Source: Hyphomonas sp. (lineage in GTDB: Bacteria > Pseudomonadota > Alphaproteobacteria > Caulobacterales > Hyphomonadaceae). Taken from it: a stretch of 64,000 nt of DNA. The position numbers and the translations under genes are program-made. The notes below the pieces were generated by a model. That model did not search any database and had not been told where the DNA came from. It saw only the letters and a list, made by a program, of their open reading frames with translations. Shown in pieces: positions 1 through 64,000 of the stretch; positions within the stretch are counted from its first letter, which is position 1, and each line of letters starts with the position of its first letter. The DNA lies in the NCBI RefSeq assembly GCF_022844445.1, contig NZ_JALHLS010000007.1, positions 1-64,000 on the forward strand, in the 5' to 3' direction.

Positions 1-82
1 GCTCGCCCGCACCGCCGTGCCGCCGCGCCTGCAGCCGGAGCCGGCCGCAGCGCCGCCGGTGCGCCTGCACCGCGCCGCATGA
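1..82 (+). CDS. 3' end of an unidentified gene (partial)
   Basis: An open frame enters from the left edge and stops with TGA at 80-82. It encodes an Ala/Pro/Arg-rich tail of 26 residues. This frame is preferred because nearly every codon ends in G or C, as in the other genes of the window. A competing frame runs to a TGA at 94-96 but has weaker third-position bias. No domain can be recognised from so short a tail. Confidence 0.35.
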   Translation, partial: LARTAVPPRLQPEPAAAPPVRLHRAA

Positions 83-151
83 CCATCAAGGTTTGATGCC
101 TCCGGCGATCCAGTCTAGCCTTGCCGGCCAGAGTGATTGCAAGGCCCGCGC

Positions 152-688
152 ATGTCCCGCTTCGAACAAATGATCCAGACCGTCGAGACCTACCAGAAGC
201 TGGTCGAGGAAAACTATTCGCGCATCCGCCGCCTTGCCGAGGATGTGCGCGCAGGCCTGTGCGACTATATCGGCGCGCCGGACGGCGTGTGCGTGCATCT
301 CGTGCCGCCCACCGGCCCGTTCGAGCCGCGCGCTTACGGCGACGCTGCCTTCTCCATCCCGCCGCGCGGGTTCCGCCCGCTCGGTCCGGTCTCCTTCGGA
401 CTGGCCTTCCGGGTCTCCAAACAGGCCGATTGGCTGCGCCTGAAGTTCGAGTGCCGCAAGACCGGCGAGGAGTTCGTGGTCGGCATCGAGGACGGCGCGG
501 AGTACACGTTCAGCCTGCCCATCGAGGAGCAGGGCTCCGAGCCGTTCTATGCCCATATCTTCGAGTATATTCTCGGCTGGTTCGAGGAGAATATCGAAAG
601 CTACCGGGACGGCGCCTATGGCACGCGGGCCATCGGGTTCGATTTTCCCAGTGTACCCAGCCTGCTTGCGGCACCGGCAGAGTCCTGA
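152..688 (+). CDS. conserved hypothetical protein, 178 aa
   Basis: No family recognised. The N-terminal 45 residues look helical and may form a short coiled coil (MSRFEQMIQTVETYQKLVEE). The rest is a compact alpha/beta protein with many aromatic residues and no signal peptide or membrane segment, so it is probably cytosolic. The ATG at 152 is chosen over an in-frame TTG at 137, which adds only five residues. GC-rich third positions support real coding. It is convergent with the metallopeptidase on the other strand, 110 bases away. No function is proposed. Confidence 0.75.
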   Translation: MSRFEQMIQTVETYQKLVEENYSRIRRLAEDVRAGLCDYIGAPDGVCVHLVPPTGPFEPRAYGDAAFSIPPRGFRPLGPVSFGLAFRVSKQADWLRLKFECRKTGEEFVVGIEDGAEYTFSLPIEEQGSEPFYAHIFEYILGWFEENIESYRDGAYGTRAIGFDFPSVPSLLAAPAES

Positions 689-753
689 GTAAGTATTTTG
701 AACGCAAAACTCAGCCTGCTGGGTGCAATTCAGGGATTCGCCTGCCGCGCGAT

Positions 754-765
754 AAAAATATTTTT
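754..765. repeat. AT-only palindrome between convergent genes
   Basis: AAAAATATTTTT is a perfect 12-base palindrome in a 110-base gap between two convergent genes. It stands out in a GC-rich background. It could help end transcription in both directions, since it gives a T-run on either strand, but there is no GC-rich stem directly attached. Confidence 0.35.
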
Positions 766-798
766 GCGGTACACGAACAAAAGTCGTCTTGACACGGA

Positions 799-1518
799 TT
801 ATTCGCCGGCGGCCTGAAGCTCGGTCCCGTGCAGGCGCAGCCAGGCCCGCTGACGCTGCCAATCCGGGCAGCATCGGGCCACAAGTGCCCAGAATTTTGC
901 CGAGTGGTTCATTTCCCGCAGATGGGCGCATTCATGCGCCGCCACGTAGTCCAGTACCTCTGGCGGAGCCATTATTAACCGCCACGAGAACGACAATTGG
1001 CCGTCCACCGTGCACGAGCCCCAGCGCGAGCGCGTGTCCTTGACGGAAATGCCCGTATTGGCCACCCGCAGGGTCTCGCAATGCTTAGTTACCGTGCGCG
1101 TCAACTCGGCTTTTGCCTGCTTCTTCAGGAAGCGCACGACGCGCGAGTGGGTCGTCTCAGGATCCCCGGGAACCGAGAGCGTACGGGGGTTTCCGGGGTA
1201 AAGACGGGCGATCCGGCCCTCACCCTCCAGGGTGATCAGGCAGTCCTCGCCCTTGTACTGGATGGTCTCGCCATCCTCGAAAAGGGTTACTTCCGGCAGG
1301 TGCTGCAGGCGCGACGAAATCCAGTCCACCCGTTCGGCCGCAAAGGCGGCGGCCGCCTCGATCTGGCGGGAAGAGGGGGCCACGGCCACGGCCTCGCGGC
1401 GGCGCTCGTCCAGGCGGATAATCAGACGCCGCGCTTTCGCGTTAACCTCGAGGCGCACCTTCACCCGGTGACCACCGGGGGCGCGCAAGGTCATGGTCTG
1501 GCCATCATTGAAACGCAT
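799..1518 (-). CDS. YgjP/SprT-like M48-type metal-dependent hydrolase
   Basis: Member of the DUF45/YgjP family of putative zinc metallopeptidases (M48-like), 239 aa. The zinc motif HECAH lies at about residues 195-199, with a third histidine at 205 in NHSAKFW. This spacing (HExxH-x5-H) is typical of the family. The segment SRWGSC around residue 160 is another family hallmark. No signal peptide, so cytosolic. The substrate is unknown for this family. Start: the ATG at 1518 leads directly into the conserved RFNDG segment; an in-frame upstream start at 1569 would run almost into the divergent lipoprotein start at 1572 and is less likely. Confidence 0.88.
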   Translation of the reverse strand: MRFNDGQTMTLRAPGGHRVKVRLEVNAKARRLIIRLDERRREAVAVAPSSRQIEAAAAFAAERVDWISSRLQHLPEVTLFEDGETIQYKGEDCLITLEGEGRIARLYPGNPRTLSVPGDPETTHSRVVRFLKKQAKAELTRTVTKHCETLRVANTGISVKDTRSRWGSCTVDGQLSFSWRLIMAPPEVLDYVAAHECAHLREMNHSAKFWALVARCCPDWQRQRAWLRLHGTELQAAGE

Positions 1519-1571
1519 GTGTAGAACACCTGTAAGGTCGTACGCGGCCAAGACCATTTGAGGGACCAAAT

Positions 1572-3332
1572 ATGAAATATCTGCTCACGGGCATGATCGC
1601 GCTTACATTGCTTACGGGCTGTGGGCAGAAAGACAAGGCAGGCGGAAGCGCGACTCCCGCATCGGTTGTATTCAGCGCCAGCGATCTGCCGGACGTCTCG
1701 ATCCGAAAAGGGGACTCAGCAACCGCCGGGGCCGCCCTCCAGGCGCTCAACCTCGCTGAGTCTGGTGCTGGCCGTATCAGCTTTGCCGGCAGCGATGTCA
1801 GTGGCGACAAGGCCGTCTTCAACAACATCACCCTGTCGGCCCCGGAACTCGCCGACGAAGGCACCGAGGCCAGCCCTTCGGACGCCGAACTGGCTGAAAT
1901 CTTCAGCTACATGGACTCTGACGGCGACGGCGTTGCCGATGACGGCTCGGGCACCACGCTCGACTCCCTGCGCGCCGAAATGCAGGTCCCGGCCTCTGCG
2001 CCGTCTGCCCCGCCGGTCGTGAAGGCCGCCAAGCTCGAATTCGAAGGCCTCGGCGTGTTCGAAGGCCAGGCAAACTTCGGCCTGATGAAACTGACGGACA
2101 TCACCATCACCCCCGCCGAAGGCTCGGAAGACCAGAGCACCGGCAAGATCAACTCGATCGAACTTGTGAACCCCTCACCGGAAACGGCCGCCTGGGTTGC
2201 CAGCCTGCTCGGCAAGGGCGAGCCGGCGCCTTTCCCGGAAGGCACCGCCCTCTCGTTTGACCGCTGGCTGGTCAATGGCGTGAACTTCAATGTCGCTGAT
2301 GCCAGCGGCACAGGCCTCTTCACGGTCGACTCGCTGCACATCTCTGACCTCAAGGAAGAGAAAGCCGGCCTCATGGGCCTGTCGAACCTGAAATTCGACT
2401 TCGCCGAAGCCGCCGGCTCCGACGTCAAGATCGCGCTCGAAGGTTTCGGCGTGAAAGGCATCAATTACGGCCTCTTCAGCGAGGCGGTCAGCGCCGGTGC
2501 GGCCAGTGGCGGCACCGACCCGACCGCGCTGACCTCGGCCCTCCAGGCCGACCCGGCCAACCCCGGCTATGACGCGCTCAGCATCAAGGCCCTGAAGGCC
2601 GACATCGTCGGCGCCGCCGTCGACATGCCGGCGCTGACCTCCGCGGTCAGCCGCGACAAGCAGGGCCGCGCGACGAAAGTCGTCACCGATCCCTTCACGG
2701 TCACGGTCAAGGCCCGCGACAATGCCGACGGCGAACAGTTCGCCGGCGCGCTTGCCACGATGGGCTTCGAAACGCTTGCCTTCAGCGGCGCAGGCGAGTC
2801 GCTGTATGATCCGGATGCGGACATCGTGACCCTCGCCAAGGGCAAGAACTACTGGGAGCTCCAGGACGGCTTCAAGCTCGACTTCTCGGCCAAGTATGCC
2901 GGCACCAAGGCGATTGCCGCCGCGCAGGTCGCCTCGCTGGACGAGAGTGCCGATCCGGAAGCGATGCTGAACTCGGTCCTGCAGAACGTCGTCATCCACC
3001 AGTTCGAGATCGCGCTGGACGATAACGGCATGCTCGACCGCGCCCTCAACGCCTATGCGGCCCAGTCGGGTGAAGATCCGGCCGCCGTGCGCAGCCAGCT
3101 CTCCGGCATGTTCGCCATGGCCCCGATGTTTGCGGCCGGCACCGGCATCGACCCGAAGGTTGTCACCGAACTCGCCACAGCCCTGTCGAGCTTCGTCACG
3201 GAGCCGAAGACGCTGACCATCTCGATGGCCCCGAAAACGCCGATCGCCGCGCAGGCCTTCGCCGATGCCGCGTCGGACCCGGCGAAAGCGCTGACCAAGG
3301 AAGCGCTCGGCTTCTCGGCCGGCAACAAGTAA
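1572..3332 (+). CDS. large hypothetical lipoprotein, 586 aa
   Basis: The N-terminus is a clear lipoprotein signal (MKYLLTGMIALTLLTGC, lipid-attached Cys17), so the mature protein is probably anchored in the outer or inner membrane facing the periplasm. Around residues 114-124 there is an Asp-rich loop (DSDGDGVADD) resembling thrombospondin type 3 or EF-hand calcium loops. The rest is a long, Ala/Gly/Thr-rich, beta-prone protein with no recognised enzyme motif. It stands alone and is followed by a strong terminator. It diverges from the metallopeptidase with only about 53 bases between them, which must hold both promoters. Function unknown. Confidence 0.85.
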   Translation: MKYLLTGMIALTLLTGCGQKDKAGGSATPASVVFSASDLPDVSIRKGDSATAGAALQALNLAESGAGRISFAGSDVSGDKAVFNNITLSAPELADEGTEASPSDAELAEIFSYMDSDGDGVADDGSGTTLDSLRAEMQVPASAPSAPPVVKAAKLEFEGLGVFEGQANFGLMKLTDITITPAEGSEDQSTGKINSIELVNPSPETAAWVASLLGKGEPAPFPEGTALSFDRWLVNGVNFNVADASGTGLFTVDSLHISDLKEEKAGLMGLSNLKFDFAEAAGSDVKIALEGFGVKGINYGLFSEAVSAGAASGGTDPTALTSALQADPANPGYDALSIKALKADIVGAAVDMPALTSAVSRDKQGRATKVVTDPFTVTVKARDNADGEQFAGALATMGFETLAFSGAGESLYDPDADIVTLAKGKNYWELQDGFKLDFSAKYAGTKAIAAAQVASLDESADPEAMLNSVLQNVVIHQFEIALDDNGMLDRALNAYAAQSGEDPAAVRSQLSGMFAMAPMFAAGTGIDPKVVTELATALSSFVTEPKTLTISMAPKTPIAAQAFADAASDPAKALTKEALGFSAGNK

Positions 3333-3358
3333 GTCCCAGGGGCTCACACCAGACCAAA

Positions 3359-3395
3359 GGGCGCGGCGGCTTCGGCTTCCGCGCCCTTTTCTTTG
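3359..3395 (+). terminator. rho-independent terminator after the lipoprotein gene
   Basis: Stem arms GGGCGCGG (3359-3366) and CCGCGCCC (3379-3386) with a 12-base loop, followed by TTTTCTTT. It begins 27 bases after the stop of the lipoprotein gene and ends 30 bases before the next start. Confidence 0.8.
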
Positions 3396-3424
3396 GGTGC
3401 AGGTGCAGGCATAGGCTTTGGCCC

Positions 3425-4249
3425 ATGAAACTCGCCTTCTTCGGAGACGTCGTCGGAAAGCCGGGCCGCAGCGCGGTGCAGTCGCACTTGCCCGGCCTGA
3501 AAGCGCGTCTGCGGCTCGATTTCGTGGTGGTCAACGGCGAGAACGCCGCCGGCGGCTTCGGCCTCACCAGCCAGATCGCCGAGGAATTCTTCGCGGCCGG
3601 CGCCGACTGCCTGACACTTGGCGACCATGCGTGGGACCAGCGCGAAGCCCTGACCTATATCGAGCGCGAGCCGAGGCTCCTGCGTCCGCTGAACTATCCG
3701 CCTGCCGCCCGCGCGCCGGGGAAGGGCGCGGAGCTGTTCACACTGCCCGATGGCCGCCGCGTCGGCGTCATCCAGCTGCAGGGCAACGTCTTCATGCGCC
3801 AGTCGCTCGCCTGTCCGTTCGCAGCGGCGGATGCGGCGCTCGACCAGATGCCGCTCGGCGCCGTGGCGGACGCGATCATCGTCGACATGCACTGCGAGGC
3901 GACCAGCGAGAAGATGGCCATGGGCCATCATTGCGACGGCCGTGCCAGCCTGGTTGTCGGCAGCCACACCCACGTGCCCACCGCCGACACGATGATCCTC
4001 TCCGGCGGCACCGCCTACCACACCGATGCCGGCATGTGCGGGGACTATGACTCCGTGATCGGCATGCAGAAGGAAGGCTCGCTCTACCGCTTCCAGTCGC
4101 AGCTCCCCGGTGAGCGCTACCAGCCCGCCCTCGGCGAAGGCACACTCTGCGGCACCTATGTCGAGACCGACGACCGCACCGGCCTGGCCTTACGCATCGA
4201 ACCCATCCGAATGGGCGGCAGGCTGAGTACGCAGGTTCCTGCCGGCTGA
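3425..4249 (+). CDS. TIGR00282 family metallophosphoesterase (YmdB-like)
   Basis: Homologue of Bacillus YmdB, a dinuclear-metal phosphodiesterase that hydrolyses cyclic nucleotides in vitro. At 274 aa it has the usual length. Metal-binding motifs are in order: FGDVVG (residues 6-11), VNGENAAGG (about 38-46), GDHAWD (about 67-72), DMHCEATSEK (about 156-165) and VGSHTHVPTAD (about 178-188). The third motif has Asp where Bacillus YmdB has Asn (GNH); alphaproteobacterial relatives may share this. Cytosolic. It is followed by yebC after about 100 bases. Confidence 0.93.
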   Translation: MKLAFFGDVVGKPGRSAVQSHLPGLKARLRLDFVVVNGENAAGGFGLTSQIAEEFFAAGADCLTLGDHAWDQREALTYIEREPRLLRPLNYPPAARAPGKGAELFTLPDGRRVGVIQLQGNVFMRQSLACPFAAADAALDQMPLGAVADAIIVDMHCEATSEKMAMGHHCDGRASLVVGSHTHVPTADTMILSGGTAYHTDAGMCGDYDSVIGMQKEGSLYRFQSQLPGERYQPALGEGTLCGTYVETDDRTGLALRIEPIRMGGRLSTQVPAG

Positions 4250-4347
4250 GCTGCGCGGCCGCTTCGGCCGTCACTTCCCATTTCGCCGCCCGCGCGTTAG
4301 AGAGCCCGCCAAACCGGAAACCTGAACAGAACCAAGAGGGTCACGCC

Positions 4348-5103
4348 ATGGCCGGCCATAGCAAGTGGGCAAACATCCAGCACCGCAAAGGCAAGCAGGA
4401 CAAGAAGCGCGCCGTGCTGTTCGCGCGCCTCGCCAAAGAGATTACGGTCGCCTCCAAGATGGGCGGACCTGACCCGTCCATGAACCCGCGCCTGCGCCTC
4501 GCCATCACCAACGCCAAGGGCGTCTCGGTGCCGAAGGACAACATCCAGCGCGCCATCGACAAGGGCCAGAGCGGCGGCGGCGCCGACTATGCCGACATTC
4601 GCTATGAAGGGGTCGGCCCCGGCGGGGTCGGTATCATCATCGAGGCTGCGACCGACAACAAGAACCGTACCGCCACCGACGTGCGTTCCGCCTTCACCAA
4701 GAGCGGCGGCGCGCTCGGCACCACTGGCTCGGTCTCGTTCAATTTCGACCAGCTGGGCGAGATCGAATACCCGGCCAGTGTCGGCACCCCGGACGAAGTC
4801 ATGGACGCCGCCATCATGGCCGGCGCGCAGGACGTGGAGTCGGATGAGGACGGCCACCGGATCTACACCGCGCGGGAAGATTTCGCGGCGGTGACGACCG
4901 CGCTCGCCGAAACCTTCGGCGCCAAGGTGGAGCCGCGCTCGGCCAAGATCATGTGGAAGCCGAAGGTCAATGTGACCGTTGCCGGCGACAATGCCGATGC
5001 GCTGATGAAGCTGCTCGATGTGCTCGACGAGCTGGACGATGTGCAGAACGTCTATGACAATTCGGAACTCTCCGACGAGGAAATGGCCCGCCTGGCGGGC
5101 TGA
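4348..5103 (+). CDS. yebC: YebC/PmpR family protein
   Basis: Full-length member (251 aa) of the YebC/PmpR family, beginning with the signature MAGHSKWANIQHRK. Members have been described as DNA-binding regulators and, more recently, as translation factors that relieve ribosome stalling. The three-domain layout is intact, including the GPGGVGIIIE segment near residues 90-100 and an acidic C-terminal domain. In many bacteria yebC sits beside ruvC and ruvAB; here it is followed instead by rpiB after 24 bases, and the pair may be co-transcribed. Confidence 0.95.
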   Translation: MAGHSKWANIQHRKGKQDKKRAVLFARLAKEITVASKMGGPDPSMNPRLRLAITNAKGVSVPKDNIQRAIDKGQSGGGADYADIRYEGVGPGGVGIIIEAATDNKNRTATDVRSAFTKSGGALGTTGSVSFNFDQLGEIEYPASVGTPDEVMDAAIMAGAQDVESDEDGHRIYTAREDFAAVTTALAETFGAKVEPRSAKIMWKPKVNVTVAGDNADALMKLLDVLDELDDVQNVYDNSELSDEEMARLAG

Positions 5104-5127
5104 CCTCCAACCCGCAGGACCGCCGCC

Positions 5128-5565
5128 ATGCGCATCGCCGTCGCCTCAGACCATGCCGCTGTTGCCATGAAAGCGGCGCTCGCCGACTGGCTGCGCGGGC
5201 AGGGGCACGAGGTCGATGATCTGGGGACGGACGGTGAGGCCAGCGTCGACTATCCGGACTTTGGCTACAAGCTCGCCGCTCATGTCGCCGCTGGAAAGGC
5301 GGAGCGCGGCATCGCCCTCTGCGGCACCGGCATCGGCATCTCCATTGCGGTGAACCGCAATCCGGCCGTGCGCTGCGCCCTCGTCTCCGAGCCACTCTCC
5401 GCCGCGCTCTCGCGCGAGCACAATGATGCCAACATCATTGCCCTGGGCGCCCGCGTCATCGGCATCGAGATGGCGAAAGCCTGCCTCACTGCGTTCCTGA
5501 CGACCCCCTTCGGCGGCGACCGCCACGCGAGGCGCGTCGAGAAGCTGGGCAAGTCCCCTGACTGA
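5128..5565 (+). CDS. rpiB: ribose 5-phosphate isomerase B
   Basis: RpiB/LacA/LacB family, 145 aa, interconverting ribose 5-phosphate and ribulose 5-phosphate in the pentose phosphate pathway. Visible hallmarks are the N-terminal SDHAAVAMK, the catalytic-cysteine segment ALCGTGIGISIAVNR (about residues 64-78) and HNDANIIALGARV (about 97-109). The gene lies 24 bases after yebC and 23 bases before an acetyltransferase gene. Cytosolic. Confidence 0.93.
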   Translation: MRIAVASDHAAVAMKAALADWLRGQGHEVDDLGTDGEASVDYPDFGYKLAAHVAAGKAERGIALCGTGIGISIAVNRNPAVRCALVSEPLSAALSREHNDANIIALGARVIGIEMAKACLTAFLTTPFGGDRHARRVEKLGKSPD

Positions 5566-5588
5566 AAGCTCTGAGAAAGAGGCGCACC

Positions 5589-6014
5589 ATGATCCGCGTC
5601 GAGCGCCCCACAGACGCCGATATTGACCTGCTCCACCCCATGCTGCGGAAGGCCTACTGGTCGCCCGGCATCCCGCGTGACACAGTCGCGCGCGCCTGCG
5701 CCAATTCGCTGTGCGCCATTGCGCGGGACGAGACGGGCGCCCTGATCGGTTTTGCCCGCGCGGTGACGGACCGGGCCGTCTTCGCCTGGGTCTGCGACGT
5801 GATCATCGAGCCCGCCCATCGCGGCAAGGGCCTCGGCCGCGGCCTTGTCCGTGCACTGATGGGGCATCCGGACCTGCAGACCGTCCGCCGCTGGATGCTT
5901 GGCACGGCAGACGCGCACGGCGTCTATGCCGAGCTCGGCTTCGGCCCAATCAAGGCGCCTGAGCGGCTGATGGAAGTGATCAAGCCGGCGCATTACAAGA
6001 AGCCAGCGGCGTGA
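5589..6014 (+). CDS. GNAT family N-acetyltransferase
   Basis: A 141-aa GNAT acetyltransferase. The acetyl-CoA binding loop (RGKGLGRGLV) is at about residues 79-88, after the beta strand WVCDVIIEPAH. The C-terminal YAELGFGPI matches the usual motif B region. The substrate cannot be read from sequence. It follows rpiB by 23 bases with a good ribosome site (AAAGAGGCG) and is probably the last gene of the yebC-rpiB run. Confidence 0.88.
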   Translation: MIRVERPTDADIDLLHPMLRKAYWSPGIPRDTVARACANSLCAIARDETGALIGFARAVTDRAVFAWVCDVIIEPAHRGKGLGRGLVRALMGHPDLQTVRRWMLGTADAHGVYAELGFGPIKAPERLMEVIKPAHYKKPAA

Positions 6015-6108
6015 AGCGGGCCGCACCGGGCATCAGGCGTTTACCGGACGGAACACGCCAGGGCGTTGCCGGGCGCATTCGCGCAGGCTTCCCGCTTTTC
6101 TCCCGGCG

Positions 6109-6136
6109 TTGACAGATCGCGAATTTGTCGCGTCAA
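6109..6136 (+). promoter_or_regulatory. dyad overlapping a TTGACA promoter element
   Basis: A consensus -35 hexamer TTGACA (6109-6114) begins a nested inverted repeat. The outer arms are TTGAC (6109-6113) and GTCAA (6132-6136); the inner arms are CGCGA (6118-6122) and TCGCG (6128-6132). The -10 region at 17-18 bases (around TCAATG) is weak. It lies 36-63 bases upstream of the Cys-rich lipoprotein gene and could be an operator over its promoter. Confidence 0.4.
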
Positions 6137-6171
6137 TGCCTGCGTTCTACTGTCGCGGATGAGGGTGGGGA

Positions 6172-7281
6172 ATGATCAGGCTACGTGCACTTCAGGCTTC
6201 GCTAGCCGCAGGCGTCCTGTTCTCTGCCGGCCTTTCAGCCTGTGTGACGAAGGCGCCGCTGTCAGCTTCTGCGAGCCCTGAAGACATCGCCTTCGCGGGC
6301 GCGCCTGCGGAAACTTATCCCGCCAACACGTGGCCGGGACAGTGCTACTGGCTGTCGGATACGGGCGAGGGCTGGCTTGCCCGCGCGGATCTGCCCGGCC
6401 CTGACTACTGCCACGAACTGGATAGCTGCGCTGGCGGCGCAGGGCTGTCCGGCGGCGGGTGTTACAAGTGGGCGGACGGGCCGCACGCACCAGCAAAGCC
6501 GTGGGCCGAGTTCGGTTTGCCTGTCATGTCTCAGCCCGAATCCGAACCCGAGCCGGAGAACGAGACAGAAACGTCCGGGCCGGCGTGTTACTGGCAGTCG
6601 GGTCCCGAAGATGGGTATGGCTCGGCTTACAAGTACTGGAACGAGACCGCCTGCTTCCGGTTCAGCGCCTGCACCCGGGACAGCGACTTAGGAGATGACA
6701 CCGCAACCTGCTTCAAGTGGGCGATGGGACCGGATGCGCCGGCGTTGCCCTGGAGCGAGCGGCTCACCAATGCCGCCCTTGCCGCCAGCATTCTGCCGCC
6801 GGAGGACATCTACGAAGGCGCCTTCGAGATGACGAGCGATTCATGTTTCGAGGACTGCCAGCCCGTCCCGATGCGCACTATCTCCGAGACACCTCTCCAT
6901 CTGCATCCCGACGCGACCTCGCCAGTCATCGGCAATATCCCGGCCGGAGAGTGTGTTGGCAACAAAAACTACAAGCTGCTCTCGACGCCGCATCGCGGCG
7001 TGGTGCTGGAGACGGATGACGGGTTTGTCGCGGGCGATGTAATCTACTATCTCGCCTATGATGGCGAAGGAAACTACCGCGCCTGGTGGCGGGGTGACTA
7101 CACTTACGCCTACGAGGGAATTCCGCCTGTCCGCTGGGACCCTGAGCCCGAGACCCTCGACCCTAGGGTTGGCTACTGGCTTGAGCTTGAACGCGCCGAT
7201 GGCACAAGCGGCTGGGCAAAGGCCCCGCCATACGACCTTCATGATGCCCTGCCCGAGCCGTGCCCGCCTCTGGGAGGCTGA
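6172..7281 (+). CDS. Cys-rich lipoprotein with two tandem modules and an SH3-like segment
   Basis: A secreted lipoprotein of 369 aa with a signal ending in AGLSAC (Cys24). The mature part has two copies of a roughly 60-residue module, at about residues 53-115 and 140-200. Each begins CYW, has further cysteines in the middle, and ends in C[YF]KWA.GP.AP..PW. Even cysteine spacing suggests disulfides formed in the periplasm or outside. After the modules comes a region (LHLHPDATSPVIGNIPAGECVG, in part) that resembles a bacterial SH3-type domain start. A Glu/Pro-rich linker separates the modules. No known family recognised. Confidence 0.8.
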   Translation: MIRLRALQASLAAGVLFSAGLSACVTKAPLSASASPEDIAFAGAPAETYPANTWPGQCYWLSDTGEGWLARADLPGPDYCHELDSCAGGAGLSGGGCYKWADGPHAPAKPWAEFGLPVMSQPESEPEPENETETSGPACYWQSGPEDGYGSAYKYWNETACFRFSACTRDSDLGDDTATCFKWAMGPDAPALPWSERLTNAALAASILPPEDIYEGAFEMTSDSCFEDCQPVPMRTISETPLHLHPDATSPVIGNIPAGECVGNKNYKLLSTPHRGVVLETDDGFVAGDVIYYLAYDGEGNYRAWWRGDYTYAYEGIPPVRWDPEPETLDPRVGYWLELERADGTSGWAKAPPYDLHDALPEPCPPLGG

Positions 7282-7294
7282 TCGCGGTCATATC

Positions 7295-8464
7295 TCAAGC
7301 CCCGAGGCCAAGGCTCTCGAGAATCATCTCATTGTCTGCGCCCGGACGAGGTGGGGGCAGGTGGAGGCTCGCGGGCGTGGAGGTGAAATGGACCGGGTGT
7401 CTCATGGTGCGGTAGCGTCCCGCGTCGGGGTGTTCGGCTTCCTGGAAGAAGCCGGTCGCAACGAGGTGGGCATCGGTAAGGACTTCGGCGAGCGTGTTGT
7501 AGCGCATTGCGGGTATGTTTGCTTTGTCGAGTAGCTCCAGCCATTCGTCTGTGGACCGCGTGGCGGTCACGTCCTCGATCAGGGCATAGAGCGCGCCGGT
7601 ATTCTCGGTGCGCGCGGCGTAGGTAGAGAAGCGCGGGTCCTTGAAGACTTCCGGCAGGCCGCCGATCTCAAAGAACTTCTCCCATTGCTGGTCCGAGTAG
7701 GGAACAAGGCCGATATAGCCATCAGTGGTCGGGTAGGGGCGCCGGTTCGGATTGACCGAGCGGGTATAGGCGAGCTTGCCGTTGCCGGGCAGGTAGGTCT
7801 CGCCATAGAGGTTTTCCACCATGTTGAAGAAGGTGAAGCATTCCAGCATCGGCACCTGCACGAACTGGCCCTTGCCGGTTGTCGCCTTGTGGAAGAGGGC
7901 GGCCAGCGTCGCGTAGGTCGCGAACAGGCCTGCCGTCTTATCGGCGACGAGGGAGGGTGCGTACTCGGGCCGCCCGCCGGAGCGGATGGCGTTGAGGTCG
8001 GCAAAGCCAGAGGCGCCCTGGATCAGGTCATCATAGGCCTGACGGTGCGTATACGGACCACCTTTGCCGAAGCCCGCGCAGTGTATGTAGACGATGTCGT
8101 CCCTCAGCGCCTTGACTTGCTCATATCCGAAGCCGAGCCGCTCCATGCCGGCCAGGCGAACATTGTGGAAGAACACGTCGGCCGTCTTCAGCAGTTCAGT
8201 CAGAGCCGCCTTGCCCCCGGGCGTCTTCGCGTCGAGCGTCATCGAACGCTTGTTGCGGTTGAGCGCCATGTAGATCGGGCCCAGGTCGCCGGTCGGCGAG
8301 GCGCCGGCATAGCGCATCGTGTCGCCCTTGCCGGGCGGCTCGATCTTGATCACTTCGGCGCCGAGATCGGCGAGGATCATCGTCGCGAAGGGCCCGAGCA
8401 CGACGGTGCTCATGTCGATGATGCGGACACCTGAAAGCGGGCCGGTGCGAGGCGCGTCGGTCAT
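7295..8464 (-). CDS. CaiB/BaiF (family III) CoA-transferase
   Basis: Full-length (389 aa) family III CoA-transferase, which moves CoA between carboxylic acids through an enzyme-bound aspartyl anhydride. Hallmarks are the start GVRIIDMSTVVLGP, the segment NRNKRSMTLD, and the active-site Asp in RQAYDDLIQGASGF (about residues 142-155). Substrates vary widely (carnitine, alpha-methylacyl-CoA, oxalate, mesaconate) and cannot be fixed here. It lies 71 bases downstream of selO on the same strand, but no functional link is evident. It is convergent with the Cys-rich lipoprotein, with 13 bases between stops. Confidence 0.92.
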   Translation of the reverse strand: MTDAPRTGPLSGVRIIDMSTVVLGPFATMILADLGAEVIKIEPPGKGDTMRYAGASPTGDLGPIYMALNRNKRSMTLDAKTPGGKAALTELLKTADVFFHNVRLAGMERLGFGYEQVKALRDDIVYIHCAGFGKGGPYTHRQAYDDLIQGASGFADLNAIRSGGRPEYAPSLVADKTAGLFATYATLAALFHKATTGKGQFVQVPMLECFTFFNMVENLYGETYLPGNGKLAYTRSVNPNRRPYPTTDGYIGLVPYSDQQWEKFFEIGGLPEVFKDPRFSTYAARTENTGALYALIEDVTATRSTDEWLELLDKANIPAMRYNTLAEVLTDAHLVATGFFQEAEHPDAGRYRTMRHPVHFTSTPASLHLPPPRPGADNEMILESLGLGA

Positions 8465-8535
8465 GGTTCGGGTCTCCTCGGAAGTTCGCCGGTTAGTGCC
8501 TTGCCGGCTGCAGGTAGATCAAGCGTTTCCTCGGG

Positions 8536-9927
8536 TCACAAGGCGAGCGCGCGGCGCGCTTCCTCGATATGGTCCGTTTTCGCGGTGAAGGCAGACCAAT
8601 CGTCGCGCTCGGCGATCGGCGTCCACAGGGCCTCGACTTGCTCGATGACGAGGCTGACCGGCGCCGGCTTCTGGAAATAGACATCCGTGAGGCGTTCGGG
8701 GCGCACCGGCGCGCGCGCCATCAGGGCGGCGCGGACGGGCTCGAAGGACGGATGGGCATAGAGGGCCGCCTGCGGCGAGGCGCTGGCACGCAGCTCGCTT
8801 GCCGGGCCGCCGAACCAGTCAAAAAAGGTCTGCGGCCAGCCGGCGCCGCTTTCCGTCATCCAGCCATAGAAAGCCTGCAGGAGGCCGATGTCCTGTTGAA
8901 GGTCGCCGGTCGGGGCGAGGCCGAGCAGGGCATGGGTATGGGCGGCGAAACTGTCCCGGTAGGCCGCTTCATAGGGCGCAAGCGCCGCGGCGAGGTCTTC
9001 GGCCTCCGCCAGGAGCAGCAGCGCCGAGGCGAGCTGCTGCAGGGCCCAGCCGCCCTGTACGGGCTGGCGGCCGAACCGGTAGAGGCCGTTCTGGTCGAAA
9101 TAGGCGGCGGTGAAATTCGGGTCCGACTGCGCCATGAAGCGCCAGGGGCCGAAATCAAAGGTCTCGCCGGTGATGTTGAAATTGTCGGTGTTCATCACGC
9201 CGTGCACGAAGCCGGCAGCCATCCACTGGCCGATCATCCGGCCGGTCGCGACCGCGATACATTCCAGAAGGGCGCAGGCCTTGCGGGACATGTCAGGATC
9301 GTCGGCCTGGGGGTGGAATTCGGCGACGCAGTAATCGACCAGCTTCGCCATCGCTTCGCGGTCGTCGAAATAGGCGCAGCGCTGGAAGGTTCCGAATCGG
9401 ATGTGACTGTGGGAGAGGCGCACGAGCACGGAAGAGCGGGTGGGCGACGGCTCGTCGCCGCGCTCCAGCGCCTCGCCGGTCTCGATCAGGCTGAAGGCCT
9501 TGGACGTGTAGACGCCGAGGGCTTCCAGATAGGTTGCGGCGAGTATTTCGCGCACCCCGCCCTTGAGCGTCAGCCGGCCGTCGCCGCGGCGCGACCACGG
9601 CGTCTGTCCGGAGCCTTTGGTGCCGAGGTCCAGGAGGCGGCCCGCGGGGTCTCGCAGCTGCGCGAAGAGGAAGCCGCGTCCGTCGCCGAGGTCAGGATTG
9701 TAGGTGCCGAACTGGTGGCCGTGATAGCGCATCGCGAGCGGCTCGGGGAGGTTTCCCGGCAGGGGGTCGAACCGGCCAAAATGGCGAATCCAGTCCTGCG
9801 GTGTCAGTTCGCCCAGGCCAACGGTTTCTGCCCAGCGTTGGTTGCGCCAACGCAACACTGCTTCGGGAAAGCGTGACGCAGCGACAGGGTCTGCGAACTC
9901 ACGGGCTAACGCTAGGAAAGGAGGCAT
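8536..9927 (-). CDS. selO: protein adenylyltransferase SelO (YdiU/UPF0061)
   Basis: SelO is a pseudokinase-fold enzyme that transfers AMP from ATP to Ser, Thr or Tyr of proteins and is linked to redox homeostasis. At 463 aa it is near normal size. Hallmarks are RYHGHQFG, LGDGRGFLFAQL, GTKGSGQTPWSR, and the catalytic region VHGVMNTDNFNITGETFDFGPW (in part) with Asn and Asp metal ligands. The eukaryotic C-terminal selenocysteine extension is absent, as expected in bacteria. Start: ATG at 9927; an in-frame TTG at 9972 would add 15 lysine-rich residues and lacks support. Confidence 0.93.
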   Translation of the reverse strand: MPPFLALAREFADPVAASRFPEAVLRWRNQRWAETVGLGELTPQDWIRHFGRFDPLPGNLPEPLAMRYHGHQFGTYNPDLGDGRGFLFAQLRDPAGRLLDLGTKGSGQTPWSRRGDGRLTLKGGVREILAATYLEALGVYTSKAFSLIETGEALERGDEPSPTRSSVLVRLSHSHIRFGTFQRCAYFDDREAMAKLVDYCVAEFHPQADDPDMSRKACALLECIAVATGRMIGQWMAAGFVHGVMNTDNFNITGETFDFGPWRFMAQSDPNFTAAYFDQNGLYRFGRQPVQGGWALQQLASALLLLAEAEDLAAALAPYEAAYRDSFAAHTHALLGLAPTGDLQQDIGLLQAFYGWMTESGAGWPQTFFDWFGGPASELRASASPQAALYAHPSFEPVRAALMARAPVRPERLTDVYFQKPAPVSLVIEQVEALWTPIAERDDWSAFTAKTDHIEEARRALAL

Positions 9928-10149
9928 GTCAGTTCCAATTTTGTACTTCTTAGTATTTCCAACGCTTTCCAAGGCTTTGGGTCTTCCTTCTTGGCAGGTT
10001 CAGGTCTTTGAGTTCCAAAAAGGCATGTGGCAGCGCAGCACAGATGGCCTCTTGCAGACCGTCGTAGACCCTTAATGATGGAAATTGGTCCAGATCATGA
10101 CAAGCAGAAAAAGCTTGCGCCAGACCGTAACAGTTTCGGGAGGAAGCGA

Positions 10150-13089
10150 ATGAAAACTTTTAAAGGAATGCTATTTTATGCGTCCGCTATTGCGCTCGGC
10201 AGCTCAATGGCCGCGAACGCTCAGGAAGATGACAGCGAGCGCAAGCTCGGGACCGTTACGGTCACCGGCTCGCTGATCCAGGGGACGCCGGAAGACGCCG
10301 CGCTGCCGGTCGATGTGCTGACCGCTGAAGACCTGCGCCTGCAGGGTAACCCGTCGGCCCTCGACATGATCAAATCGCTCCCCGTATCAAGCGGCGTTCT
10401 GGGCGACACCAACCAGTTTGACGGCCGCGCGCAGGGCTCGGAAGGTTCGGGCACGGTCAACCTGCGCGGCCTCGGTGCCTCGCGCACTCTGGTGCTGCTC
10501 GACGGCAAGCGCCTCGCGCCGAACCCGTTCGCCTTCGCGGGCAACGGTTCGGTCGACACCAACATCCTTCCGCTGGCCGCTATTGGCCGTATCGAGATCC
10601 TGAAGGACGGCGCCGCGGCCACCTACGGCTCTGACGCTGTGGCCGGCGTCGTGAACTTCATCACGCGGGATAACTTCGAAGGCTTCGAAGTCGGCGGTGA
10701 CTACAAGTTCGTGGACGGATCGGACGGCGACTATACGCTGAACGCTGTCGCGGGCGTCGATACCGACTTCGGCAATTTCATGCTGGCGGCCGGCTATCAG
10801 CACCGCTCGGAGCTCGCCACCACAGAGCGCGACTGGGCGCTGCGCGACTTCCTCGGCAACCCGCAGGGCGGCTGGTCGCTGGTGGGTAACCCGGGCTCGT
10901 TCCTGCCGGTTAGCGGCGCGTTCGCGCCTGTGCAGGGCGTGACCCGCGACCCGGCCTGTGGCAACTTCGCCGGTACTCCTGTGATAAGCGGTGCCAACGC
11001 GCTGTGCAGCTTCCAGTTCACGCCGTTCGACAACATTGTCGAAAAAGAGGACCGGTATCAGGTGCTCGGAAAAGCCGATTTCGACCTGTCCGAGAAACAC
11101 AATCTCTCGGTCCAGGCGTTCTACGCGGCGACTGAAGTCCCGCAGATTGCCTTCTCGCCGTCCTTCCCGCCGGTTGGCGGCGCAAGCGGCCCGACGGCAG
11201 ATGCCTCGATCGTTCCAGGGCAGTTCTTTGTGCCAGCCGCAAACCCGGGCTTCGCTACTCTGGTCGCCCAGAATCCGGGCCTCGTATCTCCGGCAGCTGC
11301 AGGCGCATTCATGATTGCGACCCGTCCTCTCGGGTGGGGGGGCAACGCACTTGCAGGTGGTCGTGGTTCAGAGCGCAGCTACCGCGAATTCGAGCACTAC
11401 CGCCTGTCCGCCGAACTGAAGGGCGAACTGACGGACGCCATCAACTACACGGCCTCGGTCACGACCGGCAAACAAACCGGCCGGCGCACCAACGAAGACA
11501 CCGTCGTCAACCGCTACGCTCTTGCGCTGCGCGGTCTCGGCGGCGCCAACTGTAACGTCGCGGCGAACACGCCCGGCCTCAACGGCTGTCTCTGGTTCAA
11601 CCCATTCTCGAACGCGATCCAAACCAACGCCATAACCGGCGCGACCAACCCGAACTTCAACCCGGCGGCGGCAAACTCGCTTGATGTCCTCGACTTCATC
11701 CTCGAAGACTCGTTCACCGAGCAGGAAATCGAGTTGACGGTCCTCGAGGGCGTCCTGAATGGCCAGCTGCCGGTCTCTCTCGGCGGCGGCGATATCGGAT
11801 GGGCCTTCGGCGGGCAGTACCGCGAAGAGAGTTTCGACCGAACGTACAACGACATTGCGAACCTGAACGTCACGCCGTGCATCGCCACTGTGACAACAGG
11901 CGCAACCAACTGCGCCCAGCCGGTCGGCGCGCTCGGCTTCCTTGCCGGCTCGCGGCCCCTCAGCGCCAAGCAGGATGTCGTCGCCCTGTTCGGCGAACTC
12001 AGCCTGCCGTTCACGGACAACTTCAACGTGTCGCTGGCGGCGCGCTATGAGGACTACGGCGGCGGCATTGGCTCGACCTTCGATCCGAAGGCATCGGCCA
12101 AGTGGCAGGTCGTTCCGCAGTTCGCCGTGCGCGGCTCGGTCGGCACGACCTTCCGCGGCCCGGCACTGACCCAGGTCGCCACCGGTTCGGTGACCTCGCT
12201 GCAAAGCGTCGGCGGCACGTTCCGGGCAGTCGACATCGCGGGCAATCCGAACCTGACCCCGGAAAGTGCGTTGACCTACAACGTCGGCGGCATCTTCCAG
12301 GCCGGCAATTTCAACATGTCGGTCGACTACTGGAACTTCGACTTCGACGATTCCGTCGTGGTCGAACCGGTGGCCAACATGGTGGCCGCGATGTTCCCGG
12401 GCGGCTCGGCGGTCAATTGCGGCAACCCCGCCTTTGCCCAGCTGCAGGCCCGCTTCACGTTCACCGGTGCCTGCGCCGTGGGCAACGTGTCGCGCCTCAA
12501 TACCTCCTACATCAACGGCCCGAACATCAAGACCTCGGGCATCGACGTGCTGGCCGATTATACCTTCGAAGACCTCGCCTTTGGCGCGGACCTCGAGATC
12601 GGTGGCAGCGGCAGCTATGTGCTGGAGTATGATGTCGGCGCTGTGGACGTGGCCGGCCTCACGGTTGGCCAGCCCTTCTCGGCCGTCGGCTTCCTGAACT
12701 TCCAGACCATCGCTACCCCGCTGCCGGAACTGAAGTTCGAGGCCTATGCCAACGCATCGACCGACAACCTCAATGCCCGCCTGACCGCGCGCTATATCGG
12801 CGAGTATGAGGACCAGCGCACGACGCTGTTCACAGCGCCGAACCCCAATTGGCCGGTTCCGGGTATCGTCCTGCCGCAGGGCCAGACGATCAAGTCCTTC
12901 GTCAGCTACGACTCGACCATCGTCTGGTCGCTGCCGGCGGAAACGACGGTGTCCTTCTCGGTCGAGAACATTCTCGACACGAAGCCGCCGTTCGCCCGCC
13001 TCGAGCTGAACTATGACCCGTTCACGGGCGATGCCGTCGGCCGCACGTTTAAGATCGGTGTCACGAAGCGCTTCGGCGCCGGAAGCTGA
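10150..13089 (+). CDS. TonB-dependent outer membrane receptor (979 aa)
   Basis: Outer membrane active transporter energised by TonB. The Sec signal ends near AANAQ (about residue 25). A TonB-box-like stretch (KLGTVTVTGS) follows, then the plug: PVDVLTAEDL, VNLRGLGASRTLVLLDGKR, and IEILKDGAAATYGSDAVAGVVNFIT (quoted in pieces, residues 60-180). A long 22-strand barrel follows, ending VGRTFKIGVTKRF. The ATG at 10150 is preceded by GGGAGGAAG. No ligand-specific neighbour is present, so the substrate is unknown; this style is common in Caulobacterales and sphingomonads for carbohydrate or aromatic uptake. The 220-base upstream gap is less GC-rich than its surroundings and must hold the promoter. 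Confidence 0.92.
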   Translation: MKTFKGMLFYASAIALGSSMAANAQEDDSERKLGTVTVTGSLIQGTPEDAALPVDVLTAEDLRLQGNPSALDMIKSLPVSSGVLGDTNQFDGRAQGSEGSGTVNLRGLGASRTLVLLDGKRLAPNPFAFAGNGSVDTNILPLAAIGRIEILKDGAAATYGSDAVAGVVNFITRDNFEGFEVGGDYKFVDGSDGDYTLNAVAGVDTDFGNFMLAAGYQHRSELATTERDWALRDFLGNPQGGWSLVGNPGSFLPVSGAFAPVQGVTRDPACGNFAGTPVISGANALCSFQFTPFDNIVEKEDRYQVLGKADFDLSEKHNLSVQAFYAATEVPQIAFSPSFPPVGGASGPTADASIVPGQFFVPAANPGFATLVAQNPGLVSPAAAGAFMIATRPLGWGGNALAGGRGSERSYREFEHYRLSAELKGELTDAINYTASVTTGKQTGRRTNEDTVVNRYALALRGLGGANCNVAANTPGLNGCLWFNPFSNAIQTNAITGATNPNFNPAAANSLDVLDFILEDSFTEQEIELTVLEGVLNGQLPVSLGGGDIGWAFGGQYREESFDRTYNDIANLNVTPCIATVTTGATNCAQPVGALGFLAGSRPLSAKQDVVALFGELSLPFTDNFNVSLAARYEDYGGGIGSTFDPKASAKWQVVPQFAVRGSVGTTFRGPALTQVATGSVTSLQSVGGTFRAVDIAGNPNLTPESALTYNVGGIFQAGNFNMSVDYWNFDFDDSVVVEPVANMVAAMFPGGSAVNCGNPAFAQLQARFTFTGACAVGNVSRLNTSYINGPNIKTSGIDVLADYTFEDLAFGADLEIGGSGSYVLEYDVGAVDVAGLTVGQPFSAVGFLNFQTIATPLPELKFEAYANASTDNLNARLTARYIGEYEDQRTTLFTAPNPNWPVPGIVLPQGQTIKSFVSYDSTIVWSLPAETTVSFSVENILDTKPPFARLELNYDPFTGDAVGRTFKIGVTKRFGAGS

Positions 13090-13113
13090 TACGCTCCGGA
13101 TACGGACAATCTG

Positions 13114-13145
13114 GCGGCCCCCGGAAACGGGGGCCGCTTTCTTTT
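13114..13145 (+). terminator. rho-independent terminator of the TonB receptor gene
   Basis: Perfect 9-base stem GCGGCCCCC (13114-13122) and GGGGGCCGC (13129-13137), six-base loop, then TTTCTTTT. It begins 25 bases after the receptor stop codon. Confidence 0.88.
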
Positions 13146-13157
13146 GCGCGGCGGACA

Positions 13158-13186
13158 CAAAAAGGGGCAGGCCGCCGGCCTGCCCC
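13158..13186 (-). terminator. rho-independent terminator for the esterase gene
   Basis: Ten-base stem GGGGCAGGCC (13164-13173) and GGCCTGCCCC (13177-13186). Read on the minus strand it is followed by TTTTTGTG. It ends the minus-strand run of genes and sits back to back with the receptor terminator. Confidence 0.8.
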
Positions 13187-13262
13187 GTCTGCCTGGACTG
13201 GCGATACCTGGCCGCGGATGGTCAGCTTGGTGCCGACTGTACGGCCCGGCTGCGGCGGCTGG

Positions 13263-14222
13263 TCAGAGCGCGCCCAGGGCCTTGCCGGTGATCTCGCCGG
13301 CCTCCCGCGCGGCCTGGCGGGCCGTGGAGGAGAACGGCGTCAGGTTCAGGAAGCCGTGCACCATGGAGGTGTATTCGCGTTCGCTGGCCTGTACGCCGAG
13401 GCCGCGCAGCTTGGCGCCGTAAGCGAGGCCCTCATCGTGCAGCGGGTCCCAGCCGCAGACGATGATGTGGGCGGGCGGCAGGGCCTTCAGCTCTTCCAGC
13501 GGGGCGAACAGCGGCGACATGCGCGGATCCATCGCGCAGGTCAGGTCCGGCAGGTAATGGCGGCGGAAGAACTCGAAGAGGTTCGCGGAGATAAAGAAGC
13601 CGCTTTCCTGCGGCGACATCTTCTTCGAGCGGATATCGGCGAACTGGAGCAGGGGATAGAGAAGCAGCTGGAAGGCCGGTTTTGGACCCCGGGCACGCAC
13701 CATCTGCTGGCAGAGGTAGGCGGCAAGATTGCCGCCCGCGCTGTCACCGGCGACGGCGCAGCGGGCGGGGTCAATGCCGGCCTTGGCCGAGCCGTGTTCC
13801 TGCAGCCAGGCCCAGGCGGCAAGGGCGTCGTCATGGGCGCAGGGGAAACAGTGCTCGGGCGCAAGACGGTAGTCGACGGCGAGCACGCGGCAGCGCGAGC
13901 CTTCCGCCAGGCGCCGGCAAAGCATGTCATGGCTGTCGAGATCGCCCAGGACGAAGCCTCCGCCATGAAAGAAGAGGATTCCGGGGCCGGGCGGGACGCC
14001 CGCGCCGAGCGGAACATAAAGGCGCGCCTTGATCGGGCCGGCAGCGCCCCGAATGATCATTAGGCGGACATCTGCCAGTTCGGGCGCATCCGGCTCGGCG
14101 GAATAGTCGATGCGCAGGAACTCGCGGCGCAGCCGGTCGACCGGCAGCTTAAGGTCAAGCGGCTTCAGCTCCGGAAAGCTGAACCGGTCCCGGAAACTGC
14201 GGAAGGCATCATCGAACGTCAT
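13263..14222 (-). CDS. alpha/beta hydrolase of the hormone-sensitive-lipase type
   Basis: Esterase of about 319 aa in the HSL (bacterial family IV) group. The oxyanion-hole motif FFHGGGFVLGD is at about residues 84-94, and the nucleophile elbow is GDSAGGN at about 154-160. A likely acid (CGWDPLHDEG) and histidine (MVHGFLN) complete the triad near the C-terminus. No signal peptide. Start: the ATG at 14222 leads into TFDDAFRSF; an upstream TTG at 14279 is possible but weaker. It lies 80 bases downstream of the acyl-CoA-ligase-like gene on the same strand, so the two may act on related ester or aromatic-acid substrates; this is inference from position. Confidence 0.88.
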   Translation of the reverse strand: MTFDDAFRSFRDRFSFPELKPLDLKLPVDRLRREFLRIDYSAEPDAPELADVRLMIIRGAAGPIKARLYVPLGAGVPPGPGILFFHGGGFVLGDLDSHDMLCRRLAEGSRCRVLAVDYRLAPEHCFPCAHDDALAAWAWLQEHGSAKAGIDPARCAVAGDSAGGNLAAYLCQQMVRARGPKPAFQLLLYPLLQFADIRSKKMSPQESGFFISANLFEFFRRHYLPDLTCAMDPRMSPLFAPLEELKALPPAHIIVCGWDPLHDEGLAYGAKLRGLGVQASEREYTSMVHGFLNLTPFSSTARQAAREAGEITGKALGAL

Positions 14223-14302
14223 GCGTCTGCATCTGATCTGCAATTCCGGCCATGTGATGGCGGGTTGCAGGCGATGCAAGGGATACGCCAGTGCGGGCAG
14301 CG

Positions 14303-16156
14303 TCAGAGCAGGATAACGCCCGGGGCGGGCGGCTCGGCATAGAGGGCCTGCACAAGGTTTGCGCGGCGGCTGATGACGAGGCGCTGGTTGACATAACCCT
14401 TGTCGGTTATCTCGCCGGCATCGATGCTGGGCGCTTCGGTCATTACCATCAGGCGCTTGATGCGGCGGGACGAGCCTTGTTCAGAGGCGTTGAACACGGC
14501 TGCCTTGCGGGTGAGGTCGCTGACCAGGGCGGCAAAGCCCCTGGCAGGGTCGCCGGCTGCCTTCACGTACTGTTCGGCAGCCGCCGGGGAGGGCCAGACA
14601 AGCGCGGTGGCGAAGTCCTTGTCCTGGCCGCAGATCACCGCATCGAAGATCAGCGGTGAGCAGGCGGCGACGAAATCCGGGCGCAGCGTGCCGACCGAAA
14701 CCCAGGTGCCGGAGGAGAGTTTGAAATCTTCGCCGACGCGGCCATCGAAAACGAGGCCCTTGTTGGGATCGTTCTCGTCCACGAACTTCACGGCGTCGCC
14801 GAGGCAGTAGAAACCTTCCTCGTCGAAGACTTCCGCGTTCTTTTTCGGGTCGTTGTGGTAGCCCGGCATGACGGTCGGGCCCTTGACGCGCACTTCCAGC
14901 TTCTCGCCGTTCGGTACCAGTTTGAGGGTCGTGCCGGGCAGAGGCAGGCCGATCAGGCCGACACGCTCGACTTCCCAGTGCACCACAGTGATGCCCTGCG
15001 TTTCGGTGGCGCCGTACATCGTGACGATGGGAATGCGGCGGCCGGTGGCCTTGATCGAGAGGGCCTGTAAACGGTCATAAAGGTCATCCGACAGCGTTGC
15101 GCCGCCATAGCCGACAGACCGCATGTTCCTGAAGAAGGCTTTCAGCAGAGTCTCATCCTGTTCCATCGCTTCGGCCAGCATGGCGAGCGCAATCGGCGCT
15201 GTGCCGAACACGGACGGACTGGCTTCGCGGATGTTGCGGATGGTCTCGTGGAAAAGGGCGGGCGTCGGCTTGCCGCCATCAATCCAGAAGGTGGAGCCGT
15301 TCCAGAGCGCACCGTTGAAGTTCACGTTGGAGCCGGAGATGTGGTTCCAGGGCAGCCAGTCGAGGAAATTGTCTATCCGGTCCGGATCGTATTCCGGGTC
15401 CCGCGAATTCTCGCGCAGGCCTTCCTGGCCGGAGATCAGCGAGCACATGGCGCCCTGCGTCTGCGGCACCGGCTTCGGCATGCCGGTCGAGCCGGAGGTG
15501 AAGAGGTACTTGCCGATGCTGGCATCGGTGAGCGCATCACGCGCGGCGGTGACGGCAGGCGTCGGCACCGTACTGGTCAGCGCGTCATAGGCGAGGACGG
15601 CATTGTCGCCTTCGGGCTCGGCGCTGACGATCCTGAACGCGGCGGCGGGCAATGCGGCGAGCGCCTTGCGGAAGGGCGCCAGCTGTTCGGCAAAGACGAC
15701 GGCCGGCTTCACCGCATGAAAGCAATGCTTGAGCTTGTCGAAGTCGGTCGACATCGTGGAGTAGGGCACCGAGATCGGAGCGGCCGGGGCGCCGATCTTC
15801 TGGGCAGCGAGGATGACCATCGCCGCGCGGACCGAGTTTCCGGAGACGAGCATGACCGGCGCACCGGGACCGGCGCCGAGATCGAGGAAGGCTTGCGCGA
15901 GGCTGTCGGTGATACGCTTGGCCTCACCGTAGGTGAGCGTCACCCATTCATCCGTCTGCGGATCGCGTTCGCGCAGGAAGGCGCGCTCGGGGTGCATCGT
16001 GGCCCGCTCGTCCAGCGCGTGCGGGATCGACTTCGGGCGCGCGCCGGGAGGCTGATTGGCGCAGATGTAGATCGCCTCGCCCTTGCGCGTCATCGTGACG
16101 TCGGGGGTCTTCTGCGGCAGCGGTCGGAATGCAGGCAGGGTCTCGCCCTCGGGCAT
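14303..16156 (-). CDS. feruloyl-CoA-synthase-like AMP-binding acyl-CoA ligase
   Basis: ANL-superfamily ligase of 617 aa, activating a carboxylic acid to its acyl-AMP and then CoA thioester. The AMP-binding motif is YLFTSGSTGMPKPVP (about residues 199-213); later motifs are MYGATETQG and the GRVGEDFKLSSGTWV hinge region. The overall pattern, including PWNHISGSN and the GTAPIALAML segment, resembles feruloyl-CoA synthase (Fcs). However, the vanillin-pathway hydratase/lyase (Ech) is not nearby, so the substrate is unproven. The ATG at 16156 has an excellent ribosome site, GGAGGAGT, 6 bases upstream. Confidence 0.85.
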   Translation of the reverse strand: MPEGETLPAFRPLPQKTPDVTMTRKGEAIYICANQPPGARPKSIPHALDERATMHPERAFLRERDPQTDEWVTLTYGEAKRITDSLAQAFLDLGAGPGAPVMLVSGNSVRAAMVILAAQKIGAPAAPISVPYSTMSTDFDKLKHCFHAVKPAVVFAEQLAPFRKALAALPAAAFRIVSAEPEGDNAVLAYDALTSTVPTPAVTAARDALTDASIGKYLFTSGSTGMPKPVPQTQGAMCSLISGQEGLRENSRDPEYDPDRIDNFLDWLPWNHISGSNVNFNGALWNGSTFWIDGGKPTPALFHETIRNIREASPSVFGTAPIALAMLAEAMEQDETLLKAFFRNMRSVGYGGATLSDDLYDRLQALSIKATGRRIPIVTMYGATETQGITVVHWEVERVGLIGLPLPGTTLKLVPNGEKLEVRVKGPTVMPGYHNDPKKNAEVFDEEGFYCLGDAVKFVDENDPNKGLVFDGRVGEDFKLSSGTWVSVGTLRPDFVAACSPLIFDAVICGQDKDFATALVWPSPAAAEQYVKAAGDPARGFAALVSDLTRKAAVFNASEQGSSRRIKRLMVMTEAPSIDAGEITDKGYVNQRLVISRRANLVQALYAEPPAPGVILL

Positions 16157-16250
16157 GGTGGTACTCCTCCGATGTCGGGTTTTCATCTGCCCGGAGGAAT
16201 AATCGGTCTGAGGCCACTTGCAACCGTTTACGCGGGGAGAGCCCGTGAAT

Positions 16251-17591
16251 TCAGGCTTCGGCGTTCACCGCATCCACAACAAGGGCAAGCGCCTTGATCA
16301 TCAGCGCCTCGTCCAGCGCCTCAGCCATGACGCGGATCAGCGGCTCGGTGCCGGACTTGCGCACAACCATCCGTCCACGGTCTCCCAGCAGGGCGTCCGC
16401 CTCGGCGAGGGCGGACCTCACCCTTTCAGAGTCGAGAGGGTTCGCGCCGGAATAGCGTATGTTGGTCAGCTTCTGCGGCGCAGGCGTAAAGACGCGCAGC
16501 ATGTCCGATGCCTTGCCGCCCCGCGCGGCGAGAACCGACAGGACCTGCAGGCCGGCGAGAAGGCCGTCGCCGGTGGTGGAGACATCCGACAATATGATGT
16601 GTCCGGACTGTTCGCCGCCAAGATTGTAACCGTGCGCGCGCATATGCTCGCCGACATAGCGGTCGCCCACCTTTGTGCGCGCAAGGACGAGCCCGCTTGC
16701 CTTGAGATACTCGTCGAGGCCCATGTTGGACATGACGGTGGCGACCATGCCGCCGCCTTTGAGGCGCCGCTTACGGTGCATGTCGCTGGCGATCAGGGCC
16801 ATCACCTGGTCGCCGTCTGCTTCGGCGCCGGTCTCGTCGACAACGATCAAACGGTCCGCGTCGCCGTCGAGCGCGATCCCTATGTCGGCGCGGGTTTCCA
16901 GCACGGCGGCTTTCAGCGCGCCGGTCGCGGTGGATCCGACGCCGGCATTGATGTTGATGCCGTCCGGCTCGGCGCCGATGACGCGCAGCTGCGCGCCGAG
17001 GCGGCGAAGGGCTTCCGGCGCCGTCTCGAAACCGGCGCCGTGGGCGCAGTCGAGCACGATCTTGAGTTTCGAGAAGTCCTGCCCTTTGCCAATCGTCTCG
17101 AGGCAACGGTCAACATAACGCTGGCCGGCGCCGTCCAGCGCGGAGGGCTCGGAAATGTTCGCTGGCGGAGCATACTCGCCCTCGAAGGCGGCGGCCATGG
17201 CGGCCTCGAGGGCTTCTTCCACCGCGTCGGTGAACTTTACGCCTTCGGGGCTGAAGAGTTTGAGGCCGTTGTCCTCGTACTTGTTGTGGCTCGCCGAGAC
17301 CATGAAGCCGAGAGCGGCGCCGGTCTCACGCGCCATCAGGGCGACGGCAGGTGTCGGCACAACGCCGAGATGGACCGGGCGCACGCCCATCGAGGTAAGG
17401 CCCGCCACCAGCGCGGCCTCGATCATCTCGCCGGAGCGGCGTGTATCGCGGCCGATAACCACATCGCGTCCGCCTTCCGGGGCGAAGGTGCGCGCCGCGG
17501 CGATGGCGAGACGCAGCGCCGTCTCGGCCGTCATTGGGTTCTTGTTGATCCGTCCGCGGATTCCATCCGTGCCAAAATACTGCCGGGCCAT
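16251..17591 (-). CDS. glmM: phosphoglucosamine mutase
   Basis: GlmM converts glucosamine 6-phosphate to glucosamine 1-phosphate, a step to UDP-GlcNAc for peptidoglycan and LPS. It is 446 aa, the normal length. It starts KYFGTDGIRG-like (QYFGTDGIRGRIN). The phosphoserine loop is VSASHNKYEDNG (about residues 98-109), the metal loop is LDGDADRLIVVD (about 237-248), and the phosphate-binding C-terminal loop is VRKSGTEPLIRVM. The stop of cysQ's neighbour lies close: cysQ begins downstream on the same strand, so glmM may be first of a minus-strand run. Confidence 0.96.
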   Translation of the reverse strand: MARQYFGTDGIRGRINKNPMTAETALRLAIAAARTFAPEGGRDVVIGRDTRRSGEMIEAALVAGLTSMGVRPVHLGVVPTPAVALMARETGAALGFMVSASHNKYEDNGLKLFSPEGVKFTDAVEEALEAAMAAAFEGEYAPPANISEPSALDGAGQRYVDRCLETIGKGQDFSKLKIVLDCAHGAGFETAPEALRRLGAQLRVIGAEPDGININAGVGSTATGALKAAVLETRADIGIALDGDADRLIVVDETGAEADGDQVMALIASDMHRKRRLKGGGMVATVMSNMGLDEYLKASGLVLARTKVGDRYVGEHMRAHGYNLGGEQSGHIILSDVSTTGDGLLAGLQVLSVLAARGGKASDMLRVFTPAPQKLTNIRYSGANPLDSERVRSALAEADALLGDRGRMVVRKSGTEPLIRVMAEALDEALMIKALALVVDAVNAEA

Positions 17592-17608
17592 TGTCTGCCT
17601 CTTTGCCG

Positions 17609-18397
17609 TCAGAGCGGCGTCACATCACCATAGACGATAAAGTCCGGATTGTCGTAGCCGCGTTCGCGCTTGCCGTAGAGCAGGGGCGCATGGTCGAGCG
17701 TCAGGACGCGGCCGCCGGCGGCCTCGACGACGGCTTGCCCTGCGGCGGTGTCCCATTCCATTGTGCGGCCGAGGCGCGGATAGACGTCAGCCTCACCTGC
17801 CGCGACGAGGCAGAACTTCAATGCCGAGCCGGCGCCCGCGATTTCCTTCACCGGATACTTCGCCAGCCAGGTGTCGGTTTCCGGCGAGCGGTGCGATTTG
17901 GAGGCAACGGCGGTGAGGCCGCCTGCCGGCGCGGGCCGGATGCGCAGCGGGTTGCGCTTGGCGGGCACGGGGCCATCCGGCGCGGCCTTTGACTGCCAGG
18001 CGAAGGAGGGGCTTTCGGCCACGAACAGGCGGTGCAGTGCGGGCGCGTAGACGACGCCCATGACCGGGCGGCCATGCTCAATGATCGCGATGTTGACGGT
18101 GAACTCGCCGTTCTTCGCGACGAATTCCTTCGTACCATCCAGCGGGTCGACCAGCGCAAAGCGGGTGCCGTGCTCAGGCATGATGCCGCCCGCGACGGAC
18201 TCCTCGGCGATCACCTGAAGGTCCGGGTCAGCCTCGGCGAGACCTTTCAGGATAATGGCCTCAGCGAGCCCGTCGGCCTCGGTGAGGACCGACTGGTCGA
18301 GCTTCTTTTCGACCGCGAAGTCGGTGCGGTAGACCCGCATGATCTCCTTGCCGGCGGCAAGGGCGATGCTGGCGAGCGCTTTGGCGGTGACAGCCAT
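17609..18397 (-). CDS. cysQ: 3'(2'),5'-bisphosphate nucleotidase CysQ
   Basis: Inositol-monophosphatase-fold enzyme that degrades 3'-phosphoadenosine 5'-phosphate from sulfate assimilation. It is 262 aa. The metal-binding motifs are EESVAGG (about residues 64-70), ALVDPLDGTKEFV (about 80-92) and the C-terminal EWDTAAGQAVVEAAGG (about 211-226). It starts 10 bases downstream of the FKBP stop region on the minus strand order FKBP gene, cysQ, glmM; in transcription order FKBP (18407-19378) comes first, then cysQ, then glmM, with gaps of 9 and 17 bases, so the three are very likely one operon. Confidence 0.94.
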   Translation of the reverse strand: MAVTAKALASIALAAGKEIMRVYRTDFAVEKKLDQSVLTEADGLAEAIILKGLAEADPDLQVIAEESVAGGIMPEHGTRFALVDPLDGTKEFVAKNGEFTVNIAIIEHGRPVMGVVYAPALHRLFVAESPSFAWQSKAAPDGPVPAKRNPLRIRPAPAGGLTAVASKSHRSPETDTWLAKYPVKEIAGAGSALKFCLVAAGEADVYPRLGRTMEWDTAAGQAVVEAAGGRVLTLDHAPLLYGKRERGYDNPDFIVYGDVTPL

Positions 18398-18406
18398 CGC
18401 CGGGAA

Positions 18407-19378
18407 CTACTGCATCACGCTGATGAGTTCGACTTCGAACTGGAGCGGAGCGTTCGGAGGAATCGGGCCGCCAGGCGTGCCTTGCGCGCCATAGCCAAGT
18501 TCGGCGGGGATGTAGAGCATCCAGCGATCCCCGGGTTTCATCATGCCGAGCGCTTCGACCCAGCCGTCGATCAGCCCGTTCGAGGGGAACGCTTCCGGAT
18601 CGCCGCGTTCGTAGGAGCTGTCGAACAGGGCGCCGGTTTCGGCGAGGCGGCCTTCATAATGCACGAGAACGAATTGTCCGTTCACGGGGGGTTTGCCGGC
18701 CGGGTCGCCGCTGGCGAGCACAACGTACTGCAGTCCGGATTCGGTTTTCTTCACCTCCGGCGCGTCGGGCTTCCAGGGGAAGTATTTCTGCCAGGCCGCG
18801 GCGTCGGCCACTTTCGGAATCTCGATGCTGAGCAGCTGGACGAGGAAGACGAGGTCGTCACCGGCCTTGATCACGTCGCCGCGGGCCTGGTTGCCATAGG
18901 CAAGCTCGCTCGGGATGTAGAACAGGTATTCGTCGCCCTCAGACATTTCCTGCAGGCCCATGGTCCAGCCGGGGATGACGCGGTTCAGGGGGAAGGTGGC
19001 GGGCTCGCCGCGGTCCAGAGAGGAATCGAACTTCTCGCCGGTAGCCAGGCGGCCTTCATAGTGCACGGTAACGCGGTCGGTCGGCACCGGCTTCTTGCCC
19101 TCTTTCGGGCCTTCTTTCAGCACGATGTACTGCAGGCCCAATTCGCCGGACTTCACGTCCTTCCCGTTCGGGTCCCAGGGCAGGTATTTCTTGAAGGCGG
19201 CAGGCATGATGTCATCCGTTGAGCTTGAAGGGGAGGTCAGGCCTGACTGGCCCAGCGAGGGGGCATTGGAGCGCACGAGATAGGCCGCCAGGAACAGGCC
19301 CAGGATTAGCGCAATGACGAGGGGCAGCGGAGAGCCGCCTTCGGCCTTGGGGCTGGCGGGGGATGTGTCGTTCGTCAT
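18407..19378 (-). CDS. tandem FKBP-type peptidyl-prolyl isomerase
   Basis: A 323-aa membrane-anchored protein. Residues about 15-37 form an N-terminal membrane segment (LPLVIALILGLFLAAYLV), so the rest is probably periplasmic. Two FKBP domains follow. The first (about residues 85-205) has VTVHYEGRLATGEKFDSS and GWTMGLQEMSEGDEYLFYIP. The second (about 210-323) has VLVHYEGRLAETGALFDSS and a canonical PAELGYGAQG. Two complete domains in one protein are less usual than one. It heads the apparent operon with cysQ and glmM. It probably assists folding of exported proteins; this is inference. Confidence 0.92.
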   Translation of the reverse strand: MTNDTSPASPKAEGGSPLPLVIALILGLFLAAYLVRSNAPSLGQSGLTSPSSSTDDIMPAAFKKYLPWDPNGKDVKSGELGLQYIVLKEGPKEGKKPVPTDRVTVHYEGRLATGEKFDSSLDRGEPATFPLNRVIPGWTMGLQEMSEGDEYLFYIPSELAYGNQARGDVIKAGDDLVFLVQLLSIEIPKVADAAAWQKYFPWKPDAPEVKKTESGLQYVVLASGDPAGKPPVNGQFVLVHYEGRLAETGALFDSSYERGDPEAFPSNGLIDGWVEALGMMKPGDRWMLYIPAELGYGAQGTPGGPIPPNAPLQFEVELISVMQ

Positions 19379-19423
19379 GAGCGGACCTGTCTGTGTACGG
19401 AAAAACTATGGCTTGCGGTGCGC

Positions 19424-20650
19424 CTAGATCGCGCGCGGCGGATAGCCCGCCTGGGCGAGCGCGTCGATGACTTCCTGCGTGTGCTGGCTGTCGCGCGTTT
19501 CCATCAGGATGTCGAACTCGGCGCCCTTGGCCGGCACGTCGAGCGCGATGCGATTGTGCGAAACTTCCATGATGTTGGCGCCGTTGTCGCCGATGATCTT
19601 GGAGACGAGCGCGAGCAGGCCCGGCCGGTCGTCGCCGACGATGCGGATGCGGGCGAGGCGGTTTTCGCGCACGAGCGCGCGGGTCAGCACCGAGGCGAGG
19701 AGGCGCGTGTCGATATTGCCGCCGCAGAGGACGAGGCCAACCTTGCGCCCATAGAAGCGCGAGGGATGGGCGAGGAGCGCTGCCAGACCGGCCGCGCCGG
19801 CGCCTTCGGCAATCGTCTTCTCGACTTCGACGAACAGCGTGATTGCGCGCTCAAGGTGTTCTTCCTCGACCAGGACGATGTCATCAACGAGGCGCTCGCA
19901 GATCTGGCGTGTCACTTCGCCAACATCGCGCACGGCGATGCCTTCGGCGATGGTGGCGCCGCCGGTCTTGGTCGTCTTGCCGCGCAGGGCGGCGTGCATG
20001 GCGGGATACATCGCGGCCTGCACGCCGATGATGCGGATTTCAGGTTTCAGCGCTTTGGCCGCGATGGCGATACCGGCGATCAGGCCGCCGCCGCCGATCG
20101 GTATGACGAGCGTATCGAGCGCCGGATTGTCGGCGAGCATCTCGAGCGCGATGGTGCCCTGGCCGGCGATGATGTCGGCATCGTCGAAGGGGTGGACGAA
20201 GGTCAGGCCCTCGCGTTTGCAGACGTCATACGCGTGCGCCTTGGCCTCGTCGAAGGTCATGCCTTCAAGCAGCACGCGGGCGCCGTGGTCGCGGGTATGC
20301 TCCACCTTGTTGAAGGGCGTGGTCAGCGGCATCACGATGGTCGCGGGGATGCCGAGGCGGCGGGCATGGTAGGCCACGCCCTGCGCATGGTTGCCGGCCG
20401 AGGCGGCAATGACGCCATACTTTTTCTCGTTGTCTGACAGCTTGGCCAGCTTGTTCAGCGCGCCGCGCTCCTTGAAGGCGGCGGTGTACTGGCGGTTCTC
20501 CAGCTTGATCCACACTTCCGCGCCGGTGATGGCTGACAGGGTGCGGGAATGGGCCAGTTCCGTCCGCTCGATATTGCCCTCCAGCACCTTCGCGGCAGCC
20601 TGGATGTCGGCGAGGGTGACGGGCAGTTCGGGAAGCTGGGAATCGGGCAT
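19424..20650 (-). CDS. ilvA: threonine ammonia-lyase (biodegradative-type, with ACT domain)
   Basis: PLP enzyme that deaminates threonine to 2-oxobutyrate. It is 408 aa, matching the short form with one C-terminal ACT domain. The PLP lysine is in AAFKERGALN (about residues 58-67), SAGNHAQGVAYHA binds the phosphate region, and IPIGGGGLIAGIA is the glycine loop at about 184-196. The ACT domain starts near residue 330 (IRIVGDDRPGLLALVSKIIGDNG, in part). The name ilvA is used loosely; tdcB-type naming would also fit. It stands alone, 45 bases upstream of the FKBP gene on the same strand. Confidence 0.92.
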   Translation of the reverse strand: MPDSQLPELPVTLADIQAAAKVLEGNIERTELAHSRTLSAITGAEVWIKLENRQYTAAFKERGALNKLAKLSDNEKKYGVIAASAGNHAQGVAYHARRLGIPATIVMPLTTPFNKVEHTRDHGARVLLEGMTFDEAKAHAYDVCKREGLTFVHPFDDADIIAGQGTIALEMLADNPALDTLVIPIGGGGLIAGIAIAAKALKPEIRIIGVQAAMYPAMHAALRGKTTKTGGATIAEGIAVRDVGEVTRQICERLVDDIVLVEEEHLERAITLFVEVEKTIAEGAGAAGLAALLAHPSRFYGRKVGLVLCGGNIDTRLLASVLTRALVRENRLARIRIVGDDRPGLLALVSKIIGDNGANIMEVSHNRIALDVPAKGAEFDILMETRDSQHTQEVIDALAQAGYPPRAI

Positions 20651-20792
20651 GGGATGGGGTCCGGCTGAAGCGCGGGCACCCTATGCGGGCAGGGGGGCGA
20701 AGACAAGGCGCGGACCACCGCAGAGGTAACGGCCAGGGGCACGTTATCAAACCGGATGGCACCTCGAACACTGAATATCGAACTGTACGGGA

Positions 20793-22628
20793 TCAATCCG
20801 CCAGAAGGGCCTCGGCGCCGCCCACCGCGTCATGCTCGGCTACCCAGTGGTCGGGGCCAACGGCCAGCAGTTTCGCCTGGTACTGTTCGGCTTCCGGGTC
20901 GTCGATCACCTTCGACTTCAGGAAGCGCAGCGCGGCGCGGCTGTCGAGCGGGCTCGGCAGGTCACCGGTCAGGCGGAGCCGCTCGCGGGTGCGCTCGGTC
21001 CTCGGGTCGGCATTGGGCACGGCAGCGATCAGCGCCTTGGTGTAGGGGTGGCGCGCGTCGGTATAGATCGCGCCGCGCCCCGCGAGTTCGACGACGCGGC
21101 CGAGATAGAGCACCATCACGCGGTGGCTGATCTGGCGGACGACGGCAAGGTCGTGGCTGATGAAGATCATCGCGAGGCCGAACTCCTTCTGGAGTTCTAT
21201 CAGCAGGTCCACCACCTGCGCCTGAACCGATACGTCGAGGGCCGAGACGGCCTCGTCGCAGATCACGAGTTTGGGTTGCAAGATCATTGCGCGGGCGATG
21301 CCGACGCGCTGGTTCTGGCCGCCGGAGAGTTCGTGCGGATAGCGGTTGATCAGGTTGGGGTCGAGGCCGACGCGCGGGAGGATCGCGCGTACTTTCGCTT
21401 CGCGTCCGGCCTTGTCGAGGCCGGGCTCGTGCACCTGCAGCGGCTCGGCGATCGAGGCGCCGATGGTCATGCGGGGGTCAAGGCTGGCGAGCGGGTCCTG
21501 GAAAACGATCTGCAAGTCGTCGCGCAGCGCGTTCATCTCGCGGGCTTTGGCCCTGGTAATGTCCTTGCCGAGCCAGGCGACCGAGCCACCGGTGGGCGGG
21601 ATGAGTTTCAGCACGCCGCGCGCGAGCGTGGACTTGCCGCAACCGGACTCGCCGACCACACCCAGCGTTTCGCCGGCGCGCAGATCGAAGCTGACGCCGT
21701 TGACGGCTTTCAAGGGCTTCGTCCTGCCGAACAGGCCCCCCTTGATCTGGATCGGGAAGTGAACCTTCATGTCGCTCACTTCCAGCACCGGCGCGGTTTC
21801 TTTCGGCGGAGCAGGGGCGAGCGCGGGACGGCCCGGAGGATCTGGCTGATCGATGCGCGGGACGGCGGCCAGCAGCATCTTCGTGTAGGGGTGTTGCGGG
21901 GCATAGAAGATGTCGTCGGTGGCGCCCTGTTCGACGATCTCGCCATGGCGCATCACGATCACGCGGTCACACATCCGAGCAACGACGCCCATGTTATGGG
22001 TGATCAGGACGATGCCGGTGCCAGTCTCGCGTTTCAGCTCCGCCATCAGCTCCAGCACCTGCGCCTGGACGGTGACGTCAAGCGCCGTGGTCGGCTCGTC
22101 GGCGATCAGCAGTTTCGGGCCGCAAAGCATGGCGATGGCGATCATCACGCGTTGGCGCATCCCGCCGGACAACTCGTGCGGGAACTGGTCGAGGCGGCGG
22201 GCGGCTTCCGGAATGCGGACATGCTCGAGCCAGTCGACGCAGCGCTTGTTGGCTTCCCCGCCTTTTAGGTTCTGGTGCAGCGCGAGGATCTCGCGCATCT
22301 GGGCACCGACGGTCATGTGCGGCGTCAGGCTGGTCAGCGGGTCCTGGAAGATCATCGACATCTCGGCGCCGCGGATCTTGCGCAGCGCCGGCTTCGGGGC
22401 GGTGATCATGTCGGTGCCGTTGAACAGGATCTGGCCCCGGGCTTGGCCGTTCTCGGCGAGCAGGCCCATTGCAGCGAGGGCGGACTGGCTCTTGCCCGAT
22501 CCGCTTTCGCCAACGATTCCAAGGCATTCGCCTGCCGAGACCTGGAAGGAAATTCCCCTGACGGCGTTTACGGTGCCATCAGCGGTCTCGAAATCTACGG
22601 CGAGGTCTTTTACGGTCAGGATCGTCAT
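20793..22628 (-). CDS. fused ABC transporter ATPase (OppD-OppF / YejF type)
   Basis: Two ABC ATPase halves in one 611-aa protein, as in YejF or fused dipeptide/nickel transporters. The first half has Walker A GESGSGKSQ (about residues 38-46), signature LSGGMRQRV and Walker B LLIADEPTTALD. The second half, from about residue 280, has GESGCGKST, LSGGQNQRVGIA and LVICDEAVSALD (DEA in place of the usual DEP). Each half is followed by the oligopeptide-transport C-terminal zone. Matching permease and binding-protein genes are not adjacent, so partners must be elsewhere. The ATG at 22628 is preferred over a TTG at 22634. Confidence 0.92.
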   Translation of the reverse strand: MTILTVKDLAVDFETADGTVNAVRGISFQVSAGECLGIVGESGSGKSQSALAAMGLLAENGQARGQILFNGTDMITAPKPALRKIRGAEMSMIFQDPLTSLTPHMTVGAQMREILALHQNLKGGEANKRCVDWLEHVRIPEAARRLDQFPHELSGGMRQRVMIAIAMLCGPKLLIADEPTTALDVTVQAQVLELMAELKRETGTGIVLITHNMGVVARMCDRVIVMRHGEIVEQGATDDIFYAPQHPYTKMLLAAVPRIDQPDPPGRPALAPAPPKETAPVLEVSDMKVHFPIQIKGGLFGRTKPLKAVNGVSFDLRAGETLGVVGESGCGKSTLARGVLKLIPPTGGSVAWLGKDITRAKAREMNALRDDLQIVFQDPLASLDPRMTIGASIAEPLQVHEPGLDKAGREAKVRAILPRVGLDPNLINRYPHELSGGQNQRVGIARAMILQPKLVICDEAVSALDVSVQAQVVDLLIELQKEFGLAMIFISHDLAVVRQISHRVMVLYLGRVVELAGRGAIYTDARHPYTKALIAAVPNADPRTERTRERLRLTGDLPSPLDSRAALRFLKSKVIDDPEAEQYQAKLLAVGPDHWVAEHDAVGGAEALLAD

Positions 22629-22676
22629 GCCCAACGGGTAGCGTCTTGAAACCGGCGCGCAAGAGGCGCGGCGCAG

Positions 22677-22721
22677 AAAAGGACCGGCGCCGCGCCTTCT
22701 GGGAGAAAGACGCGGCGCCGG
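22677..22721 (-). terminator. terminator of the OmpW-like gene
   Basis: Perfect 11-base arms CCGGCGCCGCG (22684-22694) and CGCGGCGCCGG (22711-22721). On the minus strand the stem is followed by TCCTTTTC. It lies 33 bases beyond the stop of the OmpW-like gene and 49 bases before the ABC ATPase start. Confidence 0.75.
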
Positions 22722-22753
22722 CTACTGAAGTCTCCCGGGAATGGGACAGGGCC

Positions 22754-23440
22754 TCAGTACTTGTAGGCGAGGCCGACACCCACGACGAGCGGGTTGATGT
22801 CTACATCGGCGTCGACCGAAGCGCCCAGAGCGGTGGTGAAGTCGACCGTCACATCGGTGTTGATCCAGATCTTCTTGACGTCGACGTTGATGGCGAAGCC
22901 GCCTTCCTTGCCATCAAGGTCATAGTCGAAACCGGCCTGGAGGGCGGGGCCGAAGCTCGGGTCATAATCGATGCCGTCGGCGACCGGGCCTTCGTCCTCG
23001 TTGAAGAAGAAGGTCGCGTTCACGCCGGCGCCCACATATGGCTTGAACTTCGAGCCGTTCTGGAAGTGGTACTGCACGGTCAGGGTGGGAGGCAGCAGCC
23101 AGACATCGCCGAGGTCGATATTGGCATTGGTCAGGGCGCCCGGAACGGTGACGTTCACCGCGCTGACATCGTGCGGGGTCACCGCGAGGATCAGTTCAGC
23201 GGCGATATTGTCGGTGAAGAAATATGTGATGTCGAATTCCGGCACATACTGGTCGCCGATATCGGCATCGCCCGCCAGGTTGGCGGCGCCAACCGAGAGG
23301 CCGGCGCTTTCGTCCGGCAGCACGCCGATGACACGGGCGCGCAGCATCCACGGGTTGTCTTTGTCTTCGGCGCAGGCCGTACCGGCAAAACCGGTCAGGG
23401 CAGTGCCTGCCATCAGGGCGGCAATAAGAAGCTTTTTCAT
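22754..23440 (-). CDS. OmpW family outer membrane protein
   Basis: An 8-stranded beta-barrel porin of the OmpW/AlkL family, 228 aa, thought to let small hydrophobic molecules cross the outer membrane. The signal peptide MKKLLIAALMAGTALTGFAG ends near ACA. Typical strands are WMLRARVIGVLPDESA, YVPEFDITYFFTDNIAAEL and LPPTLTVQYHF, and the C-terminus ends in an aromatic-basic-aromatic pattern (LAYKY) used for barrel assembly. The ATG at 23440 is chosen because it begins the signal peptide; longer frames add unrelated residues. It is divergent from the alcohol dehydrogenase gene. Confidence 0.92.
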   Translation of the reverse strand: MKKLLIAALMAGTALTGFAGTACAEDKDNPWMLRARVIGVLPDESAGLSVGAANLAGDADIGDQYVPEFDITYFFTDNIAAELILAVTPHDVSAVNVTVPGALTNANIDLGDVWLLPPTLTVQYHFQNGSKFKPYVGAGVNATFFFNEDEGPVADGIDYDPSFGPALQAGFDYDLDGKEGGFAINVDVKKIWINTDVTVDFTTALGASVDADVDINPLVVGVGLAYKY

Positions 23441-23516
23441 CGCTTTGGTCCCATCATTTTGGTGAGTGATGGTTCTCCGTAAGCCTCTGGAAACAAACGC
23501 GAAATTGGCCACCTTG

Positions 23517-23539
23517 CCGCGCGGCTGCGCGCCGCGCGG
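23517..23539. repeat. GC-rich inverted repeat in the ompW-adh gap
   Basis: Nine-base perfect arms CCGCGCGGC (23517-23525) and GCCGCGCGG (23531-23539) with a five-base loop. It lies 77 bases upstream of the OmpW-like start and about 215 bases upstream of the alcohol dehydrogenase. No T-run follows on either strand. The 313-base gap between the two genes (23441-23753) otherwise shows no recognised site. Confidence 0.4.
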
Positions 23540-23753
23540 CATAGGCGCGCGAATAGGTAATCGTCCGTATTGAGACGATCTTCCGGAGGCAGCACATTGC
23601 TCCGGTTGAAGCAGGGGCGGTCAAGGAAGTCCGCGCCGGTTCTCCGGCCTGGCCCTGGCGGGCCGGCGCCTGCCGCTGAGGAAAGACTTGAACTTCCCGC
23701 CTCCAGTTGGGAACATGGGCGTCTTTTCCTGTTTACCCGCTGGAGTGCGCCTG

Positions 23754-24887
23754 ATGCCCGTCATGAATTTTCTCACCCAATGCGTCTTTGACGCGGGCGC
23801 GCTGAAGCAGCTCGCCGTGCTCGCCAAGGGCAAGGGCATCACGCGGCCCTTCATTGTGACCGATGCAGGCATCAAGGCCTCGGGCATCCTGGCCAAGGTC
23901 GAGGACGCGCTCGGCGTGCCGCCGGCCGGCGTGTTCGCCGAGACGACGTCGAACCCGACCGAGACGCAGACAAAGCTCGCAACCAAACTCTACAAGGAGT
24001 CCGGCGCGGACGGCATCATCGCAGTCGGTGGCGGCTCCTCCATGGACCATGCCAAGGCCATCGGCCTGCTCGCCAGCCATGCCGAGCCGCTGGAGACTTA
24101 TGCCGCGATCATCGGCGGCGCCAAGAAGATCGGCAAGATCCCTCCGCTAATCGCGATCCCCACAACGGCCGGCACCGGCTCGGAAGTGTCTGTCGGTATG
24201 GTCATCATCATGGAGAATGGCCGCAAGGAAACCTTTGCCTCGCCCAACCTGATCCCGGTCGTGGCGCTGTGCGATCCGGACCTTACCCTTGGTCTGCCGG
24301 CGGGCCTGACGGCCGCCACCGGCATGGACGCGCTGACGCACTGCATTGAGGCGGTGCTCACCCCGTCGATCAATCCGCCTGCGGAGGGTATCGGCTATGA
24401 CGGCGCGCATCGCGCTTTCGGCAAGGGCATGCTGGTGCGCGCCGTGAAGGACGGCTCCGACGCCGAAGCCCGCTGGCACATGATGATGGCAAGTTACGAG
24501 GGCGCGCTCGCCTTCGTGAAGGGCCTCGGCGGCGTTCATGCGCTGAGCCATGCGGCCGGGCGTCTTGAGCAGAAGAAACTGCACCACGGAACACTGAACG
24601 CTGTCTTCCTGCCGCACATCCTGCGTTTCCATAACGGCGCGGCCGATGAAAAATATATCCGCCTGCGCCAGTCCATGGGCCTCAAACCGGGCGCGGACCT
24701 GGCGGACGCCATCCAGGATCTCAACAATGCGATCGGCATTCCGAAGAACCTGACGGCCATGGGCCTCGCCGCGTCGGACGCACCCGGCATTGTGGACTAC
24801 GCGCTGAAGGACCTCGCGCATTTCGGAAATCCCCGCACGATGAGTGCAGATGACTACGCAAAGGTCTACGAGACCGCCCTCAAGTAA
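23754..24887 (+). CDS. iron-containing alcohol dehydrogenase
   Basis: Group III (iron-dependent) NAD(P)-linked alcohol dehydrogenase of 377 aa, acting in the cytosol. Hallmarks are the nucleotide-binding GGGSSMDHAKAIG (about residues 92-104), TTAGTGSEVS (about 135-144), and the metal-ligand region GLTAATGMDALTHCIEAV, with later HALSHAAGR and HHGTLNAVFLP histidines. The substrate is not predictable. The ATG at 23754 is chosen because it gives the usual N-terminus (MNFLTQCVFDAGA); an upstream ATG at 23688 adds unrelated residues. It is followed after 15 bases by the glycosylase-like gene. Confidence 0.93.
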   Translation: MPVMNFLTQCVFDAGALKQLAVLAKGKGITRPFIVTDAGIKASGILAKVEDALGVPPAGVFAETTSNPTETQTKLATKLYKESGADGIIAVGGGSSMDHAKAIGLLASHAEPLETYAAIIGGAKKIGKIPPLIAIPTTAGTGSEVSVGMVIIMENGRKETFASPNLIPVVALCDPDLTLGLPAGLTAATGMDALTHCIEAVLTPSINPPAEGIGYDGAHRAFGKGMLVRAVKDGSDAEARWHMMMASYEGALAFVKGLGGVHALSHAAGRLEQKKLHHGTLNAVFLPHILRFHNGAADEKYIRLRQSMGLKPGADLADAIQDLNNAIGIPKNLTAMGLAASDAPGIVDYALKDLAHFGNPRTMSADDYAKVYETALK

Positions 24888-24902
24888 GGGCGCAGGGGCG
24901 CG

Positions 24903-25577
24903 ATGGCGCGGAAGTTTGCCCCCATCCTAAAGCTCGCCGCCGGCCATCACGGCGGCGAGAAGGCAGCGCTGGAAAAGTCCGCAAACACGCATGCGGTGAA
25001 GAATCTTGCAAAGGCTCCGGCGGACAGGCTGCTGTCCGTGATGACGAAGTGCGTATTCAATGCCGGCTTCAACTGGAAGGTCGTCGAGGCAAAGTGGGAC
25101 GGGTTCGAGGAAGCCTTTGAAGGCTTCGATCCCGGCAAGCTCGCTTTTTTCGGCGATGACATGATGGATCAGCTTGTCAGCGACACGCGTATCATCCGCA
25201 ACGGGCAGAAGATCAAGGCAACTCTGGAGAATGCGCGCTTTGTGGCGCAGGTGGAGCGCGAGGAGGGCGGGTTCGGAAGGTTTCTGGCCAAATGGCCGGG
25301 CGAGGACCAGATCGGATTGCTCAGCCTGCTGAACAAGCGCGGCTCACGTCTTGGCGGCGCGACGGGACAGTATTTTCTGCGCTTTTCTGGCTGGGACGCC
25401 TGGATTGCCTCCGGCCATGTCTGCGCTGCCCTCGTGCGCGAAGGCGTGCTGGACAAGCCGGAGGCGACTTCGAAACGTGATCTCGCGGGCCTGCAGGCGG
25501 CAATCAACGACTACCACATCGACAGCGGCCTGCCGCGTGCGCAGATCAGCCGGCTGCTGGCAATGAGTGTCGGCTGA
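24903..25577 (+). CDS. DNA-3-methyladenine glycosylase I-like protein
   Basis: A 224-aa protein resembling the Tag family of base-excision repair enzymes, which remove 3-methyladenine from DNA. The block CVFNAGFNWKVVEAKWDGFEEAFEGFD (about residues 47-73, quoted in part) matches the Tag pattern of an aromatic-rich helix followed by F..FD. The segment around residues 96-115 (RNGQKIKATLENARF) matches the next conserved helix (NR.KI.A...NA). The zinc ligands of classical Tag are not obvious, so it may be a divergent subgroup. It lies 15 bases after the alcohol dehydrogenase and is probably co-transcribed; the two stops of it and the phytase nearly touch. Confidence 0.8.
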   Translation: MARKFAPILKLAAGHHGGEKAALEKSANTHAVKNLAKAPADRLLSVMTKCVFNAGFNWKVVEAKWDGFEEAFEGFDPGKLAFFGDDMMDQLVSDTRIIRNGQKIKATLENARFVAQVEREEGGFGRFLAKWPGEDQIGLLSLLNKRGSRLGGATGQYFLRFSGWDAWIASGHVCAALVREGVLDKPEATSKRDLAGLQAAINDYHIDSGLPRAQISRLLAMSVG

Positions 25578-25580
25578 GGC

Positions 25581-26633
25581 CTATTCGGCCTCAAGCGCCG
25601 GTAAGCCCAGCGCGACTTCGATATCCGCCCAGCTGACGACCTTGAAATTCTGGTCCACACCCGATTTCGGATTTCCGTCATCCTGCATGGTGAGGATACC
25701 GCGCGGATAGCCGGGAAGGGCGGCCGAGAAGACATCCAGACCGTCCGTATGCGTCACCTTGTCGATGCCGAGGCCGCTATTCTCGCCAATCGAGAAGCTG
25801 CCCATCGCCGTGTGCGGGGCCTTGCGGTCATAAACGACAAAACGGTCCTCGCTCTGGGCCGAGACAACAATCCATCCAGCACCGTCCTTGCCGCGCCATA
25901 TCGAGACGCCTTCGACATCTGCCACGAGGCCGGCGCCAGCACCAACTTCGTCAATCAGCTCCGGCGCCGGCGCGTCGTCGCGGTAGGACAGTTTCCAGAG
26001 GCCGCGGGCCTCTTCGCCGATGAAAAGGAGGCCCTGCGGCTCGTCGAATACGCAGCCTTCAAGCTGGCTGGCAAGCTTCACGGTTTTCACCAGCTGCCCG
26101 GCCAGTTCGAGCGGGCTGGCCGAGACGGCCCAGATTTCGACGGTTCCGTCCTTGTACGTTACACCTGCATAGTCGCGGTTGCCTTCGCGCGCCGAGCAGA
26201 TGCCGTAGGGCTCGATCCGGCCCGTGGGGACTTCGCCGCGATGAGAGACAGTGCCTGTCGCCCGGTCGATCAGGAAGACGGAGATAGCGTTTACCTGGTC
26301 ATTGCTGGCGAACGCGACGTCATAGGGGCGATCCGGGGACTGACGGATGTCGACATTGTTGATCAGGCCAATCGGCAGGCGGGCGGCTTCGGTGCCGTCA
26401 AGGTTGTAGACGACCAGGCCTTCTTGCTTGTTGGTCCCGAGAATCAGCGACTTTGCCGGATCAGCGGGGTGCAGCCAGACGGCCGGGTCATCGGCGGCGT
26501 CGCCGCGCGCGCCGGCGGGAGAGGTTTCCATGGCGGCCATAACAAGAGCCTGTGTCTCCAGTACGGGCGGTGCAGAAACACAGCCAGCAAGGGCAAGGGT
26601 GCAGGTTGTGGTGAGAAAAAAGTATCGCAGCAT
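25581..26633 (-). CDS. beta-propeller phytase (3-phytase) lipoprotein
   Basis: Calcium-dependent beta-propeller phytase family, releasing phosphate from inositol hexakisphosphate (phytate). It is 350 aa with a lipoprotein signal ending LALAGC (Cys18), so it is likely surface- or periplasm-anchored. Family hallmarks are DDPAVWLHPADPAKSLILGTNKQ (in part, about residues 48-70), GLVVYNLDG, NNVDIRQ, and the blade motifs EGCVFDEPQGLLFIGEEA and DVEGVSIW. The acidic residues of the calcium sites are retained where visible. It is divergent from a TonB-dependent receptor gene, a known arrangement for these phytases in aquatic proteobacteria, and may be phosphate-regulated (see the PHO-box-like site). 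Confidence 0.92.
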   Translation of the reverse strand: MLRYFFLTTTCTLALAGCVSAPPVLETQALVMAAMETSPAGARGDAADDPAVWLHPADPAKSLILGTNKQEGLVVYNLDGTEAARLPIGLINNVDIRQSPDRPYDVAFASNDQVNAISVFLIDRATGTVSHRGEVPTGRIEPYGICSAREGNRDYAGVTYKDGTVEIWAVSASPLELAGQLVKTVKLASQLEGCVFDEPQGLLFIGEEARGLWKLSYRDDAPAPELIDEVGAGAGLVADVEGVSIWRGKDGAGWIVVSAQSEDRFVVYDRKAPHTAMGSFSIGENSGLGIDKVTHTDGLDVFSAALPGYPRGILTMQDDGNPKSGVDQNFKVVSWADIEVALGLPALEAE

Positions 26634-26711
26634 CGTGGAATGTCCTTCTCGGAATGTCTTTTTTGAGTGCCAGTGCCTGGACGAAGTCGCCTGTTGGCAC
26701 CCTGATCAGGC

Positions 26712-26729
26712 CTGTCAGCGATTTGTCAG
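26712..26729 (+). promoter_or_regulatory. PHO-box-like direct repeat between phytase and TonB receptor genes
   Basis: CTGTCAG (26712-26718), four bases, then TTGTCAG (26723-26729). This matches the PhoB-box layout of two CTGTCAT-type heptamers at an 11-base period. It lies 79 bases upstream of the phytase start and about 260 bases upstream of the receptor start. The heptamers point toward the receptor gene. The 357-base gap (26634-26990) holds no convincing open frame. Confidence 0.5.
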
Positions 26730-26893
26730 TGAGCCAGCCTATGCTCGAATGCCCGCCTGGCGTCTGCCGCTTTGGCGTCTAATGCGACGACAGACAGAGT
26801 GTCAGCGGCAGCCAGAAGCGAAGGGCGCGGCATAGGCGGTTTCCTCGGTTTCGCGGGAGATTTGGGTTGCAGGTTTTGGCCATAACGCGGCCG

Positions 26894-26916
26894 TGTGACA
26901 GAATCGCGACGTCACA
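26894..26916. promoter_or_regulatory. inverted repeat upstream of the TonB receptor gene
   Basis: TGTGAC (26894-26899) and GTCACA (26911-26916), 11 bases apart, 75 bases upstream of the receptor ATG. Read on the minus strand the site contains CTGTCAC with a degenerate second copy 11 bases before it, so it may be a second, weak PHO box or a dimeric-regulator site. Confidence 0.4.
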
Positions 26917-26990
26917 AAACTTGTATGAATCCTTCACCGGATTGCGAAGATCGGATGGTAGCGCCCGGTCATTCACAACCGGGGTGTTTC

Positions 26991-29336
26991 ATGAAAACCA
27001 GAGTTTCCCTTTTCTCGACCGCGAGCTTCGCCAGCCTCTGCCTTGGCGCCGCGTTCTCCGCTTCCGCCCAGACCGCGCCGGCACCGGTGACCGAAGAGGA
27101 AGACCCGATCCTGCGTGCCGAGACGGTCGTAGTTCAGGCCGAGATCTCCTACCGCAACCGCAGCGACGAAACCGTCCAGACGCTCGAATACGGTCAGGAC
27201 TATTTCCAGCGCTTTGAGCCGCTGACGGCCGGCGACGCCCTGAAGCGCGTCCCTTCGGTGACCTTCCTTTCAGACGTGATCGAGAGCGACGGCGCCCGCC
27301 TGCGCGGGCTGGATCCCGGCTATACCCAGATTCTGATCAACGGCGAGAAAGTGCCGGGCTCCAGCGCCGACCGTTCCTTCTTCCTCGACCGCATCCCGGC
27401 AGAACTGATCGACCGTGTCGAGATCGTGCGCTCCTCCTCGGCGCGCCGGTCCGGCGACGCCCTCGCCGGGACGCTGAACATCATCCTGCGCGATGGTTAT
27501 GAGCTTGACGGCGGCTATGTGCGCGCCGGCGGTCTGTATTTCGATGATGGCGAGTTCAAGGAAAGCCTCGGCGTCGTGTATGGCGGCGCAGTTGGTCCCG
27601 GCCGCCTGATCATCGGCGGCAACCTGCAGGGCCGCTACAACCCCAAGATCAAGAAATCCTTGCGCTACGGCGACAGCCCGGAAAACAATCCGAATTATCG
27701 CGTGGACGACTTCGACAACCGGGAAGACCAGACCGATACGCGCGACGGCACGGATTATTCGTTCAACGCGGAGTACGGCGTCGAAACGGCCGCCGGTCTC
27801 GAAATGACCTTCTCGGGCTTCTACGTGAAAACCGAGCGCACCGAGGACGAGCGTTCTTTCGAGTACAATGATCCGGCGGCGATCAACGGACCTGTCCGGA
27901 CACCCTCGCCGGGAAATCTGCTCACGGACAATGCGAACGTCGCTGACATTGACCAGGAAAACTATTCGCTCCGCGCCGTGTTCGAGCAGGAATGGTCGGC
28001 AGGCGAGACAACGTTCAAGATCGGCTTCGCCAATTTCGAAGAGAATGTCTACGAAACGGAAGACGAGATCGACTTCGATCGCACCACGCCGCGCTATACG
28101 GGCGACCTGACCACAGTGGACTTGACCGACGAGGAAACGTCGGCCGAGATCAATCACGAGTTCGAACTGGGAACAGGTGAACTTGAATTCGGTGTGGCCT
28201 ATCAGGACAAGTCCCGTGACACAGCCATCCTGTCTCAGCGCAACCGTTTCAACGTGACCACCGCGCTGCGCAATGCGTGGAATCAGTTCTCGAACAATCC
28301 GGAAGAAGCGCGCACGCCGTGGACGGCCCTGACGCCGGAAGCCGGTGGGCTCAACACGCTGGAGGAAGAGCGCCTCGACGCTTTCGTGGTTCTGGACGGC
28401 GAAGCCGGCCGGTTCTCGTGGGAAACCGGTCTGCGCTATGAAACAACTGATGTCTCGATCACGGACCTGACCGTTGCGGTTGCCGATCAGAACAAGTCGA
28501 CCGACTACGCATTCTTCCTGCCGTCGGCACATTTCAAGTTCGACGTGACCGAGGCAGACCGTTTTTCAGCATCGGTCGCGCGCACCGTGCGCCGCCCCAA
28601 CTTCGATTTCATCTCGCCCGCGCTGCTTGAAGCCGAACTGGGTGACAACGACCTCCTTGGAAATCCAGAAATCGAGCCGGAAAGCGCCTGGGGCCTCGAT
28701 GTCGGCTATGAGCGCCGTCTCGGCAAGGCCGGCGTGTTCGGTGTCAACGTCTTCTATCGCGACGTGTCAGACCTGATCGAAGTCGCCAATACCGGTGTTG
28801 TGGGTTCGGAAGGTCCGGGCACTTTCGTGCTTCAGCCGCAGAACACGGGCGACGGCACGGTTTACGGTATCGAGTTCGACCTCTCGACGCCGCTAACGAT
28901 GCTCGGCCTCCCGGACACCGGCGTATTCGCGAACTATTCCTGGCTCGACAGCGACATCGATGACGCCTTCGGTTCGCGCCGCTTCAACGACCAGTCCGAG
29001 TATGTCTACAATTTCGGTTTCATCCACGACTTCGCGGAGTTGGGCGCGGCTTTCGGCGCAACCTATCGCAAGCAAGGTGACGCCTTCGGCAGAATCGTCG
29101 GCGAGGAAATCGTCACCACCTATGGCGCAGACTTGGAAGTCTTCGTCGAAAAGCGTTTCGGCGAGAAATTCACGATCCGCGCTGTCGGCTCCAACCTCCT
29201 GAATGCGTCGAAGGACGAAGCCTTCAACAAGTTCACGACCATCCAGGACCAGCTGGACCGCGCCTTCGACGAGTACGAACTTGAGACCGAAGACGCCGGC
29301 CCGGTGTTCCAGGTGATGGCGCGCTACGCTTTCTGA
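26991..29336 (+). CDS. TonB-dependent receptor next to phytase (781 aa)
   Basis: TonB-dependent outer membrane transporter. The signal peptide MKTRVSLFSTASFASLCLGA ends near SASAQ. The plug has DALKRVPSVTFLSDV, LRGLDPGYTQILINGEKVPG and IDRVEIVRSSSARRSGDALAGTLNI (in pieces), and the barrel ends VMARYAF with the terminal aromatic. The ATG at 26991 is chosen for the signal peptide. Because it diverges from a beta-propeller phytase, it may import phytate or its lower inositol phosphates; that is inference from context. It is followed by a strong terminator. Confidence 0.93.
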   Translation: MKTRVSLFSTASFASLCLGAAFSASAQTAPAPVTEEEDPILRAETVVVQAEISYRNRSDETVQTLEYGQDYFQRFEPLTAGDALKRVPSVTFLSDVIESDGARLRGLDPGYTQILINGEKVPGSSADRSFFLDRIPAELIDRVEIVRSSSARRSGDALAGTLNIILRDGYELDGGYVRAGGLYFDDGEFKESLGVVYGGAVGPGRLIIGGNLQGRYNPKIKKSLRYGDSPENNPNYRVDDFDNREDQTDTRDGTDYSFNAEYGVETAAGLEMTFSGFYVKTERTEDERSFEYNDPAAINGPVRTPSPGNLLTDNANVADIDQENYSLRAVFEQEWSAGETTFKIGFANFEENVYETEDEIDFDRTTPRYTGDLTTVDLTDEETSAEINHEFELGTGELEFGVAYQDKSRDTAILSQRNRFNVTTALRNAWNQFSNNPEEARTPWTALTPEAGGLNTLEEERLDAFVVLDGEAGRFSWETGLRYETTDVSITDLTVAVADQNKSTDYAFFLPSAHFKFDVTEADRFSASVARTVRRPNFDFISPALLEAELGDNDLLGNPEIEPESAWGLDVGYERRLGKAGVFGVNVFYRDVSDLIEVANTGVVGSEGPGTFVLQPQNTGDGTVYGIEFDLSTPLTMLGLPDTGVFANYSWLDSDIDDAFGSRRFNDQSEYVYNFGFIHDFAELGAAFGATYRKQGDAFGRIVGEEIVTTYGADLEVFVEKRFGEKFTIRAVGSNLLNASKDEAFNKFTTIQDQLDRAFDEYELETEDAGPVFQVMARYAF

Positions 29337-29362
29337 TAAAGGCGCCAGACGACGGGTTAAGG

Positions 29363-29397
29363 AAGGCCGCAGCGATCAGGCTGCGGCCTTTTCCTTT
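29363..29397 (+). terminator. rho-independent terminator of the receptor gene
   Basis: Perfect 11-base arms AAGGCCGCAGC (29363-29373) and GCTGCGGCCTT (29380-29390), six-base loop, then TTCCTTT. It begins 26 bases after the stop and ends just before the convergent CHAD gene. Confidence 0.85.
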
Positions 29398-29401
29398 GGC
29401 G

Positions 29402-30271
29402 TCAATGTGCGGATTTCCACCAGCCCTTGAGGCGGCCCGTATAGGCATCGGGCGTTTCAGCGGTGAGGCGGCGGGCGGTCCGGAAGGCGCGCTTCAGCGC
29501 GCGTTTTCGGGACCGGGCAATCAGGGACAGGATATCGGCCGCATCGCGCCTTGCAACAAGGTGAACCGGGACGTCCGCGACGGCGGCTTCCAGCAGGCCG
29601 AGATCGCGCCAGTCGCCGAGGTCATCGCACAGGCTTTCGGCTGCAGCGGCGTACCCGTCCATCACGGGCGGAAATGCCCCGCGCAGCAAGAGCGTATGAT
29701 ACCAGTGATCCTTCGCCCGTTTGCGAAAGGCGTGCACAGGGTCTTCGTCCACCGCTTGCCGGGCGGCGTCCATGCTTTTGCGGAAGCGGCGATAACTGCG
29801 TTCCAGTCCCGGCTCGAGCCCGGCCCATCCTTCGCGCGACAGGGTCCAGCCTGCCGCACGGCCGGACGCCATTTCCATTTCAGCCGCGAATCCCGCAAGC
29901 AGCTTTTTCTGTGCGGCGGCGCCGGGCGCGCGGCGCGCGGCAAAGGCATTCTCCAACGCGGACGCGGTCGCCTCCGGAGGTGCTAGCCGTGACAGGGTTT
30001 CGCTCAGCGCGCCCTTGTCACGCAGGGCTGAGAGGCGCGCGGCCGCTTCGCGCAGGGCGGCAATCTCCTCGCGCGATTGCGGGCAGGCCGGGCCAACGAG
30101 GCGCAGCAGGGATCGCAGGCGTTTCGTAGCCTTGCGGGCCTCGTGCACCTTGCGCTCCGTGGGCAACGACTTTTCGGTAAGGCGTTGACGGACAAGATCG
30201 AATTCCGACGCGGCGATCCGCCGGACAGCCTCGGTCATCGATGCATCGCTGGGTTTGAATCTGTACGCCAT
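29402..30271 (-). CDS. CHAD domain-containing protein
   Basis: CHAD domains are all-helical, rich in conserved histidine and basic residues, and bind polyphosphate. At 289 aa the whole protein is one CHAD domain with no attached CYTH domain. Characteristic pieces are VHEARKATKRLRSLLRLVG (about residues 42-60), DPVHAFRKRAKDHWYHTLLL (about 175-194) and the basic C-terminus GRLKGWWKSAH. No signal or membrane segment. It follows the phytase and receptor genes, which points to a possible phosphate theme; it is transcribed convergently, so it is not in their operon. Confidence 0.9.
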   Translation of the reverse strand: MAYRFKPSDASMTEAVRRIAASEFDLVRQRLTEKSLPTERKVHEARKATKRLRSLLRLVGPACPQSREEIAALREAAARLSALRDKGALSETLSRLAPPEATASALENAFAARRAPGAAAQKKLLAGFAAEMEMASGRAAGWTLSREGWAGLEPGLERSYRRFRKSMDAARQAVDEDPVHAFRKRAKDHWYHTLLLRGAFPPVMDGYAAAAESLCDDLGDWRDLGLLEAAVADVPVHLVARRDAADILSLIARSRKRALKRAFRTARRLTAETPDAYTGRLKGWWKSAH

Positions 30272-30416
30272 TGCGCTGCCAGGACCTCCTCGCGCCCAGA
30301 TTGCACAACCGCCTTTTTCGCGCCAACCCTCTCGCGCGGGCGGCGACTACAGGATTGTGGAGGTCACCGCGCGGCTCGATGCTTGCAATTGCATCTAAAT
30401 TGGCTAGGCTTCCGCC

Positions 30417-30857
30417 ATGGCAGCCAATCCTGATGCCCGGATGATGGTCTGTACCTGCAGGGCGCTCTCGCAAGCGACGCGGCGGGTGCACCGGCTTTAT
30501 GACGCCGCTTTGGCACCATTGGGCCTGACCATTGGCCAGTTCAGCCTGCTGACGCAGATCCGTCTTTCGCCAGACCAGACCCTGATGGAACTCGCCGAGC
30601 GCAACATCATGGACCCGTCAACCGTGTCGCGACTCCTGCGACCCCTGGTGGCGCGCGGCCTTGTGGAAACGCATGTCGACAAGGAAGACCGGCGCGCCCG
30701 CCGCGTGCGCCTCACCGGCGATGGCGCGGCCCTTCAGGCCGGGGCCGTTCCGAAATGGCAGGCTGCGCAGGCGGAGCTGGAGAAGGCCATCGGCAAAGGT
30801 CCGAACACGGAGCTTCGCGCCCTGCTCGGAAATGTCATCACAACCCTTCAGAACTGA
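30417..30857 (+). CDS. MarR family transcriptional regulator
   Basis: A 146-aa winged-helix regulator. The recognition helix region is LAERNIMDPSTVSRLLRPLVARGLV (in part, about residues 60-84), followed by the wing VDKEDRRARRVRLTGDG (about 88-104), a classic MarR pattern. Early cysteines (MVCTCRA) might be redox-sensitive, but this is not established. It ends 12 bases before the porin gene on the same strand, so it may control that gene as its first cistron. The ATG at 30417 is accepted. Confidence 0.92.
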   Translation: MAANPDARMMVCTCRALSQATRRVHRLYDAALAPLGLTIGQFSLLTQIRLSPDQTLMELAERNIMDPSTVSRLLRPLVARGLVETHVDKEDRRARRVRLTGDGAALQAGAVPKWQAAQAELEKAIGKGPNTELRALLGNVITTLQN

Positions 30858-30869
30858 ACGAGAGAGCCC

Positions 30870-32276
30870 ATGCCGCGCGCCGCCCGATCCGAAAACATGC
30901 AATTGCACTTATTAGCATCCGGCGGGCTCGCGCTGGTTCTGGCGCAAACAGCCGCGGCGCAGGCGCCTGCGGGCGCGCCGGATTTCGACTCGGCGCTGAA
31001 GGCCGATCGCTGGCTGGAAGACTGGTCCTGGGTTCGCCCCGATGATCCGCAGGCGCCCGCCTTCAAGAACATAGCTTTCGGGCCTGAGGATCAATGGCGC
31101 CTGACGTTCGGCGGGGAGGGACGTATTCGCGCGGAGACGCGCGATCCGGCCGAGTTCGGCATTCCCGGTGCCGGCGCGGTCAACGCCGCGAACTTCCGCG
31201 GGCTCGCGCATGCCGATGCGCGCTTCGGTGAGGATGTGCGCCTTTTCGTGCAGGTCGGAAGCTGGGGGCAGGAGGGGCGCGCGGTGCCGCGCATCTTTGA
31301 CGAGGCAGAGGTTGCGGTCCAGCGCGCCTTTGCGGATGTGAAGCTGACCCCGGAGGCTACACTGCGCCTCGGCCGGCAGGACCTGTTCCGGTCGTCGTCG
31401 CGGCTACTTTTTCCCGTCGACATCTTCAACTACCAGCTCGTCCATGACGCCGCCGCGCTGCGCTATCGCGGCGACCATCTGCGTGTCCAGGTCTTTCACG
31501 GCGAACGGTTCCTGACGGGACCCGGCGTGTTCGAGAAGCGCGATCTGGGCGGCGAGACGCTGACCGGCGCTTTCGTTGAAGGCAGCCTCGACAGCCTGCC
31601 GGGGCATGAGTTCGGCGCCTTCGTCCTGCATCAGGAAACCGATGCAGGCGCCTTCCCGCGCCGGCCTGGGCCAGAGGCGCGCACCAGCTGGATCGCGCGG
31701 GTCTCGCGCAAGGCGGCGCCGTGGACCCTCTCCGCCGAGGCCGGCCTGCAAACCGGAAACGTTCCGGGAGCGGACATTTCCGCCTGGGCATTTGCCACTG
31801 AGGTCACCCGCACGCTGGACATCCCGCGCAAGCCCGCGCTGACGATGCGCATTGACGGGGCGTCCGGCAACGAGGCCGGCACTGACGACAACGAGACCTG
31901 GGCGACGCTCGCGCCGGTGATGGGCTATCTCGGCCGCACCGGCGACTATACCGCCACCAATGTTATCGGCGCCTATCCCGAAGTCTCGTTCGATGTGGCG
32001 CCGGACCTGCGCCTCTCGCTCGGCGGAGAAGTCACCTGGCGCGCGTCCCGCGGGGCGGCCGTGAGCGCGCCCGGGGCGGCGGCGCCTTACCTGCCTGCAG
32101 GTGTCCCCGGCGACGGACCGGTGATCTATGGCGCCATCCTGAAGGGCCGCTGGGCGCCGAGTGCACGCTGGGAAGTCAATGGCGAGCTGAGCTGGCTCGA
32201 ACCCGCCGGCGCGTTGAAGGATTTCGGCGGCGAGGGCCGTTTCAACGGCGTCGTAAGCCTGACCACGCGGTTCTGA
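30870..32276 (+). CDS. alginate-export (AlgE)-type outer membrane porin
   Basis: A beta-barrel protein of the alginate_exp family, 468 aa. An early basic stretch precedes a signal-like segment (LHLLASGGLALVLAQTAAAQA), cleaved near residue 32. Family pieces visible are WSWVRPDDPQAPAFKNIAFG, the strand WRLTFGGEGRIRAETRDPAEFG (in part), GRQDLFRSSSRLLFP and VSLTTRF at the C-terminus. Members range from alginate secretion to hydrocarbon or sugar porins, so the solute is not known. The ATG at 30870 has GAGAGAG upstream; an internal ATG at 30897 is an alternative start at the signal peptide. It is 12 bases after the MarR gene. Confidence 0.87.
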   Translation: MPRAARSENMQLHLLASGGLALVLAQTAAAQAPAGAPDFDSALKADRWLEDWSWVRPDDPQAPAFKNIAFGPEDQWRLTFGGEGRIRAETRDPAEFGIPGAGAVNAANFRGLAHADARFGEDVRLFVQVGSWGQEGRAVPRIFDEAEVAVQRAFADVKLTPEATLRLGRQDLFRSSSRLLFPVDIFNYQLVHDAAALRYRGDHLRVQVFHGERFLTGPGVFEKRDLGGETLTGAFVEGSLDSLPGHEFGAFVLHQETDAGAFPRRPGPEARTSWIARVSRKAAPWTLSAEAGLQTGNVPGADISAWAFATEVTRTLDIPRKPALTMRIDGASGNEAGTDDNETWATLAPVMGYLGRTGDYTATNVIGAYPEVSFDVAPDLRLSLGGEVTWRASRGAAVSAPGAAAPYLPAGVPGDGPVIYGAILKGRWAPSARWEVNGELSWLEPAGALKDFGGEGRFNGVVSLTTRF

Positions 32277-32331
32277 GCCGCCGGTTTTAGTCTCTTCCCG
32301 TACCGGGCCGAATCCGCCGATAAACGTGGCC

Positions 32332-32754
32332 ATGCCCGAAAACCTGCAGATTCTGCTCAACAATCTCGGCCTGATGACCAGCGCGCTGGCCATCGGCGCG
32401 TCCTGGGTCGCCGCGATCGTCTCGCCCAATTGCAGCTTCGACAAGCTGACCGGCGCGCGGGCGGACGGGCATGTGCGCGAACTGATCCACCGCACCAGCC
32501 CGCAGCTCGGCTTCCTGACGGCGGTCGCCGGCGCGTTTTTTGTTTTCGGCGGCAGCCTGATTGCCGGCATCGTCTCCCTGGTGGCCGCTTTCGGCTTCTA
32601 TGCGACCCGGATGATGCTCTCGCCCAAGGAAGGTAAAAACGCGCCCGGCGTGCGCACCAAACGCAAGGAACAGCGGGGCACATCCGTCGCCCTGATCCTG
32701 ATGTTCACGGCCGCCGCGCTGATCGCGGCCGTGCTCGGCCTGTTTGGCGTCTAG
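32332..32754 (+). CDS. hypothetical integral membrane protein, 140 aa
   Basis: No family assigned with confidence. At least three hydrophobic segments are visible, at about residues 10-30 (LMTSALAIGASWVAAIVS), 57-85 (LTAVAGAFFVFGGSLIAGIVSLVAAFGFY, in part) and 118-138 (LILMFTAAALIAAVLGLFGV). A basic loop (RTKRKEQRG) lies before the last segment and is likely cytosolic. The ATG at 32332 is used; a GTG two codons earlier is also in frame. It is convergent with the next small gene, and their stops overlap by 4 bases. Confidence 0.75.
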   Translation: MPENLQILLNNLGLMTSALAIGASWVAAIVSPNCSFDKLTGARADGHVRELIHRTSPQLGFLTAVAGAFFVFGGSLIAGIVSLVAAFGFYATRMMLSPKEGKNAPGVRTKRKEQRGTSVALILMFTAAALIAAVLGLFGV

Positions 32755-33134
32755 GCTTTAACCAGCCAGAGACAGCCCATTTCATGGAGCTGGCGGAAGC
32801 TTTCGGTCGAGCGTTCAGTCGCCGCGCGGGCAAGGCGCCCGGCGGTCTTGCGGTTCGCCGCCAGCATCAGCACGCAGACCAGCAGACCCACAGCCGCTGT
32901 CCACCAGCCCACTGGTATGGCGGCCAGAACGCCCACCAGAACGGCCAGGTAAGCGAGTGCATCCAGCACCCGCATGCGCACATCCAGCCAGCGGCCGAAG
33001 GGCTTCAGCAGTTCGGGCTGGCGGTGCAGCGCCTCGGCATCAATGGCGAAATGGGTGCCCGGGGTCTTCTCGAAGACCAGCGCGCGGGTCATCCGGCCGC
33101 CATCATGGGGGTTCGGTTGGCAGCGCAGGAACAT
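32751..33134 (-). CDS. hypothetical small membrane protein, 127 aa
   Basis: Unrecognised. Two adjacent hydrophobic stretches at about residues 56-90 (VLDALAYLAVLVGVLAAIPV and WWTAAVGLLVCVLMLAA) suggest a membrane hairpin. The N-terminal half is soluble with charged residues (FLRCQPNPHDGGRMTRALVF), and the C-terminus ends in a helix with Trp (CLWLVKA). The ATG at 33134 has a good ribosome site (GAAGGAAT). The 200-base upstream gap (33135-33336) is shared with the divergent PHA depolymerase gene. Confidence 0.7.
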   Translation of the reverse strand: MFLRCQPNPHDGGRMTRALVFEKTPGTHFAIDAEALHRQPELLKPFGRWLDVRMRVLDALAYLAVLVGVLAAIPVGWWTAAVGLLVCVLMLAANRKTAGRLARAATERSTESFRQLHEMGCLWLVKA

Positions 33135-33304
33135 GGCAGATTCCTTCTGGTTTAAGCGGGCAGGCCCCAGAATTAACAGCAAGGCCTGACCGGGATGTTC
33201 CCCTCACGGGCGAAAATTAGAGTTTCTTCAACATCTTGCATTAACCTTTGAAAATTGTGCGCGCGTGGCAATGGCCATTGCGGGATCGTAATCCCCGGCT
33301 TACG

Positions 33305-33317
33305 CTGCACTGCAACA
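33305..33317 (+). promoter_or_regulatory. possible PhaR-type operator upstream of phaZ
   Basis: CTGCACTGCAACA, containing TGCA-C-TGCA at 33306-33314, lies 20-32 bases before the phaZ start. PhaR repressors of PHA genes bind TGC/GCA-rich sites of this kind. The rest of the 200-base gap shows no clear promoter hexamers. Confidence 0.4.
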
Positions 33318-33336
33318 TGAAGGGTCGGTGAAGCTG

Positions 33337-34623
33337 ATGCTGTATTCCCTGGTCGAGATGAACCGCGTCGCGATGGCGCCGATGCGCCTGGCGGCCCGTG
33401 CCGGCCGCGCCGCTCTGGCTTCCCCGTTGAACCCACTCAGCCAGACGAGTTACGGCAAATCCCTCGCCGCGATGGCAGACGTCTTCGAAAGCGCTACCCG
33501 GTACTATGGCAAGCCCGAATGGCGCATCGACTCGGTGCGTATCAACAGCGTGCCGGTGCCAGTCACACCGACAGTCGCCTGGCGCTCACCCTGGTGCGGC
33601 CTCGTCCACTTCCGCAAGGACGCCGGCGCCCTTGCCTCCTGCCGCCGCCCGGGCGCTGCGCCTCTGCCGCGCCTGCTGATCGTTGCGCCGCTGTCCGGGC
33701 ATTACGCCACGCTGCTGCGCGGTACAGTCGAAGGTTTCCTCGAGACGCACGACGTCTACATCACCGACTGGACGGATGCCCGCATGTCGCCGGTTTTCCT
33801 CGGCCGGTTCGATCTCGACGACTATATCGACCACGTCCGCCAGATGCTGACCCATCTTGGCGGCGGCGCGCACGTGCTCGCTGTCTGCCAGCCCGGCCCT
33901 CCGGTGCTCGCCGCCATTTCGATGATGGCGGAGGAAGAAGACCCTGCGTTGCCGGCCACGATGACCTTCATGGGCTCGCCGATCGACGCGCGCAAATCGC
34001 CGACCGTGCCGAACAAGCTCTCCGAGGAGCGCCCGTTCAGCTGGTTCGAGGAGAACATGATCCACACGGTGCCGGCGCCCTATCCGGGTATGCTGCGCCG
34101 CGTCTATCCGGGTTTCATTCAGCTCTCCTCGTTCATGAACATGAACTGGAACCGCCACGTCGACGCGCAATGGAAATTCTTCAACCACCTCGTCGACGGC
34201 GATGGCGACAATGCCGGCAAGCACCGCGCGTTCTACGATGAGTACCTCTCGGTGCTTGACCTGACAGAAGAGTTCTACCTGCAGACCATCCAGCGCGTTT
34301 TCCAGGAACACCACCTGCCGCGCGGCATCTACAACTACCGCGGCAACCGCATCGTAAAGCCGTCGGAAGTGCGCACGGTTGCGCTGATGACAGTCGAAGG
34401 CGAGAAGGACGATATCTCGGGAATTGGCCAGACGCAGGCCGCGCATGATATCTGCACGAACATTCCGAAAGACATGCGCTCGGACTATATCCAGCCCGGC
34501 GTTGGCCATTACGGCGTGTTCAACGGCTCGCGCTTCGAAACCGAGATTGCGCCGCGCGTGACGCAGTTTACGCGCCGGTTCACGGACAAGAACCTCGAAG
34601 AAGCTGCCGCCGCGAAGCGCTAA
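33337..34623 (+). CDS. phaZ: intracellular polyhydroxyalkanoate depolymerase
   Basis: Intracellular (PhaZ type d) depolymerase that mobilises stored polyhydroxybutyrate. It is 428 aa. The nucleophile is Cys in [12 protein letters not shown] (about residues 187-198), as in other intracellular PhaZ enzymes that use CQP rather than a lipase Ser. Candidate Asp and His are in [13 protein letters not shown] (about 353-365) and GVGHYGVF (about 387-394). The start [10 protein letters not shown] matches the family; a GTG nine bases earlier is possible. A PhaR-like motif precedes it. PHA synthase and phasin genes are not in the window. Confidence 0.93.
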
Positions 34624-35684
34624 GCCCCGCAGCAGGCCGCGTCGAAGTCGACCAGCTCGATCTCCGGGCTGAGATCTCCGTCCTTCACAGGCTCCTCACC
34701 TGCCAGCGCCGTCGACAGGTATTTCTTGTTATCGTCGCAGAAGATGGTCGCCACACATGCGTTTTCACCCAGCCGGTCGGCCGCCATCACCGCGCCGATC
34801 AGGTTGGCGCCGGAGGAAATCCCGACCGCCAGCCCCAGTTCGCGCGCAAGCCGCTGCGCCATCCGGATCGCGTCACCGTCGGAGACAGCGATCACATCGT
34901 TCAGTTCACGGAAGTTCACGAGCGCCGGGATGAAATCGTCGGAGATGCCCTGGATGCGGTGGCTGCCGATCTTGTGACCTGTCGAGAGCGTCGGCGACTC
35001 CTTCGGCTCCAGCGGATGAATGCGTACGCGCGCATGGGCGGCGCGCAGCGCCGCGCCGACGCCCATCACGGTGCCGCCCGTGCCGACCCCGGCGACGAAG
35101 GCATCTGGCGTCAGGTTGCGGCAGGCAAGCTGCGCCAGAAGCTCCGGACCAGTTGTTTCAAGATGTGCGCGCGCATTGTCGCCGTTCGAGAACTGGCAGG
35201 GCAGGAACACGTCGTTGCGCGCGGCGGCGAGGCGCTCGGTCGCGGCAATCGCACCGAGAAACCCACCCTCCTGGCGGCTGACGAGGTTGAGGCGCGCGTC
35301 CAGGCTTCGCAGCAGGCATTTGCGCTCTTCGCTCATCCAGTCCGGCATGAAGATTTCGACCGGGTGGCCGAGTGCGCGGCCCAGCGCGGCCAGCGCAATA
35401 CCGGCATTGCCGCTGGTCGCCTCGGCAATGGTGTCGCCTGGTTGCAGCGCGCCGGAACGGTAGGCGCGCTTCAGGATCGACAGCGCCATCCGGTCCTTGA
35501 TCGAGCCGGTGAGATTGTAGTGCTCGGCTTTGGCATGGATGACATGCTCGCGGCCCCGGTAGCGCAGGCGGATGGAGATCAGCGGCGTGCGCCCGATAAG
35601 CGCCGCGAGACTGCGCAGGCGGGGCGGCTCGCAGGTGGACAGAGGGAGCGTTCTGACAAGGTCTCGGGCAGGCAAGGCGGACAT
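34620..35684 (-). CDS. cysteine synthase family (PLP) enzyme
   Basis: PLP fold type II enzyme, 354 aa, similar to O-acetylserine sulfhydrylase and cystathionine beta-synthase. The PLP lysine is in [12 protein letters not shown] (Lys63), the substrate loop is [11 protein letters not shown], and the phosphate cradle is [11 protein letters not shown] (about residues 190-200). The C-terminus carries an extra FDAACCGA tail with paired cysteines, which is unusual. It could be OASS B-like or a related desulfhydrase. It is divergent from an Lrp-type regulator, a common arrangement for a locally controlled amino-acid gene. The ATG at 35684 has GGAG upstream. Confidence 0.87.
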
Positions 35685-35741
35685 GGGGCACTCCGGTGAC
35701 GCGGTATCAGGATGCATCGGGTGCGCCGAAGGATCATTCCA

Positions 35742-35782
35742 GAATTTCGGTCTTTTGGGCTTAAGTTGGCGGGAATTTTCGG
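35742..35782. promoter_or_regulatory. pair of GAATTT(T)CGG repeats between Lrp and cysteine-synthase genes
   Basis: GAATTTCGG (35742-35750) and GAATTTTCGG (35773-35782) are near-identical and start 31 bases apart, about three helical turns, in the 113-base divergent promoter region. This is a plausible Lrp/AsnC-type operator. Confidence 0.4.
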
Positions 35783-35797
35783 GTAAACGACCAGATT

Positions 35798-36256
35798 ATG
35801 GAAAATATAGATGATACTGACCGACTTCTGCTGCGTGCCCTCCAGGCCGATTCCAGCGAATCACTCGAAACGCTCGCTGCCCGGGCCAGCATCTCGGTGA
35901 ACACCTGCTGGCGCCGCGTGAAGCGGCTGGAGGAGACCGGCATCCTGCAGAAACGGGTCGCGTTGATCGACCCGGAACGCGTTGGTCTTGGCCAGACGGT
36001 GTTTGTCGCCATCCGTACGCGGGAGCATTCCGCCGGCTGGGTGGAGCGCTTCGCGAAAGCGGTGCGCGCCATACCGGAAGTGGTGGAGTTCTACCGCATG
36101 GCGGGAGATGTGGACTACCTGCTCAAGGTGCAGGTCGGCAGCGTGCAGGACTATGACCGCGTCTACCGCACGCTGATTTCGCGCATCGACCTGGCCGATG
36201 TCAGCGCTACGTTCGCGATGGAGTGCATCAAGAACACGACCGAGCTGCCGCTCTGA
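35798..36256 (+). CDS. Lrp/AsnC family transcriptional regulator
   Basis: A 152-aa Lrp-type regulator. The N-terminal helix-turn-helix is at about residues 5-55 (DDTDRLLLRALQADSS and ARASISVNTCWRRVKRLEETGIL), and the C-terminal RAM/ACT-like ligand domain at about 65-150 with FYRMAGDVDYLLKVQV. Local regulators of this family often sense an amino acid and control a divergent gene, here the cysteine-synthase-like gene. The ATG at 35798 is supported by the conserved IDDTDR start. Confidence 0.93.
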   Translation: MENIDDTDRLLLRALQADSSESLETLAARASISVNTCWRRVKRLEETGILQKRVALIDPERVGLGQTVFVAIRTREHSAGWVERFAKAVRAIPEVVEFYRMAGDVDYLLKVQVGSVQDYDRVYRTLISRIDLADVSATFAMECIKNTTELPL

Positions 36257-36267
36257 CGCTGCTCCGC

Positions 36268-36417
36268 CTACGGAAGGGTCGCCTCGGTCGCCGGCGCGTC
36301 GAACATCTTGTCATGCCGCTCAGCCGCTGGCAGGGCAAAGGCCATCGAGAGCGCGAAGGCAACGCCGGCGCCGATCGCGGCGCCGATGATCTGGCGAACA
36401 TTTCTGGACAACCGCAT
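36268..36417 (-). CDS. small single-pass membrane protein, 49 aa
   Basis: A short frame starting ATG at 36417 and ending TAG at 36268-36270. It has a basic start (MRLSRNVRQ), one hydrophobic segment at about residues 10-30 (IIGAAIGAGVAFALSMAFAL) and a short charged tail ERHDKMFDAPATE. It lies downstream of the ZIP transporter gene on the same strand after 81 bases. GC-rich third positions and a coherent membrane-protein pattern support coding. It does not show the histidine tail of CbtB. No function known. Confidence 0.5.
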   Translation of the reverse strand: MRLSRNVRQIIGAAIGAGVAFALSMAFALPAAERHDKMFDAPATEATLP

Positions 36418-36498
36418 CTGGTCTCTCCGCCCGTTTCGGGAGAGGGCCGTGCAAGGGACATGCCGATAGCGGGCTGAGGCGGGCCCGCGCTGTCCGGT

Positions 36499-37320
36499 TC
36501 AGTGCCCGCCGGCGGATTCCGGAACGTCTGCGCTGAAGTCGATTCCCGCGTGATCATGGTCATGACCATGGTTATCAAGCGCGCCGTGGCTGTGGATCGG
36601 AAGGGCGAGGATCGCGATCGCAAAGAGCACCCCGGCGGCCAGGGCGCCAAAGGCCCGGCCCGGCGCAATCTCCTTCAGAGGCTCCATCATGGGTCCGGTC
36701 GCCACATAGATCAGCAGCCCCGCCGAGACCGCATAGAGGGCTGCAATCGTCTCCGCGCCGAGGCCGTTGACGAACAGGCCAGATACCAGGGCGCCCAGCG
36801 GCGTGGTCGCGGCCGCGGCGATGAAGGCCCAGACCAGCGCCTCCTTAACCTTGAAACCGTGGCGCGACAGGATCGCGAACGCGATGATGCCTTCTGCAAA
36901 CTCGTGCAGGATGAGGCCCAGCGAGGCATAGACGCCCGACTGGAAACTCGCAGCGAAAGACACCGAATAGATCACGCCGTCGAAGAAGGAATGCACCCCC
37001 ACGGCCAGCAGCGGCGTGAAGGCTTCCGCCCGCGTCTGTCCGGCCCGCTCTGGAAAGAAAGTGCGCATCGCAAAGCTCAGCAGCAGGCCGGCGAAGAAAC
37101 CGCCCAGCAGGAACTTCGCCGCGGCATGACCGGTGCTCAGCGCTTCCGGCACGATGTGCAGCAGGCTCATGGTGATCAGCATGCCGCCCGCCGATAGCGC
37201 AAACAGGCCCGACTGGCGCGCCGACCAATCGCTCCGCATTGCCACGGCCGCCAGGCCCAGGGAGGTCACAACGGCGGCAAGCAGGCCAAAGGAGACGGAG
37301 GCCTGTAAGGAGAAAGGCAT
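36499..37320 (-). CDS. ZIP family divalent metal (zinc) transporter
   Basis: ZIP family importer of zinc or related metals, inner membrane, 273 aa. About eight hydrophobic segments are visible. Metal-site residues are in SLLHIVPEAL (about residues 54-63), HSFFDGVIYSVSFAA (about 109-123) and ILHEFAEGIIAFA (about 136-148), matching the paired His/Glu motifs of TM4 and TM5. Unusually, a His-rich metal-binding stretch (HSHGALDNHGHDHDHAG) is at the C-terminal end instead of the internal loop. It diverges from the His-rich lipoprotein and ABC genes across a 152-base gap that holds a Zur-like palindrome. Confidence 0.9.
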   Translation of the reverse strand: MPFSLQASVSFGLLAAVVTSLGLAAVAMRSDWSARQSGLFALSAGGMLITMSLLHIVPEALSTGHAAAKFLLGGFFAGLLLSFAMRTFFPERAGQTRAEAFTPLLAVGVHSFFDGVIYSVSFAASFQSGVYASLGLILHEFAEGIIAFAILSRHGFKVKEALVWAFIAAAATTPLGALVSGLFVNGLGAETIAALYAVSAGLLIYVATGPMMEPLKEIAPGRAFGALAAGVLFAIAILALPIHSHGALDNHGHDHDHAGIDFSADVPESAGGH

Positions 37321-37391
37321 TGGCGGAAGGGTCCTGCTGACAATGCAGGCGCCTGTCCCGGCAGGTCCGGAAGCCGCTTGCGAGAAGTGTT

Positions 37392-37406
37392 ATATTGTTT
37401 CAATAT
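37392..37406. promoter_or_regulatory. AT-rich palindrome, candidate Zur operator
   Basis: ATATTG-TTT-CAATAT is a perfect 15-base palindrome (37392-37397 and 37401-37406), preceded by GTGTT. It is strikingly AT-rich in a GC-rich genome and sits 72 bases upstream of the ZIP start and 67 bases upstream of the lipoprotein start. Fur-family Zur sites are AT-rich dyads of this kind, and both flanking operons look zinc-related. Binding is inferred. Confidence 0.55.
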
Positions 37407-37472
37407 GCCCTTGGCGAGCGGAATCTTCCGCCCGAACCCCTTTGCTTCCACAAGATCCTCCCGGAGCTGAAG

Positions 37473-38075
37473 ATGACCTTGTCCGTGACCCGTCTTTCCC
37501 TGTTTCTGGCCACTGCCAGCCTGCTGTCGGCATGCGGCGGTTCGGCACCCGAGCCGGTCGCCCCGCCGCAAGCGGCGGTCGAGGCACCGGTCGCCGAAAC
37601 CCCTGCGGAAGAGGCGCACGAGGATCATTCAGGTGAACACGATCATGATCATGAAGACGAGGAAGCCGCCGGCGGCACGGCACATGTCCACGGCCTCGCC
37701 GATCTTGCCCTGACCCGGGACGGCAACCGGTTCGAAGCCGAGCTTATCTCGCCGCTCGCCAATTTCGGTCTCTCGGAAGCGGACGGTAAGTTCACCGATG
37801 CCGTCACCGCAGAGCTTTCCGGCCTGATCGAACTTGTCGGAGGCGACTGCACGCCGGCGGCGCCGCACGCCGAAGTCGACACGACCAGCGGCCATACCGA
37901 CGGTCATGTCCACGCGACCTGGACCTGCGGCAGTCCGGACCGCGTGACGGCCCTGCGCTTTGCCGGCTTCACAGCATTTTCCGGCTTCGAGAGCGTCAGC
38001 GCCGTCTACATCACCGACACCGCTCAGAAGGCGGGCAATCTGACGCCTTCCGCGCCGGAGCTTTCCCTGAAATAA
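37473..38075 (+). CDS. His-rich lipoprotein of the DUF2796/ZrgA type
   Basis: Probable zinc-binding periplasmic protein, 200 aa. The lipoprotein signal ends LLSAC (Cys21). A Pro/Ala/Glu linker leads into a His/Asp/Glu-rich stretch (residues about 49-64, e.g. HEDHSGEHDHDHEDEE), then HVHGLADLAL, typical of DUF2796, whose best-known member is the zinc-uptake protein ZrgA of Vibrio. More histidines occur in HTDGHVHATW near residue 145. The ATG at 37473 is chosen for the signal peptide. It heads a run with an ABC ATPase 7 bases downstream. Confidence 0.85.
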   Translation: MTLSVTRLSLFLATASLLSACGGSAPEPVAPPQAAVEAPVAETPAEEAHEDHSGEHDHDHEDEEAAGGTAHVHGLADLALTRDGNRFEAELISPLANFGLSEADGKFTDAVTAELSGLIELVGGDCTPAAPHAEVDTTSGHTDGHVHATWTCGSPDRVTALRFAGFTAFSGFESVSAVYITDTAQKAGNLTPSAPELSLK

Positions 38076-38082
38076 GGCGCGT

Positions 38083-38790
38083 ATGAGCCAGCCCGTCATC
38101 GAGATCGAGAACATCACGTTTGCCTGGAAGCAGGGGCCGCAGGTTCTCGATGTGCCTGCCTTCCGCGTCGAGGCGGGCGAGCGCGTATTCCTCCGCGGCC
38201 CGTCCGGTTCCGGCAAATCCACGCTGCTCGGCCTTATCGCCGGTGTGCTGGCGCCCCAGTCGGGCACGATCCGCGTGCTCGGCGAGGACATGAGCGCGCT
38301 CTCGCCCTCGAAGCGGGACCGTCTGCGGGCGGATCATGTCGGCGTCATCTTCCAGATGTTCAATCTGGTGCCGTATCTGTCGGTGACCGGGAATGTCCTC
38401 CTCCCGCTGCGCTTTTCGCCGGCCCGCCGCAAGGCCGCTGGAGACGATGCGGAAGGGGAGGCGCGGCGCCTGCTTGCGCGCCTTGGCCTCGACGACGAGG
38501 CCCTGCTGTCGCGCCGCGTGTCGGACCTCTCGGTCGGCCAGCAGCAGCGCGTCGCCGCTGCCCGCGCGCTGATCGGCGCGCCCCGTCTGATCATCGCCGA
38601 CGAGCCGACCTCCGCGCTTGATGCCGATGCCCGCGACCGGTTCATCGCGCTCCTCTCCGAGGAAGTGACCCGCACCGGGGCAAGCCTCCTCTTCGTGAGC
38701 CATGACGCAAGCCTCGCGCCGCTGTTCACCCGCGCGGTCGATCTCGCCGCCATCAACCGGGCCATGGCGCCGGCAGGAGCCAGGGCATGA
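38083..38790 (+). CDS. ABC transporter ATPase, LolD/MacB type
   Basis: A 235-aa ATPase. Walker A is GPSGSGKST (about residues 39-47), the Q-loop segment is GVIFQMFNLVPYL, the signature is LSVGQQQRVAAARAL and Walker B is LIIADEPTSALDA. It belongs to the group that pairs with FtsX-fold (MacB/LolE) permeases rather than with classical ZnuBC importers. Its stop overlaps the start of the permease by 4 bases (ATGA), so the two are translationally coupled. Confidence 0.92.
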   Translation: MSQPVIEIENITFAWKQGPQVLDVPAFRVEAGERVFLRGPSGSGKSTLLGLIAGVLAPQSGTIRVLGEDMSALSPSKRDRLRADHVGVIFQMFNLVPYLSVTGNVLLPLRFSPARRKAAGDDAEGEARRLLARLGLDDEALLSRRVSDLSVGQQQRVAAARALIGAPRLIIADEPTSALDADARDRFIALLSEEVTRTGASLLFVSHDASLAPLFTRAVDLAAINRAMAPAGARA

Positions 38791-40054
38791 CAGCACTTCT
38801 CTCCCTTGCCTGGCGCAGCCTGCTCAACCGCAAGGGCTCGGTGATCCTCACCATCGTCGCGGTCGCGCTCTCAGTCGCGCTCTTCCTCGGGGTCGAGAAG
38901 GCCCGCAGCGGCGCACGCGAAGGCTTCGGCAACACAATTTCCGGAACCGACCTGATCGTCGGTGCACCAACCGGTTCGGTGAACCTCCTGCTCTACTCCG
39001 TCTTCCGGATGGGCAGTGCCACGGCGGAAGTCTCCTGGGCGACCTACGAGAAGCTCGCCGCCCGCCCGGACATCGCCTGGACCGTCCCGGTCGCCCTCGG
39101 CGACAGTCATCGCGGCTACCGGGTGATGGGCACTACGCTCGGCTATTTCGATCACTACAAGTATGGCGGCGGCCAGACGCTCGACTTGCCGATGGCCAGC
39201 GCTTCGACGATCTCTTCGACACCGTCATCGGCTCGGAAGTGGCCCGCGAGCTGGGCTACTCGATCGGCACGCCCATCGTGCTCAACCACGGTCTCGGCGC
39301 CGCCGATCTCGGCTCCGGCCACGAGAACCGGCCCTTCCGCGTCGTCGGCATCCTGAAACCCACGGGCACGCCGGTGGACCGCACGGTGCATGTCTCGCTG
39401 GAAGCGATCACCGCGATCCATGTCGGCTGGGAAACCGGCGCGAAGAACCCGCTCGCCGACACGATCCCGGAAGAAATGATCCGCTCCTTCGACCTGACGC
39501 CGAAGACGGTCACCGCCGTCTTCGTCGGCCTCGAGCGCAAGGGCACGATCCTCACCACCCGCCGCGCCATCAACACCAACCGCACCGAACCTCTGATGGC
39601 GATCATTCCGGGCGAAGCGCTGTCCGAGCTCTGGAATGTCACCTCGGTCGCCGAGCGCGCGCTGTTGGCGGTTTCGGCCTTCGTGATCGCAGTCGGCCTC
39701 GTGTCGATCCTCACGTCCATCCTGACCAGCCTCAACGAGCGCCGCCGCGAGATGTCCATCCTGCGGGCCACCGGCGCGCGGCCACACCACATCTTCCTAT
39801 TGCTTGTGCTGGAAGCCGGCCTTGTCGGCTTCCTCGGCGCCGTGCTCGGCATTGCGCTGGTCCACGGGATTATCGCCCTGATCGCTCCGCTTCTCCAGGC
39901 TCAGTATGGCGTCGCCTTCTCGATGGGCGCGCCGGGCCTCGTGGATCTCGCCGTTCTTGCCGCCGTCACGGCCGCCTCGCTGTTGATCGGCGCGGTGCCC
40001 GCCCTTGCGGCGATGCGCCGCTCGCTCGCCGACGGGCTCAGCGTGCGGCTCTAG
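38787..40054 (+). pseudogene. FtsX/MacB-type ABC permease with a frameshift
   Basis: The reading frame starts at 38787 and is normal up to about residue 132 (HYKYGGGQTLD). It then continues correctly only in another frame (LADGQRFDDLFDTVIGSEVA) to a stop at 40052-40054. The total length of 1268 bases is one short of a multiple of three. Restoring one C after position 39185 would give GAC CTT GCC GAT and a single 422-residue protein. An N-terminal membrane segment (ILTIVAVALSVALFLGV) and three C-terminal ones in the FtsX domain (from about LLAVSAFVIAVGLVSILTS) are otherwise intact, with no other lesion. It may be a sequencing error or a recent inactivation. Confidence 0.85.
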
Positions 40055-40123
40055 CGGTTTCGTGAAGAGGGATGTGAAAACTGGTGCTGGCACGCAGCGC
40101 CGGGGCGTTTTATGAGAGTAGGC

Positions 40124-40834
40124 ATGACCCAACGCTTCAACGCCCTATATGCCTCGATCCTTGCCGCCTCGCTGGTGGCCTGCACCGACGCCTCGACCCA
40201 GCCCGCCGAGGCTGCCCCCGCCTCCAAACCGGCGGCCACGAGTACCGCGAAACCGGAGCCGAAAGTCGGCGACAAGATCGGCGAGACCGCCGCCGACCGC
40301 GCCGCCGCCCGCGAGGCCAAGGCCGCCCAGCGCGCCGCCGATGCGAAGAAGCGCGACGCCGAACTCGCCGCTCGCGGCGTCAGGCGCATCGGCTGGGAAG
40401 ACCTGATGCCGGAAGGAGAGGAGGAGCGCCTCGCCCAGATGTATCAGGCTCAGATGTCGATGCTCTATTCCGGCGCCGGTGTGGCAGAAGGCTCGGCCGG
40501 TGATACCGCCGTCCAGATCGGCACATTCAACACGGTCAAGGAACTCAACGGCAAGAAGATCCGCATCCCGGGCTACACGGTTCCGTTCGAGTACGGCGCC
40601 GATGCGCAGATCAAGGAGTTCCTGCTGGTGCCGTATTTCGGCGCCTGCATCCACGCCCCGCCGCCGCCGCCGAACCAGACTGTGTTCGTGATGGCCGACA
40701 AGCCGATCAAGATGAAAGATCTCGCGCAAGCCGTTTGGATCGAAGGAACGATCCACACCCAGACCCAGGAAAGCGATCTGGCCGACGCCGCTTACACGAT
40801 CACGCTGACCGCGATTGAGGAATACACGTACTGA
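40124..40834 (+). CDS. DUF3299 domain lipoprotein
   Basis: A 236-aa lipoprotein with signal MTQRFNALYASILAASLVAC (Cys20). A Lys/Ala-rich helical linker spans about residues 45-80. The DUF3299 domain is at about 120-236, with KKIRIPGYTVPFEY, FLLVPYFGACIHAPPPPPNQ and VEGTI-like WIEGTIHTQTQESDLA. The conserved Cys/His pair in GACIH is a candidate metal or thiol site. DUF3299 proteins occur with DUF2796 and MacB-type ABC genes, so it likely belongs to the zinc locus. The ATG at 40124 is chosen (AGAGTAGG upstream); an ATG at 40112 is in frame. Confidence 0.83.
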   Translation: MTQRFNALYASILAASLVACTDASTQPAEAAPASKPAATSTAKPEPKVGDKIGETAADRAAAREAKAAQRAADAKKRDAELAARGVRRIGWEDLMPEGEEERLAQMYQAQMSMLYSGAGVAEGSAGDTAVQIGTFNTVKELNGKKIRIPGYTVPFEYGADAQIKEFLLVPYFGACIHAPPPPPNQTVFVMADKPIKMKDLAQAVWIEGTIHTQTQESDLADAAYTITLTAIEEYTY

Positions 40835-40835
40835 C

Positions 40836-41471
40836 GTGGCGATCGCTGACCCCTCCGCCATCCGCACGGTCGCCTGGGACTTTGACGGCGTTCTGAACCG
40901 GAACGTCCAGAATGGCGTGTTCGCTTGGTCGCGCACGTTCGAACGCGATCTCGGCCTGTCGCTGCACTCCTTCAGCCGCCACCTGTTCGACGGCCGATTC
41001 CAGAAGGCGATGCAGGGCGAAGCCTGCCTGCTCGAAATCGTCACTGAGTGGACCGAGAAGAACGGCGCGCATGGCCGCACGCATGAGATCCTCGACTACT
41101 GGTTCAGCCGGGACAATCTGCCGGACCATGACACGCTGGCGATTGTCGGCGCGCTGAAGCAGCGCGGCGTGCGCAACGTGATGGCGACCAACAACGAAGT
41201 GCGGCGTACGGACTATATCGAGCATACGATGGGCTTCCATGCTCATGTCGAGCGCATCTTCGCCGCCGGCCGGATGAAGATCGCCAAGCCCGACACAGGC
41301 TATTTTGCCCATATCGAGGAAGAACTTCAGGCCGATCCGCGCACGCTGCTGCTGGTCGATGACATGCACGAGAACATCCTCGCTGCCCGCGGGCGCGGAT
41401 GGCAGGCGTTCCATTTCACCGAAGGCTCACACGGCGCGCTGGCCGAGGCGCTGGGCGTCACCTTCGCCTAG
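40836..41471 (+). CDS. HAD-superfamily hydrolase
   Basis: A haloacid-dehalogenase-fold phosphatase of about 211 aa. The nucleophile motif is WDFDGVLNRNV (about residues 12-22), with the Asp pair in DFDGV. Motif II Thr is in NVMATNN, motif III Lys is in MKIAKPDTGYF, and the acidic motif IV is LLLVDDMHENI. The GTG at 40836 follows the DUF3299 stop by 1 base, so the genes are probably co-transcribed, but no metabolic link to zinc is evident. An in-frame TTG at 40815 is a less likely start. Substrate unknown. Confidence 0.87.
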   Translation: MAIADPSAIRTVAWDFDGVLNRNVQNGVFAWSRTFERDLGLSLHSFSRHLFDGRFQKAMQGEACLLEIVTEWTEKNGAHGRTHEILDYWFSRDNLPDHDTLAIVGALKQRGVRNVMATNNEVRRTDYIEHTMGFHAHVERIFAAGRMKIAKPDTGYFAHIEEELQADPRTLLLVDDMHENILAARGRGWQAFHFTEGSHGALAEALGVTFA

Positions 41472-41923
41472 TCAGGCGGATTGTCGCCCATCAGGAAGCG
41501 AGGGCCGGTGCCCTTGGCTGACGCCTGGTCGTGCGCATTGTAGAGCGCACATTTCTTCAGCGAGAGGCAGCCGCAGCCGATGCATCCGTCCAGACGGCTG
41601 CGCATCTGTGTCAGCGATAGGATTTGCGCATCCAGCGAAGCGCGGATCGAGCGGCTGATGCGTGCCCAGTCCTCCGCCGTCGGCGTGCGCCCGCTCGGCA
41701 GTTTGCCCAGCTCCGCGGAAATCTCATCGATGGTCAGACCCAGCTGCTGCGCGATCCGGATGAAGGAAAGGCGCCGGATATCCGCGCGCCGGAACCGGCG
41801 CTGCCCGCCTGGGCTGCGTACCGGGGCGATCAGTCCCTTTGCCTCATAAAAGCGGATGGCGGAGACGGACAGCCCCGTGCGCGCCGCCATGTCGCCGATC
41901 AGCATCACGTCGTCCGCGCGCAT
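41468..41923 (-). CDS. soxR: redox-sensitive transcriptional activator SoxR
   Basis: MerR-family regulator with a [2Fe-2S] cluster, activated by redox-cycling compounds. It is 151 aa. The MerR helix-turn-helix is at the start (LIGDMAARTGLSVSAIRFYEAKG, quoted in part), and the cluster ligands are Cys114, Cys117, Cys119 and Cys125 with the exact CX2CXCX5C spacing of E. coli SoxR. It diverges from a VOC-family gene, with a perfect SoxR box between them. A soxS gene is absent, as usual outside enterics, so the VOC gene is the likely direct target. Confidence 0.96.
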   Translation of the reverse strand: MRADDVMLIGDMAARTGLSVSAIRFYEAKGLIAPVRSPGGQRRFRRADIRRLSFIRIAQQLGLTIDEISAELGKLPSGRTPTAEDWARISRSIRASLDAQILSLTQMRSRLDGCIGCGCLSLKKCALYNAHDQASAKGTGPRFLMGDNPPD

Positions 41924-41950
41924 CGCTCATTCTCCGAAAACAGTTCTTGA

Positions 41951-41968
41951 CCTCAATTTAGGTTGAGG
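41951..41968. promoter_or_regulatory. SoxR box
   Basis: CCTCAA (41951-41956), six bases, TTGAGG (41963-41968): a perfect 18-base dyad matching the SoxR site CCTCAAG-N4-CTTGAGG in its outer half-sites. It overlaps a -35-like TTGACC (41947-41952) for the VOC gene and lies 27 bases upstream of the soxR start. Confidence 0.85.
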
Positions 41969-42022
41969 TTGCACATCTGCCTGCGTCAACCCCTTCAGGC
42001 CATCACGAAAGGAAATCGGGAC

Positions 42023-42409
42023 ATGACGCAGGTCAGGATTGAACATGTAAACATCAGCGTGAGTGACCCCGAACGGACAGCGGCCATGCTGATGGATCTC
42101 TTTGGCTGGCATATCCGCTGGAAGGGCAGGGCGGCCTCTGGCGGCTACACGATCCATGTCGGTTCGGACACGGACTATCTCGCCGTCTATTCACTCCGCC
42201 CGGACGCCGCCGCGAAGGCGGACTTCGCCAAGGGCGCGCCGCTGAACCATCTCGGCATTGAAGTGGCAGATCTCGGCGCCATCGAGCAGCGGGTCGCTGC
42301 GCGGGGCCTCAAGGCGTTCAACCATGCCGACTACGAACCCGGCCGGCGTTTCTATTTCTTCGACGAGGACGGCATCGAATACGAGATCATCAGCTACGCG
42401 AAGCCCTGA
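42023..42409 (+). CDS. VOC family (glyoxalase/bleomycin-resistance fold) protein
   Basis: A 128-aa vicinal-oxygen-chelate fold protein. The two beta-alpha-beta-beta-beta units are visible: EHVNISVSDPERTAAMLMDLFGW at the start (quoted in part) and LNHLGIEVADLGAIEQRV later. His8 (EHVN), His75 (NHLG) and a C-terminal Glu (EYEI) are the usual metal-ligand positions, so it is probably metal-dependent. Control by SoxR is very likely from the box upstream. It could be a glyoxalase-like or dioxygenase-like detoxifier of redox-active compounds; substrate unknown. The ATG at 42023 has GAAAGGAAA upstream. Confidence 0.9.
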   Translation: MTQVRIEHVNISVSDPERTAAMLMDLFGWHIRWKGRAASGGYTIHVGSDTDYLAVYSLRPDAAAKADFAKGAPLNHLGIEVADLGAIEQRVAARGLKAFNHADYEPGRRFYFFDEDGIEYEIISYAKP

Positions 42410-42469
42410 ACCAAGAACGCCCTGAGCCTGGTCCCGGCGCGGCTTGCCGCGCGAAACCCGCCTGGCACC

Positions 42470-42498
42470 AAAAAAGAAGGGCGGCCTTTTGGCCGCCC
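42470..42498 (-). terminator. rho-independent terminator of mscL
   Basis: Perfect 8-base stem GGGCGGCC (42479-42486) and GGCCGCCC (42491-42498) with a TTTT/AAAA loop. On the minus strand it is followed by TTCTTTTTT. It lies 81 bases past the mscL stop. Confidence 0.88.
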
Positions 42499-42579
42499 CT
42501 CACTACTCTACACGGTACTCTACTGTTCCGGAGTATGCAGGAATATCCCTAACGCTCCATGAACGGCGTGACGCAGGTC

Positions 42580-42999
42580 CTAGCTCTGCTTGGCGAGCAG
42601 GTTGCGAATTTCTTCCAGCAGCACTTCCTGGCGCGGCGGAGCCGGCGGCGGAGCGGCAGCTTCCTTCTTCTTCAGGTTGTTCATCGCCTTGACCACGAAG
42701 AACAGGGCGAAAGCCATGATCGTGAAGGAGATGATGTTGTTGATGAACAAGCCATAGGCGATCACCGCATCCCCGGCTTCGCGTGCGGCGGCCAGCGAGG
42801 TGGTCGAGGTCGGGCTCTGGGAGATGTTCAGGAACAGGTTCGAAAAGTCGACGCCGCCCGTGGCGCGGCCGAGGACCGGCATCATGATGTCGTTGACGAG
42901 CGAGGTGACGATCGTTCCGAAGGCGCCACCGAGGATGAAACCGACGGCGAGGTCGACGAGGTTACCCTTGAGGGCGAACTCTTTGAATTCTTTAAGCAT
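42580..42999 (-). CDS. mscL: large-conductance mechanosensitive channel
   Basis: MscL relieves hypo-osmotic shock by opening a large pore in the inner membrane. It is 139 aa. The start [28 protein letters not shown] (quoted in part) covers the N-terminal helix and pore-lining TM1; TM2 is at about residues 75-95 ([19 protein letters not shown]), followed by the cytoplasmic helix. The C-terminus has an Ala/Pro-rich insert ([20 protein letters not shown]) before the final helix. All usual elements are present. Confidence 0.96.
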
Positions 43000-43111
43000 T
43001 TAAGGCCCCTTTTCTTACACGGCCGGCGGCCGGAAAGCTCCGTGTCCAATTTGCGGGGTTCGGTCCCATCGTCAAGCATGGGGCGCATGAAAGGCGAGCA
43101 ATGCGCGGCGC

Positions 43112-43411
43112 TTATCGCGCCTCAGGATCATCGCCGCCATTGACGCGGGCGCGCAATTCCTTGCCGGCCTTGAAGAAGGGCACGGCCTTGGCCGGCACCT
43201 TGACCGGTTCACCCGTGCGGGGATTTCGCCCGCGCCGGGCTTCGCGCTTGCGCACGGAAAACGCGCCGAAGCCGCGCAGCTCCACCCGGTCACCGCGCGC
43301 GAGGGCGCCGCCGATTTCGTCAAGGATCACGTTGACCACCTTCTCCACGTCTTCATGACGCAGGTGCGGGTACTCGGCCGCGAGCTTATCGATCAGTTGG
43401 GACTTCAGCAT
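43112..43411 (-). CDS. ihfB: integration host factor subunit beta
   Basis: HU/IHF-family DNA-bending protein of 99 aa, which pairs with IHF-alpha to bend DNA in replication, recombination and transcription. Hallmarks are [11 protein letters not shown] at the start, [26 protein letters not shown] (in part, about residues 43-68), with the intercalating Pro in RNPRTG, and [17 protein letters not shown]. It lies about 97 bases downstream of rpsA on the same strand, the classical rpsA-ihfB order. The ATG at 43411 is chosen by family match. Confidence 0.95.
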
Positions 43412-43430
43412 CCTGTTGATATTAAACGCA

Positions 43431-43463
43431 TTTGCGGCGGAAGCGCTAGGCCCCCGCCGCAAA
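43431..43463 (-). repeat. inverted repeat between rpsA and ihfB
   Basis: Ten-base arms TTTGCGGCGG (43431-43440) and CCGCCGCAAA (43454-43463) in the 97-base rpsA-ihfB gap. It has no strong T-run, so it may be an attenuator or partial terminator that lowers ihfB relative to rpsA. Confidence 0.5.
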
Positions 43464-43508
43464 CATTGCCTGAATTTTAGGTTGGCTCCGACCCGGAGCC
43501 TACCGGTG

Positions 43509-45485
43509 TCAGCCTTCGGACATCAGCTCTTCAGCCTGGCCCTTCCAGTCGTCTCGCTCCATCCGGCCCTGGAAGGCGAGCTCTTCTTCGAGGCTCGACA
43601 CTTGCTCGTCGGACAGGGCAGCGATCTGCCAGAAGTGGAAGATGCCCGCTTCGTGGAGCTTCTTCTCGAAGGCCGGGCCAACGCCTTTGATCTTCTTCAG
43701 ATCGTCGGCGGTACCCTGGGCAGCGGTGAGGCGGCCACGGGCGTCGAGCGACTTGGCATCGCCTTTCGCAGCCGGAGCGGCCTTGGCCTTGCCCTTGGTC
43801 CCCGAAGAGGCGAGCGCCGCGCCGAGAATGTCACCGAGCGAGGCGCCGGCATCCGCCGAGCCATACTGGGCGACCGCTTCAGCTTCTTCGGCGATCTCGA
43901 GCGCCTTGATCGAGAGAGAGACGCGGCGCGAGGCCTTGTCCACGGTCACGACTTTCGCGTCGACCTTGTCGCCGACCGCAAAGCGCTCGGGGCGCTGGTC
44001 AGCGCGGTCACGCGAGAGGTCCGAACGGCGGATGAAGGTCTTCACCGGCGGGGTGCCGAACTCGACTTCCAGGCCGCCCGAGGAAACCTCGGTGACGGTG
44101 CAGGTCACGGTCGAGCCGCGCTTGATGCCCGATTCGCCGGCCGCTTCGATCGGATCGCCCGACAGTTGCTTGATGCCGAGCGAGATGCGCTCCTTGTCCA
44201 CATCGACGTCCAGGACTTTCGCCTTGACGCGGTCACCCTTGGTGAAGGCTTCGATCGCCTGGTCACCGGGCTTGTCCCACGAGATGTCGTTGATGTGCAC
44301 CATGCCGTCGAGGTCGGGGCCGAGGCCCACGAACAGGCCGAACTCGGTGATGCCGCGCACTTCGCCTTCGATTTCCGAGCCGACAGGGTGTTCGGTGAGG
44401 AAGGCATTCCACGGATTGTCCATGGTCTGCTTGAGGCCAAGCGAGATACGGCGCTTGTCGCTGTCGACGTCCAGCACTTCCACTTCGACTTCCTGCGAGG
44501 TCGACAGGATCTTGCCGGGGTGCACGTTTTTCTTCGTCCAGCTCATTTCGGAGACGTGGATCAGGCCTTCGACGCCATCTTCCAGTTCCACGAACGCGCC
44601 GTAGTCGGTGATGTTGGTGACGGTGCCCTTCAGGCGTGCGCCCGACGGGTAGCGGGCGGAGATGTTGTCCCACGGATCGGAACCCAGCTGTTTCATGCCG
44701 AGCGAGATACGTTGGGTTTCCGGGTTGATCTTGATGATCTGGACTTCGACTTCCTGACCGACTTCGACCACCTGCGAGGGGTGGTTGATGCGCTTGTAGG
44801 ACATGTCGGTGACGTGCAGCAGGCCATCGATACCGCCGAGGTCAACGAACGCACCGTAATCGGTGATGTTCTTGACGACGCCCTTGCGCACATCGCCTTC
44901 CTTCATGTCGGAGACGATTTCGGCGCGCTGTTCGGCGCGGCTCTCTTCGAGGATCGCGCGGCGCGAGACAACGATGTTGCCGCGGACGCGGTCGAGCTTG
45001 AGGATCGCGAACGGCTGGACTTCGCCCATCAGCGGGCCGACATCACGCACCGGACGGATGTCCACCTGGCTGCCGGGGAGGAAGGCGTTGACGCCGCCGA
45101 GGTCGACCGTGAAGCCGCCCTTGACGCGGCCGGAGATCGCGCCCTTGACGGGCTCGCCTTTGGCAAAGCTGCGCTCGAGCTTGACCCAGCGCTCTTCGCG
45201 GCGGGCCTTGTCGCGGCTGAGAACGGCCTCGCCGAGGGCGTTCTCGATGCGGTCGAGATACACATCGACGATGTCGCCGGGAGCCGGCTGTTTGTCCTCG
45301 AGGGCGAATTCCTTGATCGGGATACGGCCTTCGGTCTTCAGGCCGATGTCGACGACGATCGCGTCATTGTCGATGCGTAGGACGGTGGCCGGGATAACCT
45401 GGCCTTCCTGCATGGCGCCAGCGGCGGCCGAGCTCTCGAACATCGAGGCGAAATCGGCGGGGGTAGGGTTCATTGACTTGTTCAT
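43509..45485 (-). CDS. rpsA: 30S ribosomal protein S1 with a C-terminal helix-hairpin-helix extension
   Basis: S1 binds mRNA and helps load it on the ribosome. The protein is 658 aa, about 90 longer than a typical alphaproteobacterial S1. Six S1 domains are visible; the central ones contain [22 protein letters not shown]-type strands (quoted in part) and repeated RISLG[MLI]KQ ends. After residue about 555 there is an Ala/Lys-rich linker, then a domain of about 60 residues, [37 protein letters not shown] and RDDWKGQA. This is a helix-hairpin-helix of the type fused to other alphaproteobacterial proteins. The ATG at 45485 has GGAG upstream. Confidence 0.95.
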
Positions 45486-45615
45486 TGGATCTCCGGGGAA
45501 GGGCATGAATGGTTCAGAGGCAGGCCTGCACCATTGCAGCCTGCGGACATCCGGCCCCTTGGGGTGGTCTTGTTCTGTTGCGGCGCCGCCTGTTTGGATT
45601 GAGCCTTTCGGGCCC

Positions 45616-46254
45616 TCAGGCAGTCTTTCCACGGGCGAGGGCGGCCTCTACGGCTGCCAGCGCCTTTTCCACAGCCGCGTCTATAGTGAGATCAGTCGTA
45701 TCGATCAAGATGGCATCGGCGGCCATTGCGGCGGGGGCATCTGCCCGCCCCTGGTCGCGCGCATCGCGGATTTTCAGCTGCTGGGTAACCGTTTCCAGCG
45801 TAATCGGATCGCCGCCTTGCGACAGCTCTTTCCAGCGCCGGGTCGCCCGCTGGTTAACATCGGCGTCCACCCACAGCTTCACGTCGGCGTCCGGGGCGAT
45901 CACCGTGCCGATGTCGCGCCCGTCTAGCAGGGCGCCCCCGGCCCGGGTCGCGAAGGCCCGCTGCAGCTCGAACAGGGCCTGGCGCACCGAGGGGATCGCC
46001 GCCACCACGCTCGCCGCCTTGCCGGCTTCGGCAGAGCGCAGCTCGTGTTCGATGAAATCGTTGAGGTCCAGCGTCCGGGCGATGTCGGCCAGCGGCCCTG
46101 CCGCGTCCAGCGGCACGCCCTGCTTCAGCGCCGCCACACCCACGGCGCGGTACAGCCGTCCGGTATCCATGTGCGGCAGTCCGAAATACCCGGACAGCCG
46201 CCGGGCAATCGTGCCCTTTCCCGAAGCTGTGGTGCCATCAATCGCAATGATCAT
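45616..46254 (-). CDS. cmk: (d)CMP kinase
   Basis: Phosphorylates CMP and dCMP to their diphosphates in pyrimidine nucleotide recycling. It is 212 aa. The P-loop is IAIDGTTASGKGTIARRL (residues 3-20), with Thr5-type variations, and further family pieces are YFGLPHMDTGRLYRAVG and LLDGRDIGTVIAPDADVKLWVDA (quoted in part). It lies 130 bases upstream of rpsA on the same strand, the conserved cmk-rpsA pair, and probably shares transcription with it. Confidence 0.95.
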   Translation of the reverse strand: MIIAIDGTTASGKGTIARRLSGYFGLPHMDTGRLYRAVGVAALKQGVPLDAAGPLADIARTLDLNDFIEHELRSAEAGKAASVVAAIPSVRQALFELQRAFATRAGGALLDGRDIGTVIAPDADVKLWVDADVNQRATRRWKELSQGGDPITLETVTQQLKIRDARDQGRADAPAAMAADAILIDTTDLTIDAAVEKALAAVEAALARGKTA

Positions 46255-46334
46255 GGGGCCGGGGAGTGGGCTACCGGAAATACTGAGTCAAGTTCCGGTA
46301 GCCCTCTGGCGTTACCGCACGAAGCCAGGCGGGA

Positions 46335-47117
46335 TCAGCGCGGCGCCATCCGGATGCCGCCGTCGAGGCGGATGCACTGGCCGTTGAAATAGCTGTTCGT
46401 CGCCAGTTGAAGGGCCAGCGAGGCATACTCTTCCGGCTTGCCGAGGCGTTTCGGGAACGGCACCGAGGCGGCGAGACTGTTCAGAACCTTGTCCGAGGCG
46501 CGCAGCATCAGAGGCGTTGCGAAGATGCCCGGCATGATCGAGTTGACGCGGATGCCGAGGTCCATCAGGTCACGGGCCATCGGCAGCACGAGGCCGTTCA
46601 CGCCCGCTTTGCACGATCCGTACACGACCTGTCCGATCTGGCCGTCCTGCGCCGCCACCGACGCCGTCAGCGTGATCGAACCGCGCTCGCCGTCTTCCAG
46701 TTCCGGCAGGTAGGCCATGCCTTCGGCCGACAGCGAGGCAATCCGGTAGGAAGCCACCAGCACACCCTCGGCGCCGAAGGCATAGTCCGCCGTCGGCAGG
46801 CGCTTGTATTTCGCGTTGTCCTTGTCCCAGCTCAGCGTCTTGCCGCCCTTTGCCGCCATGGCGCAGTGCACCGTGATGCGCTCCTGGCCGTGCGCCTTGC
46901 GGGCTTTCTCGAAGCCGGCGACGCAACTTTCCTCGCTCATGATGTTCACGTTGCAGAAGATGCCGCCGATTTCCTTGGCAGTCGCCTCGCCGGCCTCTTC
47001 ATTGATGTCGAAGATGGCGACTTTCGCGCCGGCCTTCGCCAGCGCGCGGGCGGTGGCCTGGCCGAGGCCGGAAGCGCCGCCGGTCACAACGGCGGCGGTG
47101 TCTTTGGTGATCTGCAT
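46335..47117 (-). CDS. short-chain dehydrogenase/reductase, 17beta-HSD10-like
   Basis: Classical SDR of 260 aa. The cofactor loop is VTGGASGLGQATARAL (about residues 11-26) followed by an Asp (FDIN) that favours NAD(H). The active site is Ser (TLTASVA) and YGSCK (about 163-167). The overall pattern resembles the 3-hydroxyacyl-CoA dehydrogenase type II (HSD17B10) group, suggesting fatty-acid or side-chain beta-oxidation, but the substrate is not proven. It is followed downstream on the same strand by cmk, though the 80-base gap leaves co-transcription open; upstream is an old-yellow-enzyme gene 41 bases away. Confidence 0.9.
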   Translation of the reverse strand: MQITKDTAAVVTGGASGLGQATARALAKAGAKVAIFDINEEAGEATAKEIGGIFCNVNIMSEESCVAGFEKARKAHGQERITVHCAMAAKGGKTLSWDKDNAKYKRLPTADYAFGAEGVLVASYRIASLSAEGMAYLPELEDGERGSITLTASVAAQDGQIGQVVYGSCKAGVNGLVLPMARDLMDLGIRVNSIMPGIFATPLMLRASDKVLNSLAASVPFPKRLGKPEEYASLALQLATNSYFNGQCIRLDGGIRMAPR

Positions 47118-47158
47118 GATGTGTCTCCCTGTATGTCTTTTGTCAGTCTGCGGATGGT

Positions 47159-48241
47159 TCAGGCGGGCTCTGCAACAAAGCCTTTCCAGGTTTTCATATA
47201 GGTGAGGAAGGCGGGGCCGAGGCCTTCGGCCTTCAGGTGCGCTTCCGGTACGGGCAGGGCGATCGGCTGGAAGCCGGGATCAGCCGCGACCTTCATCGGG
47301 AAGTCATGGTGCAGGATCGCCCCGCGCCCGATCACCACAAAGTCGAGGCCCGCGTCCATCGCACGCTGGCAATCTGCCCCCGTCAGGATCTTGCCGGCCG
47401 CGCCGAGCCGCGTGCGCCCGCGCGCCAGTGCGCCGAACAGTTCCACCAGCGTCTTGCCACCGGCCGCAGCACCCATCGGCGCCTTGAAACTGTCCCACAG
47501 CGACATGTCGAGATAGTCGATCCGGTCGTCTTTCAGCAGGGCGCCCGCAAGGCCGAGAATTTCGGAAAGGTCCATGCCGAACCGCTCCGGCGAGAGGCGC
47601 ACGCCGAGGGAGAAGTCCTTGCCGCATTCGGCCCGCACGCCCTCGATGCATTCGTAGAGGAACCGCGCGCGGTTTTCAAAGCTGCCGCCATACTCGTCGG
47701 TGCGCTGATTCACTTCGGCGCTCAGGAACTGGCAGATCAGGTAGCCGTGGGCGCCGTGCAGTTCCACGCCGTGGAAGCCGGCCTTCTCCGCCCGCTTTGC
47801 CCCGGCGATGAAGGCGTCGCGCGAAGCTTTCACTTCTTCGAGGCTCATCGCCCGCGCGCCGAATTCCTCGTTCGCGGATGGGCAGTGCGGCGCTTCGCCG
47901 ATCAGGTCCCTGGGGCTGCGCATGCCGGCATGGTGCAGCTGCACCACCGAATGCGTGCCCGCCTTGTTCAGGCCGGCCGCCAGCCGCGACAGGCCGCCGA
48001 GGTGTTTGTCGCCAAAAATGCCAAGCTGGCCCGGAAAGCCCTGGCCCTTGGCCTGCACATGCGCCGCGCAGGTCATGGTCACGCCGAAGCCGCCTTCGGC
48101 CCGTTTGGTCAGCCAGCGATACTCGTCATCGCTCAGCACGCCGTCGGCATGGCTCTGGAGATTGGTCAGCGGCGCCAGCATGAAGCGGTTCTTCATGGCG
48201 GGGCCGCGCGGGAGAGAAAGGGGAGAGGTGAGGGATGTCAT
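47159..48241 (-). CDS. old-yellow-enzyme family NADH:flavin oxidoreductase
   Basis: FMN-dependent TIM-barrel oxidoreductase of 360 aa. Conserved elements are MKNRFMLAPLTNLQSHADG near the N-terminus, VQLHHAGMRS (about residues 100-109), the active-site HGAHGYLICQFLSAEVNQRTDEYGGSFENRARF (quoted in part, about 163-195) and FVVIGRGAILHHDFP near the C-terminus. It may act on enones or enoyl groups; the substrate is unknown. It starts 41 bases upstream of the SDR gene on the same strand, so the two may form an operon for a reductive or beta-oxidation-like pathway. A shorter start at 48196 (MKNRF) is possible. Confidence 0.9.
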   Translation of the reverse strand: MTSLTSPLSLPRGPAMKNRFMLAPLTNLQSHADGVLSDDEYRWLTKRAEGGFGVTMTCAAHVQAKGQGFPGQLGIFGDKHLGGLSRLAAGLNKAGTHSVVQLHHAGMRSPRDLIGEAPHCPSANEEFGARAMSLEEVKASRDAFIAGAKRAEKAGFHGVELHGAHGYLICQFLSAEVNQRTDEYGGSFENRARFLYECIEGVRAECGKDFSLGVRLSPERFGMDLSEILGLAGALLKDDRIDYLDMSLWDSFKAPMGAAAGGKTLVELFGALARGRTRLGAAGKILTGADCQRAMDAGLDFVVIGRGAILHHDFPMKVAADPGFQPIALPVPEAHLKAEGLGPAFLTYMKTWKGFVAEPA

Positions 48242-48358
48242 GACGCCACAATGGCGCCGCCACGGGCGGCGTCAATTCTGCCGTGGGGGTAGGGGTCCGT
48301 CTTGCCTTCGCGCTCCGCGGGTTTAGGCTCGTTCCAGCAAAACAGGGGGCGACAAGGA

Positions 48359-48733
48359 ATGGACCATGGAGAGATCGCGAAACAGCTGTTCGCAGCGCTC
48401 GCCCGGCAGGATGATGCGGCCGTGCGGCGTCTCTGCGCGCCGGACATGCGCGTGCGCCAGAACAATGGCCGACCGATGAGCCTCGACACCCTGCTCAGGT
48501 TCAATGCGGCCGTCGGGCGGGTCGTCAAGGATTTCCGCTATGAAGACGCCGTGCGCTCGGCAACCGGCACAGGTTTTGTCGAGGAGCACGCCGTCCGGGG
48601 CACGCTGCCTGATGGCAAGGCGCTCGATCTCGCCGTTTGCGTTGTCGCAGACGTGAAGGACGGACGGGTGACCAACGTGCGGGAATATCTCGACTCGGCT
48701 GCCGCGGCAGGCCTCTCTGCCGCGCTCGCCTGA
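48359..48733 (+). CDS. SnoaL/NTF2-like small protein
   Basis: A 124-aa protein with an NTF2-like cone-fold pattern: an N-terminal helix (DHGEIAKQLFAALARQDDAAVRRLCAPDMRV, quoted in part), a central FRYEDAVRSATGTGFVEEHAVRGTLPDG sheet (quoted in part) and VVADVKDGRVTNVREYLDS at the end. Such proteins include ketosteroid-isomerase-like enzymes and ligand-binding modules, so no single activity can be named. The ATG at 48359 has GGGGCGACAAGGA upstream. It is divergent from the old-yellow-enzyme gene. Confidence 0.85.
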   Translation: MDHGEIAKQLFAALARQDDAAVRRLCAPDMRVRQNNGRPMSLDTLLRFNAAVGRVVKDFRYEDAVRSATGTGFVEEHAVRGTLPDGKALDLAVCVVADVKDGRVTNVREYLDSAAAAGLSAALA

Positions 48734-48754
48734 CGCGCGCCCCGTCCGGGGCGT

Positions 48755-49246
48755 TCAGTCCAGAAACTTCTCCATCATCAGCGCGTCGTAGGTCACCCCG
48801 TCCAGCCGGCGATAGTCCCTGCTGACCCCGATGTCGGTGAAGCCCGCCCGGCGGTAAAGCGCGATCGCTGCCGTATTGCTCGTGAACACCGTCAGCTCCA
48901 CCTTGGCAATGCCGGAGCGCGGAGCATGGTCGAGACAGGCATCCAGCAAGCGCCGCCCGGTCCCGGCGCCGCGATGGCCGGCGAGGATGCCCATGCCGAG
49001 CACTCCGCGATGCACGCTCTCCGGCACGCCGACTGGCGTGATGTCGGCCCAGCCCACGAGGTCATTGCCGTCCATCGCCGCATACATCGGCCAGTCATTC
49101 TCGATCAGCCGGAGCGGAAAGGCGTGCTTCGGATCGAAGGGCGGCAGCGTCACCAGTCCAAGATAAATCCGCTCAGCCGCGACTGCTTCCACGGCAGATC
49201 GGTGCGCCGCGACCAGGTCTTTCCGCAGGTAGATGATGTCCACCAT
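48755..49246 (-). CDS. GNAT family N-acetyltransferase
   Basis: A 163-aa GNAT enzyme. The acetyl-CoA loop is AGHRGAGTGRRLLDA (about residues 88-102), preceded by GVLGMGILAG, and motif B is NTAAIALYRRAGFTDIGVSRDYRR (quoted in part). The pattern fits the RimI/phosphinothricin-type acetyltransferases. Substrate unknown. It lies only 3 bases after the aroA stop-start junction: its start is 3 bases downstream of the aroA stop, so the two are one operon. Confidence 0.9.
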   Translation of the reverse strand: MVDIIYLRKDLVAAHRSAVEAVAAERIYLGLVTLPPFDPKHAFPLRLIENDWPMYAAMDGNDLVGWADITPVGVPESVHRGVLGMGILAGHRGAGTGRRLLDACLDHAPRSGIAKVELTVFTSNTAAIALYRRAGFTDIGVSRDYRRLDGVTYDALMMEKFLD

Positions 49247-49249
49247 TCC

Positions 49250-50575
49250 TCACCCCTCCGAAATCTCCGCCCCCAGCGTCTTCATGTGGTCCAGAAACTC
49301 CGGATAGCTCGTATCGATCATTGAGACGTCGTCGACGCTTACCGGCTTCTGCGCCGCCGTCCCCATCACGAGGGCGCTCATCGCAATGCGGTGATCGTGA
49401 TGCGTCGCGACCAGTCCGCCGCCCGGCACCGGGCCTGCGCAACCTTGCACAGTGAAGCCGTCCTCGGTCTCTTCCACGCTGACGCCGTTGACCCGCAGCA
49501 TGGCGACGATCGCCTTGATCCGGTCGCTCTCCTTCACGCGCAGTTCGTCGGCGCCGGTCACGCGTGTCTCGCCCTGCGCAAAAGCGGCCAGCACCGCAAG
49601 GATCGGGAATTCGTCTATCATAGAGGCGACGAGGCGCTCCGGCACGGCGATGCCCTTCAGGCCTGCGTAGCCCGCGTGCAGGTCGATCAGCCGCTCGCCG
49701 GCCGCCTCACCGCGCTCCTCAGCGCCGAGATGCGCGCCCATCAGGTTGGCCACGTCATAGAAGCCGGAGCGCGTCGGGTTCGACATCACGCCCTGCACCA
49801 TCACGTCGCCCTGCGGCGAGAGAATGCCCGCCGCGATAAGGAACGCGGCCGAGGAGGGGTCGCCCGGGATGGCGGCGTCGAGTGCGAACAGGGGCTGCTT
49901 GCCCGCAATCGAGATTTCCGTCTCGCCGCTGCCCGGGCGCGTCGCAAAGCCGAGCTTCACGCCGAAGCCCTGCAGCATACGCTCGGTATGGTCGCGCGTC
50001 GCCTTGGCCTCCAGCACCGTGGTCGTGCCCACGGCGTTGAGACCGGCCAGCAGGACGGCCGACTTTACCTGCGCGCTCGCTTGCGGCGGCTTGTAGTAGA
50101 TTTCGTTCAGGGCGCTTGAGCCGGTCAGTGCGAAAGGCAGGCGTCCTTCTTTCCCCGCCGTGTCCCGCATTCCCATCTGGCGCAGCGGGTTCAGCACCCG
50201 GTTCATCGGCCGGGAGGAGAGCGAGGTGTCGCCGCACAGCTCCGCGGTCAGGTCAAACCCGGCCATCACGCCCATCATCAGGCGCGATCCGGTGCCCGAA
50301 TTGCCGAAATCCAGCACGCCCCTGGGCGAGGTCAGGCCCCGCGCGCCCACGCCCGTCACCTCCCAGGCGCCGGGCCCGGTATTGGTCACGCCAGCCCCCA
50401 GCGCGGCCATCGCCCGGCCGGTCCGGATCACGTCATCGCCCTCCAGCAGGCCGGTAAACCGGCTCGTGCCGCTGGCCAGTCCGCCGAAGATCAGAGCCCG
50501 GTGGCTGCAGGACTTGTCGCCCGGCGCATTGATGGAGCCGGCGAGGCGCCGGACGGGTCGGCTGGTCCAGACCAT
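49250..50575 (-). CDS. aroA: 3-phosphoshikimate 1-carboxyvinyltransferase (EPSP synthase)
   Basis: Joins shikimate 3-phosphate and PEP in aromatic amino acid synthesis. It is 441 aa. The substrate-binding GDKSCSHRALIFG is at about residues 19-31 and the GNSGTGSRLMMG loop at about 92-103; later there are LLAGLNAVGTT, GDPSSAAFLIAAG, and ELRVKESDRIKA (about 344-355), with DHRIAMS near the C-terminus. The order matches class II-like alphaproteobacterial AroA enzymes. It is followed after 3 bases by an acetyltransferase gene. Confidence 0.96.
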   Translation of the reverse strand: MVWTSRPVRRLAGSINAPGDKSCSHRALIFGGLASGTSRFTGLLEGDDVIRTGRAMAALGAGVTNTGPGAWEVTGVGARGLTSPRGVLDFGNSGTGSRLMMGVMAGFDLTAELCGDTSLSSRPMNRVLNPLRQMGMRDTAGKEGRLPFALTGSSALNEIYYKPPQASAQVKSAVLLAGLNAVGTTTVLEAKATRDHTERMLQGFGVKLGFATRPGSGETEISIAGKQPLFALDAAIPGDPSSAAFLIAAGILSPQGDVMVQGVMSNPTRSGFYDVANLMGAHLGAEERGEAAGERLIDLHAGYAGLKGIAVPERLVASMIDEFPILAVLAAFAQGETRVTGADELRVKESDRIKAIVAMLRVNGVSVEETEDGFTVQGCAGPVPGGGLVATHHDHRIAMSALVMGTAAQKPVSVDDVSMIDTSYPEFLDHMKTLGAEISEG

Positions 50576-50690
50576 GGAGGAAGGCCCTGAGTTGAGGGGT
50601 TGGTGACTTCAATTCGGGCTTTGACAGCGCGGGGCGTTCATGGCAAGCGCGCCAGCTTCCAATCGGTAATTTCCCTTCAAAGAGGAGCGC

Positions 50691-51218
50691 GTGCCCGTGT
50701 CCAAGGACAAGCTCGGAACCAAGCAGGTCTGTCCGTCCTGCGAATCGCGATTCTATGACCTCAACAAACGCCCGGCCGTCTGCCCCAAATGCGGCGCCGA
50801 ATTCGACCCCGAAGACGAGGTCATCCGCACCACCATCACCAAGGTGAAGGCGAAGGCCGCCCGCGCCGCCGTGAAGGCCGTGGCCGAGGATGACGACGAG
50901 GCCGAAGAAGAGGACGATGCTGTCATCCGCGACGATGACGACGAGGCCGCCGAGGTCGAGGACGAAGTCGAGGAAGACGACGAGGAAGAGACCAAGGAAC
51001 TCGTCGGCGAAGACGATGACGTGATCATCGAAGACGCCGAAGACGAGGAAGAAGCTCCGGCCGCCGGCAAGGTTCCGGCCGGATTCACCGAGGACGGCGC
51101 CGAAGTTGACGACGATGACGTGATCATCGCCGACGACGAAGACGAGGAATTCGAGATCGACGATGACGAAGATGGCGACGACGATCTGGCCATCGACGAT
51201 GACGAAGACGGACGGTGA
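50691..51218 (+). CDS. TIGR02300 family zinc-ribbon protein with an acidic tail
   Basis: Family found mainly in Alphaproteobacteria, function unknown. It is 175 aa. The N-terminal zinc ribbon has Cys14, Cys17, Cys31 and Cys34 (VCPSC and VCPKC) around FYDLNKRP. The rest, from about residue 65, is an extremely acidic Asp/Glu tail with low complexity and probably no fixed structure. The GTG at 50691 follows AGAGGAGCG; a second GTG at 50697 is close. It is divergent from aroA and directly precedes the tRNA gene. Confidence 0.88.
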   Translation: MPVSKDKLGTKQVCPSCESRFYDLNKRPAVCPKCGAEFDPEDEVIRTTITKVKAKAARAAVKAVAEDDDEAEEEDDAVIRDDDDEAAEVEDEVEEDDEEETKELVGEDDDVIIEDAEDEEEAPAAGKVPAGFTEDGAEVDDDDVIIADDEDEEFEIDDDEDGDDDLAIDDDEDGR

Positions 51219-51228
51219 TAAATAGGAC

Positions 51229-51257
51229 TTGAAATGGCGGGAGGCTGAGACTAATCC
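51229..51257 (+). promoter_or_regulatory. predicted promoter of the tRNA-Ala gene
   Basis: TTGAAA (51229-51234), 17-base spacer, TAATCC (51252-51257), ending 17 bases before the tRNA. Spacing and sequence fit a sigma-70-type promoter. Confidence 0.5.
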
Positions 51258-51274
51258 TCCCGCCTTCCCGGTCA

Positions 51275-51350
<76 letters not shown>

Positions 51351-51538
51351 GGACCCTTTTGAAGGCAGTCCTGTCAAAAACCGGGCATTTGGCCCACCTT
51401 CACACGCCTGTTAGCGCCGCGCCGCCATGTTGCCGCATCCCGGTGCTTGAACCCGACACATTCGGGGCCCACCTTCTGTGCATGGCAGAGCACCAGCCTG
51501 CCAGCGACCCCGCCCGGGGCGCGGAAAGGAGTGGACCC

Positions 51539-51778
51539 ATGACGACCGGACTGAAATCGCACGCCCCTGAAGGCAATACCTTCGTCTACATCCGTCATCT
51601 CGCTGACGGCGAAATCCGCAGCCTGTTGCCGCCGGAAGCCCTCGATGATGTGGCAGACCCGGATGATCTGTTCATCGTGGCCTCCGCGGACGGACAGCGC
51701 CTCGCCATCGTCGAAGGCCGGGAAGCCGCCTTTGCCGCCGCACTCGCCAACGACCTGAACCCGCTCAGCGTTCACTGA
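51539..51778 (+). CDS. DUF1150 family protein
   Basis: A short protein of 79 aa of the alphaproteobacterial DUF1150 family. The conserved pattern is visible: FVYIRHLADGEIRSLLPP, DLFIVASADGQRLAIVEGREAAFAAALANDLNPLSVH (quoted in part, with the family's final NDL.P.SVH). In several genera such genes lie beside small heat-shock protein genes, which is not the case here. The ATG at 51539 has GGAAAGGAG upstream. The 188-base gap between the tRNA and this gene shows nothing else. Confidence 0.88.
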   Translation: MTTGLKSHAPEGNTFVYIRHLADGEIRSLLPPEALDDVADPDDLFIVASADGQRLAIVEGREAAFAAALANDLNPLSVH

Positions 51779-51847
51779 GCCTGCGATCTTCTTGCTTTTC
51801 CCCGGATTGAAGCTGACACTCGTGTCCGCTGATCCGGGGAGGACACC

Positions 51848-53092
51848 ATGAAACTTTCGCGCGCGGCCTGTGCGATTCCGCTGGCACTGATCATCGTTGC
51901 CTGCACGCCCAACGCCTCATCGCCCCCCGCCGCTGATCCTGGTGCGCCGGCGCCGCTTTCCGCAGAAGGCGACTTCGGCGCCACCCTTCAGGCCGCGCTG
52001 ATCAGTGCCAGGCCCGGCGACACGATCCAGATGCCGGAAGGCACCTTCTCGCTGATCGATTCGCTGTCGCTGGATGTCGAAGGCGTCACGCTGCGCGGCG
52101 CCGGCGAGGGCAAGACCGTGCTCGACTTTGCCCAACAGGCCGGCGCAGGGGAGGGCCTGCTCGTCACCTCCGACGGCGTCACGCTCACCGGCTTCACCGT
52201 CCGCGACACCAAGGGCGACGGCATAAAGTCCAAGGGCGCCGACCGGATCATCTACCGCTTCGTCACCGTCGAATGGACCGGCGAGCCGGAAGAGACCAAC
52301 GGCGCTTACGGCGTCTACCCGGTCGAATCGAAGGACGTACTCGTCGAGAATGTCACCGTGCGCGGCGCCTCTGACGCCGGCATCTATGTCGGCCAGTCCT
52401 CCAACATCATCGTGCGCAACTCGGTTGTCGAATACAATGTCGCCGGAATCGAGATCGAGAATTCGTCCGGCGCGGACGTGTACGGAAATATCGCGCGCAA
52501 CAATACCGGCGGTATCCTCGTCTTCGACTTGCCGGACCTGCCGGTCTCCGGCGGCAATTCCACGCGCATTTTCTCCAACCAGATCCTTGCAAACAATACG
52601 CGCAACTTCGCCGCCGCCGGCAATATCGTTGCCGGCGTGCCGTCGGGCACCGGCGTCATCATCATGGCAAACCGGAATGTGCATGTGTTCGACAACACCT
52701 TCGAGAACAACCGCTCCACCGGCGTGCTGATCACTGCCTATTCGCTGCCCTTCACCGATGCGGCCTATAATCCGCTGCCGCGCGACATTGTGGTGCGCGC
52801 CAACAAGTATACCGGCGGCGGAGATGATCCGCAGGGGATCCTCGAGCCGCTGGCAGATGCGATGGGCGGCACGCTGCCGCCGGTTGTCTGGGACGGGGTC
52901 ACCTCCTGGCCGGGCGCCGAGCCGCAGGCCGTGAACCTTACCATCAGTGAAGCCCCGGAAGTCGGCTTCCTGAATTTCGGCGTGCCCTCCTATCCTCTGG
53001 ACCCGGCGGCCATTGCGCCGTCCACGGATCGTCCTGTGGGCACGCCGCCAGCGGAGCCCGCGCCCATCGTGCTTGCGCACGTCCAGGAGTAA
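51848..53092 (+). CDS. parallel beta-helix repeat lipoprotein
   Basis: A 414-aa lipoprotein (signal ending LALIIVAC, Cys19). The mature part is a right-handed beta-helix with repeats such as VTLRGAGEGKTVLDFAQ, GVTLTGFTVRDTKGDGIKSKGA, VLVENVTVRGASDAGIYVGQS and NIIVRNSVVEYNVAGIEIENS (each quoted in part), running through about residues 60-300. This fold is common in polysaccharide lyases and carbohydrate-binding proteins, but no catalytic site is recognised. It matches the beta-helix partner of SO2930-type diheme cytochromes, whose gene follows after 3 bases, so the two are translated together and probably act together. Confidence 0.88.
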   Translation: MKLSRAACAIPLALIIVACTPNASSPPAADPGAPAPLSAEGDFGATLQAALISARPGDTIQMPEGTFSLIDSLSLDVEGVTLRGAGEGKTVLDFAQQAGAGEGLLVTSDGVTLTGFTVRDTKGDGIKSKGADRIIYRFVTVEWTGEPEETNGAYGVYPVESKDVLVENVTVRGASDAGIYVGQSSNIIVRNSVVEYNVAGIEIENSSGADVYGNIARNNTGGILVFDLPDLPVSGGNSTRIFSNQILANNTRNFAAAGNIVAGVPSGTGVIIMANRNVHVFDNTFENNRSTGVLITAYSLPFTDAAYNPLPRDIVVRANKYTGGGDDPQGILEPLADAMGGTLPPVVWDGVTSWPGAEPQAVNLTISEAPEVGFLNFGVPSYPLDPAAIAPSTDRPVGTPPAEPAPIVLAHVQE

Positions 53093-53095
53093 GCC

Positions 53096-54121
53096 TTGCG
53101 CTTCGCTGCCCTTTTGCTGGCCGGTGTCCTGTCGGCCTGCGGCCTAGGAAAGGCCGGGGGCCCGGACATGTCGGTCATCCTCGCCGAGCAACCGGCGAAG
53201 ACCTTGTCCGACTACCGTCTGTTTGCGGACGCTTCTGCATCGCAGCCGGCGCTGGGCGTCACCGCCTATGACCTCGTCAATCCGCTCTTCTCCGATCACG
53301 CCGCCAAGCACCGCTTCGTCTTCGTGCCCGGCAGCGAAAAAGCGGTCTATGACGGCGAGGACGTGTTCGCCTTTCCGGTCGGCACGGTGCTGGTGAAAAC
53401 CTTCGCCTTCGCGCCGGACATGCGCGCGCCGGGAGAGGGCGCCTACAAGGTCGAGACGCGCCTGCTGATCCACAAGCAAGCCGGCTGGGCCGCCTATGCC
53501 TATGTCTGGAACGCCGAAGGCACCGAAGCCGAATATGCCCCCATTGGTGCGCGGCGCGAAGTCTCGACGATTGACCCGGCAGGTCGTCCGCTCACGATCA
53601 ATTACGCCGTGCCCAATCAGAACCAGTGCAAGACGTGCCATCAGGCCGGCGCCGTCATTGCGCCCATCGGCCCGAAGGCGCGTAACCTGAACCATCATGG
53701 CCAACTCGAAGACTGGCTGGCGAGGGGGCTCCTCGACCAGCTGCCCGCCGGCGCGCCGGCGGCGGCGCAAGTGTTCGATGTGTCGCTGCCGCTGGAGGCG
53801 CGGGCCCGGGCCTGGCTCGATATCAACTGCGCCCACTGCCACAAGCCGGATGGCTCGGCCTCCAATTCGGGGCTCGTGCTGTCATCCACCGAAACCGATC
53901 CGGTGAAGGTTGGCATCGGCAAGCGTCCGGTCGCGGCCGGGCGCGGCGCGGGCACGCTGTTCCAGGTCATCGTGCCCGGCGCGCCGGACCGCTCGATCCT
54001 CGCCTACCGCATGGCGTCGGTGGAGCCGGGCGTTGCCATGCCGGAACTCGGCCGCAGCGTACATGATCCGGAAGGGCTCGCACTGATCCGCGAATGGATC
54101 GGCAAGATGGAGTCGCGCTAG
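53096..54121 (+). CDS. SO2930 family diheme c-type cytochrome (lipoprotein)
   Basis: A 341-aa exported lipoprotein (signal ending GVLSAC, Cys15). Two heme c sites are visible: CKTCH at residues 178-182 and CAHCH at 245-249. This matches the SO2930 family of diheme cytochromes, found paired with a beta-helix protein. Likely distal ligand methionines are in VAMPELG near the C-terminus. Function unknown; periplasmic or outer-membrane electron transfer is plausible. The TTG at 53096 follows AGGAGTAAGCC, which is a good ribosome site; it starts 3 bases after the beta-helix gene. Confidence 0.9.
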   Translation: MRFAALLLAGVLSACGLGKAGGPDMSVILAEQPAKTLSDYRLFADASASQPALGVTAYDLVNPLFSDHAAKHRFVFVPGSEKAVYDGEDVFAFPVGTVLVKTFAFAPDMRAPGEGAYKVETRLLIHKQAGWAAYAYVWNAEGTEAEYAPIGARREVSTIDPAGRPLTINYAVPNQNQCKTCHQAGAVIAPIGPKARNLNHHGQLEDWLARGLLDQLPAGAPAAAQVFDVSLPLEARARAWLDINCAHCHKPDGSASNSGLVLSSTETDPVKVGIGKRPVAAGRGAGTLFQVIVPGAPDRSILAYRMASVEPGVAMPELGRSVHDPEGLALIREWIGKMESR

Positions 54122-54182
54122 CGCTTGCCGCCCCGCGCCCCGGCGCTAGCTGGCGCTGCGAGGACATTCCGGAGACTGACTG

Positions 54183-54593
54183 ATGAAAGCCCTGATCCTG
54201 CTTGCGGCGCTGATGCTTGCGGCTTGCGCCACGCCGGCTGCGCCCGCCGCCGAAGCCCCGCCCGCCGAGGCGGCCGCGCTCGCCCCGTCCGCCCTGGACG
54301 GCATCTGGGACGTCACGATGTTCTGGTCGCCCACCGAGCCACCGAGTTCGACCGTCATGGCGCTGAAGACCAGCGCGGACAACAAGGTCACGGGCTCGTT
54401 CTACGAATCGGAATTCCTCGAGGGCGAATACTCCCTTCGGGGCGACACGCTCGCCTTCGGCAGTGTCACCACGGACGGCGCGGCGCTCTACAGCCATTCC
54501 GGCCGCTTTGCCGGCGGAAAGATCGAAGGCCAGACCTTGTCGCACGGGCGCGATTTCCTCATGATCTGGGTCGCCGCCCGCCGCGCGGAGTAA
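54183..54593 (+). CDS. small hypothetical lipoprotein, 136 aa
   Basis: Signal peptide [15 protein letters not shown] with Cys15, then a Pro/Ala linker. The domain from about residue 40 ([22 protein letters not shown], quoted in part) has repeating beta-strand patterns: [41 protein letters not shown], reminiscent of small lipocalin-like or beta-barrel folds. No family assigned. It lies 61 bases after the diheme cytochrome and 14 bases before the next gene, so it may be part of the same transcript. Confidence 0.78.
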
Positions 54594-54607
54594 CCGGAGA
54601 CCAGGCG

Positions 54608-55072
54608 ATGACACCCCGTATCCTCGTGGATGCCGATGCGTGCCCGGTGAAGGACGAGATCTACAAGGTCGCCCTGCGCCATGGCGTGCCGGTCGTCATC
54701 GTCGCCAACAGCTATATCCGCATCCCGGAGCATCCGCTGATAAGCCGCAAGATTGTCAGCGACGGTTTCGATGCCGCCGATGACTGGATCGCCGAAGAGG
54801 CCGATGCCCTTTCAGTCGTCATCACGGCCGACATCCCGCTCGCCGACCGCGCGCTCAAAGCCGGCGCCAAAGTGCTCGGCCCCACCGGCAAGCCCTTCAC
54901 GCCGGACTCGATCGGCGGCGCGCTCGCCACCCGCGCCATCATGGCAGACCTTCGCGTGGGCGTCGCCGGGATAGGGGCCACCGGCCCTGCGCCCTTTTCC
55001 AAGACCGACCGCTCCCGCTTCCTCTCGGCGCTCGATACCGCCCTGGTGGCGGTCAAGAAAGCCGCAAGCTGA
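54608..55072 (+). CDS. YaiI/YqxD family (UPF0178) protein
   Basis: Conserved protein of 154 aa with a PIN-like nuclease fold predicted for the family; function not established. The start [22 protein letters not shown] (quoted in part) carries conserved acidic residues, with further pieces [27 protein letters not shown] and [14 protein letters not shown]. The ATG at 54608 is preferred; it is 14 bases after the lipoprotein stop. Cytosolic. Confidence 0.9.
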
Positions 55073-55121
55073 ACGATCCGTACACACTTGCCCTTAACGG
55101 GCACCGTGCTAAGGGCCGCAG

Positions 55122-55736
55122 ATGAGCCAGATCACGCTTCACAAGGGGGATCTCCCCAAAGGCCTCGATTTCGGGCCGGTCGTCGCCGTCGATACCGAGG
55201 CGATGGGCCTCAATCCGAACCGGGACTACCTCACCCTCGTGCAGCTCTCGGCCGGGGATGGCACTGCCCATCTCGTGCAGCTGACCCGCGATTTCGATTG
55301 CCCGAACCTGAAAGCGCTGATGACCGATCCGCGCGTCGTGAAGCTTTTCCACTTTGCGCGGTTTGATATCGCGATGATGCGCAAATGGATGGGGATCACC
55401 GTGTCGCCCATCTGGTGCACCAAGATCGCCTCGCGCCTCGCCCGCACCTATACCGACCGTCACGGCCTCAAGGACGTCGCCCGCGAAGTTGCCGGAATCG
55501 ACATGTCGAAGGCCCAGCAAAGCTCCGACTGGGGCGCCGCCACGCTGACCGAGGCTCAGATCCATTACGCGGCCTCCGATGTCCTCTATTTGCACCAGAT
55601 CAAGGCGGGCCTTGAGGTCATGCTGAAGCGCGAAGGCCGGATGGGCCTTGCAGAGGCCTGTTTCGGCTTCCTTCCGGTGCGCGCCGAACTCGACCTTGCC
55701 GGCTGGTCCGAAGAAGACATCTTCGCGCATTCCTGA
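55122..55736 (+). CDS. ribonuclease D family 3'-5' exonuclease
   Basis: A 204-aa DEDD exonuclease, with VAVDTEAMGL (Asp24 and Glu26), FHFARFDIAMM (Asp near residue 85), and the C-terminal YAASDVLYLHQI motif. It lacks the HRDC domains of E. coli RNase D (375 aa), as is typical of short alphaproteobacterial forms. It probably trims RNA 3' ends in the cytosol. It is 50 bases after yaiI-like gene and precedes lptC. Confidence 0.9.
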   Translation: MSQITLHKGDLPKGLDFGPVVAVDTEAMGLNPNRDYLTLVQLSAGDGTAHLVQLTRDFDCPNLKALMTDPRVVKLFHFARFDIAMMRKWMGITVSPIWCTKIASRLARTYTDRHGLKDVAREVAGIDMSKAQQSSDWGAATLTEAQIHYAASDVLYLHQIKAGLEVMLKREGRMGLAEACFGFLPVRAELDLAGWSEEDIFAHS

Positions 55737-55848
55737 TTCCGGGTCTGAGGCGGGTGCGCCGGCCTGCCAGGCGCGCTTTCACTTCGGCGATATCGCGGCT
55801 ATGGATCATAGCCTCGTAACGCGTGCAGGATCAGGCCGACCCCGACAC

Positions 55849-56523
55849 ATGGATTCCAGCCTCCATCATGACCCCGCCACGCTCTGGGCGCCGCGGCGCC
55901 AGCTGACGCTGGCCCAGGCCCGCCGCCGCACCGACCGGGTGCGCTATCTGCGCTATGCCCTCGTGGGTCTGGCCGCTGTCGCGATCGGCCTTTTCGTGGG
56001 CTACATTTTCCGCAGCGCGCTGAGCCAGGATGCCCGCCCGCCCGCCGTGCGCGATGACGAATCCGTCACCATGATCAACCCGCGCTTCACCGGCCGGGAT
56101 TCCTCCGGCGACGTGTTCACGATCACCGCCGACGCTGCCCAGCGCCGCCGGACGGAAGAGGGGGTTGTCGACCTCGTCAATCCGATCATGCGCGACAGCA
56201 AGGGCGCCGAACTGAAAGCCCCCACCGGCTATTACGACCGCGACAAGGGCGTGCTCGAGCTCTACGAAGCGGTCAACATCACCGATAGCGGCGGCTATTC
56301 CTTCATCAGCCGGGGCGCGCGCCTGATCCTTGGCGAGAACCGGGTGGAGGGATTGTCACCTCTGGAAGGCAAAGGGCCTCTTGGCGACATCCAGGCAGAC
56401 TCGTATGAAATTCTCGACGGCGGCAACCGCATCGTCTTCAAGGGCAATGTGAAGACCGTAATCTATCCCCAGCCGGCCGAGACGCCGGCAACGTCTGAAA
56501 GTGAGCAAGATGTCACTCCGTAA
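55849..56523 (+). CDS. lptC: LPS export protein LptC
   Basis: LptC is the bitopic inner-membrane protein that passes LPS from LptBFG to LptA. It is about 224 aa. A membrane segment is at about residues 30-52 (YALVGLAAVAIGLFVGYIF), then the periplasmic domain with MINPRFTGRDSSGDVFTITADAAQRR (quoted in part) and LELYEAVNITDSGGYSFISRGARLILGENRVEG (quoted in part). The start at 55849 is chosen, but an in-frame ATG at 55801 is also possible. It overlaps lptA. Confidence 0.88.
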   Translation: MDSSLHHDPATLWAPRRQLTLAQARRRTDRVRYLRYALVGLAAVAIGLFVGYIFRSALSQDARPPAVRDDESVTMINPRFTGRDSSGDVFTITADAAQRRRTEEGVVDLVNPIMRDSKGAELKAPTGYYDRDKGVLELYEAVNITDSGGYSFISRGARLILGENRVEGLSPLEGKGPLGDIQADSYEILDGGNRIVFKGNVKTVIYPQPAETPATSESEQDVTP

Positions 56524-57037
56524 AGCTGCTGGCGCTGTTGTGGGACTGGCCCTGGCGGCAGGGATGCCGGCCCTGGCGCAGATCTCGTCCGAAGGCGGCC
56601 CGATCTATATCAACTCGGCCCGCACTGAGAGCATCCAGAACGAGCGCAAGGTCGTGCTGATCGGGGATGTCGACATCCAGCAGGGCACTGCCCGCCTGCG
56701 CGCCAATACGGTGACGATCCGCTTTCTTGAGAATACCGGCGCCAGCCAGACCAACACCGTTGCCGGCGGGTTCGGACAGGTTGAGAACATCGTCGCCGAA
56801 GGTAACGTTTACTACGTGACGCCGGAGCTGAAGGCCAAAGGTGACCGCGGCGTCTACGAACTCGCCACCGACACGATTACGATGACCGGTAACGTTGCCC
56901 TGATGCGCGAGCGCGACGTCGCCGAGGGGGAAACCCTCCGGATGGAGGTGAAAAACCGCCGCACGACGCTCGAAGGCGGCTCCGGCCGCACAAGGATGGT
57001 GATCGAGCCGTCGAACCCGCCGGGCCAGACCCAGTGA
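56510..57037 (+). CDS. lptA: LPS transport periplasmic protein LptA
   Basis: Periplasmic bridge protein of the Lpt system, 175 aa with a signal peptide (MSLRKAAGAVVGLALAAGM, cleaved near ALAQ). OstA-like repeats such as IYINSARTESIQNERKVVLIGDVDI (quoted in part), QGTARLRANTVTI and GNVALMRERDVAEGE are visible. It overlaps the end of lptC by 14 bases. The ATG at 56510 is preferred over a GTG at 56501. It is followed by lptB after 77 bases. Confidence 0.9.
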   Translation: MSLRKAAGAVVGLALAAGMPALAQISSEGGPIYINSARTESIQNERKVVLIGDVDIQQGTARLRANTVTIRFLENTGASQTNTVAGGFGQVENIVAEGNVYYVTPELKAKGDRGVYELATDTITMTGNVALMRERDVAEGETLRMEVKNRRTTLEGGSGRTRMVIEPSNPPGQTQ

Positions 57038-57114
57038 ATTTGACGGGATTGGTGAAACCGATCTTAAGCATGACCAGTTAAGGCTGTGGGAGGCCGGAAA
57101 ACGGCCGTGGATGG

Positions 57115-57861
57115 ATGGAAAACGGGATGACCAAAGCGGCCGAAGGCCTGGTAGTCAGCAATCTTGCCAAGTCTTTTGGCAAGCGCCAGGTCGTGCGCGA
57201 TGTGTCCCTTTCCCTCGACCGCGGTGAAGTTGTCGGCCTGCTCGGACCCAACGGGGCCGGCAAGACCACCTGCTTCTACATGATCATGGGACTGATCGGT
57301 GCCGATTCCGGCGCCATCTCCATCGACGGCGAGGATGTGACCCGCCTGCCGATGTATCAGCGCGCCCGTCTGGGTGTCGGATACCTGCCCCAGGAAGCCT
57401 CGATCTTCCGGGGCATGAGTGTTGAAGAAAACGTCATGGCCGTTGCGGAGCTTGTCGAGAAAGACAGCGCCGCCTGCCAGGCACAGGTCGACAGCCTGCT
57501 CAGTGAACTGCACGTGGAACACCTGCGCAAGCAGCCGGCGACGTCCCTTTCGGGCGGCGAGCGGCGGCGTGTGGAGATTGCGCGTGCGCTCGCATCTCGT
57601 CCGAGCTTCATGCTACTGGACGAACCGTTCACCGGCATCGACCCGCTCGCCATTTCAGACATCTCCGACCTCGTCCGCTTCCTCAAGCAGCGCGGCCTCG
57701 GCGTTCTCATCACGGACCACCAGGTCCGCGAGACGCTGCAGATCGTGGACCGGGCCTATGTGATGTATGATGGGGCAGTCCTCTTCAACGGCACGCCGGA
57801 AGACGTGCTGCGAAACGAGGATGTGCGCAGGGTCTATCTGGGTGAGCAGTTCGCCGCTTGA
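57115..57861 (+). CDS. lptB: LPS export ABC transporter ATPase LptB
   Basis: ATPase of the LptBFG LPS extractor, 248 aa. Walker A is GPNGAGKTT (about residues 44-52), followed by CFYMIMGLI, the Q-loop region GVGYLPQEASIF, signature LSGGERRRVEIARAL and Walker B FMLLDEPFTGID. Standard family match. It is followed after 18 bases by rpoN, which is the usual gene order in proteobacteria. Confidence 0.95.
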   Translation: MENGMTKAAEGLVVSNLAKSFGKRQVVRDVSLSLDRGEVVGLLGPNGAGKTTCFYMIMGLIGADSGAISIDGEDVTRLPMYQRARLGVGYLPQEASIFRGMSVEENVMAVAELVEKDSAACQAQVDSLLSELHVEHLRKQPATSLSGGERRRVEIARALASRPSFMLLDEPFTGIDPLAISDISDLVRFLKQRGLGVLITDHQVRETLQIVDRAYVMYDGAVLFNGTPEDVLRNEDVRRVYLGEQFAA

Positions 57862-57879
57862 TCTCAGGGGGCGCGGCCT

Positions 57880-59370
57880 ATGGCCATGAAACATTCACTC
57901 GACATGCGCCAGGGCCAGTCCCTGGTGATGACGCCGCAACTCCAGCAGGCGATCAAATTGTTGCAGCTGTCGAACCAGGAACTTGCCGAATTCGTCGAGG
58001 CCGAGCTTGAGCGCAATCCGCTGCTCGTGAAGGTCGAGGACGACAACAGCGCGCCGGAAGCCGGCGAACCGGTCCGCCGCGAGGAGCTTTCGCTGGACGA
58101 ACGCACGGGCCAGGGCGAGGCGCGCGAGCAGCTCGATGCACCGGGCGAGGATCTCTACGAACCGGGCACCGGCTCCGATGCCGCGATGCCGGCGAATGCC
58201 TCAGGCCCGTCCGCCAAGACCGACTGGTCGACGGCCGGAAATGGTCAGGCCTCGGAGGATTTTGATTATACCGCCAACCTCTCCAGCGACATCACGCTGG
58301 CCGAACACCTGCACACGCAGCTGAATTTTGCCGGCCTGTCGGACGCTGACCGGCTGATCGCCGCGCGCCTGATCGACGAGACGGACGAGACCGGCTACCT
58401 GCGCACATCGCTGGATGACGTGGCGAAATCGCTCGGCGCCGATATCGCGAATGTCGAAGCTGTGCTCGGCGTCTGCCAGGGGTTTGATCCCACCGGCGTG
58501 ATGGCGCGCTCGGTGCCGGAATGCCTTGCGCTGCAGTTGAAGGATCGCGGCCGGCTTGATCCGGCGATGCAGGCGATGCTCGACAACCTCCACCTCGTCG
58601 CCAAGCATGACCTGAAGCAGCTGATGGATGTGTGCGGCGTCGACAAGGCCGACATCCAGGACATGCTGCTGGAACTGCGCCAGCTGTCGCCGAAGCCCGG
58701 CGCAGGCTTTTCGAGCGATACGACCGTAGCCGTGGCGCCGGACGTTTATGTCCGCGAGTTGCCGAACGGCATGTATGCCGTGGAACTCAACTCCGAAACA
58801 CTGCCGCGCGTGCTGATGGACAAGGCCTATTATGCTGAAGTCACGGCGCTGCCGATGCGCGACAAGGAAAAGGAATTCATCTCCGAATGCGCGGCCTCGG
58901 CGACCTGGCTGATCAAGTCGCTCGACCAGCGTGCGCGCACGATCCTGAAAGTGGCGAGCGAGATCGTCCGCCAGCAGGACGGCTTCTTCGCCCATGGTGT
59001 GGCGCACCTTCGCCCGCTGAACCTGAAACAGGTTGCCGACGCGATCGAGATGCACGAATCGACCGTCAGCCGCGTGACGTCCAACAAGTACATGGCGACG
59101 CCGCGCGGTCTGTTCGAACTCAAATACTTCTTCTCCGCCTCGATCCCCGCGACTGGCGGCGGCGAAGCGCATTCCGCCGAAGCCGTCCGTCACCGGATCA
59201 AGCAACTGATCGAGGACGAGGCGCCGGAAGACGTCTTGTCGGATGATCAGATCGTCGAAATCCTTACCGGCTTTGGCATCGACATTGCCCGCCGCACGGT
59301 CGCAAAGTACCGCGAGAGCCTGAACATCCCCTCGAGCGTCCAGCGCCGCCGGATGGGCAAGGCGGGATAG
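57880..59370 (+). CDS. rpoN: RNA polymerase sigma-54 factor
   Basis: Sigma-54, 496 aa, which directs transcription from -24/-12 promoters with the help of enhancer-binding ATPases. The Gln-rich N-terminal region I is QGQSLVMTPQLQQAIKLLQLSN (quoted in part, residues about 12-34). The core-binding and HTH regions follow, and the C-terminal RpoN box is ARRTVAKYRESLNIPSS (about residues 467-483). Downstream hpf and ptsN, often linked to rpoN, are missing here; the next gene is convergent. The ATG at 57880 or 57886 could start it. Confidence 0.95.
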   Translation: MAMKHSLDMRQGQSLVMTPQLQQAIKLLQLSNQELAEFVEAELERNPLLVKVEDDNSAPEAGEPVRREELSLDERTGQGEAREQLDAPGEDLYEPGTGSDAAMPANASGPSAKTDWSTAGNGQASEDFDYTANLSSDITLAEHLHTQLNFAGLSDADRLIAARLIDETDETGYLRTSLDDVAKSLGADIANVEAVLGVCQGFDPTGVMARSVPECLALQLKDRGRLDPAMQAMLDNLHLVAKHDLKQLMDVCGVDKADIQDMLLELRQLSPKPGAGFSSDTTVAVAPDVYVRELPNGMYAVELNSETLPRVLMDKAYYAEVTALPMRDKEKEFISECAASATWLIKSLDQRARTILKVASEIVRQQDGFFAHGVAHLRPLNLKQVADAIEMHESTVSRVTSNKYMATPRGLFELKYFFSASIPATGGGEAHSAEAVRHRIKQLIEDEAPEDVLSDDQIVEILTGFGIDIARRTVAKYRESLNIPSSVQRRRMGKAG

Positions 59371-59493
59371 GTTTTCCTGTCGCGCACATGAGGCGGCCGG
59401 ATGCAGCTCTGGGGCTGGCCGGTTCCTGGTTCTTCAAGTTCTGCATTGCCAGCTCATCTCCGCTTTCGCGGCGATGAACGGCTGTTTGCCAGC

Positions 59494-60336
59494 TTATGTC
59501 TTGAGTAGCGCGTCGACTTCCGCGCGTTGGGGGAGACTGGGCTGGGCGCCGGGCCGGGTGCACGTAAGGGCGCCGGCTGTCACCGCGAAGGTAAGGGCGG
59601 CGGCTTCTTCCAGGCCCTCGATGAGCGCGGCGGCGAGGGCGGCGAAGAAGGTGTCGCCGGCGCCGACGGTGTCGACGACGCGCACGTGCGGGGGCCGGGC
59701 CGAAGCGATCCGTCTGCCGTCTTTCCACAGTTCGGCGCCCTCGCTGCCGAGGGAGATGGCAACCAGGCGGCCGGGGGCGTGCAGCGCGTCGCCATAGAAG
59801 GCTGCCTCGGTCTCGTTGACGACGAGGAGGTCTGCCTCGGCGAGCAGCGCGTCCGGCACCGGCAGGGCCGGGGCCAGGTTCAGCGCGACCAGGCCAGTGG
59901 CGCGCTGCGCGGCGGCGAGGAGGGCAGGGACGGGGACTTCAAGCACGCCGAGCATGTGTTCGATCGGTGCGCCGGCGACATCATCCGGTCCAAGCGCATT
60001 ATTCGCTCCCGGACAGACGACGATCAGGTTTTCGCCTTCCGGCGAGACAGCGATCAGCGCGACGCCGGTGGTCTCGCCGTTGAGATACTGCGTGGCGGAA
60101 AGATCGACGCCGCCACTGCGCAGCAGCTTCAGCGCTTCCTCGGCCATGTCGTCATTGCCGACGGCGGCGACGAGGCGTACCTTGTGCCCTAGACGCGCGG
60201 CGGCGAGCGCCTGGTTGGCGCCCTTGCCGCCCGGATAACGCGCGAGGCGCGCGCCGGTGACGGTCTCGCCGGGATGCGGCAGCGGGGCGCCGGAGGCGAC
60301 GAGGTCGAGATTGACGGAGCCGATAACGGTGATCAT
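59494..60336 (-). CDS. rbsK: ribokinase
   Basis: PfkB-family sugar kinase of 280 aa, likely phosphorylating ribose to ribose 5-phosphate. The start has GSVNLDLVA, the sugar-binding PGGKGANQALAAARLG is at about residues 32-47, and the catalytic DTVGAGDTFFAALAAAL (about 231-247) carries the Asp base. Its start overlaps the nucleoside hydrolase stop (ATGA), so the two genes are coupled: nucleoside hydrolase makes free ribose and this kinase salvages it. Convergent with rpoN across 123 bases of apparently empty DNA. Confidence 0.92.
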   Translation of the reverse strand: MITVIGSVNLDLVASGAPLPHPGETVTGARLARYPGGKGANQALAAARLGHKVRLVAAVGNDDMAEEALKLLRSGGVDLSATQYLNGETTGVALIAVSPEGENLIVVCPGANNALGPDDVAGAPIEHMLGVLEVPVPALLAAAQRATGLVALNLAPALPVPDALLAEADLLVVNETEAAFYGDALHAPGRLVAISLGSEGAELWKDGRRIASARPPHVRVVDTVGAGDTFFAALAAALIEGLEEAAALTFAVTAGALTCTRPGAQPSLPQRAEVDALLKT

Positions 60337-61280
60337 GCGCGGGCTTTCAGAAGGTCTTCGATGACGCCGAAGAAGGCATCGGCGTCGGCGGCAGTGACCC
60401 AGGAATGGGGGCCGCGCCTCGCATCTTTCACCCTGGTGCGGCCGAACTGGGCGCCGGGGCGCGTGACGACGCTGACGCGGCAGGGCTTCACCTCGAAGAT
60501 TTCAGGTGCGAGCAGGTAAACGACCGTAGACGGATCATGCATCGGCGCCATCTGGCCGTTCTTCCAGCGCGCTTCCAGCTTGTTGCCGGCGGCGAGCAGG
60601 TCGACCATCATCTTCGCCTCAGTGCCTGGAATGGAGGCGAGGGCCGCGAGGCGGCCTGCTTCGGCGCGCACAGTGTGGGTGACATCGAGACTGAGCACCG
60701 TGGTGCGAATACCTGCGTCGAACACGATGGCGGCGGCGTGAGGGTCGGCGAAGACGTTGAACTCCGCAAAAGGCGTGATGTTGCCGCCGATCTGGTCGCC
60801 GCCGGCCATGACGACAAGGTGGCCGATCTTTGCGGCGATCTCCGGCGCCATGACAAGGGCGGCGGCGAGATTGGTCATTGGGCCGGAGAGAATGACCGTC
60901 TGGCTGGCGGGCTTGGCGGCACAGAGGCGCGCGATCAGTTCGCTGACAGCGTGGCCGGACGCGAGCGGGGCTTTCGGCTGGAATATCTCGATACCTTCGA
61001 TGCCGCTCTCACCGTGGAAGTCTTCCGCCGTGACGGGCTTGCGCAGGATCGGGCGGGGACAGCCTGCGTAGACGGGCACGTCCGGGCGGCCCATCCGTTC
61101 ACAGATCATGCGGGCGTTGCGGCTGGTGAGGCGCAGGGGCACGTTTCCGGCGACAGCGGTGATGGCGCCCACCTCAAGCTTCGGAGACATGAGGGCGATC
61201 ATCAGCATGACGGCATCGTCGATGCCGGGGTCGCAGTCGATGATGAGGGGCAGGGGCCCAGACCTGGACGAGGCTGTCAT
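60333..61280 (-). CDS. nucleoside hydrolase (inosine/uridine type)
   Basis: Calcium-dependent nucleoside hydrolase of 315 aa that releases ribose from purine or pyrimidine nucleosides. The family motif LIIDCDPGIDDAVML is at about residues 13-27 (aspartates bind calcium), with VYAGCPRPI, LSGPMTNLAAAL (about 130-141), MAGGDQIGGNITPFAEFN (quoted in part) and the C-terminal MHDPSTVVYLL (His-Asp). Its stop overlaps the ribokinase start; its start overlaps the thioesterase stop (ATGA), so three genes are coupled. Confidence 0.93.
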   Translation of the reverse strand: MTASSRSGPLPLIIDCDPGIDDAVMLMIALMSPKLEVGAITAVAGNVPLRLTSRNARMICERMGRPDVPVYAGCPRPILRKPVTAEDFHGESGIEGIEIFQPKAPLASGHAVSELIARLCAAKPASQTVILSGPMTNLAAALVMAPEIAAKIGHLVVMAGGDQIGGNITPFAEFNVFADPHAAAIVFDAGIRTTVLSLDVTHTVRAEAGRLAALASIPGTEAKMMVDLLAAGNKLEARWKNGQMAPMHDPSTVVYLLAPEIFEVKPCRVSVVTRPGAQFGRTRVKDARRGPHSWVTAADADAFFGVIEDLLKARA

Positions 61281-61798
61281 CCGCGGGCCTGCAGCTCGGC
61301 GATGATGCGCTTGTAGTGCTCGTCGAGCGGGGGGCTTTCATATTTCACGCCGAGGGCTTCCATCGCCATGTCCGCGGTCACCTTTGCTTTCTTGCGGCCG
61401 TAGAGGCGCGCGACCATCCGACTGGTCGCGCAGACCTGACCTTTCGAGATGAACTTATGCTCGAAGCAGATGAAACAGTCCTCCCACCCGGCAAGGCGCG
61501 TGTGCAGTTCGAACTTCTGCGGATAGCGCAGCATACGGATGTAATTGAACGATTCGTACTGGACGATCGGGATCCAGCCGCGCTTGCGATAGGTCTTCAG
61601 GGCGCCGGTGCGGCCCATGAAATTCATCGTGCCGAGATCGGTGAACGAGGAATAGCGCGAATTGGTCATGTGGCCCATCGGGTCCTGGTCACCAAGCCAG
61701 ACGGCGGAGCGCACGATATGCAGGTCGAGGAGGCCGGTCTTCACCTTCGAGAAGAAGGCAGGAAGAAAGACCCTGAGGAATCGGAAGAAGAGGTTCAT
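61277..61798 (-). CDS. thioesterase-fold protein (THEM6/4HBT-like)
   Basis: A 173-aa hot-dog-fold acyl-CoA thioesterase-like protein. The core is DLHIVRSAVWLGDQDPMGHMTNSRYSSFTDLG (quoted in part, about residues 25-55), resembling the D.M.H.N..Y pattern of 4HBT thioesterases, followed by QYESFNYIRML and AGWEDCFICFEHKFIS. The N-terminal 15 residues are hydrophobic and basic, possibly a membrane-binding helix. It heads the coupled operon with nucleoside hydrolase and ribokinase. A lipid-linked role is inferred only from fold. Confidence 0.85.
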   Translation of the reverse strand: MNLFFRFLRVFLPAFFSKVKTGLLDLHIVRSAVWLGDQDPMGHMTNSRYSSFTDLGTMNFMGRTGALKTYRKRGWIPIVQYESFNYIRMLRYPQKFELHTRLAGWEDCFICFEHKFISKGQVCATSRMVARLYGRKKAKVTADMAMEALGVKYESPPLDEHYKRIIAELQARG

Positions 61799-61915
61799 GA
61801 GCGGGTCCGGCTGTTTTCCGCAGCCCTGTTTGTCAGCGCCTATGTATGCGGAGCGCCGCAGACGCTTTCAAGCGCCGTGCCGGATAAATTAGCCATCACG
61901 CTAAGCGGTGGCGGT

Positions 61916-64000
61916 TTACTCTGCCGGCTGCGCCAGCGCTTCGGTCTCGGCTTCAAGCTTTCGGGTAACGTCTCCGGGCGACCCGGTGCCGCGGGCGAGG
62001 AGGTTGTAGGCGGCCGGGACAACCAGGAGGGCCACCGTCACGGCGGCAATCGCGCCGAAGAAGATGACGATGCCGATGGCAGTGCGCGTTTCGGCACCGG
62101 CCCCGTGGGTGAAGATCAGAGGCAGGGCGCCGGCGGCCGTTGTCATCCCGGTCATCAGGATCGGACGGAATCGGGCGAGGGCGGCTTCCTTGAGCGCGAC
62201 GTCGAATTCCTTGCCCTGGTCGCGCAGCTGGTTGGCGAACTCGACCACGAGAATCCCGTTCTTGGCCGCCAGTCCCACGAGCATGATAAGACCGATCTGG
62301 GTATAGATATTCAACGTCTGGCCGGTCAGCCACAGGCCCATCATGCCGCCGGCGAGCGTCGCCGGCACGCACAGCATGATGATCAGCGGGTGGACCCAGC
62401 TTTCGAACTGCGCAGCGAGTACGAGGAAGACGATCAGAAGGCCGAGGCCGAAGACGAAGAGGATGGACGAGCCGGCGGAGCGGAACTCGAGCGACTGGCC
62501 CTTGAAGTCGATCTGGGCTTCCTCCGGCAGCACGTCCCGGGCGACCCGCTCCATCCCATCAAGAGCGGCGCCGAGGTTCACGCCGGGCGCGAGGTTGGCA
62601 TCAATGGTGATGGCGCGTACGCGGTTGTACCGGTTCAGCGTCGGGCTGTCGGCGAACGGCACGATGGTGACGACGCTGGCGAGGGGGACGAGTTCGCCGG
62701 AGCGGGCTGAGCGCACATAGATGTTCTGGACGTCGTTGGGTGTCGACTGTTCCGAACGCAGGCCCTCGAGGATGACGTCATACTCTTCGCCATTGTCGAT
62801 ATAGGTCGTCACCCGGCGCGAGCCGAGCATGGTCTGCAGGGTCGATCCGATTTCGGAGACGGTCACGCCGAGGTCGGAGGCACGCTGGTAATTGATCTGT
62901 ATCCGGTACTGCGGCTGGGTTTCCTTATAGTCCCAGTCGACGTCTGTGATGCCGGGATTGTTCGCTTCGAGAGCCGCGACGAAGGTGTCGCGCCATTCCA
63001 CGACCTGTTCGTAGGAGGGGCCGCCGATGACGAACTGGACCGGCTTGCCGCCGCCGCCGGCAAGGCCCTGGCGCATGATCGCGAAGGCGCGGATGCCGGG
63101 CAGGTCGGAGAGCTTGCCGTTGATCTCGTTGATCACCTCATCGGCAGGGCGCCGGTCGCCCCATTCGGCCAGCACGGCGACGACGTTGCCCTGGTTGTAG
63201 GCATTGGAGCCAAAGCCCGGGGCGCGGACGAGCAGTCGGCTGATCTCGCCGGATTCCGTATACGGAAGGAGGCGCCGCTCTATCTCGTCGAGGTATTTCG
63301 ACATGTACTCGAAGGAGGCGCCTTCCGGGCCTCGCACGGTCACGAAGAAGCTGCCACGGTCCTCGCGCGGCGTGTATTCCTGTCCGAGCGTCTGGAACAG
63401 GAACCAGATCGATCCAAAGGCGGCGAGGAGGCCGGCGATCAGGAAGATCGGCGATTTGACCACGAGATCGAAGATCTTGCTGTAGAGCCACTTGATCCGG
63501 TCAAATACACTGTCGATCAGGTTGGGGATGACGGCCAAGGGACCCTTGCGCGATTCGCCGTGGGGTTTCAGGATCTTGGAGGCCAGCATCGGCGACAGGG
63601 TCAGCGCGACGAATCCGGAGATGGCGACAGAACCCGCAATGGCGACCGCAAACTCGGTGAACAGGCGCCCGGTATTGCCCTGCATGAACGTGATCGGGAT
63701 GAACACGGCCATGAGCACGAGCGTGGTGGCGACAACGGCAAAGCCGACCTGGCGCGTGCCGTTATAGGCGGCGACGAGCGGCGTTTCACCGAGCTCTTCC
63801 ATGCGCCGGTGGATGTTTTCGAGCACCACGATGGCGTCGTCCACGATCAGCCCGATGGCGAGCACGAGCGCAAGCAGCGTGAGGAGGTTCAGCGACAGGC
63901 CGAGCACGAGCAGGATGATGAACGTGCCGATCACCGAGACCGGCACGGTGACAGCCGGGATCAGCGTGGAGCGGAAACTGCCGAGGAAAAGGAAGATGAT
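61916..64000 (-). CDS. RND efflux transporter permease (HAE1 family), partial
   Basis: Inner-membrane proton-driven multidrug efflux pump of the AcrB/MexB group. The visible C-terminal 694 residues include the typical TM4 region LVLAIGLIVDDAIVVLENIHRRME (quoted in part), GFAVVATTLVLMAVFIPITF, the porter domain with GPEGASFEYMSKYLDE, and the final ILVVEFANQLRDQG and RPILMTGMTTAAGALPLIF helices. The gene continues past the right edge; the reading frame is still open at 64000. The usual membrane-fusion partner gene would lie beyond the edge. Confidence 0.95.
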   Translation of the reverse strand: MIFLFLGSFRSTLIPAVTVPVSVIGTFIILLVLGLSLNLLTLLALVLAIGLIVDDAIVVLENIHRRMEELGETPLVAAYNGTRQVGFAVVATTLVLMAVFIPITFMQGNTGRLFTEFAVAIAGSVAISGFVALTLSPMLASKILKPHGESRKGPLAVIPNLIDSVFDRIKWLYSKIFDLVVKSPIFLIAGLLAAFGSIWFLFQTLGQEYTPREDRGSFFVTVRGPEGASFEYMSKYLDEIERRLLPYTESGEISRLLVRAPGFGSNAYNQGNVVAVLAEWGDRRPADEVINEINGKLSDLPGIRAFAIMRQGLAGGGGKPVQFVIGGPSYEQVVEWRDTFVAALEANNPGITDVDWDYKETQPQYRIQINYQRASDLGVTVSEIGSTLQTMLGSRRVTTYIDNGEEYDVILEGLRSEQSTPNDVQNIYVRSARSGELVPLASVVTIVPFADSPTLNRYNRVRAITIDANLAPGVNLGAALDGMERVARDVLPEEAQIDFKGQSLEFRSAGSSILFVFGLGLLIVFLVLAAQFESWVHPLIIMLCVPATLAGGMMGLWLTGQTLNIYTQIGLIMLVGLAAKNGILVVEFANQLRDQGKEFDVALKEAALARFRPILMTGMTTAAGALPLIFTHGAGAETRTAIGIVIFFGAIAAVTVALLVVPAAYNLLARGTGSPGDVTRKLEAETEALAQPAE

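Follow-up and report, generated by a model that had tools for sequence, protein, structure and literature searches.

Introduction

The genes zrgA, zrgC, zrgB and zrgE have been studied in Pseudomonas aeruginosa and in two vibrios, Vibrio cholerae and Vibrio parahaemolyticus, and the MacB-like build of the Zrg ABC transporter is already on record (PMC9820375, PMC11481552). The Vibrio system comprises zrgA (DUF2796), zrgC (ATPase), zrgB (permease), zrgD (DUF2607) and zrgE (DUF3299). In V. cholerae, Zrg is reported to support growth without ZnuA, zrgA being needed at zinc limitation when znuA is missing (PMC9820375), which implies that the ABC transporter or some unlinked carrier suffices there; deletion of zrgA in V. 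parahaemolyticus is reported to impair low-zinc growth. For P. aeruginosa, PMC11481552 argues that the ABC transporter exports a pyochelin-cobalt complex, its deletion causing no relevant change in cell zinc; the same paper names mechanotransmission for the MacB-type class and describes homologues of ZrgA and DUF3299 as "invariably" associated with ABC genes. The role of Zrg is thus disputed in print, with zinc import claimed for Vibrio and cobalt-metallophore export for P. aeruginosa. The Caulobacter znuGHI genes were considered as a relative and rejected: they are reported to be of the ABC-2 type, not Zrg.

Here we describe a Hyphomonas locus which, with a probability of roughly one half, we read as a Zrg-type locus that probably serves zinc starvation and includes a zinc carrier of the inner membrane.

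Results

The window, the whole 64,000-nucleotide stretch that was analysed, carries a ZIP gene on the minus strand, divergent from four plus-strand genes (37473-40834):

36499..37320, minus strand: ZIP-family metal transporter (273 aa; PF02535; His-rich C-terminal tail)
37388..37405, no strand: conserved inverted repeat, possible derived Zur operator (TGTTATATTGTTTCAATA; ZIP/zrgA intergene)
37473..38075, plus strand: ZrgA (DUF2796, PF10986), predicted periplasmic zinc-binding lipoprotein with a His-rich N-terminal part
38083..38790, plus strand: ZrgC-like ABC-transporter ATPase, LolD/FtsE/MacB class (PF00005)
38787..39188, plus strand: N-terminal portion of the ZrgB-like, MacB-type permease, with loss of the frame near 39,187
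39187..40054, plus strand: C-terminal portion of the MacB-type permease, read in another frame and bearing the FtsX domain (PF02687); approximate boundary
40112..40834, plus strand: DUF3299 (PF11736; ZrgE / PA4066 family), predicted lipoprotein with an OB-like fold

All five parts that a sequence-only reading of this DNA had named are present in the orientations that it gave, and its description of a zinc-acquisition block with a ZrgA-type protein agrees with the families found (PF10986, PF02535 and PF11736, all over their cut-offs). The start that it gave for the block, 36268, lies about 230 bases past the ZIP frame, which stops at 36499. The idea that the DUF2796-ABC-DUF3299 part is by itself under-described is not supported: it corresponds to zrgA/zrgC/zrgB/zrgE, which have been studied in P. 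aeruginosa, V. cholerae and V. parahaemolyticus. Together, the four genes on the plus strand make up a Zrg system of the kind known from Vibrio and Pseudomonas.

Four of the five Vibrio genes are common to both systems, as are a site-1-like ZrgA motif and a MacB-like permease, and the core order ZrgA-ATPase-permease-DUF3299 is alike in named Vibrio loci (e.g., L198 and L205) among the matches listed, which are the best 80 of 588 and include several short stretches. Unlike in Vibrio, the Hyphomonas block has no zrgD (no gap within it is long enough), a lipobox is present in its ZrgA, the promoter region is shared with a ZIP gene and the operator is non-canonical; Vibrio has ZnuABC, whereas ZnuB is unmatched in 40 of 41 Hyphomonas genomes. 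With PA4063-PA4066, the four families are identical, and PA4063 (7ahw) and PA4066 (4hsp) are the closest solved structures; those four genes, however, include no ZIP, P. aeruginosa has ZnuABC, and its ABC transporter is the one argued to export pyochelin-cobalt (PMC11481552).

The ZIP protein scores 63.4 bits against PF02535 (cut-off 35.1) and ends in ...HSHGALDNHGHDHDHAGIDFSADVPESAGGH, which bears out the His-rich C-terminal tail noted earlier. Its HSFFDG and HEFAEG motifs, of the TM4 and TM5 type, respectively, combine His with Asp/Glu as in the ZIP and ZupT zinc importers, yet the protein falls far under the cut-off of the ZupT equivalog NF003243 (29.8 versus 252 bits). ZrgA matches PF10986 (76.4 bits, cut-off 27.4) and has a lipobox-like LLSAC, read by eye, in addition to its His-rich N-terminal part; its score against the NCBIfam equivalog NF047873 is under the cut-off (41.9 versus 185 bits), marking it as a divergent ZrgA outside the equivalog that NCBI names. 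An HxHG motif with Glu 29 residues on, equated by our own residue counting with zinc-binding site 1 (His35/His37/Glu66), is present in 36 of 36 informative rows (37 in total, the L064 row being uninformative because it aligned at an earlier HxHG). DUF3299 (PF11736, 155.6 bits, cut-off 22) likewise shows a lipobox-like LVAC, again by eye, and a GxCxHxPPPPxNQ motif, the residues of which are invariant or near-invariant across 40 sequences.

The ATPase scores 110.3 bits against PF00005, and its top NCBIfam models (DevA, FtsE and LolD) are each under their own cut-offs. The permease starts at 38787, overlapping the ATPase stop codon, and is split into an N-terminal part and a C-terminal part ending at 40054 in different frames. 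The sole internal gap column in the alignment with four relatives corresponds to one base missing in the window, near 39,187. Past the gap, differences from the relative L035 at codon positions 1, 2 and 3 number 25/289, 10/290 and 99/290, so that third-position bias persists. The permease is intact in 33 of the 34 relatives with the whole gene inside a contig (L033 is also broken), indicating that the break stems either from a sequencing error or from a mutation of recent date. Programmed frameshifting was rejected, as these relatives use one frame and the window alone is without the base. Alternatively, the ABC transporter may be dead in this strain, leaving ZIP alone active: the base near 39,187 is missing, and no other Zrg permease was found in this genome. 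The persisting codon bias and the intact genes of the relatives speak against such a loss, which we consider improbable.

The permease of an intact relative matches the MacB/LolE/FtsX fold class, with MacB_PCD at 39.2 bits in L184 (cut-off 27), and the FtsX C-terminal domain is present in the window as well. The matching permease of the sequence-only reading is MacB-type, not ZnuB-type, as it had held, but is not one open frame. This fold class is not known to have a trans-membrane substrate path, and we found no published account of inward ion transport by a MacB-fold transporter. Compared with the MacB, LolCDE and FtsEX systems, the Hyphomonas ATPase and permease are separate genes, and their neighbours are zinc-binding-type proteins and ZIP, not MacA/TolC, LolA or EnvC; a scan of ten window proteins in and near the block showed no MacA-type periplasmic adaptor gene.

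The two arms of the locus share an intergene with a candidate operator. The inverted repeat GTKATANNNTWTCA occurs in 36 ZIP-zrgA intergenes, from which the pattern itself was derived, with 0, 1 and 2 mismatches in 28, 7 and 1 of them, and nowhere else in this genome than at 37388-37405 is the genus pattern matched exactly. The repeat possibly represents a derived Zur operator, with a Zur-like protein as the putative regulator. The best match to a canonical Zur box in the 36 intergenes has 2-4 mismatches, and the operator is thus non-canonical; near-canonical Zur boxes are kept at the second zrgA locus of Hyphomonas, and canonical ones lie at the equivalent place in two f109 relatives. Across this genome, canonical boxes with one mismatch number two (the backwards-pattern control gave 0), with a methyltransferase-like ORF beside them and AbrB-like and TspO-like ORFs nearby (named by eye); we know of no zinc gene among these. 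One of the two Fur-family genes of this genome appears Zur-like by eye (L082; PF01475, 34.6 bits), and no one-mismatch canonical box was found in its stretch. As a separate observation, the hexamer registers of a plain -10/-35 promoter drift across rows when judged by eye, and an inverted repeat fits the alignment better.

To examine linkage, zrgA was searched in two genome sets (84 of 397 genomes over the cut-off in the phylum, 21 of 289 in the class), and 80 hand-picked stretches from 78 genomes, one or a few per genus, were surveyed; the matches not taken came mostly from genera that had been sampled before, and a weak match in G054 (27.8 bits) was dropped because its stretch, L047, holds no zrg locus. 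The ZIP and MerC locus profiles were built from sequences collected in this analysis. Of 36 Hyphomonas loci, 35 have ZIP next to zrgA and the remaining one is cut by a contig end; the two genes are also neighbours in Henriciella (code g230, by inference), and the pairing recurs in three other families, in two of which the genes lie on the same strand. Within 1.5 kb, 6 ZIP-zrgA neighbours were observed in 73 zrgA genomes outside Hyphomonas against 0.024 expected by chance. The proposed union of ZIP with the zrg block is therefore conserved across the genus and recurrent outside it; the outcome that would have spoken against it, genes that do not stay together, was not seen. In a ZIP tree of 30 rows (7 of 20 fetched unlinked stretches, missed by the ZIP profile, were excluded), zrg-linked ZIPs fall into two distant subgroups, and in the subgroup of the ZIP described here most rows are linked to zrg genes. 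We found no published account of a ZIP partner of Zrg.

An unrelated carrier, MerC, adjoins zrgA elsewhere and never at a ZIP-bearing locus (88 loci); G429 is counted as MerC-linked on its profile match, its loci L126 and L163 still being labelled 'none' in the tree. MerC is present elsewhere in 5 of 6 ZIP-linked genomes (34 genomes were covered by the genome-wide search), so the carriers are mutually exclusive at loci, not in genomes. Should ZIP and Zrg merely share a zinc-responsive promoter, both useful in zinc shortage and neither mechanistically dependent on the other, one would expect the divergent layout around one operator-like site that is seen in Hyphomonas, Henriciella and f109, and the many zrgA genomes in which ZIP lies apart from zrgA. 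Such a purely regulatory neighbourhood is possible, if on the doubtful side; it sits poorly with same-strand pairs that overlap by one base (L138) or lie 38 bases apart (L146), and with the mutual exclusion of ZIP and MerC.

A further possibility is that ZrgABC suffices to import zinc, the view put forward for Vibrio, and that ZIP is a parallel importer from the same promoter, not in series. The low-zinc phenotypes reported for the zrgA mutants of V. cholerae (lacking znuA) and V. parahaemolyticus are in its favour, as are the 63 of 88 surveyed zrgA loci with neither carrier in the examined stretch. We nevertheless consider it unlikely: the permease belongs to a fold class that is not known to have a substrate path across the membrane, and the recurrence of linked carriers is left unexplained, as is G509, where zrgA stands beside MerC in a genome with no Zrg permease.

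That same genome, together with G654 and G687, in which zrgA also occurs without any Zrg permease, bears on export. Under that explanation, the MacB-type ABC transporter would expel a metallophore or a metal-metallophore complex, assisted by ZrgA and DUF3299 as for PA4063-PA4066, an idea grounded in P. aeruginosa genetics and in pyochelin and cobalt measurements (PMC11481552) and compatible with the MacB-class fold reproduced here. Against the "invariable" ABC association, however, six loci (L069-L074) hold zrgA-DUF3299 pairs with no linked ABC genes, the Zrg permease lying elsewhere in those genomes, and the repeated pairing with ZIP points to uptake; we regard export as very improbable for this locus.

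ABC-3 permeases (PF00950, ZnuB) and MerC have no match in this genome, which holds a single ZIP, as does each of six Hyphomonas genomes searched; ZIP is unmatched in 42 of 79 zrgA genomes. Outside Hyphomonas, none of the 6 ZIP-linked genomes has a strong ZnuB match, versus 48 of 55 genomes with neither carrier linked. The tree-corrected test was not significant (a mean of 0.1 pairs pointed the same way, 4.5 the opposite way and 3.4 showed no difference; the median p was 0.125 and p ranged over 0.031-0.375; for ZIP alone, 3 pairs, median p 0.5). About 4-5 informative pairs were available, where at least 6 are needed, and the relationship between linked carriers and ZnuB is only a trend. Among six same-order control genomes without zrgA, one has a strong ZnuB match, two have weak ones and three have none; the Caulobacter control genome has none. 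ZnuB being rare in the order with or without zrg, a trait of the lineage may account for its absence from Hyphomonas and Henriciella.

Discussion

Our preferred reading, a Zrg locus with its own zinc carrier, builds on the gene content, the fold of the permease in an intact relative, the conserved linkage, the repeated recruitment of ZIP (and MerC), and a genome with one ZIP and no match to ZnuB or MerC. That zinc is the substrate, that a Zur-like protein is the regulator and that ABC transporter and ZIP divide the work in this way are inferences. When zinc is short, a Zur-like repressor would leave the shared intergenic operator and both arms would be transcribed; ZrgA would collect zinc with its His-rich part in the periplasm, aided by DUF3299, and the MacB-type pair would spend ATP on periplasmic movement, e.g., loading or unloading ZrgA. 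ZIP would then bring zinc into the cytoplasm, the job of ZnuB elsewhere, the proposed physiological role being like that of ZnuABC. The recurrence of the ZIP-zrgA pairing in unrelated bacteria suggests that zinc may enter the cell by the channel and not by the ATP-driven part.

More tentatively, and with more doubt, Zrg as a whole may be a composite importer, in which the MacB-type ABC transporter spends ATP on ZrgA and DUF3299 in the periplasm without ever moving zinc through the inner membrane, a step left to a carrier that can be exchanged. In Hyphomonas and Henriciella this carrier would be ZIP and in other lineages MerC, whereas Vibrio and Pseudomonas would use ZnuABC or an unlinked carrier. 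Hyphomonas looks like a clean host for this question: ZnuB is unmatched in 40 of 41 genomes, the 6 genomes searched for ZIP have one each, and the 3 searched for the Zrg permease also have one each, broken in this genome (G000) and in G019. If the composite importer is real, nutrients would be taken up by an ABC machine that feeds a secondary channel, a mode of which we know no example. That zrg loci have repeatedly captured two unrelated metal carriers of the inner membrane, and that zrgA occurs in genomes without the ABC transporter, suggests an answer to the dispute over Zrg, and a composite importer could reconcile the importer and exporter claims made for one family.

Results

The block in the window and its relatives

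The block consists of a ZIP gene (PF02535) and four plus-strand genes of the Zrg type, which share an intergene with it.

Features of the block in the window
36499-37320, divergent from the plus-strand genes: ZIP gene
37473-38075, plus strand: zrgA/DUF2796
38083-38790, plus strand: ABC ATPase
38787-40054, plus strand: MacB-type permease, split over two frames
40112-40834, plus strand: DUF3299

The stop codon of the ATPase gene overlaps the permease start codon, and, by eye, lipobox-like leaders are recognizable at the N-termini of ZrgA (LLSAC) and the DUF3299 protein (LVAC). The ZIP of the block is the only one in the window's genome, where a genome-wide search for MerC (PF03203), an unrelated inner-membrane metal carrier, found none. 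The permease of another Hyphomonas genome, G019 (single contig; locus L033, about 4036-5086), likewise lies in two frames. A gene for a HAD-family hydrolase (40836-41471, start approximate) immediately 3' of DUF3299 accompanies the block in 17 of the 36 Hyphomonas stretches.

PF10986 was present in all 37 Hyphomonas genomes searched. In 35 of 36 relatives' stretches, the divergent neighbor of zrgA is the ZIP gene, the contig of the remaining one beginning just before zrgA; the full five-gene block was seen in 33, with L034, L044, and L064 truncated by contig ends, and the genes flanking it differ among stretches. Thirty-six of 37 ZrgA rows were informative, and all 36 keep HxHG with a glutamate 29 residues on, matching published site 1. 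In the alignment, the central His-rich loop seems, by eye, reduced, with histidines chiefly N-terminal.

The counterparts in print cover the plus-strand genes. ZrgABCDE of Vibrio cholerae and V. parahaemolyticus comprises DUF2796, ATPase, permease, DUF2607, and DUF3299 proteins (PMC9817125), a znuA-less V. cholerae requires zrgA at low zinc, and the MacB likeness of the V. cholerae permease has previously been pointed out (PMC9820375). For Pseudomonas aeruginosa PA4063-PA4066, a role in pyochelin-cobalt export has been argued (PMC11481552), and structural work on PA4063 is available (PMC8561739). The available passages of these four and four further open-licence PMC articles (PMC4176598, PMC6103462, PMC8248653, and PMC12574912) name no ZIP gene in any zrg locus.

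ZIP and MerC as alternative neighbors of zrgA

Outside Hyphomonas, ZIP adjoins zrgA in 6 of 73 zrgA genomes: 2 from the family of the window, probably Henriciella (G572 and G584), 2 from family f109 (G168 and G253), and 1 each from f199 (G541) and f205 (G615). The chance expectation, calculated from 32 above-cut-off ZIP genes spread over 25 of the 73 genomes, is 0.024. In f199 and f205, ZIP lies upstream of zrgA on the same strand, with one base common to both genes in locus L138 and a spacing of 38 bases in L146. Two named loci from Henriciella, L186 and L187, share the Hyphomonas arrangement, which, among the best 80 of 588 named loci, was found only in Hyphomonas (3) and Henriciella (2). 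Linked ZIPs form 2 distant, supported subgroups of the ZIP tree, each also containing unlinked ZIPs.

Across 88 surveyed zrgA loci, 18 adjoin MerC, 7 ZIP, and 63 neither; none has both, although the carriers do co-occur per genome (MerC elsewhere in 5 of 6 ZIP-linked genomes). On a quick permease tree with several long branches, ZIP requires 4 changes and MerC requires 8. Five Hyphomonas genomes (L069-L073; e.g., L069 3545-7215) have a second zrgA-DUF3299 pair, which adjoins a Fur-family regulator, is transcribed away from MerC and a COG0523 GTPase gene, and has near-canonical Zur-like boxes; ABC genes are not linked to this pair, and the same genomes carry them at the main locus. In G509 (single contig; L134 4905-8440), a zinc-type island reads COG0523-DUF1826-zrgA-Fur-MerC, where Fur is a Fur-like gene. 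Genome-wide searches found no Zrg permease in G509, G654, or G687, all of which have zrgA; therefore, zrgA is not always tied to MacB-type genes. In G654 and G687, zrgA lies near imelysin-type genes: at L111 (6988-9065) and L115 (5368-7566), loci of two genomes that lack the Zrg permease, a zrgA-like gene and an imelysin-type gene are transcribed divergently (Pfam scan for the L111 protein only), and the ZrgA fold may serve another purpose there.

Two further arrangements were observed. Tandem DUF3299 genes follow the permease in L098, L108, L112, L114, L116, L126, and L163 (families f23 and f170). Zrg-type ATPase and permease genes occur in L189, L195, L199, and L247 (Glycocaulis, Oceanicaulis, and further Alphaproteobacteria), where profiles found neither zrgA nor DUF3299 within the stretch examined.

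A candidate Zur operator in the shared intergene

The inverted repeat GTKATANNNTWTCA is common to 36 ZIP-zrgA intergenes (28 exact, 7 with one mismatch, and 1 with two), the pattern being derived from the same 36 rows; shuffles matched it in 0.8% of cases at one mismatch and never at zero. For a longer genus pattern, the window's genome holds one exact and one two-mismatch site. At the corresponding position, GTTATAnTATAAC occurs without mismatch in each of the two f109 loci. This sequence is the Zur box form and resembles the V. parahaemolyticus site quoted in PMC9817125; L186 deviates from GTTATAnTATAAC by one mismatch and L104, L105, and L187 by two. Sites within 3 mismatches of GTTATAnTATAAC occur in 29 of 36 Hyphomonas intergenes versus about 5% of shuffles. 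This form in relatives, together with the near-matches, suggests that the Hyphomonas repeat is a drifted Zur operator. Against drift, however, the second Hyphomonas zrgA locus retains near-canonical boxes, and canonical Zur boxes were found neither in the window (within 2 mismatches) nor 5' of ZIP in L138 and L146.

Distribution of ZnuB

Of the zrgA genomes, 0 of 6 ZIP-linked and 3 of 12 MerC-linked ones gave a strong match (E<1e-20) to ZnuB, the ABC-3 permease of ZnuABC, compared with 48 of 55 in the other class, where neither carrier is linked; Fisher tests gave p 3e-5 and 4e-5. These counts are drawn from related genomes, and a tree-based pairwise test of carrier versus ZnuB showed no more than a trend (median p 0.125). 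A weak match (1.6e-4) is present in ZIP-linked G253, and loosening the limit to 1e-7 raises the MerC-linked count to 5 of 12 (p 0.002). All 7 genomes of the other class lacking a strong match carry an unlinked ZIP or MerC above cut-off. In Hyphomonas, 40 of 41 genomes gave no match and 1 a weak one. Just 1 of 6 zrgA-less genomes of the same order has a strong match, so ZnuB is in any case uncommon in this order.

Discussion

In its plus-strand half, the locus belongs to a known family, as a divergent representative; what is new is the ZIP that accompanies this half, the gene that the sequence-only reading had joined with the ABC genes as a candidate under-described system. We propose a relay, in which ZrgA, DUF3299, and the ABC pair would handle periplasmic zinc and ZIP would carry it into the cytoplasm. 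Genetic results in print for Vibrio and Pseudomonas allow a reading that counts against this mechanism. The relay proposal fits the fold class and the finding that two unrelated carriers were captured repeatedly; its fit to the absence of ZnuB is weaker.
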